From Pascua guehoae (taxonomy: Eukaryota; Basidiomycota; Tremellomycetes; Trichosporonales; Trichosporonaceae), in contig BCJX01000007.1 in assembly GCA_001600415.1 (NCBI GenBank), positions 242,543 through 306,542 on the forward strand: a DNA stretch of 64,000 nt, written 5' to 3'. The translations under genes and the position numbers were made by a program. Under the pieces are notes generated by a model. That model did no database searches and was not told the origin of the DNA. It saw nothing but the letters and a program-made list of their open reading frames with translations. Shown here in pieces: positions 1-64,000 of this stretch (the stretch's first letter is position 1; every line of letters begins with the position of its first letter).

Positions 1-263
1 TTTGGTGCTAATGTTCCGGGATCTCACACACTCCCAGACCTCTCGCAGAACATTGCCCGCGAGTGGGTCGAGTACAACAAGCGCGGCCTCGTTCCCGACT
101 ACCTCACAGGATACTCGCCGATCCTGCAGCAGATGGTCAAGGAAGGGCGCTATGGCCGCAAGAATGGACGCGGGTTCTACGAGGTGAGCCAGGCCAGTGG
201 ACGTAATAGCTGACCAGGCAGTACAAGGATGGCAAGAAGGTTACCAAGAAGAGCCGGAACTAG
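1..263 (+). CDS. 3-hydroxyacyl-CoA dehydrogenase, C-terminal end (partial)
   Basis: Only the last exons are in the window; the 5' part lies to the left. The frame is open from base 1. A short intron is read at 184-221 (GTGAGC...GCAG), after which about 13 codons rich in Lys run to TAG at 261-263. The visible C-terminal domain carries the family-typical end of 3-hydroxybutyryl/3-hydroxyacyl-CoA dehydrogenases: a PDYLTGYSP-type stretch and the GRKNGRGFYEY block that closes the substrate-side helical domain. The enzyme oxidises 3-hydroxyacyl-CoA with NAD(P), as in beta-oxidation or butanoate metabolism. The lysine-rich last residues after GFYEYKDGKK carry no recognisable peroxisomal SKL tripeptide. 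The cofactor domain is not visible, so chain-length preference cannot be judged. The family call is good; the exact 38-nt intron is less certain. Confidence 0.75.
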
Positions 264-592
264 TGTCGCGTGGCCGGCAGTGTACGGATAGCGGAGAGTG
301 CGTGGGAGCTTGTCTGGTCATGATCTGGAGAGAGTGTGGGCTATGCTGTAGGTCAATGAGGATATGAGGATATGAACCCCGCTAGGGCTGATTACGTCGC
401 GCAAGCTGTGATCATCTACAACCCTCCTGTGCTTGTGCCGCCTAGGTGCTGACTGTCAACTTCTATTGCCCCGTGTCCCCTTTACACTGATGTCCTCATA
501 TCTCTGCTGACTTGTGGTCTACACTTTGGCTGTGGCCCTCCTGTTCCCTCCTGTTCACCTACCTCCCAATAGGTACGTGTGGAGGCTGTAGG
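264..592. other. intergenic, convergent 3' ends
   Basis: This holds the 3' flanks of the dehydrogenase gene and of the minus-strand gene to the right. I see no coding potential, repeat or RNA gene in it. Confidence 0.5.
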
Positions 593-1927
593 CTACGGAT
601 CAGAGACGTCAGTGGCTGTCGGCGTCCGTCGCAGCAATATCTGCCACTCGCACATTTCTGCATGTCTGGCCTCCAGCCGTAGTTGCGTGGTATCGGAGAA
701 ACGGTACATGTGTGGGAGAACATCTATGGGATACATGTTTTGGGTCGGCTCTATCAAATGGTCGATCCATACAACGGCGTTGTCCCGCTCGTCGCGTAAG
801 AGGCTCTGATCACTGGTATTCTGGACCCCAGTACTGCGTCTCATAGTCGTTGGGGTCCGTAACGTACACGCAGCCCATCCCGCTCACCCCAGAACGGACG
901 CGGACATCGATAGCTCGATCATCGAAGTCGGAATTGGCAATGGAGAGACCCGCTGGATGGGTGTCTCCATAGGCGCATCCCACGAGCTGGACCCAGTAGG
1001 GATTCGTGGCCGGTCCAGGGAGACCTGCGGGAAGGCCGAGGCGAACGTTTCCCTATTACCGTTAGCAAAAAACCTATCAGCTGTGATACACTACACTCCA
1101 CGCACGAAGAGCAGTGGTGCCTTGGAGGGCACGGTGGGGCCAAATGGCGGATTGGCCATCTTGGCTATCCTGCTGCGACCATCGCTGTCGAGGCCCCACA
1201 GCCACGGGTAGTGAGGATACTCTTTCAGTGCCTGGTCGGAGAAGCGATGGTCGGGAGGGAAGAATAGTCCCTGTCCACTTTGCTGGAGATGGCGAAGGAC
1301 CTTGATACCGAGAAGCAGAGTGTCACGAGTGGGCGAGTACGGTGCGGGAGGAACGATATCCTGCTCCTCTAGTTCAAAAAGGTCGGACCTTCCGGTCCTC
1401 TCATTTGTCCCGTAGTACGAGCGGCTGCACGCCTCCAGGTACGCTTGCACGTCTGGCGGAAATCTGCTGTCAGGCAATGGATAGGAGGCTGGCGCTTTCG
1501 TATTGCCACTGGTACGCACGTGAGAGGATCCATGTCGCTCCAGATGTCGATGATATAGTCGGACGAGTTCATTGAATGTCCTTGAAAGTAGTCGTCGCTC
1601 AGACTATTCGGCATATTGCTAACAACGGTTTGTGCAGTAGAGCTATGTCCCTGGGGAACTTTGCCAGCATACGCAGGCACACTGAGGTCAGTATTGCAGC
1701 GTTCGACAACGAAAGACTTACCCGTCATTCTTCATCGTAGGATGGTGCATCTGGTCCGACGATGGCGTTTTCAGATCGGATTCGACGCTGCTGCACGGTA
1801 AGGGAAAGCTCGACAGCAACTCAACGTACCTATTAGGCGAGGACACCACTTGAGGATACGAGCCAGTGGGGCGGACAGTAACGCCTGGACGGGACGAGCA
1901 GTGAGACTGCATGTTGCGAGCCGACAT
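593..1927 (-). CDS. hypothetical protein, multi-exon
   Basis: I do not recognise a family. A consistent gene model reads from ATG at 1927 to TAG at 593. Splices that keep one frame are introns at about 1791-1829, 1682-1721 (GTAAGT donor), 1464-1519, 1025-1096 and 834-887. The product is about 330 residues: a Ser/Thr/Pro-rich N-terminus, then a more ordered part with FPPDVQAYLEACSRSYYG, an aromatic HYPWLWGLDSDGRS segment, and a hydrophobic C-terminal part with AVVWIDHLIEPTQ. No signal peptide or membrane span is evident. It is divergent from the next gene. The donor of the fourth intron is weak; an alternative nine bases upstream keeps the same frame. Coding status is supported by five splices agreeing in phase; function is unknown. 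Confidence 0.55.
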
Positions 1928-2559
1928 GTCGATGGCGAGTAGGTGATGCAGAATGTGAAGGGCGATGAATGATGAACACGAGGGCGTGGATGATGATGAA
2001 GAAAAGTGAATCGTGCAGAATGGCCAGTGGTATGTAGAATTACTCGAGTGTTAAGAGGCGTAAAAGCCCCGAAAAATGGAAGGAGACTAGACGCGGAGGC
2101 GGTGCGGAGGCGGTGGTGAGGCGGTGGTGTATGTTGATTAAGCGCAATAAAGCGATGATGTTGCGGGAAACAATGCGATGCAACCTGCAACGAGTCGTGG
2201 GGGAGGCTGTTCACATAAGAGTTGAGGCGGTGAGTCCCGGCCAGGGCAACATAGGGGGAGGCAATGTCACGTGACACGTTTGAGGTGGCTAACCCTTTCG
2301 AGGCAGTGTCTCTCCCTTGTTGCGTGTTGTTTCGCGTTTGCCTTCTCCTCTTTTCCCTGCTGGTCTCGATGTGCCCTCCACTCATGCCGACACTCCCCTC
2401 TGCCTGTATCAATGTGTGTCCACACTCTATTCAAAGCTGTGCCCATTCGAGGGACCTGGGGCAAATGCGTGGGACCAGTCAAGCACACAGTACATAAAGT
2501 CCAAAGTATCCATCCACACCACTCATAGTTGTTCCTTTGTTTTCTCACTCTCACCATCA
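1928..2559. promoter_or_regulatory. divergent promoter region
   Basis: This 632-bp stretch lies between two genes transcribed away from each other. The reading frame of the right-hand gene stays open upstream to 2317, but the first ATG in a plausible context (tcaccatcaATG) is at 2560. An AT-rich ACATAAAG at about 2493 could serve as a TATA-like element for that gene. I see no repeat. Confidence 0.35.
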
Positions 2560-4686
2560 ATGTCCGCGCCAGTGACCCCCCAACCCGTAGTCCGGCGGGC
2601 TGCCCAGACGCAGCTGATCGATAGCATGTTGTGTGCTCCAGCTTCCGTCTCCCCCCACATCCCTCCTGGCCCACAACAACCCATCTACATCGTCAGCCCT
2701 TTCATCTTCCGACCCGACCCGTATCACTACATGCACGCCCGATTTACGCGTCATCAAAAACCGGACGAACCCATTTTCGCTTTCACTTGGTTCGACAGCT
2801 TAATATTCCAAGCAAAGACGCCGCCTCATGAAGACAAGCTTCCGCCGTCACTCAAAGTCATGGCCCACCTCAGTCTCGGACGCTCTTGGACAACCGCAAG
2901 CACCCGCTACAAACCCGAGGGCATGTATCCTGGGCACATCTTCGAGGATGCTACTCAGTTACAGGTGATTTTGCAAAAATGGCTGTTAAAGTTGACACAT
3001 CAGGCTCTGGAGTCCTTGGACGCCAATTTGATGGAAATCGACACACCAAAAGATCAAGCATACTTTCGATTCAAATCGTACCAGCGGCTCCTTCAAGCCA
3101 TGAAGAGACAATACCCCACCAATGTCATTAAGCTCGTCCTTTCGGGTCATTCGGCCGGCGATTCAGACGTGTTAAACTATTGGGACGCGCGGTGTCCCGA
3201 CTCTACACCTCTGCTTGTCGGCGTGCCAAAGGACCTGTTCGGCAAGGATGGTGCTCAAAAGGACAATTCGGCGTTCTCAGTGTGGAACAGCTGCCCCCTA
3301 CCCCTGGGGACACCCCCACTTGCCACCCTACCCCCATTCTCCGTCTCCTTCGATACCAACACAAGTGGCAAGGCACACAAGGTGATTGCGTTGGCGAAGG
3401 CGTTGGGGACGAATCTTTCCACGTGCCAAGGAGTGGTCATGTCTTGTACTGTTCTCAATGAAATCGGCGGCAAGAAGCTCCGCAACGGGTGTGGCTCTCA
3501 ACTCGTCGAAGCCGCAACTCCGGCAACGGTCCCCCCGATATCGCATCTTTCCAGTTTCCCTCACAAGCCAGACGGGTTACTCCCTGATGTGGTCATCCGC
3601 CGTGAGCTCGAAAACTATCAGACGACCAAGAAAGTGGCAACAATCGTTTGCTCCCGGGACGCCGGCTTTGTCACTTGCATGTGGCATTTTGGGCGCCCTG
3701 CCGTCTACAGTGACAGCGATCGATGGGCAGTGAGCGACCACATCACCAACACAAACTGGGCTGCGTTCGAGTATATCGCGCGAGCGTACTTTTGTTGTCC
3801 TGGTCAACGCTACGACCAATGGGTCATGCCACGAGCGTATCGGCCGCCTCCGCGCGTATCACGGCCCCCCGTCCGCTCCAACTCGGGAGACCACTTTGTC
3901 GGAGCCGCCGTCGTCCCGCATCTACGCCCCCAACGCGGAAACTCGTTCGACTCGGGTATCCACGCCCCAATCGCCCAGCCACAGTTCAGCAATACACGTG
4001 GTGTGATGCCGCACGACGTCGCATTTGGGCCACCCACACGGCAAATACCCACCAGTCGTGGCCTGCCGAATGCCGCACCGACCTCGCGCGGCCTCCGTCG
4101 ACAGGTTCCCAGTCCGAAGACGAAGCGGCGGTTCTCGAGGACACGACGACTCGGGCGGGCTATATGCTGCAGGTCGGCTCCGCACGGCGAGCACATGGAC
4201 CACCCCAACCTCGGGATGGGTAAACCCCAACGAGGCAAGCCCTTCTGCGTCGGCTCGTCGACCGCCCAAGCGTACACGGCACCAAACGAGTTTGCGGCAC
4301 CGGCATTCTGTCTCGCACCCGCAAATGGTCCAGCGTCCAAGCCCGCGAAGGGTCGCCGATTCGCGCTTTGCGGCAGCGGCCCAGACGACGATATTCCCAG
4401 AGAGCGGTCCCGCCGGAGCAAGTGGGGATCCGCGCTGGGTCGGGCATCCGACGGCCAGGTAGACCATGCACAGTCACCCAAGGTGGCCAGGGACAGAAAG
4501 CCCGATCGCGTGGCTGCTGCCCTGTGCTGCAAGTCGCGGCCGGACGCGGCCGATTATCAGTACGACTATGGAGACGTACCTCCAGACCCTCGTTGCCAAC
4601 AACCTCCGCAACTGGGGCAACAGCAGACTCACCAGTGGACCGTTCACCAGCGATACCAACAGGCGACCCAGGAATGGCATTATTAG
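2560..4686 (+). CDS. hypothetical protein with basic/Pro/Gln-rich C-terminus
   Basis: This is one uninterrupted frame of 708 codons from ATG 2560 to TAG 4684-4686. I do not recognise a family. The first ~430 residues look globular (ESLDANLMEIDTPKDQAYFR, a LVLSGHSAGDSDVLNYWDAR segment, HFGRPAVYSDSDRWAV). GHSAG resembles a nucleophile elbow, but nothing else of an alpha/beta hydrolase is visible, so I do not call a lipase. From about residue 430 the chain becomes a low-complexity region rich in Pro, Arg, Ser and Gln, ending in a Gln-rich tail; it is probably disordered. An in-frame start could lie further upstream because the frame is open from 2317. Probably lineage-specific. Confidence 0.5.
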   Translation: MSAPVTPQPVVRRAAQTQLIDSMLCAPASVSPHIPPGPQQPIYIVSPFIFRPDPYHYMHARFTRHQKPDEPIFAFTWFDSLIFQAKTPPHEDKLPPSLKVMAHLSLGRSWTTASTRYKPEGMYPGHIFEDATQLQVILQKWLLKLTHQALESLDANLMEIDTPKDQAYFRFKSYQRLLQAMKRQYPTNVIKLVLSGHSAGDSDVLNYWDARCPDSTPLLVGVPKDLFGKDGAQKDNSAFSVWNSCPLPLGTPPLATLPPFSVSFDTNTSGKAHKVIALAKALGTNLSTCQGVVMSCTVLNEIGGKKLRNGCGSQLVEAATPATVPPISHLSSFPHKPDGLLPDVVIRRELENYQTTKKVATIVCSRDAGFVTCMWHFGRPAVYSDSDRWAVSDHITNTNWAAFEYIARAYFCCPGQRYDQWVMPRAYRPPPRVSRPPVRSNSGDHFVGAAVVPHLRPQRGNSFDSGIHAPIAQPQFSNTRGVMPHDVAFGPPTRQIPTSRGLPNAAPTSRGLRRQVPSPKTKRRFSRTRRLGRAICCRSAPHGEHMDHPNLGMGKPQRGKPFCVGSSTAQAYTAPNEFAAPAFCLAPANGPASKPAKGRRFALCGSGPDDDIPRERSRRSKWGSALGRASDGQVDHAQSPKVARDRKPDRVAAALCCKSRPDAADYQYDYGDVPPDPRCQQPPQLGQQQTHQWTVHQRYQQATQEWHY

Positions 4687-4770
4687 CGAGCCGATCCTCG
4701 AGAGGCGGTTTGGCGATGATATATATAAGGGGGCGTCGGCACTTGTAAATATGCTCTGCGAATGTATGAG

Positions 4771-5398
4771 TTACTGACGTCCTCCACTATCGAACGCCGC
4801 CACCTTGCTCTCCCCCGATTGGCTCGAACGTCTAACCTCTGCACATCTGGTCGCCACCACGACAGGCAGTCTCACGATTTTCCGGACCGGCCTGTGCCCC
4901 ACAATGGCTAGCAATGTGTCTCCGCACCGAATCGTTGGTGTGACCTCTACGATTGGGGCGTCCCAGCCTTGTGCCTTGCGCGTGATAATTCTGCTAGCGT
5001 AAGCTGCGGTGCTCCACCGGTCCACGAAACCTGTCCTCAGAACCAGAGGCTGTGGCTTCACATCGCATGCCACCCCCATACTGGGGCCCGGTCCCCTAGA
5101 CAGTACAGTCATCCTCGCACTGGGAAGGTTGGGACATCAGTGCGTTGCACCGTATCCATCCTATTGGCTACTTGCAGTGTTGCAAGAAGCACCGTCTGCA
5201 GGCTGATCGGGCTTGTCAGATTTGACCCAGGACGCCTTGTCCACCTTACTGGAGGTGGCCATTGTGGTCACTCCTCGACTCTCTGACCACATGACCATGC
5301 TCTTCAATCGTGGAGGCGCTGACAATGTGCAGATGAGAAGCAGCATGAGCAGAGAGCAAGACGCCAAGAACGATGGCCACCATGAGGCCCTGCGACAT
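4771..5398 (-). CDS. small secreted protein, hypothetical
   Basis: The ATG at 5398 starts a clear signal peptide (MSQGLMVAIVLGVLLSAHAA). Two introns are needed: one with GTAAGG donor and CTGACAAG acceptor (about 5208-5246), and one of about 65 nt starting GTGCGA. With these the frame runs to TAA at 4771-4773 and gives roughly 180 residues. The mature part has few cysteines and no domain I recognise. Secretion is inferred from the N-terminal hydrophobic stretch. The second intron is the weaker one. It is tail-to-tail with the gene on its left in coordinates. Confidence 0.45.
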
Positions 5399-5526
5399 AG
5401 GTTGTCAGTGCGGGGCGCCACCCCCACACAGGCCATCGATCTGCACTGGCCGTGCAGGGTCGGGTATCAACGACCACGACCAGCAATTGGACAGCGTGCA
5501 GCAGCAGCATGGCCCCGGCTGCGCGC

Positions 5527-5601
5527 TGCAATGCAATAATGCAATGCAATGCACAATGCAATACAATACACTGAGGCTGTGCTGTGCTGAGCTGTGCTGA
5601 G
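5527..5601. repeat. microsatellite-like (GCAAT)n / (GCTGT)n
   Basis: Imperfect runs of ATGCA and AATGC units pass into GCTGTGCTGA units. It lies upstream of the next gene. Confidence 0.7.
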
Positions 5602-5810
5602 AGATATCAACACCAGGTAGGTCCAAGCGTGTCGCTTCTGTCTTTTACACCACCTGTTGCCTGTCTGCTGCAGGGCTCCCACAAGAAGGGATCAGAACCA
5701 AGTGCCTATATCAGTGCTCACCCTCCCAACACACACGTTGCACTTGCACTCCTACTCACATCTCCTCATCTCCCACCGTCCATCCCCCATCTGATCCCCA
5801 CCAGCCGCTN

Positions 5811-5845
<35 letters not shown>
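5811..5845. repeat. poly-C tract (35 C) preceded by N
   Basis: An uninterrupted cytosine run follows an ambiguous base at 5810. It is on the sense strand upstream of a plus-strand gene. Its length is likely unreliable in this assembly. Confidence 0.85.
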
Positions 5846-6300
5846 TTTTGTCTTCTTTTCTTCTCCCCCCATCAACACCTCCCGAGCACCCATACGACAC
5901 TAGCCGCGAGCACGCAGCATTGCAGCAGCTACAGACAGCCATCACCATCATCAAAAGGCTCGAATCCCGCCCCCCACCCGGCCCCCTCGGCCTTCCCACC
6001 CACTGGTCACTCGCACTGTATCGTAAGTCGACGCTTCTCTTCTTCACCGTTTACGCCACCGCCCTGGCCCCTCTTCAATCATTCTTCCCCCCTCACTCTC
6101 TTGTTTTTGGCTTGACCTTGGTGACTGACCCAGAGTAGAAGCTCACACCAACTTCGCCCAAACAAGACCTGACCGGTGTTGCCTCCAGAGTCACCCAAGA
6201 CGCCTTCGCTCCCCACGGCGTTGTGAGTAGCAAGAGAGTGTGGGCGCCAAGCGCCGCGAGCGCTGACGCCAACAACAGACTTCCTCTCACTACATTGGGC

Positions 6301-8924
6301 ATGGACTCGGTGTACAAACTTCGTTCTGGCATAAAACCGGTTTCTCCGGTGCCTCCGGTGCCTCGGCTGCCTCCCGTGCCTTCGTCGCCATCTGGCGCAC
6401 CGACCGACACCCAGGGCCTGCCAGTATTCCCTTGGGAGAGAGGCCCGCAGCCTACATCGTCCTACCCAATTTTCGACAATCACGCACGTTCTGCGTCGTC
6501 CCACGGTGGAGCTGTGGCGACTTTGCCAGACGATGACCCACCGGCTTCCCCTCAGCATACGTCCTCTTCGCACCATTCTACCCACCGTACCCACTATTCC
6601 TGGCCTGGCGACCCGTCAATCCTGATGGACGCCGAAGCCCACAGAGGACGAGATCCTGTCCACGACGAAGCTCCAATCCCACAGCGGTTTATCCCACAAC
6701 ACGCACGTTCCCAGTCATCCCTTCTCGATCTTCCCTCTCAGGCGACTTCGAACCCACTCGGCGCCGAGGTATCCTCCGAAGACGACGGCCTGGGCAATAG
6801 AAGTCATGAGCAACTCTTCATGGGTGTCGCTTCCACTCAAGTAATGCAACGTAACACCGCTTTCAGCGTCACCACTACCAGTACGAGAGACGCCGACGCA
6901 TGGATCCGAGACCATTCAAATGCGGTCGACCACCGGTTGAGTGAAAGTGAGGGGCAACCATTTGGCATCGCTTCCACTCGAGTAGTGCGAGGTGACACCA
7001 CTCACACCATGACCACTACCAGCACCGACTTCCGGATGCGCGATGGCACAGTCGGTTCAAGCGGATGTGGGTGGTGGAGGTGCAAAGCCCAGTCCCATCT
7101 ATCCGAAACCCGGCCTCCGGGGTTCGATCCCTCAAAGGATCGCATCGTGTACGACAATATCAATGGGCTCAACGTTCCCTTGCCCACATTCGACAAACAG
7201 CAGGGCCCATTCTGTCCCAACCGCCTTGCTCCTACGGTCCCCTACGCGTGCTACAGCCATCGTCTCAACTATGTTGCCACCTTCTTCCATCTCGAAGGGC
7301 TCGACGACTTTGTCATGTGTACCCACTGCTATGAGGTACTAAAACATTTTAGCGCACCCGTGGCCCAGCACTTTGTCAAGGTTGACAACAAATATGGCGG
7401 CAAGTGCCGGTTCAACACGCAACGCTTTTGGCTCAATATTTGCCCCGCCGTCCAAACCACAGGGGATGTGAGCAAGTTGCGACAATACGTTGAACGTCGT
7501 GCTGCCATTCCCGATTGTCCCGTTACCCTCGTAGGCTCCCCTGATGGCTGGTATGCGCTCGAACCGACCACACCGAAGGGCCGTCTGATGCGGGTGTGTC
7601 CGGCGTGCTACGAGGATTTTTGGGAAATGTCGAAGATTCCTGCACCCCGTCGGTGCGACGTCCTGTCTGGAGATTTTTCCGTTCGCTGCGCCATGAAGGA
7701 ACCAGCGTTACGGCGGGCACTACTTGCTTCCAACAATGCGTCCTCTTCGGTAGGAAGCCCATTGCTCGCACTGGACACGGACCAGTGGCAGGACAACGAC
7801 AATAAATGCGCCGCCACTCGCATTTCCCGGCTGTGGACAAAAACTGAGTACTGGAAGATCTCCGGGGGTTCTGCATTCCTATGCGACTACTGTGCCCTAT
7901 TATTCGGTCCACATAAGCTTCTTCAGCGAGTCGAGAAACCAAGCTGGACAACTTTTTGTTGGATCAACCGCTATCCTGCCCTTTTGGACGCGTGGCGAAT
8001 TCTGCGAACGCACGGGTCACTGAGGGACTGGGACCAGGTCGCCGAACGGACACACGCAATAGCCACGAAAAAACGTTCTCCTCCCCCCACCAGCTCCGAC
8101 GTCACAGAGCTCTCGCCCGATGAGGTTCGCGGGGTAGAATCCTACAGGGGGTTGGGCATGACTGTGTGCCGCGTGTGCTACGCCGCCATCATTCAGACCG
8201 TCGGACTCCCACTGTTTGCGTCCAAAGAAAAGGGAGAATGTGATCTGTGTTCGTCACCGTTCCGCGATCGGTACATGGACAAAATTTTCGAGGTCATTAC
8301 GACGGGCGTTTTGGGTCGCCTTGCAGAGTTTTCGCACGGTGCCAAATTCTCCCTCGTTGACAGGACACGCCCCCTTCGACCGTGCCCAGGCCTGTTCAAA
8401 CAACAGGCTAATGACGACACATTCCGCAACCGATACTGGTTTGGGCGCGCGCCCCTGTCCATCTGCGAGGCTTGTTGGGGAGTTTACTTCCGCGAGACCA
8501 TCCTCGGACGACACTTTCGTGACGCGAAAACCTTCCACAAGGGAAAAGAGGAGTGCAAATTCGGCGGACTGAGGGTTCGCCAGTGGTGGGACATGGCGTG
8601 CGCACGCCTCGACGCACACAGCAGCAATCAAGACTTTCGCAACGCAGCGTCTGAGATCTTCTTTCTAACGTCAATCCGAAGCCAAGTGAGCTGGAGATAC
8701 AGTCTCGGTCTACGAGCCCCTGGCCCGTCCAGCTGACAATACACCAGATTCACAACGCGACGGCGTCCAAGTACCCTGATCTATTCAGTGGTAATGTTTG
8801 GAAATATGCCAATGAATATTGGCGACCCAAGTACCACCATCCGCCTGTTGATGAAGTCGTTAAAAACGCCTTTTGGGACAGAGGAGAGCCACAGATGGAA
8901 GCGGTGTGGAAAGAGTGGGAATAG
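6301..8924 (+). CDS. fungal protein with repeated Cys-pair modules
   Basis: I place the first safe ATG at 6301. A short intron with GTGAGC donor and CTGACAATACACCAG end (8686-8747) is required; past it the frame gives a conserved-looking tail with YANEYWRPKYHHPP and ends WKEWE before TAG 8922-8924. Total about 850 residues. The first ~270 are low complexity (Ser/Thr/Pro/His), with two copies of a (G)VASTQV/GIASTRV...TTTST motif. The rest carries several C-x2-C units spaced by aromatic segments: MCTHCYE, VCPACYEDF, LCDYCALLF, VCRVCYAA, CDLCSSPF, ICEACWGVYF. The paired cysteines suggest metal-binding knuckles. I recall similar cysteine-paired proteins in other fungi, but I know no assigned role. 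A further 5' exon before 6223 is possible. Confidence 0.65.
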
Positions 8925-9911
8925 CAATGGGGTCATGTTTAGCCGTCCAGTTTGGTATATTGTACCCTACGAAATGTGATGTGGTATGACATCCGTGTGC
9001 GAACACTGTGCCCTAAACTTGACATCTGGATTGCTCATCAAACCCCTGCAGCTGTTCCCCGCTCCAGCCATATGTTTACCCTCGCGAGCACCCATACACT
9101 TACTCATACAGTCATTCTTCTCACAACCTTCCTTGTCGAAGCTGTGGCTGGCTCGGGCTCTGGCTTTGGTTCCCGTGTCACTGAAACAGCTGAGCCCTCG
9201 TACATGAAAGAATCTGGCATTTCCCCGGCGAGCAAAACGATATACAAGCACCCTCTGTGCGCCACGGCCCTTCTCGACTTTTGGGAGAACAGTGTGGTGC
9301 ACACAAGAATGACGCGCTTCAGTCTGGCCGGACGGCTGGACGAGGCACGCCCACGACGACGCTCACCTGCCGCACCCAGCTGTAGAGGTGGAGGGTGGGA
9401 TATGCGAGAGGGTACTATGCAATGCCCACGAGCACAAGAGGAATGCTAGGCCACAAGTGTGGGTCTGGGTCGGGCGCCGGGGACTATTACTACAGCTAGG
9501 GAGACGTCTCTCGACACCCTCATTACCCGACCCGTTTCCGCCACGTACCAGGTAAATGCTGCCACGAAACAGCCTGATACGTCGTGCCTGGTACCTAACA
9601 TCCACATTCGTCAAGGACATATATTAGGTACCTCGTCAGTACAGGTACGGTTTGGATGGCCTAGCGAATGAATTGTCTCGTTCCGACATGCTCTAGGCCT
9701 GTAATGTCGCCCACCGCACCCGCGTTCGTATCCTATTGCACCGCTTTGATCGTGAGTCATGTGGGGGGGCGAGGGCGTGGCAAAATGCTGCTGTACAGTA
9801 CAGGGTGACGAGTACTGTACTTGCCAGTGGCTCGACGACTCTTGACCCAGGCAAACCAGACTCGAATTACATTTCAGACTACTGACAAAAGAGCTACACA
9901 ATCTCCTTCCT
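8925..9911. other. intergenic, convergent
   Basis: About 1 kb lies between two converging genes. It contains a GTACAGTAC/GTACTGTAC cluster near 9793-9820. No convincing ORF, RNA gene or transposon was found. Confidence 0.4.
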
Positions 9912-12155
9912 TCACTTGGAGACCTTGTACTGGTACGCCGGGTGGTTTTTCGCCACATGGGGTGTGGCATTGGCCCCCCCCAGCTGTTCGCGCAAGGTGC
10001 GCCGTGGCGCGTCCTCTGGCTGGGGCGGGGGCAGTCTCCCACGCCGCCTGAGCTCTGGGACGACGTATTCTACGATATCCTCAAACGTGCCCGGCGTGAC
10101 TGCATAGGCGAGGTTGAAGCCATCGACGCCGCTCTCCTCGACCCAGCGCTCGAGCTGGTCTGCAATCGACTTGCCGCCGCCGACAATGAGCGGGCCCAGG
10201 CCGCCAATGGAGATTTTCTCTGCAATCTTGCGCGGGGTCCATACTTCGTCGATGCCGTTTTGCTTGCTCCACATCTGGTTTACGCTGCGGATGGCGTCGT
10301 TTTCGACGTATTCGAGCGGCTCGTCGACGCCGACTTGGGCGAGGTCGACGCCCGCCCAGCCACCATACAGTGCGAGGGCGCCCTCGACGCTGGCGTACTT
10401 GCGGTACTCTGCGTGTTTGGCCTGTGCGTCCGCGTCGGTCGCGCCCGTGATGATGGTGAGGAGGGAGAAGATTTTGACGTCGTCTGGGCGCCGCCCCGCG
10501 TCGACGGCCGCTTGGCGGATACTCGCGACGGTCTTCTTCAGGTAGGCCGGGCTGGGGCCCGAGATGAAGACGGCCTCTGCGTGGCGGGCCGCAAATGCCT
10601 GGCCCTTTGGGCTCGCGCCCGCCTGGAAGAGGAAGGGCGTGCGCTGCGGCGACGGCTCGCACAGGTGCGCACCGGGCACTTGGAAGTACTTGCCCTTGTG
10701 GTTGATGTCGTGGATCTTGGCCGGGTCGGCGAATATCCCCCTTGCGCGGTCCTTGACGACCGCGTCGTCCTCCCAGCTCCCTTCCCAGAGCTTGTAGCAG
10801 ACTTCGACAAACTCGGCGGCGATATTGTACCGCTCGTCGTGGGGAACCTGCGTCTCGAGGCCGAGGTTGACCGCCGCCGCTTTCAGGTAGCTCGTGACAA
10901 TGTTCCACGCGACGCGGCCCTTTGTCAGGTGGTCGAGGGTCGACATGCGCCGCGCAAACGCGTACGGAAGCTCGTACGTCAGGCTGACCGTCACACCAAA
11001 GCCGAGCCGCTTGGTGACGGCTGCCATGGCCGAGATGTACGCCACGGGGTCGTTGACGGGCACCTGGGCCGAGGATCGGACGGCCGCGTCCCGCGACCCC
11101 TGGTACACGTCGTACGTGCCGACAACGTCGGCGAGGAAGAGGGTATCAAACCCGCCCTGGTCGAGGAGCTTTGCCAGGTCGGTCCAGTACTCGATATCCT
11201 TGTACGTGTCTGCGCGGTCCCCCGGGGCCGCCCACAGCCCCGGGCTCTGGTGGCCCACACAGCACATATCAAAAGCGTTCAGGTAGATGCGCCTTCCCGG
11301 GCGCGGCCCCTCGCCCTCGGGGGTGTGCAGGCTGCGGTAAATGCCGCCGTGGTAGACGAGCGGGTGTCCCTGCCTGCGCGAGATGGACTGTACGCGGCCG
11401 AGCGCGAGCAAATTGTCCCCCGCAGCAGACAAGCTCACAATACTCCCCGACAGGCGCGCGAGCGCCCCCGGCTGCAGCTCGGGCAAGCCGTCTGCGGCCC
11501 ACCGCCACGTCGACCCGTCCTCGAACCGCTTGTGCGTCGCCTGCGCAAACCGCTTGGCCGCATCGCTCGCGTCGTGGTCGAGCAGGTGCACCGCAAACCG
11601 CAGCGAGCGGCTCAGCGCGTCCAGGCTGCTCGAGCTACGCCCAATGTTGAACGTAATCATCGGCTGGTCCACTGACACGCAGTTGACCGTCGTCGCCGTA
11701 AACCCCACCGGCTTGCCGTCGTGCGCGCCCGTAATCACCCACACGCTGCTCGCCGCGTCACGGAACGTGGCGCGGATGTCCTGCGGGTCGATGTTGGACT
11801 GCGGCGCGGGTGTAAAGCACGTCACCACCGGTCCCAGCTTGGCGTGGTCGTTTACACCGGGAGTGGTTGCGGATGCTGGCGATGCTGGGGTGGCTCCGTT
11901 CGCCTGGCCGTGGCCGGTGGCAAGGCCATTCGCCTGGCTCTGGCCCTTGGGGAGCCCATTCGCCTGGCCGTTCGGGACCGTCACCGTCGCCACCTTGTCC
12001 CCGAGCGAGACCGCCGCCACGGCGTTGATGACGCCCGCAACCGTCGTTGAACGCGGCAGACGCGACTTTGCCGGGTACCCATTTGCGCTGGGCGAGGGCG
12101 AGGGCGAGTGGCCGTTGGGGACCCTCTCCTTGTCGACTAACGCTGTGGGAGCCAT
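9912..12155 (-). CDS. flavin reductase-FMN monooxygenase fusion (NtaA/DmoA-type)
   Basis: A single 747-codon exon from ATG 12155. Residues ~1-110 are low complexity with GQANGLPKGQSQANG-type repeats. Residues ~125-275 match the HpaC-like flavin reductase fold (IRATFRDAASSVWVITG, FTATTVNCVSVDQPM, FNIGRSSSSLDAL). Residues ~290-720 match the bacterial luciferase-like NtaA/SnaA/DmoA family (LNAFDMCCVGHQSPGLWA, GFDTLFLADVVGTYD, GRVAWNIVTSYL, PFLFQAGASPKGQAFAARHA, VGGGKSIADQLERWVEESG). Known family members oxidise nitrilotriacetate, dimethyl sulfide or dibenzothiophene sulfone with FMNH2 supplied by a separate reductase. Here both parts are in one chain, so it may recycle its own FMN. No introns in 2.2 kb, unlike its neighbours, is compatible with transfer from bacteria. 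Substrate is unknown. Confidence 0.85.
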   Translation of the reverse strand: MAPTALVDKERVPNGHSPSPSPSANGYPAKSRLPRSTTVAGVINAVAAVSLGDKVATVTVPNGQANGLPKGQSQANGLATGHGQANGATPASPASATTPGVNDHAKLGPVVTCFTPAPQSNIDPQDIRATFRDAASSVWVITGAHDGKPVGFTATTVNCVSVDQPMITFNIGRSSSSLDALSRSLRFAVHLLDHDASDAAKRFAQATHKRFEDGSTWRWAADGLPELQPGALARLSGSIVSLSAAGDNLLALGRVQSISRRQGHPLVYHGGIYRSLHTPEGEGPRPGRRIYLNAFDMCCVGHQSPGLWAAPGDRADTYKDIEYWTDLAKLLDQGGFDTLFLADVVGTYDVYQGSRDAAVRSSAQVPVNDPVAYISAMAAVTKRLGFGVTVSLTYELPYAFARRMSTLDHLTKGRVAWNIVTSYLKAAAVNLGLETQVPHDERYNIAAEFVEVCYKLWEGSWEDDAVVKDRARGIFADPAKIHDINHKGKYFQVPGAHLCEPSPQRTPFLFQAGASPKGQAFAARHAEAVFISGPSPAYLKKTVASIRQAAVDAGRRPDDVKIFSLLTIITGATDADAQAKHAEYRKYASVEGALALYGGWAGVDLAQVGVDEPLEYVENDAIRSVNQMWSKQNGIDEVWTPRKIAEKISIGGLGPLIVGGGKSIADQLERWVEESGVDGFNLAYAVTPGTFEDIVEYVVPELRRRGRLPPPQPEDAPRRTLREQLGGANATPHVAKNHPAYQYKVSK

Positions 12156-13077
12156 GATTTACGAGTGTGGACGAGTTTGGAGGATGGGAAGCTTGTCGTC
12201 TCGACTATACAGCGTCTTTTTAGCGGGTGCACCGAGGTATCGTTTCTGCCATACTTCCTTTTGTGGCTGAACGAACCCACAAACCGCTTGCGCAACTGGC
12301 GGACATGTCACGGCTCCCATTCCGCCGCTGCAAGAAGCATACCACGCACGCTGATTCATGCTGTGACCGGGGCACGATACCAATCGTGCCACAGGCCGAA
12401 GTGAGACCGGTCGCCATGGGACATACAAGTTTACGCGAGGGCGGACGTCTAGTTGGCGAGCATGTTGAAGCATCACGCAAGTCCCACGCAAGCTCTGAGA
12501 TCGCGTGCGACTCACTAACATGGCGCAACCGCGTCTAGCGCAGTCGCGTTGGCAAGGACAGTGTAATTAGCCCCCTCGCTAGCTCCAGAATAGTGGTCCC
12601 CCGCCATGAACGTTTGTGGAGCCGTGTATTCGCGGCCAGGGGGGCGGTCTGGGCTGGTTGTGGCGGAAATCCGGGAATGTAGCTCTATCCCACCATTCTG
12701 ATACGTTCGGCTTTGGCCGCCACCGTACAAACTGCCAGTGGATCCAATCGAGTGGCACGGCCATGCCGCCATCGTCGCCATCGTCGCGTGCTCGTCCAGT
12801 GGCCATGACGCAAGCCAACGCCACCTGTGCAGTCGGGTGCCCCGCTGCGACATGCCACTAGGATCGGGCCTAGTGGCACTCGCCACCTCGGGATACCACT
12901 TTTAGACTGCCTATTTTTCTTCTTCTCTTGCATGATCCATGGATGTTCAGTGCGTGGAGAATGGTAGTAGAGTGAAAGGCTTGCAGAGACTCGCGCATTT
13001 GTTTCTCCGACAATGCATGCTTAAGAGAGTGCGCACGGACATGTAGCGGGGTTCTCCCATGCACTCGAGAAACCGCC
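12156..13077. promoter_or_regulatory. divergent promoter, monooxygenase / UNC93-like
   Basis: A 0.9-kb region lies between two genes transcribed apart, which allows shared control. I see no unambiguous binding site, repeat or extra ORF. Confidence 0.35.
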
Positions 13078-15826
13078 ATGTCGAGGGATACAGCACTGAG
13101 CTCTGCGAGCGTCTCCGTGCACTCGATTCACGACGACGCGACTACGACCGCGGACAAGGGCGACGTCACGCCAGCGACGGCCGCGAGCCACAATGGCGAC
13201 GGCGACAAGCACGGTGTGTCCTCGCTCCACGACGTACAGGTGACCCCGGCCACCGAGACGAGGACACACGAAGTCCATCACAAACCCGCCTGGCGCAGCG
13301 TTTCGGGCTTCAAGCACTGGGCGCAGGACCGCGACTACCACGTCTGGCTCATGTCGCTCGGCTTCACGCTCCTGTTCACGTCGTACCCGATCCAGGGCGT
13401 CCAGACGATCCGGTTCCCCGACACGGGCTCGTACATTCTCATTGTGCTGTACTCGGCCTACTTTGTCACGTCCATGTGGGCGACCTTTTTCCTCTCCTGG
13501 TGGGGGCTCGAGTTTTGTCTCCCCTGGGGGCCCATATCGTACGCGACGTGGATTGCGTGCATGTACAGCGAGAACAATGCCGCCAACCTCGTCGGCGCGG
13601 CTTTTTTTGGGTGTAAGTTTGGAGTGCGAGTGTGCTTTTGGGCAATTCGACACCGCGGACAAGGGGATGTCATTGAGCTTGGCTGGCGTTGAGTCTTGGC
13701 TGCCGCTCAGTCTTGGCTGCAGTTGAGCCTTGGCTGCCGTGAAGCCTTGGCTGCAGTTGAGCTTGGCTGCAGTTGACCCTTGGCTGGCGTTGAGCGTCAG
13801 CTGTCGTTGAGAGTTGGCTGGCTTCGAGCCTTGGCTGTCGTTGAGTCTTGGCTGGCGTTGAGCCTTGCCGTGGAGCCACCGTCGAGCCTTGGCTGCGGTT
13901 GAGCCATGGCTGCCGTTGAGCCATGGCTGCCGCTCAGTCTTGGCTGCAGCTGAGTGTTGGCTGCCGCTCAGTCTTGGCTGTCGTTGAGTCTTGGCTGCCG
14001 TTGCCCGGCTGCCACCTAGCCTTGGCTGTCGTTGAGCCATGGCTGCCGTCGAGCCTTGCTGCTGTCGAGCCTTGTTGCTGTCGAGCCTGGCTACCGTCAA
14101 GCCTTGGCTGCCCCATTGCCCCGTGCAGCAGCCAAGCGCCCCCCCCGACATCAAACCCCCCCCACCACAGCCCCCCCCCCTCCTTCCTTCCCCCCCGCCC
14201 CTCCCTCCCCCCNNNNNNNNNNNNNNNNNNNNNNNNNTCCCAAAATCCCACCCCCCGCCCCCGCTCTTGCACAGCTGACACCCAGGGGGAGCAGGCATCC
14301 TCTGGCCCGCCGCCGGCCAACTCATCGCGACAGTGAGCACGCCGCACAACCGCGCCAGCAACGCGGGCATCTACCAGTGCGCCTTCCACGTGGGCATCTG
14401 GGCGGGCGGGCTGATTCTCGGCGCGGTCCAAAAGGCCTTTTCAAACTATAACTACCAGTACACGGTCTTTATCTGCATGTGCGGGACGTCGGTGGTGTGT
14501 TTCCTCGTCCATGCGTGGTCGTTTCGCCGCCGCTTCCGAGGCCACGCCAGGAACAAGGGCCACGGTGCAGGGGATGCCGAAGCTCCAGGGGGTGCCGCAA
14601 TGCACCGCGTCAAGCTCGACGACGGGACGGTCGAGTATGTCGAAATCGACCGGAGCGTGCTCAAGAGCGAGACGGCGGTCGTGCAGGACCTCGCGCTCTC
14701 GGGGGGCCGGACCGAGGGCGTGTCGAATGCGAGCTGGGCGGCGGTCAAGGCGAATTTTTGGAATCCGGTCAAGATGCTCTGGAATCCCGTCTTTGGGCCC
14801 CTGGGGCCGGTCATCTTTGTCACTGGTGCGTATGGTGGTGGTGGTGGTGGTGGTGGGGTTGTTGTTGGTGTTGTTCCTGGATCTCGGGACTTGGCAAGCT
14901 GCGGATGGCAAGTGAGACTGCGGATGTCGAGTTGTGACTGCGGATACACGATGGGTGCGACTGCAAACGGCATGACTATCACATGTCACCTTCCACATTC
15001 CTCGGGGGGCACGTACCAAGCACGACCCCTGTTGGCTTGTGCTTGGCAGCCGTGCCGCCGAGACACACGAGGACTACACTCCTCCGCGGCGGCCCCCACC
15101 TCCCCCAGGCCCCCACCTCCCCCCCGCCCCACTTCATTTACCTACATCCTCCGCGGCCTCCGATGGCACTGACACACGACAGGCGGCATGACGCAGGGGT
15201 GGTTCAACGCAAGCTTCAACCTGATCGTGTACAAGGTGGGCGGCGAGTGGAACGGGTGGATCTACGCCATTGCCGAGTCGTGGGCGATTGTGGCGTCCAT
15301 CCTCTTTGGGCTCTTTTACGACCGCCTGCGCACAAACTACATTGCGGCCCGGTACCGGTGGATCATGTACATCTACGTCGTGAGCTACTACATCATGTGC
15401 GGCCTGGCGCTCGCGACATGGTACCTGGGCGAGCGGGGCATCGGGCACTCCCCGGGCCAGACGTCCCCGGCACAGTACAAGGCGGCGCTGGCGTTTGTGG
15501 GCGCGTTTTACAATATTCAGCTGCTCGCGCTCGAGGTCTCGGTCCTGACCTACCTCTCGACGTTTCTGACGTACAATGCCGACGTGGCGTTTAGCTCCAA
15601 GATTGGCTGCGAGGCCGCCGGGTACCTCCTCGTCTTTGGCCTCGTCAATGTCCTCTCACCAAAGTGGATGATTGTCCTCCTCTTCGCCGTCGGCGTGCCC
15701 TGCCACATTGTCTTTCTCACAATGTGGTGGGCGCCAGAACGCCCCGTCGCCACGCTCTTTGGAGACGAAAACGCCAGTGTCAGCGAGGTCGGGTCAGTCC
15801 AAGAAAAGGCCAGTGCCGCTACCTAA
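13078..15826 (+). CDS. UNC93-like multi-pass membrane protein
   Basis: Three exons: 13078-13612, 14295-14825 and 15183-15826. The donor of intron 1 is GTAAGT and of intron 2 GTGCGT; phases fit and give about 570 residues. A hydrophilic N-terminus (~80 residues, Thr/Ala/His-rich) is followed by at least ten hydrophobic segments, e.g. LGFTLLFTSYPIQGVQTI, SYILIVLYSAYFVTS, AGIYQCAFHVGIWAGGLIL and WMIVLLFAVGVPCHIVFL. The PAAGQLI...STPHNRASNAGIYQ block resembles the region of fungal UNC93-like MFS proteins where a loop precedes a transmembrane helix. Head-to-head placement with the flavin monooxygenase suggests transport of its substrate or product, but this is inference. Intron 1 is unusually long (682 nt) and holds a minisatellite and an assembly gap. 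Confidence 0.7.
13674..14114. repeat. 17-bp minisatellite inside intron 1
   Basis: About 25 imperfect copies of the unit TTGGCTGCCGTTGAGCC fill the first intron of the UNC93-like gene. The TTGGCTG core recurs every 17 bases with substitutions elsewhere in the unit. The minus strand therefore stays open in a repetitive frame, which I do not treat as a gene. Confidence 0.9.
14213..14237. other. assembly gap in poly-C intron sequence
   Basis: 25 N bases follow a C-rich stretch at 14150-14212. The true intron length is unknown. Confidence 0.95.
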
Positions 15827-16760
15827 GGGCAACGCGGGGGCAAGACGCAGGCGAACCCCTACATGGGTCCTGATAGGATAGAGCAGAATAGAAGAATGCA
15901 CACGCGTAATCTCTGCTTGGGGGTGTGCGTGTGCTCGTCGTCCAGTTGGACGGCCCGTGGTCTGTGCCCAGTGCCCAGCAGTCGAACGGAACGAAAATTG
16001 CCCACCGTACCTTGTCCGAGGCCAGCCGACGCTGCGCGCCGCGGCGCCTGGCGCACCGTTTTGGAACTGGCGCTGGCTTGCAAGTGCTTGGCGAGAACGA
16101 CTGCAACTGGGGTCCACGCCCGGCTGCCCTATGAGGTCTCCGAAAAGCCACAGCAAGACGCCGCCGGACAAGCCATCAAATGGCTTGGACCTCGGTCAAA
16201 CATTGAGGGTGTTTTTGTGACGCGTGACGTCAGTACCCTGCCACCAAACCTAGAAAGTTTCGAACCCAAAGCAAAAGCCAATTTATGTATGCCCTTTGTC
16301 CACTTTCGGGTGTTCTTGTTTAGGACACGAGTGTGCCTCAAGCAACACACGAGGTGTTTGGGCCGCAAACGCCTCCGACACACCCGGCGGTGGTGGTCCG
16401 CAGGGCACTGATGTCCGGGCCCAGTTTCATACAGACCCGAGCCCATGAGACATGTGAGAGGATGTGAGACGTTCTTGCGTTCTTGGACGGGGGCTGGTAT
16501 GGTCCTCGTGACCAGTCTTGCCAAGCTGGCGCCTCGGCGTACTCTCCATCTTCTCGGGTGCTTGACTCAGAGTTGAGAGCATCCAGCCTCCGTCACAGGG
16601 TGTAGGAGTTGACAATGCATGAATGTCCATGTCACGTGCTCGGAATATGTTTACTGCAGGATAGAAGATAGGTACTTAGTAGTGTCCATTACCGGGTGGA
16701 GAGGGAGGGAACTGTCCATTGCCGGGGGTTGCAGCGCCGGCACGCTGGCGATGTAAAAGA
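15827..16760. other. intergenic, convergent
   Basis: About 0.9 kb between two converging 3' ends. Short direct repeats (GTCCATT-CCGGG near 16684 and 16712) are present; otherwise nothing supportable. Confidence 0.4.
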
Positions 16761-17797
16761 TTAAAGACCTCTAGCAGCCGTGGGGGGGAAGGAGGGTGGG
16801 GACGGCCGTGACCTTCCAGTCGTTGGTGTTGATACCGTCTGTCTGTTAGCGATTGTCATGTGCCCGAGGCGGTGCAGTGCAATGGGCACCACACGCGAGA
16901 AGCAGCTCACTCGAAATAGTCGGGTACGTGACACAGTTGGACTTGGCAGGGTAAAAGGCCGGCGTCGCAGGCGTTGGCTTCTGGCCCTGGTACCAAGTCG
17001 ACGTCCATCCGTCCTGGGGGTAGCGACCGGGGGCGGCAGCAATGTCGCCGTCGCACGACTCGAACGTGTTGAGCGAGTAGTAGTCGCCGACGGCCATGAC
17101 CCAGCCGCAGCCCATGAGGTCGTAAATGTGGTCGCACTGGGCGTTGACAGGGATGCCGTTCTCCTCGGACGTGCAGATACGTGCGCAGAACTGGTCGTAG
17201 CCGACAAACATCATCCACTCTTCGTAAAACACATCGCTGCCCGTCGCGAGGTTGGTCGTCACGTTGCCGCCGACGGGGTTGCCAGTGTTCTCGGCGCCGT
17301 GCGGGTCGAGCTCACCGCCCTCGTCGCCGTCGGGAATGTTGAGGCGCGTGCCGTCCCACCAGCCCGCAATCTGGACGTACGTCGGCGTCTTGATGAGCTG
17401 CACATGGGTTAGACAAAGCTCTGTTTCATGTAACGCTTGCCCGCGCGGCTCAACTTACCTGTGCAGACTTGATCGTGCCGTCGGGAATGAGACTGGACAC
17501 CGGTCAGGCACACGTACGTCTCCTGATGCGAATCCAAACTCACCGAGCACCGTTACGCGGCTTGGTGCAGTAGGCAACAACCTCGGGCTCCATGCTGCCA
17601 ATGTCGCCCAGCGTCGGGGGCGCAAACATGCAAAAGTCGTCAATGCTGTTGATGGTCACGAGGCGCGACATCGAGTTCTGGTTGACCGTCTCGCCGACCT
17701 GGTAGAACTCGGGGTGGTCCGGGTTGGTGGGGCCGTTGGGCCAGGTGCCGGTGACCTGGGCCGACGCCGAGGCGGCGAGGAGGAGGAGAGAGAGCAT
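16761..17797 (-). CDS. secreted macrofage-activating-glycoprotein-like protein
   Basis: ATG at 17797 begins a signal peptide (MLSLLLLAASASAQ). Three introns splice cleanly: GTGAGT...TGTCCAG (about 17504-17552), GTAAGT...GTGCAG (about 17402-17458) and GTGAGC...GACAG (about 16849-16919). The protein is about 280 residues and ends at TAA 16761-16763. Family-typical blocks: EFYQVGETVNQNSMSRLV, INSIDDFCMFAPPTLG, CTKPRNGARLIPDGTIKS, the glycine/aspartate block IPDGDEGGELDPHGAENTG and YEEWMMFVGYDQFCARIC. This family is a basidiomycete extracellular or wall glycoprotein of unknown biochemical role; cysteines in the second half suggest disulfides. Its usual Ser/Thr-rich GPI tail is short or absent here: the chain stops soon after the last block (TAVPTLLPPTAARGL). 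Confidence 0.8.
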
Positions 17798-18867
17798 GGC
17801 GGTGGTGGGGAGTTGGGGGGGGGGTTGGGGGCTGGGGGCTGGGGGCTGGGTGGTGAGAGATTGGGGAGAGAGTGAGAGAGAGAGGGAGAAGAGGATGATA
17901 GATGGAGAAGAACGAGGCTTGCTGATGATACTAAGTAGTACTGCTGTCGTTGTCCTGCATGTCCCGGTCGAGTCTGTCTCTCAAGCTCTGTACCTCTTGT
18001 GTGTGCCTTGGTTTGTGGCAGACGAGTGCGTTGATGCATGTGGATGGCCATGGATGGACTAGTAGTTTTCTCTGTTTGTCCGTCAGACGACCCCAACATT
18101 GCCCTGTGGCCCAGGGACTGGCACGACCCCTAATGGACCCACGCCACCGGCCACCGGCTCAAAACCCTGTCGACGCATGCGACGCATCCCCCGGCCGTGT
18201 GCCGCGCGACAAGCGACCACACTAATGCCCATCCTTCCTTTGGCGTCCTTTCTTCTCACCACTGACATCATCCTCAACCTTTGACCCGCACCAGCATGCG
18301 CGTCTCTACTCGCACCGAGTTCGATTGTTGTGCAAAATGGATCGCAGCAACCTCTGGAATGCATGCATGGAATGGTGTTTGGGAGGTCGTATTCGACGCG
18401 TTGCGACGCGTCGAAAGCCCGCAGATGGACGGAACCTTTTTCGGCGCCGGTGCCTGCTGGCTGGGTACTGCGGGCAAGCAAGCTAGGTGCTGTGGAGTGA
18501 ATGATCGGCGCCATTGTGGCAGGACGGCAGGGTGTCCGGCGGTCGGCACATCCGGCACATCCGGCACAATGGCGGCCCCACTAGGACAGCAGCCAAATAC
18601 AGCCGTTGAACGCTTGAACGCCACCGCCGAGCGATCCTAGCGCGCCAGACGATGTTGACATGTCCAATGTCCCACGCCTCAGGCGGTGGCGGGCCGTGTC
18701 CAAAGGCGTGCACAACAACCGTACAAAAAACCTGCACCGTCCCCCGTCGCCGCGTCCCGGTCTCTCCGAGCGCCGCACACATCCGCAGCTGATCACCCCA
18801 AGACGCTAGACCGAGGCGGTGCACGCGATAAAGCCGCCTCGGCTCGCGCCCGTGTGCGTTGATCGCG
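17798..18867. other. intergenic
   Basis: This is the promoter side of the glycoprotein gene. A GGGGGCTGGGGGCT-rich, purine-rich leader follows the ATG on the plus strand (17810-17895). A CGACGCGTTGCGACGCGTCG palindrome-like stretch lies near 18395. I found no gene. Confidence 0.4.
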
Positions 18868-19420
18868 TCAGAGTGGCCCTCGCATGATGACGCGGTCCGC
18901 ACCCGCCGCACCGCCCTTGTAGACCTTGCGGCTCGCGAGGATCGGGTACTGGTACCACGTGCGGTGGGGTGGGGACCGAGAAGCCGTCGCGGTACTCGTG
19001 GGGATACTCGCCTGCGGTGCAGTTAGCAGACTACACTCGGCTCCGCGTAGTGGTACAGAATCGTTTCGGTTGGTCAGGATGGCGGTACTGTACAGGTGTG
19101 TTCGGAATGTCGTGAGACTGCCACTGTCTCGAGCACGTAGCAGTAGCAGTCTCACGCCTTTCGGGACGCACCTGAGGAGTGTGCAAGGTGGACAGAGTGG
19201 GGGGACTGAGGGTGGGAAGACCAGACGCACCGCCCTTCTTAATGGACCCGAGGAACGAGTGTCCCTTTGCGACGGCGGCGTCAATGTCCGACTGCCGGCA
19301 GCACACTCCGCCACACGTGTAGGCACATGCGCGTGGGACCGCCGCGGCGCCAGTGGTGGCGGCGAGGAAACCCAGCACGGAGAGGGTGAGGGTGGGGGTG
19401 AGAAAGAACGCCTTGGGGGT
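18868..19420 (-). pseudogene. RNase T1/N1-family gene, decayed
   Basis: The first exon (about 19229-19420) encodes a hydrophobic leader ending AATTGAAAVPRA and the family start ACAYTCGGVC...QSDIDAAVAKG. After an intron (about 19011-19228) the YPHEY catalytic segment follows, then a WYQYPILASRKVYKGG and GADRV segment. These match guanyl-specific ribonucleases. Several breaks are visible: no ATG sits at the expected start of the leader; the frame changes by one base in a C-rich stretch between the YPHEY and WYQYPI segments; the glutamate that acts as general base is Gln; and a stop follows shortly after GADRV, so the segment with the second catalytic histidine is absent. I read it as a pseudogene; a sequencing error could account for the frame change but not the other losses. 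Confidence 0.65.
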
Positions 19421-19898
19421 GGGTACAGTGCGGTTTCTTGGCCTTTTGGTCACGCACCTATACACCGACCATGGGAGCTGGCTGTCGAGCAGGAAGTAGA
19501 GAGCTGGGAGTGAGCACAAGTTGTGCGCATGGCATGGGGGGTACTTGTATGTTGTGCATCGAGAGGACGAGCGCTATTCTCGGCCGTCAACACACCCGAG
19601 CACCGACCGCACTCTATCTCGCCGTTTCCAATGAAAGACGTAAGCTGCGCGGGCCCATATGGTACCCCGCGACCTGGCAACGTTTCAACGTTTCAGCATG
19701 ATCAAGCTCCGAGTAGTGCGGGAGAGACATGGATGAAGCATGGAACCCACCTGCCCTGAGAAATTCATTCACCACGGTAATCCACTACACGTTCCAGATG
19801 TCTGGGTGGGACAAGAATAGCACTGACGCCAGCTAAACAGCAAGTTGGACGCACGTGTCCGCGTTCCGACTCTCAACTAACATCCTGTCGCTCACCGA
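19421..19898. other. intergenic
   Basis: Upstream flank of the RNase relic. No further gene or repeat is supportable. Confidence 0.35.
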
Positions 19899-20037
19899 CA
19901 GAATCTGACAAAAAGGTTCGTGATGGGCGCAGGGATGCCGGGGCATACAGCGCTTCACCTCTGCTGGGATTACGAGCTCGGCGGAGCGAGATAGTCTCTC
20001 ACCCTGCGCCTCTCACGAACCTTTTATTGAGATTCTG
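19899..20037. mobile_element. short inverted-repeat element, copy A (139 bp)
   Basis: The ends form an imperfect inverted repeat of about 36 bp: CAGAATCTGACAAAAAGGTT on the left against CAGAATCTCAATAAAAGGTT read inward from the right, continuing CGTGA..GGCGCAGGG on both. The interior has no coding capacity. Size and structure fit a non-autonomous DNA transposon (MITE). No clear target-site duplication is seen. Confidence 0.7.
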
Positions 20038-20087
20038 GCCGATATCAACATCTTGGACTACAGTCAGGCAATAAAGTACAATCATCC

Positions 20088-20296
20088 TCACCGCAGCAAA
20101 AGGGCCGTGGAGGGTCGCAGGATGGTGTTCCAGTCAAAGGTTGGCCAGGGGTTGAATCCCATGCCGCTCTGGGAGCCGCAGATGTCTGTCAGACGGACAT
20201 TGCTGGGGCCATCCACGTAACCCAGCTAAAGTACGAGAGGGCGGGGAAGAGGAGACCAGGAAGCCACAAGTAGTTGCGAGGAGGGGGCTCGAACAG
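20088..20296 (-). pseudogene. OPT oligopeptide transporter fragment
   Basis: About 68 codons on the minus strand are open and end at TGA 20088-20090. They read like the middle of an OPT-family transporter: hydrophobic NYLWLPGLLFPALSYFSWVT, then DICGSQSGMGFNPWPTFDWN, matching the family block with SGLG-NP-FDW. No flanking OPT sequence is found on either side. It is an isolated relic lying between two inverted-repeat elements. Confidence 0.55.
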
Positions 20297-20464
20297 GGTC
20301 CCATCACTCAGTACTCTTCAGGCGACCTTTCTCCCCTTGACGGCCGGTACGAGATCCCAACGCCTCGAAACGTCAATGGCATAACATTCAGCGACGACGG
20401 TGTCTCCAAGAGCAACAGTTTGACGACACTGCGTATGTTGCGCGATAAATGGAGGGGGGTACAG

Positions 20465-20605
20465 CCTCGGTCAAAAAGGTCCGTCAAGTGGTGCAGGGCG
20501 AGACAGAACAGCTACTGTAGTTACACTCGCTGGTCCTCTGCAGCAATATGAACGGGCGCGTGCCGCGGCATCCCTGCGCCTTTTGACGGACCTTTTTGAC
20601 AGAGG
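20465..20605. mobile_element. short inverted-repeat element, copy B (141 bp)
   Basis: Left end CCTCGGTCAAAAAGGTCCGT, right end read inward CCTCTGTCAAAAAGGTCCGT; both continue to a GCAGGG block. The element is bordered by GGGTACAG (20457-20464) and GAGTACAG (20606-20613), an imperfect 8-bp direct repeat that would fit a hAT-type target duplication. Confidence 0.75.
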
Positions 20606-20957
20606 GAGTACAGCAGACATACCTCCCGGACGTGTGGGTGAATCAACCGAGAGTGCTGTACTCGGTCGCATAGTGAGCTGTTTAGCTGGACACGCTACGG
20701 GGGACGTGATACACTACACTGCGCGACCGATTTGGACAACATACGCTCGTACTCGACTCGTCGCTCGAGCCTCCAATGCTCACTGATCCCACTTGTCGTT
20801 ACAACTCGAGCACTCACTCACGCTCTTCGACAGCTCAGGCTGTGCATAGGCCCGACTACCAGGCTATGCGGGCGTTCCGACGAGGTTACGTGCAGAACTC
20901 CGCTGGGGGTTTCGGATCAAACGCCATGAAAACACATGATCCAGACCGCCAAAGATA

Positions 20958-21091
20958 CAGAGGGTGTCAAAACAGGACGAATAATGACGGAGAGTGAGTC
21001 TGTATTCTTGCAAGATATCCACGTCTGCAGCAGCTCAGCATCCGCATGCCTCGGCATCCCTACGCATTTCTCGTTCCTTTGACACCCTCTG
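20958..21091. mobile_element. short inverted-repeat element, copy C (134 bp)
   Basis: Both ends begin CAGAGGGTGTCAAA. The right arm read inward continues through GCGTAGGGATGCCGAGGCAT, which also occurs in copies A and B. The interior is non-coding. This copy lies in the 3' flank of the questin-oxidase-like gene. Confidence 0.75.
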
Positions 21092-21257
21092 GACGCGATT
21101 CGTGGCTTTTGCGCACGCAGCATGTTTCAATGCTAGCGCGTCCATCAACCTCCTGCAATTATTCATTCCCTTGTCCTTTTTTCTGGTGTTTGTACAATTC
21201 CCTTCTGACAGTGGCGATTCCGAGCATGCGAGTAAGCCTAATAAACTCGCCCACCAC

Positions 21258-23370
21258 TCAAACGCCAAACCTCGCCGTCTCCTTTGGAAGCTCCCACGCC
21301 CCATCAAAGCCGAGCGCCGACCGGTCCCACTCGTTGTCGTGTTCGCCCTCCTTGACCCAGCCCTGTGCCTCCATTACCTTGCCAGCGACACGCACGAACA
21401 CGGAGCCATCCACTGCGCCGAGGCCCGGGACGGCCTCGGAGCCATCCGGGTTGAGGGCGCCGGGGACGCTCCCCGGGGGCTTGTGGCCGTACAGCGTGGA
21501 AAAGTAGAGGAGTGACCGGATCGTCTTGGGGACATGGGCGTCTGGGGAATTTGTCAGTCCGTCTTTCCCCCTCTGCGTGCAGGGAGAGTACTAACCGCGA
21601 TGGGCGAGGGCGTGGCCTACAATCTCCATCCAGGGGTTCTGCTCCTCTGCCCGCGCGGGGTCGCCGAGCGCCTCGAGCTTGCCCTCCTTCGCCAGCCGGC
21701 CACCACCCGTCGGCTGGTCAGTGTAGCTCATGACCTCGGCGGGGAAGATGTGCGGGCGGCCGCGGGCGGTGAGGACCTGGAAGACCGCGAGGGCAAAGCT
21801 CTGGAGCAGCGCGCGCCGGTCCTTGGCGGCGAGGTAGGGCATGTAGGACGGCACAAAGATTGCAGACGTGAGTGCGTGCATCTGGTCGGTCAGCTAGCAG
21901 CGGGGGCGATCTAGAGGTGGGGGAGACTGACGATGAAAAAGTCGACGCGGATCTCGTGGCCGGGCCGGCTTGTCGCGCCCGTGATCAAGGTCGTGAGCCA
22001 CGCCACCTCCTCGAACCGCGCCTTGACGCCATCGTCGGACATGTCGGACAGGTCCCAGCGCGCGACGAGATCCTGGATCTCGGCGACACACGCCGGCGTG
22101 AGCGTCTCGAGGACCACGGCCTTGAGCGCCTTGTTCGCGACAAAGGGCGGGAGCTTGAAGCTCGGGAGGCTCAGGAAGTCGTGGTACAGCTGGATCAGAG
22201 GTTTGGGCGGGCCGCTCGCGGGGGGAAGCGGTGTCTGCGGCCAGCCGAGCGGGTAGAGCTTGGCATTGTAGTCGATCGGGTGGAGGCAGGTCTGCGCCAG
22301 CCTGTCCATGTCAGTACGACTTTGGATAGGCAAGGTCGTCTCGTCTTACCCCTCGGCAAACACCATGGGGTCGTCAAACTCGAGGCCGTAGCCAATGTGG
22401 ATGATCGGGTGGACGACACCGGCAAACAGCGCGTTGAGCATCGATGGGCCCTTGTCGGGCGGCCCGACGTTGGACTCGGGGTCGAAAATGTACTTTTGCA
22501 ACGCCGCCTTCATGCCCAGGCGCTGCGTCTCGGCGTGGAAGAAGGGGAGATACCGCGAGTACGACCTGGGGGTGTCAGTTCTTCATCGCATAGCCCCAGA
22601 GCATGGCGGCAGCGAGCAGGCCGATATTCTGCAACAATGTGACGATAGGGGGGGGGGGGGGGGTACGCCTCTCCCCATTCCATGGTTGACATGGAAGTCT
22701 TGGACAAGCAACCTGCGGACAGCCACCTCGGGTGCGAACACTACCTGAACACTCGAAGCAACACGGCCACTTCCTCAGTATGACACCGGCCGAGATCATG
22801 CGCAGGTGCGGATAGTCGTTCTGCACGACTGCCTTGACCACGCCGTCAATGTGCACCGTTGGCACAGACCTCTCTGCCCGCGCCGGCGCGTCGATTCCAA
22901 CACTCACTCCTTGTTCCCCAGCCACCTGGGATCAGCCCAGTTCTCCGCCGTAATCTCGTCAGGCAGAGCCTTTGCCGCCTCGTCTCGCCCATCGTCCAGG
23001 GGGTCAATGGACGTAAGATACTGCCGATCATGCTCCCACGTCGCCTGCAAGAGGTCCGGCGGCGCGCCGAGCGCGTACCGCGCGAGCGCCGCGTGCGTAA
23101 AGTGGTTGTGCGCGTCTGAAGCCAGTAAGCAAAAAGAAACAAACTCGCGTGAGGATGTTGTGTGGCAGTGGCAAACTCACAGCGCCGCTGTCCCTCCCAC
23201 ATATCGTACCCCCTATCGTTCTCCTCGAGCACCCGCCGCACCGCCGCAGTACTCGCGGGCGTGGGGCCGGGAAAGCCAAATAGCAGCGACGGGCGCGCCT
23301 GGGAGCGCGGAAAGTTGGCCGCCCACGGCGGCGCCTGCCGGAGTGGTGCGGGTTGGGTGGTGCTGCCCAT
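21258..23370 (-). CDS. questin oxidase-like protein (DUF4243 family)
   Basis: ATG at 23370 and stop TGA at 21258-21260. Several short introns separate recognisable blocks: FHNHFTHAALARYALGA (after an early intron), YPHLRMISAGVI, LPFFHAETQRLGMKAALQKY, NALFAGVVHPIIHIGYGLEF, HALTSAIFVPSYMPYL and LLQSFALAVFQVLTARGRP, ending with PKTIRSLLYFSTLYGHKPPG and an AGKVMEAQGWVKEG region. These are hallmarks of the questin oxidase-like family, whose founding members cleave an anthraquinone ring in geodin-type polyketide pathways; most relatives have unknown substrates. The histidines in FHNH..H and HPIIHIG are likely metal or substrate ligands. There is no signal peptide. One intron (about 22570-22790) contains a 16-nt G run. 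No polyketide synthase lies in the window. Confidence 0.75.
22648..22663. repeat. poly-G tract (16 G) in intron
   Basis: A homopolymer run inside an intron of the questin-oxidase-like gene, so poly-C in the sense orientation. Confidence 0.85.
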
Positions 23371-24153
23371 GATGGTGTTGCGATCAGCAATGGCGGCGGT
23401 CAGTGCGATCACCCGCGGGGCTCAGCGTTCATATCGTGTGAGTAAAGGGGCTCCGTGGGGTGGCCACCTGCCAATGCCGGTGACCGACCCAGTGACAGCC
23501 TTGTCATGTGTCATGTGTCATGTACTGGTCCCCTGTACTCTATAAGGGGTCGGGGTCGGGAGGGCGGTGGAGTATTTATTCAGCAGCCGTGTCGCTCAGC
23601 AGCCGTCGCTCAGCAGCCGCCTCGTATGGTTGCCCTTGCGGCCTTGCTCCTCGGTTGCCGAACCATGCGGTACGCGGCATGTCCTGGCAGGCAGGCAGAC
23701 GTAGATGACCCGTGACGTTTGGTAGCCGCAGCGGCAACTTGTCCCCGAACGCCGAGAACCCCGCATCAATTGGAGCATGGATTATGCAAAGACGAGCACG
23801 GCTGTGGGGTAGTGATCGGCAGAGGCCGGCCGATTCAGTGATATCACGTGATCTGGCCCGCGTCTTCTGGTGGATCTTTCGAATTACGTAATGTAAAGTA
23901 TGGACTGGATTTAACCGACGATTCACCCGGCACCGAACGTGCCTGATTTCCATTCCTTCTCGTAATCTGTGGCCAAGTGACCTCGTGACGTCAGAAACGC
24001 AACTTTGGATTCTGCAACGTTCGTCCAATGTGGGCAGGGGGCGCCTTGGCGACGCTTCGACGCATAGTCCTCCAGGCCTAGCGTGAAAGATATAAGAAAG
24101 TTTTGCTTCGCTCGGGCGTTTCGCGCTTATCCCCCCGCCTTGCATCAACTGAC
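23371..24153. promoter_or_regulatory. divergent promoter, questin-oxidase-like / carboxylesterase
   Basis: 0.8 kb between two genes transcribed apart. A GATATAAG box at 24088-24095, about 60 bp before the esterase ATG, is a good TATA candidate. A 190-codon open frame on the minus strand here has no domain and overlaps the TATA region; I do not accept it. Confidence 0.45.
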
Positions 24154-26563
24154 ATGCTTGGAATCGCCTTTTGGAGTGTGCTGTTTGCTTCGCTCGCGCT
24201 CGCTGCGCCCGTCGACGAGCGCGGGTCGGGTGCGAGCGGTAGGGGCTCTGTCAAGGCGCGCATCACGCCGGCGACGGCCAACGGGTCGACGGTGACGATT
24301 ACGGGCGTGTCGGGGTCGGGCGTGGATGTCTTCCACGGCATCCCGTTTGCAGAGTCGCGTGAGTCGCGTACACGTTGACAACCGTTGGCCAAGTGTCAGC
24401 GGATAGCTGACACTCCGAAGCCATTGGCGACCTGCGCTTTGCCCGCCCACAGCCCAAAGTCTACGACGCGCACGTGAGCGCGACCGTCCCGCCCCCGGCG
24501 TGCCTGCAGTACACGGACGGCGTGTCGAGCAGCCCCGGATACTATGGCATCAGCGAGGACTGCCTCACGCTCAACGTCATGGTCCCCGAGGGCCATGTGG
24601 GCTGCGACTCTGGCCTGCCCGTCATGGTGTGGATGTGCGTTGTCTCGAGGTAGTGTATGGAGCTGATACGCAGCTACGGGGGAGGATTCTATGGCGGTGC
24701 GGGGTCCAAGTTTCTCAGTCCCAACCTCGTCCGGTATGGCGCTCGGACGGTACGTTTTCGCAGCAAGGCGGGGTGCTCACATTAGGACCGGCCGTTTATC
24801 CTCGTCACGTTCAACTACCGCCTGTCGATCTTTGGATGGGGGTGAGTCCTCTCGGGGCCCGGCGGTGTGGCTCACACCCAAGCTATGGCAAGGAGATTGC
24901 CGAGAACGGCGCGGCCAACCTTGGCCTGCGCGACCAGATTGCCGCGCTCGAGTGGCTCCAGGAGAACATTGGCGCGTTTGGCGGGGACCCGAAGAAAGTC
25001 AGTTGGAGCGGGAGAGTGTCGATGGGACACATGCTGACGAGCTAGGTTACCGTCTTTGGGCAGTCTGCGGGCGCCGTGTCGATCGGCCTCCTGATGCTCA
25101 ACGAGACGACCGACCTCTTCCGCGGTGCAGTGAGCTCACCGCCCAGCCCAGTGTCCACCAACTGACATTGACCAGATTCTCATGTCGGGCGCGCAGGCAT
25201 CGTTACCACTCGGCCCGACGGACGAGATCTGGCAGGCACCCTACGACGGCGTCGTCGCCGAGGCCGGGTGCAACAACACGAACCAAAGCTCGTTCGAGTG
25301 CCTCAAGGCCCTGCCAGCCGACAAGCTCCTCAACGCGACGCTCGCGTACAAGTGGGACGTGCCCCAGAGCTACCAGCCGTGAGTCCTGCGCCGAGCCAAG
25401 GGCTGAGGGCACCTCTGATAAAAGATACTTTTGGGGCCCTTCCATTGACGGCGACCTCATTACCGACTCGCCCCAGCGGCTCATCGCCCAGGGCAAGTTT
25501 GCCCGCATCCCCTTCATCACCGGAAACGTAAAGGACGAGTGAGTGGGCGCATTCATTCACAGCGTTGTACGCTGACGAGTTCTCCAGGGGCACAGACCTC
25601 GTGAATCCCAACAATGTGACGCTCAGGGCGGACCAGGACATTGTCGGCTTCCTCGACAACATGTACCCCGTGTCGCCCCGCGACGATGTCGTGCAGCAGA
25701 TTGTTGAGCACTACCCCAACGACCCAGCTCTCGGGTGGTAAGTACCCCACTGGCAGATCCAATCTTACGACGCAGCCCGTTTGACACTGGCAACAACACG
25801 TTTGGTTTCGAGCCCGTGTACGTGTACCCAAACCCCGTCGAGCCATTCTCGTGTTTCTTACCACGTCCCAGATACAAACAAGCGGCGGCCATCGCCAACG
25901 ACGCCATGTTTGTCTCGCGCCGCCGCTGGTTCCAGCGCCAGGCAAACATGCACGGCTTCAACAAGACGTGGGCCTACGAGTGGCAGGGGTTTACTCCCCA
26001 CCCCTCGTCGTATGTCGGAAGCACGTACGGCAACGCCAACCAGACGGGCATGGCGCCCCGCGCCGCCGGTCCCGACATTGACAAGGCGTACAAAGGAAGT
26101 GAGAGTCGATTAGTCCCAACAGCAAAACCCTTGCAAAGCCCCAACTGACACCCAGTCACTCACTCTGCCGACATTCCGTTCGTCTTTGGCGTCATCACCC
26201 CCGAGACAAATTACACGGCCGGCCCCATCGCCCTCTCCGAAGCCATGATGAACTACTGGTACGTCCCCCACCCCGCCCTCGCTGACCACCAGGATCAATT
26301 TCGTCTACCACCTCGATCCCAACGGCGTCAATATTCCCCCTCCAGGCGAGTCTGACTGCGAGGACGAAGGCACAATGAACACGACATACTGGCACCCTCA
26401 CACGTTCCCGGCCAACAAGAACTCGCTCCTCATGCTCCCCGAAAAGATGGAAATGTTCCAGGACACGTTCCGCGAGGATGGCAATGCCCTCTTCAACGAG
26501 GAAGAAATTGCACACGCGCTCAATCTCAAGCGCCGCAGTATGCTGCCGCCCGGTGCTTATTGA
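24154..26563 (+). CDS. secreted type-B carboxylesterase/lipase
   Basis: ATG 24154 opens a signal peptide ([20 protein letters not shown]). About nine short introns follow; splices such as GTGAGT 24358, GTGCGT near 24637 and GTACGT near 24751 restore one frame. The catalytic machinery of the cholinesterase-like alpha/beta hydrolases is present: oxyanion hole YGGGFYGG, nucleophile elbow [14 protein letters not shown] (Ser), acid residue in [11 protein letters not shown], and histidine in [11 protein letters not shown]. Cysteines around SEDCLTLNV and AGCNN..FECL fit the conserved disulfide loops. Several N-x-S/T sites suggest glycosylation. Such enzymes hydrolyse esters of lipids or sterols outside the cell; specificity cannot be read here. 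It ends at TGA 26561-26563. Confidence 0.85.
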
Positions 26564-28320
26564 CGAGGTTGGAGTCGAGTAGGTGGTGGGGTGATCTTAT
26601 AAAATCGCGTCGGGAATGTCGTACTCGATGCGTGCTTGTGCTTGTGGGCGAAGAGAACACGCGTGAAAACGAGATTATATATACTTATATGCATATCTAC
26701 CGTCGTCTAAGGTCTGTTTGGATTGTCCGCCATTCATTCGCACGCCTTTGACGCGCACTTTTGATGTGGTCGCTGTTCGTGAGGTGCGACATTACATATC
26801 AAGGGTGCAGGCGCGCCTGTCTAACGTGTTTCATGGGTGATGAACTTCTGCGGCCAAGATTTGCCCACTGCGCTGCTGCGAGAGCAGAAGACGCCACACC
26901 ACCCCCTATCCAACCACGTTGACAAGATACCCATACAGCGTATGTCAAAAAGGAACATGAGGGACACAAGGGTTGCGGTGGCATGCTGCTCTGAGGTGCT
27001 TCTGATGAGCGTTCAGCAGCGCGAGATACATCTCCCCCGCGCCACTCACGTTCCTTTTTGACGTACACTGTACAGTACATGTGCCGCGCATTGGCAGACC
27101 GGGAGGACCGAGGTAGTTGCAGACCTGGTCCAACCTCTTTGTGTGTTTTGATGGAAGGTGCCTCTGTGTTCTTGTGCCAGGTGTCTCTGTGTGTTCTGGA
27201 AGGTGTCTCGGTGTAGTCTTCTCGTGCCAGGCGTCTTCGTGTTCTCTGACAGCTGTCTCCGCTACCCCATATCCACAACCCCAGCACCCAGCATGTCCAT
27301 AGGCGCCTGCACAGCCCGTCCAATGTACGAGTCGGTGTTTCTCCTGCCGTGCCCTCTGCACGGTTCTTCGTACAAGTGGCACCAAGTCGTGCTGGCCAGC
27401 CCAGGAGGGACAGTTTGCTTCCGTCCACCACAGGCTTCCACGCGCGACTGCTCAAACTTCCACCACTTCGCCGTCTCAAGTATACAAGTGCGACCAGTAT
27501 TGCGACTGCCACGTTGTCAGGCGCACCTGTAGGGTCTCGTGCAATGCCATCCCCCCCGGTCTCGAGGCTGTAGTCGGTGCATGGTGGACATTATATGGTA
27601 CAAGTCACCCTGCTTCCTTGGGGCCATCGTTGAGGTAGACAGTGTCCATGCTCAACGTCGTGCTGAGCTCAATGTGGCAGCCTCGATACTTTCTGGCTGC
27701 ACCTGTACAAGTACTCCAGGACACTGCTGGTGTCGCCTTTCGTGACCTGACGGGCACAGTCATAGACCTGGGACGGCGCTAATCCTTTCGGGGGCCCCCT
27801 TTCGGCCGACTGAGCAGCAGCTAAACTAGCCGGTATTGCCGGTTCTGTATTTAGCAGGCCCTAGTTGGTAGCGCTCTCTTGGCATGCTGTGGACATGTGG
27901 ATACTAGTGCGTCCCGACTAGGCTATCTCGTCGCGTTGATGACGTTTACGTGACACGCTAACAATTCAGGCTCAGTGCCGTGTCCATGTCGCGGATGGCT
28001 GCTGAGATGACAAGGTACATGCTTTGTAGAGGCCCCAACAACACATCAGAGACCTTTGTCTTGATGCTGGGCACCGTTCATGGATGCTGGGCACCGCGTT
28101 CATGGCGCAGATGGCTGCTAAGACGAAAGGGCATCCATCACCTTGCTTTGTGAAATATGAATCATCCCTTGGGATTGCTCTTAAACTCTGCTCGAGTGAC
28201 CATCGGCACAAACGACACACATTAGAGACCATTTTCATGAGTTGGTTTTCCGGTACTGATGATATTGTATTATGAGTCATGTATATAAGTCGCACACCTA
28301 GGTGCCGGCCCTGTGTATTT
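26564..28320. other. 1.75-kb intergenic with element D
   Basis: Holds element copy D, an imperfect GTGTCT/GTGCCAGG-type tandem stretch (27150-27250), a small duplication (GGATGCTGGGCACCG near 28066 and 28083) and no supportable gene. It is the 3' flank of both neighbouring genes. Confidence 0.45.
26936..27070. mobile_element. short inverted-repeat element, copy D (135 bp)
   Basis: Left end CAGCGTATGTCAAAAAGGAA, right end read inward CAGTGTACGTCAAAAAGGAA. It shares the GTCAAAAAGG core and the size with copies A-C. It lies alone, about 6 kb from copy C. No target duplication is evident. Confidence 0.7.
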
Positions 28321-30693
28321 TTACTGGCGCTTGTCCGAAAGCTCGCCCTTGACATCACTGTCAGTCGCGCCCTTGCTTCCCGACGCGGTGGACGTGGACC
28401 AGTCCTCGTCGTCGTCAATGCTGCGCTTGTCGGTGAGAATGGGGTTGTCGAGGCCGAGCGAGCAGAGCAAGAGGAGCGCCGAGAATCCCATACCACTCGC
28501 GCACAGCAGGCGTTGGACGTGCTGGTACGAGCCGTCGACGGCCTCGCGGGCCACAGAGCCGACGGGGTTGGTGATAATCCACTTGATCGGGTTGCCGAAT
28601 ACCTGGGCGGCCTGGGCGGCGGCGTCGGGGACGACACCCTCGAGGGCCGACGCGAGCTTGCCGGGCAGGACGTTTGTCCAGATTGCGCCTGTGATGGCGC
28701 CGCCGAGACCGGCACCGACTTGGAAGCTGAAGTTAGCGTTTTTGTGACACGTGGGGGATATGCGAGTGGAAGCGTGTGTGTGAACTAACCAGGCAAAGTA
28801 CAGGGCCGAGATGACGGCGACGTGCTCGTGCTTGACAACGGCCTGGAGGCCAGTCTGAACCGAGTTTTGCGCAAATGCACCTGAGAACGGGGTTAGTATA
28901 CCGAGAGTGTGTGTCTCTGCCGCTCGCTCATCTACTCACCAGCGATACCAATCAGGACCTCACCGCCGATCAGACCAGCCAGGTCAGAGCTGGTGTGGCC
29001 GCCACGGTAGCGGTACAGAATACCGTACGAGACAAGGTACAGAACCGAGCCGAGGATGGCGAATGGCTTGACGCGGCCGACGTATCGGACAATCACACCG
29101 AGGACAAGACCGGAGACGGCCATGGTGCAGTTTGCAATCTTGGAGATACTGGTAGCGGCATCGACCGAACTGTGGCGTTAATTTTCAAACCTTCTTGAGG
29201 GGCTGGGTGCATGACCCCAGGGTTACCACTACTCACCGGCCAAAGGCGACGACGAGGGTAAAGTAAAGGTATGTGCTCTGGGCGGCACCTGTCATGGTGA
29301 CAATGACACCCATGGCGAGAGAGAGAATAATGTGGCGGTTCTTGAGGAGGCGGAAGGGGATGATGGGGTGGCGCGCAAACTTCCACTCCCAGATGACGAA
29401 CGCAGGAACGGACACGGTAAAGCCAATGACGATGGGGGCGATAATGTCTGCCGTCTTCCACTTGCTCGCCTTGCCGCCGCCGAGGGTGAGGGGGATGAGG
29501 CAGAGACAGATTGACGCGCACAGGAAGAAGAGGCCGATAACGTCTGCCTTCCAGAAAAAGTTGTTCCAGAAGCTGCGCTTGCGAATCATTTCCGCCGGGC
29601 CCGGGATGCCGCGGAACAGACCCTGGCGCTTGGCCTTGAGCGACGTGAAGATGATGATGAGGAAGAGCGGGATGGCCAGCACCGGCCACGACAGAGCGCC
29701 AAAGCCGTAGCCCCACCGCCACGCGCCGGCGACCGCCGCGCCGCCGCCCGCCTCGAGGATCTTTTTGGCAATCACACCACTCGCCCATGCGTTGATGACG
29801 GCGTGCAGACTCCTGCAAGAGTGTGAGCGTGTGTGATAGTACAGTGTGGGTTGTCTACGCACGGGATCATGGAAAAGAAGAGACGCCAGCGCAGCGATGT
29901 CGAGTCGGCAATGATAATGTACAGGAAAACTGATTGTCAGTGGCGCGCGCGCGAGGCTTCTTCAAGCCTTGTGGCCTACTATTTTGGGCACCCTGGGAGT
30001 GTCAGTATTATTTCAGAGGATGATGGATGGCCCAAGTCAAACTCACAAAGCCAAAGACGTAGATGATGAGGCCGCCAGCGAGGGAACCAAAGTTTGTGGC
30101 AGTGGCCATGACAATGTAGCCGACAATGTAGAACAGGGTGCCGGCAAAGAGCACAAACGGACGGCCGAGGTAGTCCATAATCTTGGCCCAGACGGGCTGC
30201 GATGACGAGGCAATGGCGGCGCGCAGGACTGAGAGCGTAGCGGTCTGGCCCGCCGCGTTCCATTCACTGACGGCCGCAGCCTGGAAGGGCGTGTTGGTCA
30301 TGCCCGAGACACTGCGGATGGGGTCAGCTCAAAAATCAAGCCCAGGGGGTGGCGCCCTAGTGTCCACATTGCGTACGCACCCGCGTCCATCTGCACTTGT
30401 TAGCACTCGGCCATGTCACACGACCAGTCACACGACCACGCGAGCCACCCAAGGGGGCAGCCAAGGGGCCAGACGTCTAAAAATACAACAACCTACTCAC
30501 AACTGCCAAGAATGATACCAATGTAGAGCATAATCTTGTCAAACGACGTAAACGTGCTGACAATGGCCTCGATGCGCGCGACACCGGGCGACTTTTCCTC
30601 CTTGAGGCTGTCGGCGTCGCGCTCGTGCGACGTCGTCGGCGACATGTCTTCGGGGTCGTCCCGCTCGTTCCGGGGGGCGCGTGGCTCGGCCAT
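28321..30693 (-). CDS. MFS siderophore-iron transporter-like (SIT/ARN)
   Basis: ATG 30693, stop 28321. The N-terminal ~45 residues are charged and Asp/Glu-rich; the rest is a 14-helix MFS pattern. Recognisable segments: FDKIMLYIGIILGS, SSSQPVWAKIMDYLGRPFVL (the cytosolic loop between helices 2 and 3 typical of SIT proteins), FGSLAGGLIIYVFG, WRWGYGFGALSWPVLAIPLF, KFARHPIIPFRLLKNRH, GMTNTPFQAAAVSEWNAAGQ, IGGEVLIGIAGE and VGAGLGGAITGAIW. The family imports ferric siderophores by proton symport at the plasma membrane. A 10-nt microexon (30381-30390) is needed to keep the frame. It is divergent from a ferric reductase and shares a GATA-site promoter, which supports an iron role. The siderophore type is unknown. 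Confidence 0.8.
30381..30390 (-). other. 10-nt microexon
   Basis: On the minus strand ATGGACGCGG is flanked by CTAACAAGTGCAG before and GTGCGTACGC after. Exon 1 ends in phase 1, and the next exon starts TGTCTCGGGC. Without these ten bases the frame meets TGA at once; with them it reads through as YGRGVSGM. Confidence 0.7.
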
Positions 30694-31135
30694 GTCGTCG
30701 CCTTTTTTGTGCGTGTGCAAGGAGGGGCTGGGGTGGAAAATGAAAGTGAGAGTGGGTTGAGGTGAGATGAGATGAAGAGGGGAATCCACCGCGTTCATGC
30801 ATCCATTTTAAAAGGTGGCAGTCTGCACAATGGCGCGGTGCGCACCGGGCGTCATGTCCGAGTCATTGCCGCAGCTGCTGGGATGCCCATCATGTGCCCG
30901 CGGGACAAACTTTTTTTTTTTTTTTTTTTTCCTTCTCTTTTCTTGCCTTCTCGGTTCTGGGCCCCTGCGTGTCTGGGCCCGCGGGCAACATGGATCGCAT
31001 CTGGTATGCAAGGTAGTAGTAGTGTGGATGGTGTGGGTGGAGCCCTAGCGAATTATGGTTGGTGCCCTCTGCGTCCCAGTTGGCCGTTGTTTCATCCACA
31101 TCGGCCGACTTTGGTCGCGTCAGGTACTCGTGGTA

Positions 31136-31144
31136 ATCAGATAG
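31136..31144 (+). promoter_or_regulatory. near-consensus iron GATA site
   Basis: ATCAGATAG differs by one base from ATCWGATAA, the site of fungal iron-responsive GATA repressors of the SreA/Sfu1/Cir1 type. It is roughly 450 bp from the transporter start. Confidence 0.35.
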
Positions 31145-32037
31145 CGCGAGCCGACTGCACACGGGTACGGTACGCAGGTACAGAAATGGTACGCTTGGGT
31201 GCTAATTGTCCCGTCCGGCCGACACGGGTGCGAATGCCAAGCTTTTTCTCGCCAGACTCGGCACGCTTGGACTTTGTACATTCCGCAAAACGCCAGGGTC
31301 AAAGACAAATCTACCACTCCAGTACATTGTTGTGCACGACAGTACATGTTTGTACTGGTCGTGCAAACTCGCACTCTTCACTTTGGTGTGCAGTCCCAGG
31401 CTTGGCAGGGACTTGTTCGGTCGGTGCATCCGCAGCTTTTTGCCCGGCACAAAAGCCCATTCCAGGGGTGCCTAGCTAGGCCTAGCTGCAGCTGCGAGAT
31501 CTACGGGTGCCAGTGGCGTTTCGACCTGAGGTGGTGGTGAGCCGTGCCTTTTGTTGTGCTTGTTTGCATCTATGCATCTCTCTCTCAAAGGCAGGCCCGA
31601 CCCGGACCCNGGGGGGGGGGGGGGAGAGTAACTGCGCACGTCTGCTGCGCATGTCCTGCATGTCCTGTAGGACGTGTAGGACGTGTGCGCCATGCAGCAT
31701 TGAGATGGATGTGCATTGACGACTCGGATCTACTGGAACATGGCATATGGACATGGCGCACATGGCGTGTCGTGTACCATGTGGCATTATTTTGGAGAAC
31801 AAAAGTGGATCCGCGTCACGGGGGGATTAGGTACAGTACTGTAGCGAGTGCCCGAGGACCCACCCGTTCCGCGTTCCTTGCTTGCGACGCGATGGCCGGC
31901 CGATAAGGGTGCCAATCAGCGAACACTTAAAGGCCGGCCACCCACATGGTATGACTGGGGCCATGGGGCCTGCAGCCTGGGGCTGCCTTCGGTTAGGTGG
32001 AGGGGAGGGGCAAAAAAAGAAAGGAAGCAAACGGGCT

Positions 32038-32046
32038 ATCTGATAA
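32038..32046 (+). promoter_or_regulatory. iron-responsive GATA-factor site
   Basis: ATCTGATAA is a perfect ATCWGATAA match, 232 bp upstream of the ferric reductase ATG. In other fungi this sequence binds SreA-type GATA repressors that shut off iron uptake when iron is plentiful. Confidence 0.6.
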
Positions 32047-32127
32047 TTCCCGCCTTGGCAAAATTGGTGCGCCCGCCCACCCCCCCCCCCCAAAACCCGG
32101 AAAGGGCCCCCCAAAATGGGTGGTTTT

Positions 32128-32144
32128 GGGGGGGGGGGGGGGGG

Positions 32145-32175
<31 letters not shown>
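32128..32175. repeat. G19-CG-C27 homopolymer palindrome
   Basis: A run of 19 G is followed by CG and then 27 C. It could form a perfect G/C hairpin, or it may be an assembly artefact joining opposite homopolymers. It is 100-150 bp before the ferric reductase start. Confidence 0.75.
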
Positions 32176-32277
32176 GCAGCCCGCTAAGTCGACACACCAT
32201 ATCCATTCTTACACATCCCACTCATACCATTCGCATTTGCATGTCTTGCCCCCCCCCATCTTGATCTTTTCCCGCCA

Positions 32278-34925
32278 ATGAGTCGACGTCGGCGAGTCTG
32301 GGTCGGGCTAGTGGCAGCAGCCCTCGGCGCCAATGTGGCCATCGCAGGTCTGCCCATCGGCGAGTACGGATCGTGCTTTACAGCGTGCAACGTGCCCCTC
32401 ATGCGGCTGCGCTTCGCGGACCTGGACATGGGGGCGGGTTCGATCTGGGAGGCACGCCTCGCTTCCAACACATGGATGACCTCGCTTGCCATGTGCATGC
32501 ACGAGTACTGCACGCCGCCCAAGATTGACGAGGGCTGGAGGCGCGTCGAGGAATTCTGCGCAGAGGGGGCACCGGGAACGCCTGTCCCTCGGTACCAGGA
32601 CGTGCTTGGGCGCATCGACGACATGCACGCTGTCCCCGTCGTCGATTGTATCGCCGCCGACACCACACCGACAATCTGGAACCACACTGTCATTCCCAAT
32701 CAGAAGAACTTTGACGACGCCGATCGCAGCAACGTAAGTGCCATTCATGTAACGCCTTTGACAAGCGCTTGTTACCGTGTTGGGTTCTGGGGGCGTCTGT
32801 CGTCATGTCGGTCCCGATAACCCGGGCAATCCTCGGAACCCAGTCGTCGTACCATGCTTCATTGAATTGTTGCATTGTATTCTGGTTCTCCTTGGCATCG
32901 CGCCCCATCGGCCGGAGCCGGGTCGCGGACCGACGGCTGCGATGTCTCGGCCATTGGTAGACGGGCGTGGCGACGAGTGTGACACTGTTCCAAGTTTGAC
33001 GAATCGGAATTACTAATGGCAGATGGCATTCGCGCACCAGTTTGAGCTGCACAACGCCTTTGGGGCGTGCATGTTCCTTCTGCTGGCAATCATGCTGCTC
33101 GTCGGCGTCGTGAACCGCTTCCTCGTCTTTCTGGGCACGCGGCGGCGCCTCGACATTGAGAGTGGCGAGGGCGGCCACATGGTCATCTCGTCGGGATCCC
33201 TCTGGCCGCGCGCGTATACCTGGTATCGAGGCAATGTTGGCGTCCCCGCTGCGTTTGGGTACCGGCACGTCCAGCCGTGGGGGTTCCTCTCAATCCCCAC
33301 GCGCGTACAGACCATCCTGATCGGAGCCTACATTGCCCTCAACGTCGTCTTCTCCGTCATTGGCTACGAGCTGTTTGACGAGAACATGTACTGGTGGCAC
33401 CGCAAAGACATGCAGCTCGTCCGCTACGTCAGCGACCGGACAGGTGTCATGTCCTTTTGGAACCTGGTCCTCATCTGGTTGCTGGCCGGGCGCAACGATG
33501 TCGTCATGTGGATCACCGGCTGGTCTTTCCGTGAGTAGAAGGTTGGGCCGTCAGGCCCGACTCCCAAAGTGCATGCTTGCAGCAGAACACTCACACGCAG
33601 AGGCAATGAACATGTTCCATCGCTGGGTTGCCGTCGTCGCCACCCTGCAGGCGATTGCGCACTCGATGTGAGTGTTGCAGCCTCTATCACGACCCCACTG
33701 ACACCGCAGTGGCTACACCGTCCTAAAGTGGGGCTACTTTTGGGAGCAGATGAACGAGAAGTTCTGGGCGTGGGGTGTATACGCAACGCTCACAATGACC
33801 ATGCTCATCCCGCTGTCCATCCGTCCCGTTCGCGTTCGGTGCTACGAGACATTTCTCAACCTCCACATTGTGCTGTCGGTCGGTGTTCTCGTGCTGCTAT
33901 ACGTGCACGTAGAGCGCTTTGGATACCTCCCCTGGGTGTGGATTTGCGTGGGGCTCTGGGTATGTGGCTTACCGGCTGGTCTGATCCCCAATTGACGGCA
34001 GGTATTTGATCGCGTCCTGCGTCTGGTGCGTATGGCGTTCCTCACCTTCCGGACAGTCCTCGCACCCAACTCGATGGCGGTCATTACCGCCTCGGATCCT
34101 GGTCTCCTGCGCCTCAGCGTCAACACGTCGTCGACAGTGCGGCCCAAGCCTGGCGACTACTTCTTCCTCTACTCGGCCGGCTCGTTGTGGGAGAACCACC
34201 CCTTTACGCTGGCGTCATGGGAGCGCAACCCCGGGGGCGGCACGACACTGCACTTTCTCATTGCCCCGCTTGCCGGCTGGACACACCGCCTCAAGAGCCG
34301 CATTGAGCGTGTCCAGCCTGGCCGTGCCGACATGCGCATCCTCCTCGAGGGCCCCTATGGCCACGAACAGCCGTTGGAGGCGTTCGAGAACATTCTTCTC
34401 GTCGCGGGTGGCTCGGGCATTGCGTGCATCTTGCCATATGTCAATGCCCTCTCACACTCGTCACGCAAACACCGGATCACCGTGGTCTGGACTGTCCGGA
34501 ACGCCGAGTACGCCGCCGATGTCCTCCACCACGAGCTCGCAGAAGACAGGATAGACCACGTCGAGCTTGACATTTTCCTCACCAAGCAGGACCCCGAAGA
34601 AGCACGCCGCGAGCTGCAGACCCTCGGCAAGCGCACACCGCCAGGCCACGACCGAGACGAGACCTCGCCCCTCCTCCTGGGCCAGGAAGACTCGGACTCG
34701 GAGCGCCGCGACCTACGCCTCAAGGCCGGCAGGCCAGATATGCAGTCCCTCCTCGCCGAGCACATTGACGAGCTCGTGGGGCATTCCAGGCTCGCAGTGC
34801 TCGCGTGCGGGCCTGCGGCAATGATGGACGACTTGCGCGCCACGGTGGCCGCAGCGTATGGCAGTGGCGAGGGCCAGGTCGAGGGCTGGCAGCTCGAGTA
34901 TTTTGAAGAGTCGTTCCTTTGGTAA
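32278..34925 (+). CDS. ferric reductase (FRE family)
   Basis: ATG 32278 begins a signal peptide-like stretch (VGLVAAALGANVAIAG). Exon 1 ends near 32732; the next coding block starts near 33023, then three short introns. About 735 residues. Lumenal Cys-rich N-domain (CFTACNVPL, CMHEYC); membrane helices from LLLAIMLLVGVVN onward; the paired haem-binding histidines lie in NMFHRWVAVV/QAIAHSI and FLNLHIVL/LLYVHVERF; FAD site WENHPFTLAS; NAD(P)H site LLVAGGSGIACILPY; and CGPAAMMDDL near the end. All parts of a flavocytochrome metalloreductase are present. It moves electrons from NADPH across the plasma membrane to ferric or cupric ions. Control by iron is likely given the GATA site 232 bp upstream. 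Confidence 0.88.
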
Positions 34926-35543
34926 ATCCGAGAAGCTCTTTTTACGAATGGAAACGACAGTCATGTAACGTTTTTGAATCTTGCTATTGTACCGGGCTTG
35001 TACCGGGCTTGTTTCTAGACGAGGAGCATGAGAACAGATGGGCCGAGGGATTTTCCTCGCGATGAGATGGCCCAGACGCATGGACACGCGCCGATCCTGA
35101 GACGGGAGCAATGGTGACGTCATTAGGGTGTGGATGAAACGTGACAACAAAAGGTACAACAGAGCACTGCAACTGCACTGCACAGTTGCACTGCACAGTG
35201 CACTGCCATGGCACCGCTATAGCGACCATGACAATACATCCGCTAGCATCTACACGCTACACGTTTTTGAACAGTCTGCCTGCCTCTCACCCTCTTGCAT
35301 CCTCTCTTCTTTCCATCCAGGCAGCCCACCACCACACCCCTGTACACGGTCACTCAAGGGTAAGTCTGACCCTCCGTCCTCTTCCCCACCGGCTACCTGT
35401 CCGCATTCCAAAGGACCCTCCGTCCATGGTGCATGTCGTGAGGACGGCACCGAACAAGACGCCGTGCAAGGGAGCCATGGATTGCTCAGACAAACCACTG
35501 TCAAGCGCAGGCTGACACTTGAAGCGCACTCAGGTCATCCACA
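34926..35543. other. intergenic with short repeats
   Basis: A tandem TGTACCGGGCT duplication (34988-35010) and a TGCACTGCACAG microsatellite-like stretch (35160-35205). Promoter of the next gene; no other feature. Confidence 0.45.
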
Positions 35544-36941
35544 ATGCCGAGCAAGAACACCCCCACGGCCGCCGAACGGGCGAGCGTCAGCGACATCCAG
35601 CACGGCGTTGATGTCCTCGTATCTGGAGTCAAGGCTACTAGTCTGGAGGACGCCAAGGCCAGCAGCAAGACTTCCAATCCCAAGGCAGCGTCATCCACCA
35701 AGACCAAGACCAGTGCGCCCGAACCGCTGTCGGAGAAGACCAAGCTGGATTTCGCCAAGCTGGCCAACAAGATCACATACGCGACGCACCCGCACATTAT
35801 CGAGCGGGTGATGCAGTACGCGTGTGTGCCTGCGCTCCTTGCGATCCGGGCGTGCTCCAAGGCGCTGTGTGACCGTGCGGACCGTATCTTTGGCTCGCAC
35901 CTCGAGGTGCACATGGCGGGTGCGCAGCTGGTATTCGAGACGCCTGGGGAGCGCGTGATCAAGGGCCAGCGCATCCCTGCATTCAAGGACCGGGGGCCGA
36001 TCGAGATTGGCGTGGACATGGCCCCGTTCATGGCCGCCGCGCACGCCGCGGACAATGGGGGCAATGTCGAGCCGCAGGACGTGTGGTTCAAGGTGCCGCG
36101 CGGCGACGAGGCGTGGTTCAAGACGTTTCTCGGGCGCATCCACCTGGTCGACTTTCACGGGTCGACCATGACGACGATTCTACCTGGACTCGAGCGCGAC
36201 ACGTTTGCGCAGCGCGACCCGTATGGCCGCGTGGCCGTGGCAGCGGCAAAGGTGCCGACGGTGCGCATGTTTCCGTCGCACAGCGCCGACGGGCTGACGT
36301 ACGCGACCATGTGTCCGTTCTACGCCGACAATACCGTCCAGTTTGCGGCCATGACGCAGGCCAACCTGGACCCACAGAAGGCGTGGCTCTACACGGCCCC
36401 CAGCGTCCCCGGATCCGCCAAGGAGCTCACCCTCAACGTCCACCTCAACGCCGAGCAAAACTGGACGGGCCAGTCGCGCATCCCTCCGCCCCTGCGCTAC
36501 CCCGAGGGCCTCAAAGAGGTCAGCATCCTCTTTGGCATCACGGCTGCGCGCCCCTCGCCACACCCGTCGTTTGGACACATTACCACCCCCGACGCGCCCG
36601 GATGCCTGCAAATGTCCACGCTCCAGCCCATTATCACCAAAATCTTCCTCGGCTACCGCCCCGATATCCGCTGGACCCTCGTCGGCGTCGACAGCATGCA
36701 GCTAGAGTACCCGGGCATGGGCGTCATTGACGGCCACCGCCTCAACCTCATTCTCCTCTGCATGATTGGCCTCATTACCGTCATGCCCACCACCCCCGAA
36801 GAGGCCGCGCGCACACGGCCGCCCGCCGACCCCCAGGCGCTCATTGCAAAGGTTGCGCCGCATGTCGGATTCGCCACGTATGACGAGTTTTTCGCCGGCC
36901 AGCGCATGCTGCTCTCTGACCCGGAGCATGCGCTGGGTTAG
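35544..36941 (+). CDS. F-box-like orphan protein (intronless)
   Basis: 465 codons in one exon, ATG 35544. A Lys/Ser-rich N-terminal ~70 residues is followed by HPHIIERVMQYACVPALLAI and RACSKALCDRADRIFGSHL, which fits the degenerate F-box helix pattern (P-x-L/I-I-x-x-V...LRxxSKxxxxxAxxxL). The remainder has no recognisable repeats (no LRR or WD40) but contains blocks such as RIHLVDFHGS, EVSILFGI and QPIITKIFLGYRPDIRWTLVGVD, which recall the leucine-patterned tails of lineage-specific F-box-like proteins. If the F-box is real it would bind Skp1 in an SCF ubiquitin ligase; this is inference. It resembles in plan the gene at 58279-59462. Confidence 0.55.
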   Translation: MPSKNTPTAAERASVSDIQHGVDVLVSGVKATSLEDAKASSKTSNPKAASSTKTKTSAPEPLSEKTKLDFAKLANKITYATHPHIIERVMQYACVPALLAIRACSKALCDRADRIFGSHLEVHMAGAQLVFETPGERVIKGQRIPAFKDRGPIEIGVDMAPFMAAAHAADNGGNVEPQDVWFKVPRGDEAWFKTFLGRIHLVDFHGSTMTTILPGLERDTFAQRDPYGRVAVAAAKVPTVRMFPSHSADGLTYATMCPFYADNTVQFAAMTQANLDPQKAWLYTAPSVPGSAKELTLNVHLNAEQNWTGQSRIPPPLRYPEGLKEVSILFGITAARPSPHPSFGHITTPDAPGCLQMSTLQPIITKIFLGYRPDIRWTLVGVDSMQLEYPGMGVIDGHRLNLILLCMIGLITVMPTTPEEAARTRPPADPQALIAKVAPHVGFATYDEFFAGQRMLLSDPEHALG

Positions 36942-37072
36942 CGCGTGCGTGCGTGAGCGCGTGCGTTAGCACGTGCGTTAGCGCGTTGTACCAAACCCAA
37001 AGAGGAGGAGGGCAGGCAAGCCCCCTGGGGTTGTACCGTGTTGGTTACTGTGTGGCGAACTGTAGCAAACCT

Positions 37073-37165
37073 GTGTCTGTTGATGCAAGATACCATGGCG
37101 AACCAGTGTCTGTTGATGCAAGATACCATGGCGAGCCTGTGTCTGTTGGTGCAAGAGATACCGCA
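37073..37165. repeat. 33-bp tandem repeat, about 3 copies
   Basis: Unit GTGTCTGTTGATGCAAGATA followed by CCATGGCGARCC(A/T). The first two copies are nearly identical, the third is diverged and shortened. Confidence 0.85.
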
Positions 37166-37610
37166 CCAGGGCGATGGTAGTACCGCGGCTGCCCCGTGAG
37201 CCGCACTGGTCCGAGGGTAGTATCGTGCACGGCCTGGTGTGGCCTGACGCTCAAAATGTCATGTCTGCATGTTGCACGAGCCACGATGGAATGCATGAAA
37301 CCCATGGACGCGTCAAATGGCACGCTGGCGCGCTGGCACTGGCGGGCGGGGACTCGATACGAGACGGGCGAGTGCAGCGGCGAATTTCGGCTATCAGCCA
37401 CGGCCAATGCCGCCTCGGAGATGGAGGCAACCAAGGGCAACCCAGCCCTGCCGGCCCTGCCAGTTGCACCGATGACACCATCAGTGGGCTGACCAACTTG
37501 CAACCTGACAACGACCGAGTCGACGTCCGATGCGCGTCGGAATTTCTGCTCCTCATTAACGTGCGCTGCGACTCATTCTCCGTTACTATCACTTACTCTT
37601 CCCGACTCAT

Positions 37611-37611
<1 letters not shown>

Positions 37612-37651
<40 letters not shown>
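37612..37651. repeat. poly-C tract (40 C) just before a start codon
   Basis: The run ends 8 bases before the ATG at 37660 of the PLP enzyme gene, on its sense strand. Confidence 0.9.
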
Positions 37652-37659
37652 ACCCCCCA

Positions 37660-38898
37660 ATGGCACCTCCCAACAAGAACGACGCAGCGACGGTGGGCGC
37701 CGACACATGGGCCGTCCACGGCGGCAACCATGTGGACGTCGGCACGCGCGCGATCCGTACGCCCATTGTCATGGCCAACTCGTACCTGCTCCCCGAGGAC
37801 CCGTCCCAGATGAGCTGGAGCGGGACCGACCAGATGCTGTACACGCGCAACGGGGGCGCCAACCAGCAGGGCCTCGAGCGCAAGCTGGCGGCCATGGAGG
37901 GCACCGAGGCGGCCGTGACGTTTGCGACGGGCGTGGCTGCGCTGCACGGTGTGTTTTTCACGCTGCTCAAGACGGGCGACCATGTGGTGGTGTCGAATGT
38001 GACGTACGAGGCGGTATGGCGGTTGTTCACCGAGCTCCTCCCGCACAAGTACGGGATTGAGGCCACGTTTGTGGATGTTTCCGACTTGGATGCTGTGCGC
38101 GCCGCAGTGAGGCCGAACACGAAACTCGTGCACGCCGAGACGATCGGGAACCCAACCACCAAAGTCGCCGACATCCGCGCGCTCGCCGACATTGCCCACG
38201 CCGCGGGTGCCCTCCTCGTCGTCGACGCGACATTTACGCCGCCCCCCTTCTACCGCGCCGCGGGGGACGGGGCCGACCTGGTCGTCCACTCGCTCACAAA
38301 GTACATCAACGGGCACGGGGACGCCATGGGCGGGTCCGTCGCGGGCGCCCTCGACCTCGTCTCCAAGATCCGGCGCGACGCCGTCGTCGACGTCGGCGGC
38401 GTCATTTCGCCCTTCAACGCATGGATGATTATGCGCGGGAGCGTCACTCTCCCCCTCCGCCTCCGCCAGCACTATGCCAGCGCCGCCAGAGTCGCCGCCT
38501 TCCTCGCGTCCGACCCGCGCATCGCGTACGTCGCCTACCCGGGCCTCGAGTCGCACGCGCAGCACGCCCTCGCCAAGCGTCAATTCGGGGACGACAAGGA
38601 TCAGTATGGCGGCGGCATCGGGGCCATGCTCGCGTTTGCCCTCGATGGCGACTCGGATACCCAGAACCGCTTTGTCGCCAACCTCGCCGTCATCACGTCG
38701 GCCGTCAGCCTCGGGCACGACGAGACGCTCATTGTCCACGTCGGGCCCGACGCGCGCGGCGGGTCCGAGACGTACCCCAAAGAGTTTACAACGTATGGGC
38801 ACCTCCGCCTCTCGGTGGGGCTCGAGGATGCGGACGATCTGGTGGCGGATATCAAGGCCGCGTTGGACAGGACGCAGATTACAAAGATCAAGGCGTGA
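37660..38898 (+). CDS. Cys/Met-metabolism PLP-dependent enzyme (gamma-lyase/synthase type)
   Basis: 412 codons, no intron. The fold-type I trans-sulfuration family is clear: YTRNGGANQQGLERKLA near residue 60 (Tyr and Arg that contact PLP phosphate), the FATGVAALHGVFFTLLKTGD helix, LVHAETIGNPTTKVADI, LLVVDATFTPPPFYR (Asp that holds the pyridine nitrogen), and the Schiff-base lysine in VVHSLTKYINGHGDAMGG. LRLSVGLEDADDLVADI closes the C-terminal domain. Members include cystathionine gamma-lyase, methionine gamma-lyase and cystathionine gamma-synthase; I cannot tell which, though the length is typical of lyases. ATG at 37660 is chosen over the longer frame because the sequence upstream is poly-C leader. 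The lack of introns and very high GC at third positions stand out. Confidence 0.85.
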   Translation: MAPPNKNDAATVGADTWAVHGGNHVDVGTRAIRTPIVMANSYLLPEDPSQMSWSGTDQMLYTRNGGANQQGLERKLAAMEGTEAAVTFATGVAALHGVFFTLLKTGDHVVVSNVTYEAVWRLFTELLPHKYGIEATFVDVSDLDAVRAAVRPNTKLVHAETIGNPTTKVADIRALADIAHAAGALLVVDATFTPPPFYRAAGDGADLVVHSLTKYINGHGDAMGGSVAGALDLVSKIRRDAVVDVGGVISPFNAWMIMRGSVTLPLRLRQHYASAARVAAFLASDPRIAYVAYPGLESHAQHALAKRQFGDDKDQYGGGIGAMLAFALDGDSDTQNRFVANLAVITSAVSLGHDETLIVHVGPDARGGSETYPKEFTTYGHLRLSVGLEDADDLVADIKAALDRTQITKIKA

Positions 38899-40182
38899 GC
38901 GAGTCGGGCGAGGGGCGCTGGGCGGGGCACTTGGGGGTAGTAGCTGGTGTGGGGTAGAAACAACATGCATGGGTACAGTTCGTCAGAGCACAGGCGCACG
39001 CATCCGCTGCTTCGACCCACAGGTGGCAGCACCTCCCAGTCGCCGTTCCGACAGGGCACAGTCGCAGGCATCGGGCGTTGCCTCGCGCACTCATGTGCCA
39101 GCCACCTCCAGCCATGTTCGCCACAGCACAGTCACAGGCAGTCGCGCACTCACTCAGGCAGCATCCCCGTCGCCTCGATAGGTGTCCGCAGTCGTCAGAC
39201 GGCCGCAGTGACGCTCAGCGTGTAGCGCTCTCACGACTTGGCGGACAGTGCCTGCACATGCTTCAAGAATGAGATACGCCTACGCCTCGACGCCGTGCCA
39301 TTTGCCCGACAGCCATGTCAATGGACCGCGATCAGGCATGCCGTGGCGTGCTGCTGAGAGTTGGGCTCACAAATCTCACGGCCCACAGATATCACCCTAC
39401 ACTCACGCTTTTGAGCACTGCATTCGTCAACAGGTGCCGGCCGTGGTCTTGTATCGTGCCGCGTGTGTATGACGTCGACCTGACTCGACAGTGCTGGTGC
39501 TATTCCCTCCTCGTGCTATTCCCTTGACTCCTCTTGCTATTCCCTTCACTTGCAACTACTCCATCAGGAGATCAGGAGGCGTAGGCTCGCTGAGGGCATC
39601 GACAACTAGGTGTAGCTTGTACACCTTTGGATATACCGCCAATCTCTGGGCACGGTGCTGCTTCAGTCTCCGTGGTGACTACCCACACTGCTGCCATTGG
39701 ACATCGGGCGGCGTGTTGAGCACCGGTGGAACGGTGATCATCACAGCGGGATCTGTGGGAGGGGGAGGGCGCTGCCAGTGCGTCAGTGCGTCAGTGCGTC
39801 AGTGTTGATCGAGGTGAGTTGGAGGTGAGTTGGAGGGGAGAGGACACTGGGGCTACACTGGCATGATTAATTGCGCGCGGCTGCGATCACCGAGGAGTCA
39901 CAGCGAGCGCCATGCCTGGACTACTGGACAGACATGATTCAGACATCATTCCGTGACCAACAGCTAACCACCCTCAGGCCAACAAGTTTAGAGACAAGAC
40001 GGTTCTTTCAGGCATAGGAGAGCCTAGTTTACAGATGAGACGGCTCATTCAGACATGGGAGAGCCTGGCGTGGGAGAGGCCAATGTCCCCCTTCAGGCCT
40101 GACCCACATCCACCACGCCGAGACAAGAGATCTATGCATGCATGCACTGTAGCTGAGCACGGCACTATGCCCATGTAATTCT
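38899..40182. other. 1.28-kb intergenic, convergent
   Basis: Contains CAGTGCGT microsatellite (39776-39805), a short GGTGAGTTGGA duplication and an imperfect ~33-bp direct repeat (GAGAC-AAGACGG... versus GATGAGACGG..., 39989-40065). No gene is supportable. Confidence 0.45.
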
Positions 40183-42762
40183 CTACTCGTTCCAAGCAAT
40201 GACTGCCTGACGACGTCAGCGCCTGCCCAACGGCCGCAGACCAACGGGCCACGGGCGACTCACCATGCAGAAGACACCAAACGCCATGGCGGCATACTCC
40301 TTGAGGGCCTGCTTTGCGCTGCGCGACTCTTCGAGGAGCTCGGGGATGACGCTGACGGACGCAATGTAGAGGAAGCCTGGGTGGGGTTAGGAAAAGCAAG
40401 CCTGCAGACATCCCTCCACTCGTCCACTCGTAAACAAGCCTGCAGCCACCCCTCCGCTCATAAACAAGCCTGCAGACATCCCCCTGCTCATAAACAAGCC
40501 TGCAGCCACCCCTCCGCTCATAAACAAGCCTGCAGCCACCCCTCCACTCGCACTCACCACCTGCAGTCATAGGAATGACGAGCTCGCCGCCACCGACGCT
40601 CGTGCCAAAGATACCCTGGCCCTCGGGGACGACGCCGCCCTCGGTGCCCGAGCCAGTCGTCTCGGCAATCCAGATACCGATAAACGTGCCGACAAAGGCG
40701 CCGACGGCGGTGAAAAACTGGCTCCCCATGGCCTGGTACTTTGTAAAGCCAGACTTGATGAGAATCGAGTAGTCTGCGACCTCGTGGGGGATTTCGTGGC
40801 AGAAGGTCGCAATCGTCGTCACGGCGCCGAGCTGGGGCGAGCTGTAAAAGCTCGCCGCCATCGCGAGGCCGTCGGTAATGTTGTGCGTAAAGTCGCCAAA
40901 GAGGTTGAGGTAGGCCGACAGGCGCAGCGACGGGTTGTCCGACTTGCCCTTTTGCTCGGGCGCCGCCGACGCAGTGCTGTCCTTGCTGCCGTCCGTCTTG
41001 CGCTTGCGCAGCTCACCCTCCGACTTGGCGATGGCCGACGACTCGCCAGTGGATTCTCCGTGGTTGTGGCTGTGACCGTGACCGTGACCGTGGTTGTGGC
41101 TATGTCCGCCCTCATTCCCTGCCGACGCGTTGAGGACGCGCATCGACTTGTCGAGGACAAAGAATGCCGCGAAACCGAGGAAGATGGCGCCGCTGTGGTG
41201 TTAGCTCAACGGCTTGGCTAAAGTCTGCGGCGGTGCGAAATGATCATCTCTAGTCCTTCAACTTGGTCTCGACGTTTCCCCCACTTTCCAGACCCGCTTC
41301 CCCTACGTCGCTTCTGGCATATCTCCGTTCAAAGTGGCTGTCGCCCACGCTACTGTCTCAATCCGTCCGTCTCCCAAACCACCTCTCCTCCAAGCCATTG
41401 TCCCAGACATCGTCTCTCTAGCCTCTTCTCAATATGCTCCCTCAACTCCTCAAGCAAGCACTATAGGCCATGCTACGACCGCCGCGCCTCCCAACCCCAA
41501 CCCACCAAACCAACACTCCCCCACCAACCCAATACCATCCCCAGCCCCTCAATACCGCCCCCAGCTTCTCAATTCCTCCCCCAACCCCCAGTACCTCCCC
41601 CTCACTACCCCCGCAGCGTCGCGCACACCCAAACTCACCCAATAACGATATTCCTCTGCTCGTCAACCACAATCCTCCGCACGCTCTCATGGTCGCCCTC
41701 GCCAAAGAACGCGTGGGGCACGAGGTGCAGGAAGACGTCGCCCAGCAGGCCGCCGGTCGCAAACGCAATCATCGTGTTGAGCGACGACGGCTCGAGCGTC
41801 GCGGGGACGGCGAGGAGGATAAAGTTGGGAATCGACGAGATGTAGAATGTGCCGAGGACTGCGGGTTAGTAAGCCGGGGTGGGGGTGGGGGAGGGGGGGN
41901 GGAGGGAGGGAGGGATACAGGACGGAAGAGCGGGGGTTCAATGGAGCAGCCGCGCGGGGTAGGAGGTGGGGACGCGAGTTCGCAGATGATCGGCTTGAGC
42001 AGCCGCAGCGGGGCAGCAGATGGGGGTTGGGTTGACAGATGGATACGCCTGAGCCGCAGCAACGCAGGTGGGGGGACGTTGGGTTGGCAGATGGATAGAG
42101 CAGCCAACGGCGGCCTAACACCCACTTCCACCGCAGCCACGACCAGGAACACCATCGCCGTCGTGCCCACCATGTCCGCCTGGAATCCACGCCTACTCGG
42201 CATCAACAGCACACTCACTCGAATTGTACGCCGGGCTCTGGAAGGGAAAGAGGAACGCAAACACCTTCTTCATCGTCGTCGAGTGCGTGTCGCCCGTGAC
42301 ATAGTGGTCCGAGAGCTGGCGTCAGTGGGGACTTGGCATTCACAGTTCGAGGCTCAGGACGGTGTGTGGATGGTAGATGGCAGATTGAGCGGAGACCGAG
42401 TGAGGCTGAGTGAGGTCGAGGCAGAAGCAGAGGCAGAGCCCGAGGCAGGGCTGAGGTTGGGCTGAGGCGCCAGTCCAGATCGGCCGCATCAGGAAGTGTC
42501 GACACGATCAGACGCCGAGTAACGTCGGCGCAGACCACCCCGCCGCAGGCCGCACACCGAGGCGAGCACGACACAGCCAAACATAGTCGTCACACACCAC
42601 GGCGGATAACGATACGCCCGCGCCCAATCATACACGCGTGCCCGAGCACGCACACGACCCTCCCATCCGCACAAACACCAGCCGAGTACTCACCTTTGTA
42701 TCGCTCGCAGCGACGACAGCGGCGCCCGCGACGAGCGCGAGTAGGAGGAGCGCGCGGGACAT
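40183..42762 (-). CDS. ZIP zinc transporter, LIV-1/KE4-like
   Basis: ATG 42762 starts a signal peptide ([20 protein letters not shown]). Later exons encode [56 protein letters not shown], a His-rich loop ([18 protein letters not shown]), [18 protein letters not shown] and [19 protein letters not shown], ending VFCM-AVIAWNE after a last intron (GTGAGT...GTCAG) with stop at 40183-40185. The HNITDG and HEIPHE motifs are the metal-binding helices 4 and 5 of the LIV-1 subfamily; yeast YKE4 and SLC39A7 move zinc between ER/Golgi and cytosol. Signal peptide and His-rich loop support the endomembrane type. Introns are long and repeat-filled. A TATATA box at 42846-42853 lies about 85 bp upstream. Confidence 0.82.
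40398..40553. repeat. 30-bp minisatellite in ZIP intron
   Basis: About 4.5 copies of AAACAAGCCTGCAGCCACCC plus CTCCGCTCAT inside an intron near the 3' end of the ZIP gene. Copies differ by CC/CA changes. Confidence 0.9.
41877..42120. repeat. poly-G/N and diverged repeats in ZIP intron
   Basis: A G-rich run with an ambiguous base at 41900, followed by diverged GGCTTGAGCAGCCGCAGC and TTGGCAGATGGATA units. The intron assembly is probably imperfect. Confidence 0.6.
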
Positions 42763-43669
42763 GTGGATGAGGGTGGTGGGGGTGGAAACGAGCGTGGAGA
42801 GGAGTTTGCCTAGGGGTGTTTGTCGTGCTGTCTGGCACTGGGGTGGATATATAAACAGCACGCTCGTGATGGCCACGTCTTCGAAACTCTACCTCTGGGT
42901 GTCCCATTCATTCAGGCACACCAACAAGGCAGCGGGCAACGGCCAGGCCAGGGCGGGCTGGGCGGGGAGGGCAACGGGCAGCCTAAGCCTTATTTACTTC
43001 CGCTCAACCTTGACCTTTTGGGCCCCAGTTGCGTAACTCCACGTGGTATATCACGTGACCCCTAGCCTCCACTTGACGACTTGCGGGTGTCGGCCGATCA
43101 CCGGCGCACGACCTCATGTCCGGCGCGCCGCGCGCCAGCCCTCTGCGCACAGTCTAGCGACGTATGACAAGAGAGCTCTGGCCAAGGACCAGACCTAACC
43201 ATCGACGCGAGGTTGATGGCCGTCAACGCGGACATCCAAGGAGATGGCCTCTTGCTAGCTATTCGGCATGTCAAGTGGAAGATGGATGCTATGGCAGGGA
43301 GATAAGACTGTGCCGTGTTGGCATCCACAACGACGCCACTGTAAGACAGCTGTTGTTGTCCTGCCTTATCGTGCAGCGTCTATCTCTCACCCGGGAAAGA
43401 CCTCAAGGTCATGCTACTGATGACGACATTGCCACACCGCAGAAGGGCGCGTCGATGGCCTCCAACCTGCACATGGACGCGGATGGCTGTCAGTGTCAGT
43501 ACAAAAGTCAGTGTCAACAACATGCCTCGGGATGAACAGTCCCTCCGAGCACTGCCCAGAGCACGAGTCAGACCAGCCCGCCTTCCCCGCTCCACACGCA
43601 GTCATCTGATACATGTCTCCAAACTCGCCGCCCACGTACCCACTCCCACGCGCCCGCTCCACACGCCGC
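42763..43669. other. intergenic
   Basis: Promoter of the ZIP gene with the TATATA box, plus the 3' flank of the next minus-strand gene. CACGTGGTATATCACGTGAC near 43040 carries two CACGTG E-boxes about 14 bp apart. No gene. Confidence 0.45.
43041..43060. promoter_or_regulatory. paired CACGTG E-boxes
   Basis: CACGTGGTATATCACGTGAC is an inverted arrangement of two bHLH-type sites about 280 bp upstream of the ZIP gene. A bHLH factor binding here is plausible but untested. Confidence 0.35.
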
Positions 43670-44694
43670 TCACACAAGCAACCGCTCCTCCTCAACCTCA
43701 ATGTCCTCTTCGGGCCCCATGGCGCCTACGCGCTGGAGGACGCGCTCGACGACGAGCGGGAGGATGCGCTCGCGCTCGCGCCGCTCGCGCTCCTGCCGCC
43801 GCTTGGCCTCGGCGCGGAGGCGCGCGAGCTGCGCCTCGAGCTGCTCGATGCGCTCGCCCGACTCGGCGAGCGAGCGCGAGTGCGACAGGTGCGTGCGCAG
43901 GAGGGAGAGGGAGAGGAAGATGGCCGTCGACATGAGGAAGATTGGGATCATGGCTGGATGTTAGTGGGGTGTAGGGGGGGAGGGGGGATGATGGGTGCGG
44001 AGAGGGTTTGGAGGCCGTAGAGTGGTGCCGGGTATGTGAATGTGCGCGTACACGAGGGCAAGATCGGGATCAGGTGTTCAGTTGGGCTTGCCGGCCACCA
44101 TACCGGCCATGGAAATTGTCGCTGCGCACCAGAACAGCCTGCAGTCGTGGGTTGAAGATACTCCAGTGCGCCCACTCGAACGTGCCCCACAACCATCCGA
44201 ACGCGGGTCGTGGTCCGGATCATGAGCTCGCATGGAGGGACCGTCGCAGCGCACCAGGCCCACCCGGGGCCACTCCACGACTACTCCGAGTGCAAACAAG
44301 TACTCGAGTACGCCCACAACCGACTACTGCAGTTTCCACACCCGCTGCATGACGCACACGACCAGCATCAATCCCACACACATACCCCTCCGACCCCCGT
44401 GTCTCACCAGCTCGGTCACCACACCACCAGCCCCCAACCACCCGGTCCATGTCCAAAACCACACTTACCAGGGAAGATTTCACGGTACCACACGCCATAC
44501 ATGCTCGGCGCGGCGCCCTTTGCCCTGCTTGCCGGATATCCCTTTGGCACGAGCGGCGACCCGGGCGCGGCGTGGGGGTCGTGCACTGGCGCGTGCCGCG
44601 ACGTGTTGCGGACCGAGCCTTGCAAGGGCCACGGGAGGGGGCGCGCAGGGGACGCGCGGAAGAAGGCGCGCGCGGCGGCGAGCGGGCGCGACAT
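43670..44694 (-). CDS. small mitochondrial coiled-coil membrane protein, hypothetical
   Basis: Two exons: ATG 44694 to a GTAAGT donor near 44476, and 43953-43670. The ~165-residue product starts with a basic, Ala/Arg-rich presequence (MSRPLAAARAFFRASPARPL) that predicts mitochondrial import. Next come MYGVWYREIFPG, one transmembrane segment (MIPIFLMSTAIFLSLSLL), and a long charged helix (ERIEQLEAQLARLRAEAKRR) ending with an acidic tail EEDIEVEEERLLV. This plan is like small inner-membrane assembly factors, but I cannot name a family. The intron is about 525 nt, long for this genome. Head-to-head with RidA. Confidence 0.6.
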
Positions 44695-45133
44695 GGTGGT
44701 GAGAGGGGAGGGGGGGGGGGGTTTTGGTGGGCGGAACGATAAGGAGGGTGGAGGGGAGCGGAGATGAGGCCGTCACGCGTCTAGCCAGATTGGTGTCGCA
44801 AATGTCGCACACTGGCGGATGGTCTTGGCGTACGGCGGGAAGCTGTTCGTTATGGTCGTTGGAGCAGTCGGCGTGCTCGGCGTCGGGTGCGCGATGGGCG
44901 GAGCGGCGGTCGAGTGGCCAGTGGTGGATAGGTGTGGGAGGCTGGGGGTGCCAAAAACCAACGTCACCATGCATGAATCGCTCGGTCGACGGAAGCAAAT
45001 TGTCCATGACGGAGTTGGTCACGGACCGAGCCGCGCGACCGGCCCGCACCCCCCTCCCCCCCACCTCTACTCACGACCGCCTGCCGACGACACCCTCCCA
45101 CTCTCAACATTGCACTCGATCTCCTGCCTCTAC
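44695..45133. promoter_or_regulatory. 439-bp bidirectional promoter of two mitochondrial genes
   Basis: Separates two genes whose products both begin with mitochondrial presequences. A G11 run (44710-44721) is poly-C in the leader of the minus-strand gene. No extra gene. Confidence 0.5.
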
Positions 45134-45710
45134 ATGCTCCGCACGCTCGCCCCGACTCTCACCCGCATCTCCCAACTCTCCCGCACCCTCGCCACCTCCG
45201 CCGCCATGTCGTCCCCCTACACTGTCGTCTCCACTGACAGTGCGTAACCCTCGAGGGGCGCGCGCGAGAACCGTGGCGGACTTTGTTGCTAACGACGCCC
45301 AGAGGCGCCCGCCGCTATTGGCCCCTACGTCCAGGCTGTCAAGCACAATGGCGTACGTTTGACACGAGCGTGTATGGCGGTACTGACTTGCAGCTCATCT
45401 ACGCGTCGGGATGCATCCCCCTCGACCCCGCGACCATGACCGTCGTCGAGGGTGACGTCAAGGTCCAGACTGTGAGTCGGCCGGAGGGTATCCAGGCGTT
45501 GTTGGGGTGGCAGTTGCTGTGAGAGAGCAGGATACGTGGGACGCGCATCCTGGGCTTGTTGGTGGCTACCTTGTCCTTGCTGTTGGTAGCTGCCTTGCTG
45601 TGGTCAACCCTGCGACGCGAAAGGCAAAGGACGATAAGGTTGGCTATCGTGCTGCTTCGGGTAGCCACGAGGATGGCTGGACGTGCGTCATTGCCACCGG
45701 GGGGCGGGGT

Positions 45711-45790
<80 letters not shown>

Positions 45791-46300
45791 CTGCTACATG
45801 CCGGAGTGCAGCGTGGACACAACCGCGTGCTGCCGTTTCGTTTCTTCTGTTACCGGCTGCTGCGCATGCCCAAATGCGTGGCTTTGCCTGTACCCAAGCA
45901 CTTTGGCAAGGAAGGTGACCCCAAGCTGTCAAGGCGTGCCAGCGACCAGACGCCAATGGCAAAGGAACCGCGCCGAGCAGTCGAGGGACCGGCCGAGTCC
46001 TTGCCTCCTGTTGCCTCACGACCCCTCGCGACCTCGCACCCCCACCCGCGACGACGGCTAACACTCCAGGCCCAGGTGCTCAAGAACGTGACCGCCGTCC
46101 TCGCCGCCTCGGGCTCGTCCAAGGCGTCGGTCCTCAAGACGACCTGCTTCCTCAAGGACATGAACGACTTTGTCGCCTTCAACGGCCTGTACGCCGAGTT
46201 CTTTGGCGAGACCAAGCCCGCCCGCTCGTGTGTCGAGGTCGCCCGCCTGCCCAAGGACGTGCTCGTCGAGGTCGAGTTTATCGCCGTCGAGGAGAAGTAA
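45134..46300 (+). CDS. RidA/YjgF family enamine/imine deaminase, mitochondrial
   Basis: Four exons. ATG 45134 gives a mitochondrial presequence ([20 protein letters not shown]); a second in-frame ATG (MSSPYTVV) could give a cytosolic form, as with yeast Mmf1/Hmf1. Splices: GTGCGT 45241, GTACGT 45353 and GTGAGT near 45472. Core motifs: [44 protein letters not shown] and [20 protein letters not shown]; the Arg in PARSC is the conserved substrate-binding arginine. RidA hydrolyses reactive 2-aminoacrylate and other enamines made by PLP enzymes, protecting isoleucine synthesis and PLP proteins. Intron 3 is ~600 nt and carries a 78-nt G run. Stop TAA 46298-46300. Confidence 0.88.
45713..45790. repeat. 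poly-G tract (78 G) in RidA intron 3
   Basis: An uninterrupted run of 78 G on the sense strand. It is the longest homopolymer in the window and its real length is uncertain. Confidence 0.85.
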
Positions 46301-47160
46301 GCCGTTGCGTTGACAGTGCGCAACATGCAATAGAAAAGGAGAATGGCGGCTGGGAGCGCGGACTATTCCACAGATGTAACGTCTATGGAGGCAAGGGGCG
46401 TGTGGTTCGTGCCGCCGTCGCGAGGCACGAGCCGACTGGCTGCGCAAGTCTGTGGTAATACTGGCAGTCTCAGACTGGGCTGGGAGCTTCGAGGTCGCGA
46501 TTCTGTCGGATGCGTTGTCCAAGTACTCTCTATTACTCACTACAAAGTCGGCACATGTTGGGTGACTCACCGGGGTGTCACCGCTACAGGTTATGGCCTA
46601 ATGCAACTTGCGGAAAGTTGGCATTCCACTCATCTAACGTTCTTATTTCTCTCACAGATAGCCTGACCCACTTGGCCTGACCCACTTCCCGGCGGAGAGC
46701 AGCAGCCACGCTCGCATCTCGAACGCTGGTCAGCATCGCCGACAAGCCGAGCATGAAGGTCATTGTTGAGGCTTGAAACCTAGTCTTCTACTATGCGTCA
46801 CCGGCGTGATGCCTCCCGTATCGGCCTGTGTGCTGCCGACTGCGCATCGCTCACGCCCATTCCATCAACCAGCATCGCAGGCCAACGACGGGCATAACCA
46901 AAGAGACGAGATCCGGTCCGTGCTGCACACAATTATGTGCGGTTTCCATTCTGCCTATGGCTATCAAAGGAGTCGTATTGCCCGTCGGTTCGGCTTCGTC
47001 TTCGTCTTTCAGTCGTCAAATTACGGTCGTCAAAGCTCGCATTGTCCGTCGATTCTCACCGTCCATGTCGTCAATTTGCTATCGCGGTCCGAGGTCGCCA
47101 TGTAGCAGTCGTCAAGGGCGTAATATCCCTCAACGATGCCAGGCATGCTGCGCCACACGC
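46301..47160. other. intergenic, convergent
   Basis: 0.86 kb. Several short open frames but none with recognisable protein character; a CGTCAAA/CGTCGTC-rich stretch near 47000-47120. Confidence 0.4.
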
Positions 47161-48226
47161 TCAAGGCAGCGACCACGCGGGAACTTCAATGTCCGGGCCG
47201 ACGGTCCAGATCTGATTCGGGTTACCCTCGTAGCACTGCCACGTCTGGACCTGGGTTCCCGGAGTTGTGTCGCCGTCTGTCAGGTCGAGACAGTAGCCTG
47301 ATTGTCAGTTGGTAGATGCAGAGTGGGCTGAGGGGAGGCGAGGCAAGTTAACCATCACAGCCCGGTGTGGAAAGGACGAGCCGGTCGGAGCAGCACACTC
47401 GCTCCTGGGTCGAGTCACATCAAATACCCCAGAACACACTGCCAGGTCGGCGCTCACCCTTCATGTTGCCATTCTCCCCGTAGTGCTCGAGCACGCCGTC
47501 GCTGTACGTCCAGTAGATGCCCCACATGAATTTTGCGTTTGGCGCAATGGTGATGTGCTCGCCGTTGCCTGCAATGCGTCAGTTGTGAGGCCTGTGGACA
47601 GCCAGCGGCCAGTCTTGGTCGGCAGCTCGAGACGCAGGACGGGGGAGTCTCGCTGCAAGTTAAAAAAAGAAGAAAGAAAACCTACCGTTGTCGGAAGCGA
47701 AAAGCATGTCGTTGGGCGCACCAGTAAGGCTGACCGAGATCGAGCCTTGGTATCCATCCGTCTTGGGGCGCAGGCCAGTCCAGACTTGGTACGGCGAGCC
47801 GTTGCACGTGTCACTGAAGCGCGGGGGTGTGAGCTGGCTTCTAAAGTGTTTGGAGCAGGGGTAGGACCTGCAGTTGGGGAGGTGTTCAATGTACAACCAC
47901 TTGGCCGGCAGGTGGTCGTGCTGTAGAATATCCCTGTCCCTAGATACCCCTGTACTTTAGATATCCCTGCGCCGAGGACCAAACACTTGTTTTCAAACAA
48001 TACCCCAGCAATACAAGCTGCGCGACACAACCGTGGGCCCCCTTACTCTCTCCACCACTCACACGGTCACGTTTGCCCATCGGGTCGTCTCCTTGTTGTA
48101 GCCGGTTGTGAGGCACAGGTCCGTGTTGCCGTTCGGGTGGATCGTCTGTCCGACTTCCATCGGCACCTGGCACCGGGAAGCAGTCGCCACGGTGGCGAAG
48201 GCGGCAGCGGCGCAGAGGAGAAGCAT
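47161..48226 (-). CDS. secreted ricin-type beta-trefoil lectin (CBM13-like)
   Basis: ATG 48226 starts a signal peptide (MLLLCAAAAFATVATASRC). After removal the first repeat reads GQTIHPNGNTDLCLTTG. Later exons hold GSPYQVWTGL, GEHITIAPNAKFMWGIYW and CLDLTDGDTTPGTQVQTWQC with NPNQIWTV. The Q-x-W signatures (QVW, QIW) and CLDL are those of the three-lobed ricin B lectin fold, which binds galactose- or xylose-type sugars. There is only one domain of about 150-170 residues and no catalytic module. Stop TGA at 47161-47163. Three introns of variable length. It is likely an extracellular sugar-binding protein; the ligand is unknown. Confidence 0.7.
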
Positions 48227-49297
48227 GGTGAGGTCGAGTAGAGTGAGTGGTAGGGGTGGTGGTGTGGCCGAGCTGGACACGAGGACACTCGAGTCAAGGC
48301 TGCAACAGGGAGTGGTAGTAGTTGGTTGTCGGTCGGCGGTGAGGTTCTGAGACCAGTCGTGCGGTCGCCTTTTAACCAGTAGCGATTTGCTCACCTTTGG
48401 TCGGTCCATGCATCGCACGTCCTCACACGGAGGCTGACCCACACGCCTCACCGCTTGTCGTTCCGAAAGAACAAGCACCATTGCCCTGGAACAGGATAAC
48501 CGACAGAGTAGAAATTCGTCACTTGTGGAATGGAGCCGGAACACGCCGCTGCACAGTGCTGTTTCCCAATGGGGAGAGAAGCATGAATCCAGTGCGCCGC
48601 AGTGCCAAGACTTCCGCCAGTGCGCAGCGCGTGACCTCGCCGCAAGCGACGGCGAGCAAGGCAACGGCGCAGCGGCAGCGGAGCAGCGCGCCGACAGTAT
48701 AGCTCCTCGTGCTCGTCGTTCCGCACTGATCGCGTCGCTCGGAGATGTGGTCTGTGGCTGGAGAATGTACCGCTGAATTGTCTTGGCATTGCTCGAGGGT
48801 GTTCATTGCAGGACAATACGGCCGAACTGTCGTACGGTGGCTACGGTGCAGTAGTATAGGTGTGTTTCCAAGCATTGGCAGACTCTCCCCACCTGCCTCA
48901 CCTGCCCCACTTGCTTATTGTCATCAGTCCTCGCAGTTCTGTCAACTTGCCGATTGCCAAGACAAGACAAGGAAGAACAGAAGATAAATCACGCTCGATC
49001 TTGTGCACGGCCTTCTGCCACACACAACTCATCTGCAAACTAGGCATGCGGAGTACCCTAACGCCTATGAGAGCGCATGCCTATTTGTATATTGTATTTG
49101 AGCAGGTGCCTTGCTGATTAGCATTTCCTGATTGCCATTTGACTCCGTCTGATTCGTCCCCCCACTACTCTGCTCCTGCAACGCGCCTGGGCCGGCCCAC
49201 TGTCTCAGGTGTGCCCTCCCACCTCGTGCTGCTGCCTGATTTTACTCGCCTCCACCTTTGTTGATTCTCCATCTCTCGACACACCCACACCCACTCG
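48227..49297. promoter_or_regulatory. divergent promoter region
   Basis: 1.07 kb between the lectin gene and the next plus-strand gene. Short open frames on both strands lack recognisable features. No repeats of note. Confidence 0.4.
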
Positions 49298-51526
49298 ATG
49301 CCCGTGAACGCTGCTGTCGTGAGGCACGTCCTCGCGCTCACGATCAGGCGCGAGGGACTGGCCCTCGCGCCACAGTGTCCTTCATGGTACGCGACACGCG
49401 CACCATATTCGACCGCTGCAGCGCTCGCTAGCCCCGATGTCGGGCAGAGCGTCCCGCCGGACGTGGCCTGGGCTCCACGTCCAGGCCAGCTGCCAAATGC
49501 GCGTGTGAGGGGTCCGGATCTAGTCTTGGATCAGAAGAGGGATGGAGGAGCCGAAAAGGGTCATAGGCCCGGGACACAGGTGAGTATGGGGACCGCGTGA
49601 AGAGTATATCCTCGCAGGGGCTGACATCAGCCTTCGTCGTCGAGGGTGAAGTGGGGCTTGCGTCGAGAAATGCCAGCGACGCAGTGGACGCAATCGACGC
49701 AGTCGACATCCAAGGTGTCAAAGGAGCCTTTGCCTTTGGCCCCTTCGCCCCGTTTACCAGTACCCGGCACTGCAAAACGTGTCCGGCTACCTTCAAGGAC
49801 GACGGCGGACCCTCATTATGGCGCCCTGCAGCTTGAACGGTACAAGGCCGCCGCATTGCTGTCCCCGCAGGAGCTAGTTGGACAGGTCAAGGGCCTGCTC
49901 GAGCTTGGCCGCCCCCGCACCGTGGCTGGACTGTGGGCGCACCTCGCGGCTGTGCGCATGGTGGTTGACCGCCTGACGCCACGGCAGTGGCCGAGAGCCG
50001 ACTCGCTTCTGAGCAAGCTCATGGCACGGCACCTCCGAAGCCTCGTCCACATGTGGAACGAGTGGCTTGCGACTGTTGAGACGCTGTACGAGCTCGGCGC
50101 ATTTCCGCGTCCCAACGGCACGGAGGCACGAGATCTCCACCCACGCAAGTTTGACTCCCTGTTCCTCGCCATCCTCAAACGGCCGCTCGACAGGGCGATG
50201 GCACGCGCGCACAGGGCGAATCGGCTCGCTCGCGCCGAGGCCAAAAATCAAATGGAATCGGCGTCAGGCCACAGCGTTGGACATGGCGATGGCTCCGACC
50301 ACGCCATTTTCCCCCTTCGGCGACAGTACCTCACAGTCCCCAGGGTGCTCCATGTGATGGAAAAGATCGGGCTCCACCCCACCGAGCAACAGATCAAGTT
50401 TCTGCTGCAGCACGTGTCCATCAACGTGCTGCTCAAATGTGCACACGCCGAAAAGGACAATGCCATGAACCGCGCCGCGCGCCGTGCCATCGACCGACTC
50501 GTACGTGACGCTGCCATCACCTCGTATCGTCCAATCGACACCCGGCCCGCCGCGTACGCCGTCGACGACAAGCACGCCGCCGCGTACTCGTCCGAGCTGG
50601 GGCTCGCTGCGGCTCAAGTGGTGGTGGACCATCTCGAAAAGGCGAAATACTACAACAAGCCCGCGGCAGCTTCGTGGTCGGCCGAGCTCGTACGGTTCCG
50701 ACCCCTCATCCTGAACACGGCGCGACCCCACGTCCTTCGCGCAAGTACGAAGCGCGGATCAACACCGTCCAAGCGCGAGTCGCTGGCCATCTGGCTCATC
50801 CTCCGCGACGTCCTCCTCTCTGCACCCGGGGGGAGGGAGCTGCGGGCCGCCTGGAACCCGGTCGGGGCGTTTGATCTGGGAAACCCGCTTGACCTCATCC
50901 ACCTCCTGATGGGCTCGGACCCAGACACTCCGCTGACACACGTTACAGGCAAGCGCCTTCACTCGGGGATCATGCGTGTAGCGCGCGAGGCTGGGCATCG
51001 GGGACAAATCGGGCCAGTCGTCGAGCTGTGCGACCTCTTGGCCGTGTCTGCAGACTCGAAGCACGCGTCGGAGCCTTCCACCGTCCTCTCTACCTCTGGC
51101 GTCGTTGTCGACGCAAATCATGACAGTGCCTCGAGTAGTACCGTGGACGCAAGGACCCTCACCCCCGTGTCTCCCGACGCTCAAACGCCCACACGCACCA
51201 ATCCATCCCTCCATGACATGTGGGACCCGCCGGCACACCCCAACCCCCCACCGCCCCTCGCCCTCTTTTGCGCCGCCTACCTCGCAGACGCGGCGCGTGT
51301 CCCAGAAGATCTAATGACCCTCCTTCCCCGCCTCTTGCGCCTCGTCGTCGAGCCGGGCGTGCCGCCCGACGCAATGATGGCTGTCGTGCGGCCCATTACA
51401 AACCACGTGCTGGCCGTTGCGCACCAGGCCGATGTGCAGCGTGTCGGCGGCGCGAATGTGGAGCGCGACGTGCACGACATGTTTGTGAGGTGGGGTGCGA
51501 TTGAGACGGAGGCCGGTGTAGTGTAG
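49298..51526 (+). CDS. mitochondrial alpha-helical protein, hypothetical
   Basis: ATG 49298; exon 1 codes an N-terminus rich in Arg, Ala and Ser without acid residues (AVVRHVLALTIRREGLAL, WYATRAPYSTAAAL), a good mitochondrial presequence. An intron of ~52 nt (GTGAGT...CTGACATCAG, 49579-49630) joins to a 630-codon exon. The body is helical: LLSPQELVGQVKGLLELGR, LWAHLAAVRMVVDRLT, VLHVMEKIGLHPTEQQIKFL and SINVLLKCAHAEKDNAMNRA. The helix-pair spacing and KIGLHPTEQQ turn recall pentatricopeptide repeats, but I cannot define repeats confidently. It may act in organelle RNA metabolism (inference). An acidic, Ser/Thr/Pro-rich insert lies near 51060-51250. Stop TAG 51524-51526. Confidence 0.6.
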
Positions 51527-52306
51527 GGAAGGTTGACTGTGGCACGGGGTGTAGGCCGTGGCACTTGAGTGTAGGCCGCACGCGGGCAGGCCGTGGCACG
51601 CTTGGTTCATTGTAGCAGCGCTTGTAGCCACCGATGTACCTTGGCTCTTGACTACCTGATACAGCCCCTTGGGCACTAGGCTTGTACTGTGCGACCGTAC
51701 TTTCTGAGACTACTATGCTCTTGCAAAGACATCTGGGCAGAAATAACCGTCCATCTCGGTCCACAGCAACAGCAGTCAAGACGCCATACAAGTTGTGCAT
51801 ATCCTGCAAGTAACTCCCTAAGTGTTCTCTCCCTAAATGCCCTCTCCCCACCAGCTCAAAAGTATCACCAGCTGCACATCGCTGCAGGAGACGGCTGCTC
51901 CATGCCTACACCAGCCCCTCCCCTCTTCACAACCCCGCCACAATAGCACACCACGCCCACACGCACACGACCCTCCTTGCCATCACCCCCATAATAATAC
52001 CCCACATCATACCGCTCACACTTGTCGGCAAAACGCACATCCGCAGCGAGAGCCGATGAGCCAAGGGATTCTATGTCGACACACTCTCCCACAAGGGCAA
52101 CGCTTGCAGGCTCCCAGTCTCGCTTTGATGTGGATACTCGATACCCGCGCAGAGACACGAAGGCACGTCCCAACGAATACCCAACACGTATAGCTCGCAT
52201 CTTCTGACATTTTTCTTCAAGCTTTATGTATATACCAATCGAAACAGCAGACACCGTGACGCCGTGCCGCGCGTATCGCAACGCGCGCGGTCTGAAACGA
52301 AACGGG
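51527..52306. other. intergenic with a doubtful minus-strand ORF
   Basis: Convergent 3' flanks. A minus-strand frame from ATG 52200 to 51865 (111 codons: SLGRAFVSLRGYRVS, a GYYYGGDGKEG stretch, rich in Gly/Val) starts 107 bp past the ligase stop. It may be a small gene or just 3' UTR. Confidence 0.25.
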
Positions 52307-55300
52307 CTACAGCTTTGCCTTTGCCTTTGCGGCGCGCTGCCGCTCCCATTCCCGGCCGACGATGCGCTTGGCGTCGGCCTTGACAATCTTGCCGTTTGCG
52401 TTGCGCGCTGCTGTCAGCGGGGCCACGAGACGCCAAGGAGGTATGCCGAGGGGGGCGCGGGGGGAGGGGGGGNNNNNNNNNNNNNNNNNNNNNNNNNNNN
52501 NNNNNNNNNNNNNNNNNNNNNNNNNNNNNNNNNNNNNNNGACTCACGCAGGGCGGGGAGGATGACGACGATGACGGGGCGGGCGGGGTGTCGTAAACTGG
52601 TTGTCAGCAATCCCAGAGTGCTGTTGGAAGGGAGTAGCTTTTGGCGGTGGAAGTGGTGGTTCTGGAACGACACTGGAACGTCAAGGCAGAGGAGCTGCGA
52701 TGGGAGTGGTGGTTCCAGAACGACACGGAAACGTCAAGGAGAGGATCCCCGACGGGAGTGATGGTTCTAGAACGACATGGGAACGTCAAGGCAGAGGAGC
52801 CCCGATGGGGAATGATGTTGATGGGGAGGGATGTGATTGGGAGGATGTGATGGGGAGAGATTGTGATTGGGAGAGATGTGATGGGGAGGGATGTGATGGG
52901 GAGGGATGTACAATGAGAAGCGAGTGGGAAGGAGATTGACGAGGCGTGGAAAGACTGAAAGAATACACCCCGCGCCACGAGCAAAACTCACCGAGTGCTC
53001 GCCTGGGCGATAATATCCTCTGGCGTCGCCTCTGCACCGGGGGCAAGGCTGACGGCCACACCGACGAGCTCGCCGAGCACGTCGTCGGGCACAGGCACGG
53101 CGGCGCACTCTGCGACGCGGTTGTCGCCAAAGATGACGTTTTCGACCTCTGCAGAGGCAATCTGAGTGTCAGTGGTGTTCTCCAGGGGCTGGTGGAAAGG
53201 GGCCGGCGGGAATTGGCACAAGGGATGGGCCATCTCAGACTCTGGTGAGACTCACGTTTTCTCCGCCGCGGATGATCATGTCCTTGGCTACGCCGTTAGT
53301 GCTTCATTCTCACTATCTACGATTGCTCGACGTACCGCGGTCGCGGATCCAGAGGTCGCCGTCGGGGTCGATAAAGCCCATGTCGCCCGTGTCGAGCCAG
53401 CCGTCCTTGTCCACGGCCTCGGCGGTGGCCTCTGGTAAAAACGTTAGTGCTTGTCGTGACGTCTGTGGCATGCTCTGTTACATACCAGGGTTGTTAAAGT
53501 AGCGCTTCATGAGGTTTGACCCGCGGGCATGGATAATGCCCAGCTCGCCGTCGGGCTGCACCTTGCCCGTGTCGGGGTCGATGATCTTGATCTCGGCCGT
53601 AGGGATGCAGCGTCCCACGGCTTCGGGCTGGAGATTAGCACAGACTCGCTTGCGATGGGGCGACATGTTGTCCCCGTAGTCGCTCTGGACGCACCTTTTC
53701 AATATAGTCTGCGCCGCCAAAGCCGACGTGCAGAGCGTTCGTCTCCGTCATGCCCCACGCATGGCCGCTGGTATGGATTAGCGCGTTCAACGACTTCAGC
53801 CTCGCGTGCGTGCGCACTCACGCCATGGCAGTGGGCCAGCGCTTGGCAATATCTCCCACGAGACGCTTGGGCGGGGGCGCTCCACCGTATGACAGCGCGT
53901 CAAAGACGTGGTCCTTGGGCAGGAGCGGCGACTGCATGACCGCCGTGACAATCGCGGGAACACTGGGCGTCAGCAGACGGTTTGGGCCCAACACGCAGAC
54001 GTCGACGATCAAACCGAAGAGCATCCGCCACAAACACGAGTAGGGGTCACCTCCAAACGCCACTTACCCGCCGATAAACTTGACTTGCTCATCGACACAC
54101 AGCTTGACGGCATCCTTGACGCTCCAGCGGCGCATAAAGACGACCTTTTGGCCGTTCTGGAACTGGCGCAGAATCGCACCATACAGTCCCGTGACGTGGA
54201 AGAGGGGCACGGCGAGGAGCATGACCGTCTGGGGCTGCTGGTCTGCGGTGGCCAGCATGCCAAAGAGGTCTTTGAGGGGCATACCCATTCGGAGCAGCGC
54301 GCGGCACGAGACTGTGTGTTAGCCAGTGCATGCCAGATTGGGGGGCAAGATGTCGAAAGAATAGTGTACCCACTAAGTGGCCCAGAAACGAGCATTTGAA
54401 GCGAGCCGCGCTGCGACAGGAGCACGCCCTTGGGGAGGTTGGTGGTGCTGTTTGGTCAGCAGTGCATGCGTTGCGCGTTGGGGGTCATGCTCACCCCGAA
54501 GTAAAGGCGAGGAGGCCGTCGCCGTCGGGGTGGATACTCTCCATGCCAGTGCCTTCCTCTACGGCACGGATCGTGTCGGCAGAGGGCTTGATCGAGAAGG
54601 CTTCCTGGGACGTCAGTTGGTGGGCAACAAGGAGCCGGGTAGGGCTCTGGCATGCATACCTTTACTCCTGCCTGGGCGTTTGGAGGCAGATGGCTGATGC
54701 TCGACCAGCACCAAACCTGCAGCGTCAGCTCGGTTTCTTCAGAGGTGGGCGATTATTAGGACAGAAGCCCCAATCGCGGACTTCTGCCTGGTATCACCCA
54801 TCAATACTAACCGGCCCAATACCGTTCGACTTGAGCGTATCGGCAATCGTGCCAAGGTGCGACGCGAGCTTCTCGTCGGCGAGGATCACTTTGGGTGTCG
54901 TGAGCTTGAGGCAGTGGAGCTGGATGTCGTCCTGGCTGAGTTGTGAGCCATATGTGTGTTTTGTATGACAGGGCGTTGGCAAGCAGTACTCACAGTGTCG
55001 AGTTGAGGAGGACGGGGACGGCACCGAGGAGGCATGTGGCCATGAACGACACGACCCACCTGGGCGAGTTAGCTCCGAGTCTGCAAGACTGTTGTTCCGC
55101 CACGACAGTATCTTATCTTTGCACCCATTGCTCGACACTGTCAAGGGTCGGGAGCGTGTCTCTCGGTGTCTCAGTGGGCCCCTGTTGTCGACCCTTTCGG
55201 GCAATGCGAATGGGTACCATGGCCGGATAGAACACCCCGCCCTACCACTTCTCAAACCACGCCCCTGCCGAGGCCGGTACTCACCCCGTGCTGTTGAGAC

Positions 55301-55811
55301 CGCCCACAGCGACACGGTCCTCGACGCCGACACCTTGCTCGCGCAGCGCACCCGCCAGCTGCAGCGCCTGCTGGTACGCCTGGGCAAACGTGACGTATTC
55401 GCGCGCATAAAAGTCGGCGGGCTCGGGGACGGGCGACGACAGCATTGTCCGCGATGCGTACTTTGCACAGCCGCCCCTGATGACATCGCGCCAGGAAACG
55501 GGAAGCTGCCGGGTCAGCGCACGGACAGAGGCAACGGGGTACATATCGGGCAGCGGGCGTGTGTTTGTGGGACATGTGGGGTCCAACACGCGATACTCAC
55601 ATTCTTCCACACCTTTTGCTTGCGGCCGTCAATGACGGCCTCGGTCAGCTCGAAGGGTGTACCGGGGAGACAGAGCTGGGCGTCGCCTGAGTGTATCAGC
55701 TTATGCGCTATTGTCACTTGCGGGGCACCGTTTGGCTGGCGGGTGGTGCTCACATTGCTCGTATGTTGGCTTTGGCCCGGCAGGCTGGGGGGGCAGCACG
55801 ATGGGCGCCAT
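52307..55811 (-). CDS. AMP-binding acyl-CoA synthetase/ligase (4CL-like)
   Basis: ATG 55811, stop 52307-52309, about ten introns. Order of ANL-superfamily motifs: [15 protein letters not shown] and VWKN at the N-terminus, [20 protein letters not shown], then the phosphate loop [14 protein letters not shown] (created across an intron), [71 protein letters not shown] and the catalytic Lys in [13 protein letters not shown]. It should adenylate a carboxylic acid and load it on CoA. The short N-terminus and the LPG-F-E-E start match fungal long/medium-chain or aryl ligases. No PTS1 is seen; the C-terminus is Lys/Ala-rich (AAKAKAKL). One intron carries an N gap and minisatellites. Substrate is unknown. 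Confidence 0.82.
52473..52539. other. assembly gap in ligase intron
   Basis: 67 N after a G-rich run (52451-52472), inside an intron of the ligase gene. Confidence 0.95.
52654..52916. repeat. nested minisatellites in ligase intron
   Basis: Three ~53-bp units (TGGTGGTTCTGGAACGACAC ... AACGTCAAGG ...) are followed by about seven short units of type GGGATGTGATGGGGAG. Confidence 0.85.
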
Positions 55812-56878
55812 GGCTGGCTAGATTCAAGATAGAGTATTGGGATCCGAGACTGGCGACAAGGAGTGCTGGGGATGGCAGGCGTCTGGAGCTACAATGCGGG
55901 CTGGTAAGTGAGCAGAGACCACAACACTGATGTTGGGGACAATGAGCAAGGCTCCATGCACAGCCGTCAGCAATGATGTTATGAACAGTCGACAACACCC
56001 CCGCCGGCCAGTCGAGTACCCGGGCACCGGGGGCCGATTAGGTCGTCTCGCCATGTCGTCTAGTTGCTGGGAATGGATCGTTTATAGCATGTGTCACTAT
56101 TGCTGCTGCACCATTGAAGCCCAAGCAAGCCAACAAGCCAACAAGCCCCTCAACGCAAGCCATGGCTTCGGATGTGGGGGACCACGGGGTCCGAACGCCA
56201 TCCACGGCCGTCTCCACATCGCACGGGCCCTTGCGTGAGCCATGGGTGACCCCCCCAAAGGGACTTGTTTTCGGCGCCCGAGCGCGTTGATGGAGGCGTT
56301 GCCGCGCTGTTGGTGGGGTCATGGGTTCTAGCTAACGGACTTGGCCGCTGGCTTAATTGCTTGGCTGCAAGATGTTCGTTCCTGTGCGTGCTGTGGTGGC
56401 AAGGCGTTAACGGTGACGTTGGGTAATATAACCGGGGGGCGGGGCACCGCGGCAATTCCATCTCCGAACGCCGAGAGACAGCGAGGGTGGGTAATGGCAG
56501 ATTCACTCATGTCACGTGCAGATGCAACACTCGATGGCCAGAGGCTCAGAGGTGTGTTGCCCTGCCACGTTCAACTGGAAGGTCTTTCATCTTCTCATTA
56601 CCTTTGTCGCCCCCGATTACACCTATCTCGCCATTGTCGAAAGACTCTTGCCGCAGACTCTGGGCTAGCGGCGTAGCGGGCCCCTCCAAGCACCGTCCCT
56701 CGCCACCACGGCTCCATGTGAGTGGCGGCTCCCAAGACCGAGAACGTGTGGCGGTCTGGGTCCGCGAGCGCACAAGCGACCTGGATGGTCGAGAGCAGCA
56801 GAGTGTTGCATGCCAGTGGCTAGCCCAAACGAGCCGCTTGCTGTCGCAATGCCACACACCGCCAACAAGCATTTACTT
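55812..56878. other. intergenic
   Basis: Promoter side of the ligase gene. No coding or repeat feature stands out; CAAGCAAGCCAACAAGCCAACAAG at about 56128 is a short tandem stretch. Confidence 0.4.
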
Positions 56879-56969
56879 GCCCGTTTATATCAGTCGGTAG
56901 ATAGTTTGACTCTTACTACCATGCGTGTAAGCAATCAAAATGTCATGGGTTCGAGCCCCATAATGGGCT
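56879..56969 (+). tRNA. tRNA-Lys (CTT) with intron
   Basis: Acceptor GCCCGTT pairs with AATGGGC; D-arm TATC/GATA; anticodon stem TTTGA/TCAAA with CTT at 56912-56914; an 18-nt intron after position 37; T-arm ATGGGTTCGAGCCCCAT. A TTTT run follows for pol III termination. The D-stem is unusually A/T rich. Confidence 0.8.
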
Positions 56970-57334
56970 TCTCTTTTGCTTACCACTCGCACGAAAGGAG
57001 TTGTATGTTGGAGAGGAAGACTGCGCGCGTTCCGAGTCTTGACAGCATGCTGGCGAGACTAAGGGCTCCAGGGACGCGAGCAGACTGTCCAAAACGCTGC
57101 TCCATGGGCATCTCAGCCGCTGGGGAACAGTCGCATCCCATCTTCCACCAGATCGGAGCAATCACCGTAAACTAGCTGCCTAACGACTGTGACACCGGCT
57201 CGAAAAGGCGGCGGCGGGACACGAGGGCAAGACTTGGTCACATCCCCCAGACGAGGTCATGACGGCCATGCCACCCCACCTCCTCGACCTCGCAGCAGAT
57301 GACACCCCCTTCCTGCCGCCCCCGGCAAAAGGAA
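56970..57334. other. spacer between tRNA genes
   Basis: 365 bp between two convergent tRNA-Lys genes. No gene or repeat visible. Confidence 0.4.
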
Positions 57335-57426
57335 AGCCTAGTATGGGGCTCGAACCCATGACATTTTGATCTGCTACTGCTGTGGGTAGTAAGAGTCAAA
57401 CTATCTACCGACTGATATAACCAGGC
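57335..57426 (-). tRNA. tRNA-Lys (CTT) with intron, minus strand
   Basis: Acceptor GCCTGGT pairs with ACTAGGC; the changes from the other copies are compensated in both strands of the stem. The D, anticodon and T arms match copy 56879. Intron about 19 nt. CTTTCCTTTTG follows as terminator. Confidence 0.75.
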
Positions 57427-57795
57427 CAAAACCCTTGGAAGACAAGGGATGCGTAGCTTGTTCTCTGGCTGGTTTAAGAGCCTGAACGGCAGCATTCCCC
57501 AATCAGCCGACCCTTCTCGAGAGGGTAGTGAGAGAGGGAGACGCACGAGTGTCGTCACGAGCTCCAGGGTGCCATCTCCTCCTCGTCGAGCGACTCGGTC
57601 ATTACAAGCAATATGGGTTGGCGTACCCCCCAGTGTGAGCGAGGGCGTTCACAGGCACCTGTTTACGTCCACGGTCTTTGCGGGAGGCACCTCCTTCTTT
57701 CTGGCACTTGACGGGGAGCAGCTCCCATTCGCAGATGGCGAGCAGTGACCCCTCAACATGGGCAACATACAAGCCGCTGAGCACTTGGGAGCGAC
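57427..57795. other. spacer before small secreted gene
   Basis: No gene or repeat is visible here; it is the likely promoter of the short gene to the right. Confidence 0.35.
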
Positions 57796-57963
57796 ATGGC
57801 TTTTCAGCAAACCGTATTCCTCCTAACTCTACTCATCCTTACAGCCCTCGCGGCCACCGTCCGCGCAGACGACCTCGTCAAGGCCAAGCGCCACACCTGT
57901 CCCAACCCCAACACCCGTCTCGGATTGGGAGATGAGACATATATCAAGGACATTGTGCTCTGA
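57796..57963 (+). CDS. short secreted peptide precursor, hypothetical
   Basis: ATG 57796 to TGA 57961-57963, 55 residues. The first ~24 form a strong signal peptide (MAFQQTVFLLTLLILTALAA, TVRA cleavage site). The mature part starts DDLVKAKR; the KR pair is a possible Kex2 site that would release HTCPNPNTRLGLGDETYIKD plus three residues. A single cysteine is present. An alternative model splices from GTGCTC at about 57954 to a downstream frame ending WITHDCEGPTDAEPEILPQQ near 58120, adding a second cysteine. I recognise no family. It sits among tRNA-Lys genes. Confidence 0.4.
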   Translation: MAFQQTVFLLTLLILTALAATVRADDLVKAKRHTCPNPNTRLGLGDETYIKDIVL

Positions 57964-58278
57964 GCCATCGTCCACGGACTGGATGCTCCGCTCTGACCTC
58001 TGGCGTCCATGCCTGCCCTGCACGCCTGCACGCACGGGGAGCATCGTGTGGATCACCCACGACTGCGAGGGCCCCACTGATGCTGAACCGGAAATACTGC
58101 CTCAACAGCAGCTGCAGTGAACGTCTCGCAGGTCTCCATGACTCCTAACGCATGAATACCGCAAACGGCAATGGGGTGTATCTGCTGTACTGCCAAAACA
58201 AGGCGGGCAGGATTTGGAGGTGAACCAGTCCAGGCAACCCCCTTCCCCCCAGGGGGTTGATTCCCTTACGGCCCCATC
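57964..58278. other. intergenic or 3' part of the small secreted gene
   Basis: Contains the alternative downstream frame (SIVWITHDCEGPTD, ending about 58120) and otherwise nothing. The next gene ends at 58279. Confidence 0.3.
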
Positions 58279-59462
58279 TCAGCGCCACACCAACTTGTAC
58301 TGGTCCACAGGGCCACCCTGCTCGGTCTCGAGCGCGAGGTCGTTGGGGGACAGCGTGGCCCCATACTCGTCGAGGGTGCAAACTGTGATTGCTTGACCGA
58401 CGACATGGGTAATGCGTTCGCGCTCGCTTTTGGACATGGGCGGCCGGACTGAGCTTTGGCCCGTGCCCTCCGAACCCAGGTCCCAACCCCGGTTTGTGCC
58501 CATCTTGAGTTGTACAATCTCCGAGACTATCATGCCCTTGAGATGAGGGTCGGATGTGGGCCGCGGCTGGTGAAGATTGAACAGGAAGGGGGTGACGGTG
58601 CGCATGTCGACAAACGTGTACTGGGCGTTAGACCAAGTTGATACGTAACAGTGGTGCTCACCTTGATGTCGGGAATGGTGACTGCAATGTACGGAAGGAG
58701 CTGTGTCAAAATGCCCATCCGCTGGGTGGGCAAACAATTCCGCCTCCGCCTGGTTCCGCCCAGGTTCGCAAAGATGAAGACGACGTGGCGGAGCGTAGTG
58801 GGCCAGTTGGGACACCCCAGATCGTGATACTGTTCGCCTCGATGCCCAGCTCCATAATCTGTTATGTGGATGACAAGCTTTTCCACACCGTGCGCGACGG
58901 GGTCGACGGGGAGGAAACCCAAGTCCAGACTCGTGACTAGGCCGATGTGTATGAATATAACGACGCGTTTGGAAGAAACGGCAGCGGCCCACAGCATCTG
59001 GTCGTTGGGTCGCCTGAGCTCTGTGTGTCGCAGTGTGTGAACTCGGTTCAGGGAGCGGAGCATCACCCTCGAGGGATACGGGATGTGCGAGGCAGAAATT
59101 CTCGACGCTTGTTCGATCATGGCGGCGTCGAGAACGCGCACATGGCTCAAAATGTCGCGGTAACGAGCGTTGTCGGCGTCGCCCACATGCCACCGAGGCG
59201 GACCGTCTACTCTGCGCCCTCTATCCCAGGGGAGGCCAGGCAAGTAAGAACCGTCGACTGTTGTGACGGAGATGCCGTAGTGAGAGAGTGGCATTCTGAT
59301 ATGGTACGCCATGATCGCCTCGACGCGCGCCTTGAACGAACGCGATGCACCACGAAGTGCCATCAGTGTCTCCTTGTCTGTGTACGCAAAGACGGCATCC
59401 ACGAGATGTGGGTAAAACAACGCATCGAGATAGGGCGGGCCGGTTTGGTTGAGTGGTGCCAT
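58279..59462 (-). CDS. F-box-like orphan protein
   Basis: ATG 59462 and stop TGA 58279-58281; one intron (GTGAGC...ACGCCCAG, about 58625-58667) joins IPDIK to YTFVDMRTVTPFLFNL. About 380 residues. The start DALFYPHLVDAVFAYTDKET and LMALRGASRSFKARVEAIM matches an F-box-like two-helix pattern. The body has alternating basic and hydrophobic segments (VEKLVIHITDYGAG, TLRHVVFIFANLGG) like the leucine-patterned C-terminal halves of lineage-specific F-box-like proteins; GMIVSEIVQLKMGTN follows. It ends QGGPVDQYKLVWR. A role as substrate adaptor of a ubiquitin ligase is only inferred. It is similar in plan to the gene at 35544. Confidence 0.6.
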
Positions 59463-59967
59463 GGTGATATGTGCGACGCACAAGTTGACGAGCACAGTCA
59501 TCTTTGCATGGCACCTCGCAACCATCGCAAGCGTAGCAGGTGGCCAAGGCACACCCTGTGCGATGACCGAAGCCTCTCCTACCGTGCAGCACTTCCACTC
59601 CGCAAATGAATTCGTATTGTGCTAATGGCACGCCTCACAGACTGTTATGGCCTTCTCGTTTAGCTATGGACTCGTTGGGGGTAGGTTGGGGATCGCACGG
59701 GGCCATCAAGGCGGTGCCACATGTTGCAATATGTCGACCCGAAGACCGACACTCAGCCGATGCTCGGACTGACCTAGCATGGCACCATGGGTCAACGGTT
59801 GGACCGCTCGTACGACAGTGCTCGGACTACAGACATGCAAGGGTTGGCGATGCACACGCCGACAATAACGTTCGGGTCGCCGGTCAGAGGAAGCCATCTG
59901 CCCAACAAGTAAGTAACCTTGGCCCATCCATAATCATCTCTGACATCTCACCAACCAGCGTTGGCTT
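59463..59967. other. intergenic
   Basis: Between the F-box-like gene and the third tRNA-Lys. No supportable feature. Confidence 0.35.
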
Positions 59968-60058
59968 GCCCGTTTATATCAGTCGGTAGATAGTTTGACT
60001 CTTACTACCATCCGTGTAAGCAATCAAAATGTCATGGGTTCGAGCCCCATAATGGGCT
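59968..60058 (+). tRNA. tRNA-Lys (CTT) with intron
   Basis: Nearly identical to the copy at 56879; the intron differs by one base (ATGCG to ATCCG). Anticodon CTT at 60001-60003. The 3' flank CATTTTTGTTTTT gives a pol III terminator. Confidence 0.8.
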
Positions 60059-60309
60059 TTCATTTTTGTTTTTCACTACTGGTCCACCCATGACTTCGAC
60101 GGTCTGGAGCACGTTGAGTGGGAGGGGGTTGCGGCATGTACTTCACAGCTTGACGCGCAGAGGGCAGTCGACGCGCCGATCGTCCTTGGGCATCTCCCCC
60201 TGTCGTTTCACTTTGCACCATGCCAGCAGAGTACCATCGTGGCGGCCAGTGGATCCGAGTCGTTCTTGGTGGGAAGCCAAGCCTACCTGCCACCAATTCA
60301 GGTTGGCTG
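60059..60309. other. spacer
   Basis: 251 bp between two tandem tRNA-Lys genes; no other feature. Confidence 0.35.
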
Positions 60310-60400
60310 GCCCGTTTATATCAGTTGGAAGATAGTTTGACTTTTACTGCCATTCCAGCAGCAAATCAAAATGCCATGGGTTCGAGCCCCATAACGGGCT
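60310..60400 (+). tRNA. tRNA-Lys (TTT) with intron
   Basis: Acceptor GCCCGTT/AACGGGC; D-arm TATC..GATA; anticodon TTT at 60343-60345; intron of 18 nt; T-arm ATGGGTTCGAGCCCCAT. A TTTTT run follows. It reads the other Lys codon set and lies about 190 bp from the recombinase 3' end. Confidence 0.8.
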
Positions 60401-60585
60401 CTCATTTTTCTTTTGCACGGGTCCACGTCCTCGACGAAGCACGAACATCACACATCAAGGAACATGTCAAGGGAAAAGAACACCTTCTCAAGACGAGGAG
60501 CACGATCGAAAACATCATGTCCAGCCCAGATGCCACCGGGTTTAAAGATTGACCGTAACGAATCACATGCATGAACATGAGTAGC

Positions 60586-63500
60586 TCACAGAGCGCGGCC
60601 CACAAGACTGTCTAGAATACCCGCGGGGATGGCGTGCGTCTCCCCGGCCGCGCCAGGGCCGTCCCCGAAAACGACGTCAAGCAACCACTCGTCGTCGTCC
60701 TCGCCCTCATCCTCTCCTTCATCCCCATCGCCTCCCATCCCAGAAAGGCTCTCCTTGGGTGTGTTTCGCATAGCTCGGACAGCCTCCTGGTGTTCCGCCT
60801 TGACCTCGTCGCATGTGGCCGGGTCAAGCGCACGCCGGTAGTGCTGGGGAAGCTCGCTAAGCTCATGCTCTTCGGTCAAATGTTCGGTCACGCGCTTGCG
60901 CTTTTCGTGCCACTTGGTACCACCCCGAAATGACCAGTCGCAATTGTTCAGGGGGCAGGCCCAGACGGCTATCATGTGTCAGCGGTGAAAAGCCTGTTGG
61001 GTAAATAAAACACTCACATTCGTGAACAAATAGCTTCAGCCACTTTTGCAGCTCGGCCCATTCGGAGTGGCGTTGGCATAGGTGCCGCTTGTACTTCCAA
61101 GATTGGACTTTGTCCCACCTGCGCTCCTTCTCGGCCTTGTCCGAATTGTCGCTGTTTACACAGAATTCGCAAAGATCGCCACGGCGCGCATGTATCTTGA
61201 TCTCGTGCTCGGACAACAGCCTAATGTCAGTCGGCCCAGGTTGAAACGGCCAAGCCGATCCAGAACTCACCGAAGGAAGTTGGCGAATGGGCTTGGAGCT
61301 TGAGCCGCGTCGACCGAACGAGGGCTTGGGTCGTCGGGGCCGACGCCCGGACTCTTGGACCGCTGCCATGCTGCCTGTTGTCCGCCTACAGCTGTGACTG
61401 TCAGCTTTCAATCCTATCATACGCTAACAACAACTCACTCATTTCGGGCCCCTCTTCTGCCCCTTCAACGGCAACGGCGCTGGCTGCACTGAGATTGGCA
61501 CGAGTCGGATCAATGCCATCATTGTCCGCACCAGTGTCACCCGTGTCCTCTCCCTCTTGCTCCACTTCATCTTCATCAAGCTCACTGAGCCGGTCATCTG
61601 CGTCCTCGCGCTCGTCGTCGTGATTGGCAACGTCCTCAGGGTCGAAAACCTGGTCAATGTCGACGCCACTGACCTCGATCTCGGAGCAGCCGACCTGATC
61701 GCGATTGAGAGTCTGGAGAAACTCTTCATCTAGACGAGACAATGTATCGTCAATCTTCTGGACGAGGTGGGCGGTGTCGAGGGCGGACGCTCGCCGTTCT
61801 TCAAGATCCCTCCATGTCATAGCGAGTCGGTCAGTTGCCTGCCTCTCAAACTCGGAAGCAGTTGCTTCACCCTGCGCCATCTTGACCACTTTCTTCAAGT
61901 AGCTTTTGAGATTGGCGATGATGACGGGGAGGTCGTTTGAGCTGAGACGACCTTTGCTCCACTGTCAGGTCAGCTACTGTACAAGGATGGGGGGAATTGC
62001 GACTTACTGGTTCTTTTCGCAGCCATTCCGTCGATCCAAAGCGCAGACACTCTTTGAGGTAGCGCAACTGGTCAGCTTTTTTCCCAAAAGCTGGGTTCCG
62101 CTTGAGTGCTTCCTCGAGCGTGACTTTGCCTGTTTGGGCATCGGTAGCCCGGAAGAATGAGGGAGAAATGTCAACGAGCTGTTTAGACTGGCCCTCCTCA
62201 ATGAGGCCCTCTGTGAGGTTGGCCCATTGGCTCGCCTTGTCGTAGTGCTTCTCTAGGGCCATCGAGTTTGGTTGGTGTCCCATGAAAAAGCGGGCGACAC
62301 TCTTGTCGTACGCAGCCGACATCTTTGTTGCAAAACCGCGGCGGAGGGCGTATAGAGTGTTGCAATTGGAGATGCCGGTGTCGATGCCGTATGCCCCGAG
62401 TAGGCTGTGAAAGATCCTGTTGGCCGAGTTCAGCGACAATGGGTTGTCGGCGAGGTTACTGCGTGACTTGCGTGACAGAAAGACTGGCTTATCGTCAAAC
62501 TCTGGAATGCACCTGAGTTCGACAAGGTCGTTATCGAGGATGTCCTCAATCGTCATGTCGCCGAAGACGCCTCGGCTGACTCCCATCAGGAGCAGTGGGA
62601 TCGCAAGGTCCAGTGAAATATTCTCCTCCAGAGAAGGAGGCTGAATCACATACGAGATCCTGAGACTTGTCAGCGTTTTCATTTTTGTTGTCCATCCTAC
62701 TCACCGAAGCTGCGCGCCGTTATGGTATCCCTTAAACGAGGTGAGCGTCACCTTGACTCGATAGTTCCGGATTTTGCCTGTGCTATCGCGCAAAGGGATG
62801 AACCGGTAGAGCTGAACGTCAGGAAAGCTCTAAACAACGATAGCTTTACGTACCCTCCACGTGGAGAATTCATCGGGATAGTGGCTGGTGGCAAGGATGC
62901 CCCCTCCCCGGGCGCCAGTATCAAAAAAGTCCAAGACCATCCCGTGGGTCTGCACCGCCTGCTTGTCAGCCCGATAGCTCTGCATGTTCATTTCATTTTT
63001 TACACTCACGACGTCAAAGGCCTGAGGAGGGAACACCTCGTAGATAGTGGCCACCAGCCCGCGCACATCGACTGCGGTCAGAACGAGTCGGTCTTTGGCA
63101 AGGTTATGGATGTTGAAGGCTACTTGAAGAGCGGATTCGTGCTAATGTCAGCTTCCATGTTGCAGGAATAGTCTCACCGCCCTCAGTTCTGCGCATGCAC
63201 TGAGCCTCTCGTCCTTTGTGAAGGCGGGGTACGGAAGGTGAGGTAGCTGGCAGTCAGGTCAATCTCGTTGTGTCGACATACAAGGTTGGTACACAACATC
63301 GTGAGGCTGTGCAGCCCATGCAAGCTCATGTACACGTGTCTCCCTTCGGCGTCATACTTGTATTGACCGGTACGGTCCATTTTGGCAGACCATACCACCC
63401 GAATGGTCATGTAGCGCTGCAAACGGGCTGGTATCGTGGAGTCAGTAGCTGAAGACTCGGTCTACTGCAGGCACTCACCGACAATCGTGTGCTTGTTTGA

Positions 63501-63797
63501 TTCTCCGTGAGACAATCCAAAGTCATTGAACAGGTCGGTATGGCGGTGCAAGGCGACAAACTCCTCACCGGTACGCAAGATGCGGCGTTGGTAAATGCGA
63601 CCCTTGTTGGGGATGGCTTTGGTGATGGCCTCAAGTTCGTCCAGTTGATCAACGGTTATTGCCGCAGCGACCTCGTCTATCGTCCTCCGGGGAGGGCGGA
63701 GAATGGGGGCCTCGCCACCCGCCTCCTCTTCTTCGAGAAAGTCGTCAACAGCCGATCCCGAGATCTCGACCTGGGGCCCTGCAAGGCCGGGATCCAT
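60586..63797 (-). CDS. tyrosine recombinase with C-terminal zinc fingers (DUF3435-like)
   Basis: ATG 63797 (another in-frame ATG at 63812); stop TGA 60586-60588; about ten introns of 35-60 nt, giving ~900 residues. N-terminal DNA-binding-like region (YMTIRVVWSAKMDRTGQY, GGGILATSHYPDEFSTWR). The catalytic domain spans roughly 305-450: box I IPLLLMGVSRGVFGDMT (first Arg), box II NTLYALRRGFATKM (second Arg, with Tyr-Ala in place of the usual His-x-Leu), FFMGHQPNSMALEKHYDKA (His and the nucleophile Tyr). An acidic linker (DDRLSELDEDEVEQEGEDTG) is followed by two zinc-finger-like blocks, CEFC..HLCQRH and CPLNNC..H..H. All four RHRY-type residues seem present, so it may be active. The family includes Starship captains and other fungal DUF3435 proteins; Cryptons are more distant. 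Introns and full length argue against a relic. Confidence 0.72.
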
Positions 63798-63847
63798 CGT
63801 GGACGAGCACAAGGTGGGGCGAGAGTGGTCGAAGTGGTGACGGCGGG

Positions 63848-64000
63848 AGAGTGGGTCGAGGTGTGCAAAGGGAAAGAGGATAGAATGGGTCGAGGTGGCA
63901 AAGGGAAAGAGGATAGAATGGGTCGAGGTGGCAACGGGAAAGAGGATAGAGTGGGTCGAGGTGGCAAAGGGAAAGAGGATAGAGTGGGTCGAGGTGGCAA
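63848..64000. repeat. 33-bp tandem repeat running off the window
   Basis: More than four copies of GGGAAAGAGGATAGAATGGG plus TCGAGGTGGCAAA, just upstream of the recombinase start. 33 bp is a multiple of three, so one minus-strand frame reads an 11-residue PPRPTLSSFPL repeat; I see no join to the recombinase frame. Confidence 0.9.

Follow-up and report, generated by a model that had tools for sequence, protein, structure and literature searches.

The right-hand part of the window (the whole 64,000-nucleotide stretch of DNA analysed here) carries an intact, spliced gene for a DUF3435-type tyrosine recombinase, which was found once in the genome. The gene is read on the minus strand, from a start ATG at 63797 to a stop at 60586, and these coordinates are exact. 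The gene, its parts and the repeat array upstream of it are laid out as follows.

60586..63797, minus strand: tyrosine recombinase gene, 919 amino acids, 11 exons (splicing model and homologue comparison)
63797-63479, 63427-63282, 63246-63178, 63141-63010, 62958-62854, 62811-62705, minus strand: recombinase exons 1-6
62659-62008, 61961-61439, 61391-61271, 61220-61018, 60968-60586, minus strand: recombinase exons 7-11
62008..62659, minus strand: exon 7, the catalytic part, with Y396xxR399, H421 and Y432
60586..61220, minus strand: C-terminal Cys/His zinc-finger-like region, exons 10-11 (Cys/His invariant in 5/5 sequences)
63848..64000, plus strand: tandem array of a 33-bp unit, upstream of the recombinase ATG, cut off by the window end at the first N

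The initial spliced model was a single open frame of 926 amino acids, and it came down to 919 when intron 4, at first 30 nt, was extended to 51 nt to remove 7 residues that the Kwoniella homologue does not have. All 10 introns are of the GT..AG type and 35-51 nt long, with CTGAC near the 3' end of each (10/10, by eye), and this uniformity argues that the reading frame is not a chance one. The description of the gene in the initial annotation as an intact tyrosine recombinase with clean introns is thus borne out. Exon 7 has one match in the 33.6-Mb genome, the DUF3435 family also has one match, below its cut-off, and a 4.2-kb DNA query across the genome detected no second copy of the gene; these copy-number searches score the best candidates only, so that a recombinase of greater divergence might escape them. 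The unit of the 33-bp tandem repeat has three genome matches, all in this array. It was considered as a binding array and set aside, being found nowhere else and having nothing further in its support.

When the protein is aligned with four Kwoniella homologues, R239 (exon 5), K284 (exon 6), Y396, R399, R400 and Y432 are invariant in all five sequences, and H421 is kept in four of them, being replaced by Q in the homologue P0003. The catalytic residues are therefore retained, as had been proposed: R, K, YxxR and Y throughout, and H in 4/5. Starship captains carry R-Y-R-Y. The full zinc-finger C-terminus announced earlier is likewise present as a zinc-finger-like region, in which C742, C745, H771, H776, C797, C802, H822 and H827 are the same in 5/5 sequences and the zinc-finger profiles give echoes below threshold only. 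The Pfam family DUF3435 (PF11917) scores 15.7 bits on the recombinase, below its cut-off of 25.8, while the exon-7 frame alone reaches 18.8 bits against that same cut-off and 18.0 bits against 27.1 for Phage_integrase. Two of the four Kwoniella homologues, P0003 and P0004, do pass the DUF3435 cut-off (37.8 and 27.5 bits), and P0001 and P0002 have no DUF3435 match in Pfam. Full-length identity of the recombinase is 28.2% to P0003 over 876 columns and 30.6% to P0004 over 859 columns. Judged from its sequence, by this full-length homology to proteins that pass the cut-off and by its conserved catalytic residues, the protein can be assigned to the DUF3435 recombinases. Other profiles add faint echoes: two PHROG integrase families (E 0.015 and 0.022, from 1/5 members each) and, in the PDB, the Int of 6emy (E 2.7) and a Helios zinc finger (E 0.28). 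No NCBIfam match was obtained for the recombinase, and a structure prediction from P0003 and three homologues gave a poor model (pLDDT 42.5).

Protein searches returned four relatives, all diverged and all from Kwoniella, which is consistent with the probable basidiomycete host suggested at the outset. P0001, from Kwoniella mangroviensis, is 30% identical over 92% (protein search, 7,999 candidates scored), and P0002-P0004, the proteins of Kwoniella CBS 6097, CBS 9459 and K. heveanensis, were found with P0001 residues 60-540 as query. The four Kwoniella proteins correspond to L486_03677, IAT40_007914, IAU59_006834 and I317_07260. A search with a two-sequence profile returned 0 proteins and missed even P0001, so the list of relatives is not exhaustive. 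These relatives bear on whether the recombinase could have been domesticated, descending vertically and doing a job for its host. Its single occurrence in the genome and a full-length architecture common to the host protein and Kwoniella would agree with such descent, as would a tree test in which the species grouping is not rejected (p-AU 0.084). However, the catalytic residues are kept, and the Kwoniella proteins share only 35-65% mutual identity. Between CBS 6097 and K. heveanensis the identity of these proteins is 65%, while the CBS 9459 protein reaches 35-37% with either of them and 40% with that of K. mangroviensis, which it joins in a small family tree with support 83/86; in the accessible part of PMC11185503, CBS 9459, CBS 6097 and K. 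heveanensis are classed as siblings. Only these four Kwoniella relatives came out of the non-exhaustive searches, and domestication seems to us improbable. The recombinase probably belongs to a mobile element.

The neighbourhood on the 3' side of the recombinase contains a cluster of four tRNA-Lys genes within 56879-60400.

60310..60400, plus strand: intron-containing tRNA-Lys(UUU) gene, the candidate attachment site on the left (anticodon by eye)
59968..60058, plus strand: tRNA-Lys(CUU) gene with intron (Rfam)
57335..57426, minus strand: tRNA-Lys(CUU) gene with intron, of the other acceptor type (Rfam)
56879..56969, plus strand: tRNA-Lys(CUU) gene with intron (outside the stretch scanned by Rfam)

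Within the same stretch, at 59721-59941, lies a dispersed repeat about 220 bp long, which has six further matches (76-86%). At two of the four loci examined it stands 5 and 15 bp from tRNA-Gly and tRNA-Ile genes, and it resembles the solo LTRs of a tRNA-seeking retroelement.

The 5' side of the gene continues beyond the window, and positions there are given on its contig (C7) or as window equivalents. Directly right of the window, 4,456 bases read N (C7:306543-310998), and beyond them, at C7:311809-311848, stands the 40-bp 3' end of a tRNA-Lys gene, an orphan that has no 5' half. The pattern for this 3' end has 67 matches in the genome, against 0 for the reversed control. At 58 of the 59 sites read among these 67, the 5' half lies directly upstream (56 CUU, 2 UUU); the orphan is the one exception, and the only tRNA-Lys 3' fragment among the sites read. 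Over 38 bp that take in the trailer, its sequence is the same as that of the UUU gene on contig C10. The recombinase is thus flanked by a complete tRNA-Lys(UUU) gene on its 3' side and by a tRNA-Lys(UUU) 3' end in the same orientation on its 5' side, with a distance from T-loop to T-loop of 8,894 bp (window 60378 to window-equivalent 69272), an interval whose continuity is unread because of the 4,456 N between the gene and the fragment. The two 3' ends share an identical 13 bp, GGGTTCGAGCCCC.

The UUU gene of the window, one of the 2 of this type among the sites read, is itself composite: its 5' half is like that of the C10 UUU gene and its 3' half is nearer the CUU type. Its last 26 bases have 1 mismatch to the CUU type and 3 to the C10 gene, two of these three differences forming one compensating pair in the T-stem, and its trailer is closest to the CUU trailers. 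Such a CUU-like 3' half is as expected if an integration had brought in a foreign 3' half; local gene conversion could also have produced it. With several tRNA-Lys genes grouped here, a decayed fifth copy together with gene conversion is a further possible origin of the orphan.

Directly left of the orphan 3' end, at C7:311636-311808, lies a repeat of about 170 bp, here called R, of which the genome holds at least five copies. The C25 copy is at 77% and the C1 copy at 71%; those on C6 and C2 match over 50 bp. All five run into tRNA-3'-like sequence in the same register (by eye), and at three of them (C7, C1 and C2) the fragment beside R can be matched with a tRNA gene or with the 5' half of one. 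The split gene on C1 is Glu-like by eye, to judge from its TTC anticodon loop; its two halves stand 419 bp apart, and intact genes on C2 contain the identical sequence for a 39-bp stretch of the 5' half and for 32 bp of the 3' half (the latter by eye). The insert of about 0.42 kb in this gene (C1:1813160-1813760) also carries, besides R, a second, partial R copy in direct orientation. On C2, an intact Phe-type tRNA (by eye) occupies positions 109-193 of the stretch read, and after it, at 404-583, come R and a decayed 3' fragment whose T-loop and acceptor end agree with those of the tRNA; tRNA and fragment have TTCGATCC and TCACTCCA in common. At C6 the 5' half is Ala-like and the fragment is of another type. 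The C25 copy has no assigned tRNA type, and its fragment does not recur in the genome at up to 3 mismatches. No whole tRNA was seen beside R on C1 or C6. At C6, C2 and C1 the tRNA or its 5' half lies 0.26-0.42 kb from the fragment. The fragments and 5' halves were called by eye and BLAST, Rfam flagging none of them and reporting, within the split tRNAs, neither an intron nor any other RNA. Two other identities for R were rejected: a tRNA-derived SINE is disfavoured, as the copies abut different tRNAs, and neither the order nor the sense seems right, by eye, for the primer-binding site of a retroelement. It is likelier than not that R marks mobile DNA that splits tRNA genes.

The C7 copy stands out: over the roughly 0.8 kb that separate R from the N stretch there is no 5' half of a tRNA-Lys gene, which places its partner either farther off or within the N. 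The explanation that we tentatively favour, while granting it somewhat less than an even chance, is that the recombinase integrates DNA into tRNA genes and that the stretch between the two T-loops is its mobile element. Many bacterial integrases use tRNA genes, restoring a whole gene on one side and pushing the old 3' end to the other. In a comparable way, strand exchange by the recombinase would take place within the tRNA T-arm, with the 13 bp given above as its core. The candidate element, from window 60378 to window-equivalent 69272, would supply a substitute tRNA 3' half, leaving the tRNA gene whole on one side, and the old 3' end would be displaced to its far side. The short R copies on C6, C2 and C1 may then be its non-autonomous relatives. 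The intact recombinase gene with its diverged relatives supports integration. A look for terminal inverted repeats at the candidate element, which was unsystematic and in an interval partly N, revealed none.

The same observations could be read with the recombinase as a solo captain-type gene, the ends of a former Starship-like or small element having been lost, and with R and its fragments as an unrelated family of small repeats that land in tRNA genes. This is a substantial possibility, if again one that falls short of even. According to the portion seen of PMC12134995, solo DUF3435 genes are commoner than captains in elements. No recombinase accompanies the short R copies over the sequence read beside them (2 kb to one side at C1 and C25, 0.85 kb at C6 and C2), the recombinase side of the candidate element (60401-64000) has no match in the sequence at those four copies, and neither terminal inverted repeats nor a cargo boundary were seen. 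Several points stand against a solo gene. The R copies on C1, C2 and C6 have their partners within 0.42 kb, whereas the C7 copy lacks a tRNA-Lys 5' half over about twice that distance; the sole recombinase of its type sits inside the very interval that leads to the UUU gene; and the chance that an R copy falls within 9 kb of it is about 0.3% for five copies in 33.6 Mb, a figure whose true value is higher since the count of R is a lower bound.

The initial annotation had looked for cargo to the left of the recombinase, in a large element of the Starship type. That argument fails because the neighbours it cited are all multi-copy in this genome. The orphan frame at 58530-59621, once called F-box-like, has no Pfam match up to E 10 and belongs to a family with 51 genome matches, itself included; the tRNA-Lys 3' end is found 67 times; and the ferric reductase, about 26 kb from the recombinase, has an NAD domain that is one of 13 genome matches. 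Pfam was run on 20 selected open frames, 17 from the window and 3 from its right flank, and matched three of them: the ferric reductase domain, a Cys/Met-metabolism PLP enzyme and a ZIP zinc transporter, which are clustered at window 33996-41200. At 49625-51523 there is a 633-aa open frame without a Pfam match, whose sole other genome match spans 51 residues.

A large Starship could still be imagined, with its 5' boundary at R and the tRNA fragment and its cargo to the left, beyond the tRNA cluster. The 5' end of the recombinase does face the R boundary, a candidate Starship-like 5' boundary 5.5 kb from the ATG across the 4,456 N. 5S rDNA, like tRNA, is a pol III gene, and Tremella and Kwoniella are both Tremellomycetes. 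As far as the text seen of PMC12153272 goes, captains stand at the 5' end of Starships, and Starship direct repeats longer than 6 bp are associated with 5S rDNA. Starships in a basidiomycete have already been published: eight of them, of 41,942-605,797 bp, are described in Tremella fuciformis in the part consulted of PMC13066641, so that the initial description of captains as known from filamentous ascomycetes is outdated. Against a large Starship, no left boundary was seen and the left neighbours are multi-copy families; a DUF3723 search gave 0 matches, as did its controls. We give this reading little probability. Of the proposal that an intact relative drives a large element here, the DUF3435-type recombinase and its probable mobility stand; the best boundary evidence, which lies right of the gene and outside the window, suggests instead that the element is small, about 8.9 kb long.

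The recombinase shares with Starship captains a DUF3435-type catalytic region with R/K/YxxR/H/Y, its single-gene state and a 5' end turned toward the candidate boundary. It differs in scoring below threshold for PF11917, in being without demonstrated cargo and in having a tRNA gene as candidate target. In size, too, the candidate element falls below the 15-kb floor of one survey (PMC12153272, as excerpted), and, by description, it is set apart from the Starships of T. fuciformis, likewise in a basidiomycete host, at about 8.9 kb versus 42-606 kb (PMC13066641, in the part consulted). From its sequence and its comparison with the Kwoniella homologues, the recombinase can be called captain-type and its link to Starships a candidate one.

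A fungal tyrosine recombinase in a small candidate element with short direct repeats also recalls CryptonF, and it was in Cryptococcus neoformans and other fungi that Cryptons were discovered (PMC3212892, in the text seen). However, the GCR1_C domain that follows the recombinase in CryptonF is not among the Pfam matches here up to E 10. As printed in the same partial text, the Crypton tetrad is R-H-R-Y and the repeats are of 4 or 6 bp, whereas here Y takes the place of H in YxxR and the candidate core has 13 bp. That the recombinase is a Crypton is very improbable.

The closest likeness in layout is to bacterial tRNA-integrating elements: a whole tRNA gene, a displaced 3' end in direct orientation and a recombinase between them, all of which are seen here, in an interval partly N. 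The differences are a eukaryotic host, a spliced recombinase, a single such pair with a recombinase and the N within it. Bacterial tRNA-using integrases have their sites in the T-loop or the anticodon loop. By analogy, the recombinase element would work like one that uses such an integrase. The wider proposal is of a eukaryotic tyrosine-recombinase element that integrates into the T-arm of tRNA genes, brings its own substitute 3' half and has short non-autonomous relatives that split or tag Glu-like, Phe-type and other tRNAs, a bacterial strategy carried out by a captain-type enzyme. Taken as a whole, this proposal is possible and rather unlikely; no fungal recombinase element that splits tRNA genes appeared among the best matches of a literature search. 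If it is true, some fungal captain-type recombinases would use tRNA genes as attachment sites, and would therefore have a fixed and predictable target. A simple two-site assay would become possible for a captain-type recombinase, and the broken tRNA genes of this genome would be explained. Finally, the record of Starship-type recombinases in basidiomycetes would be widened.
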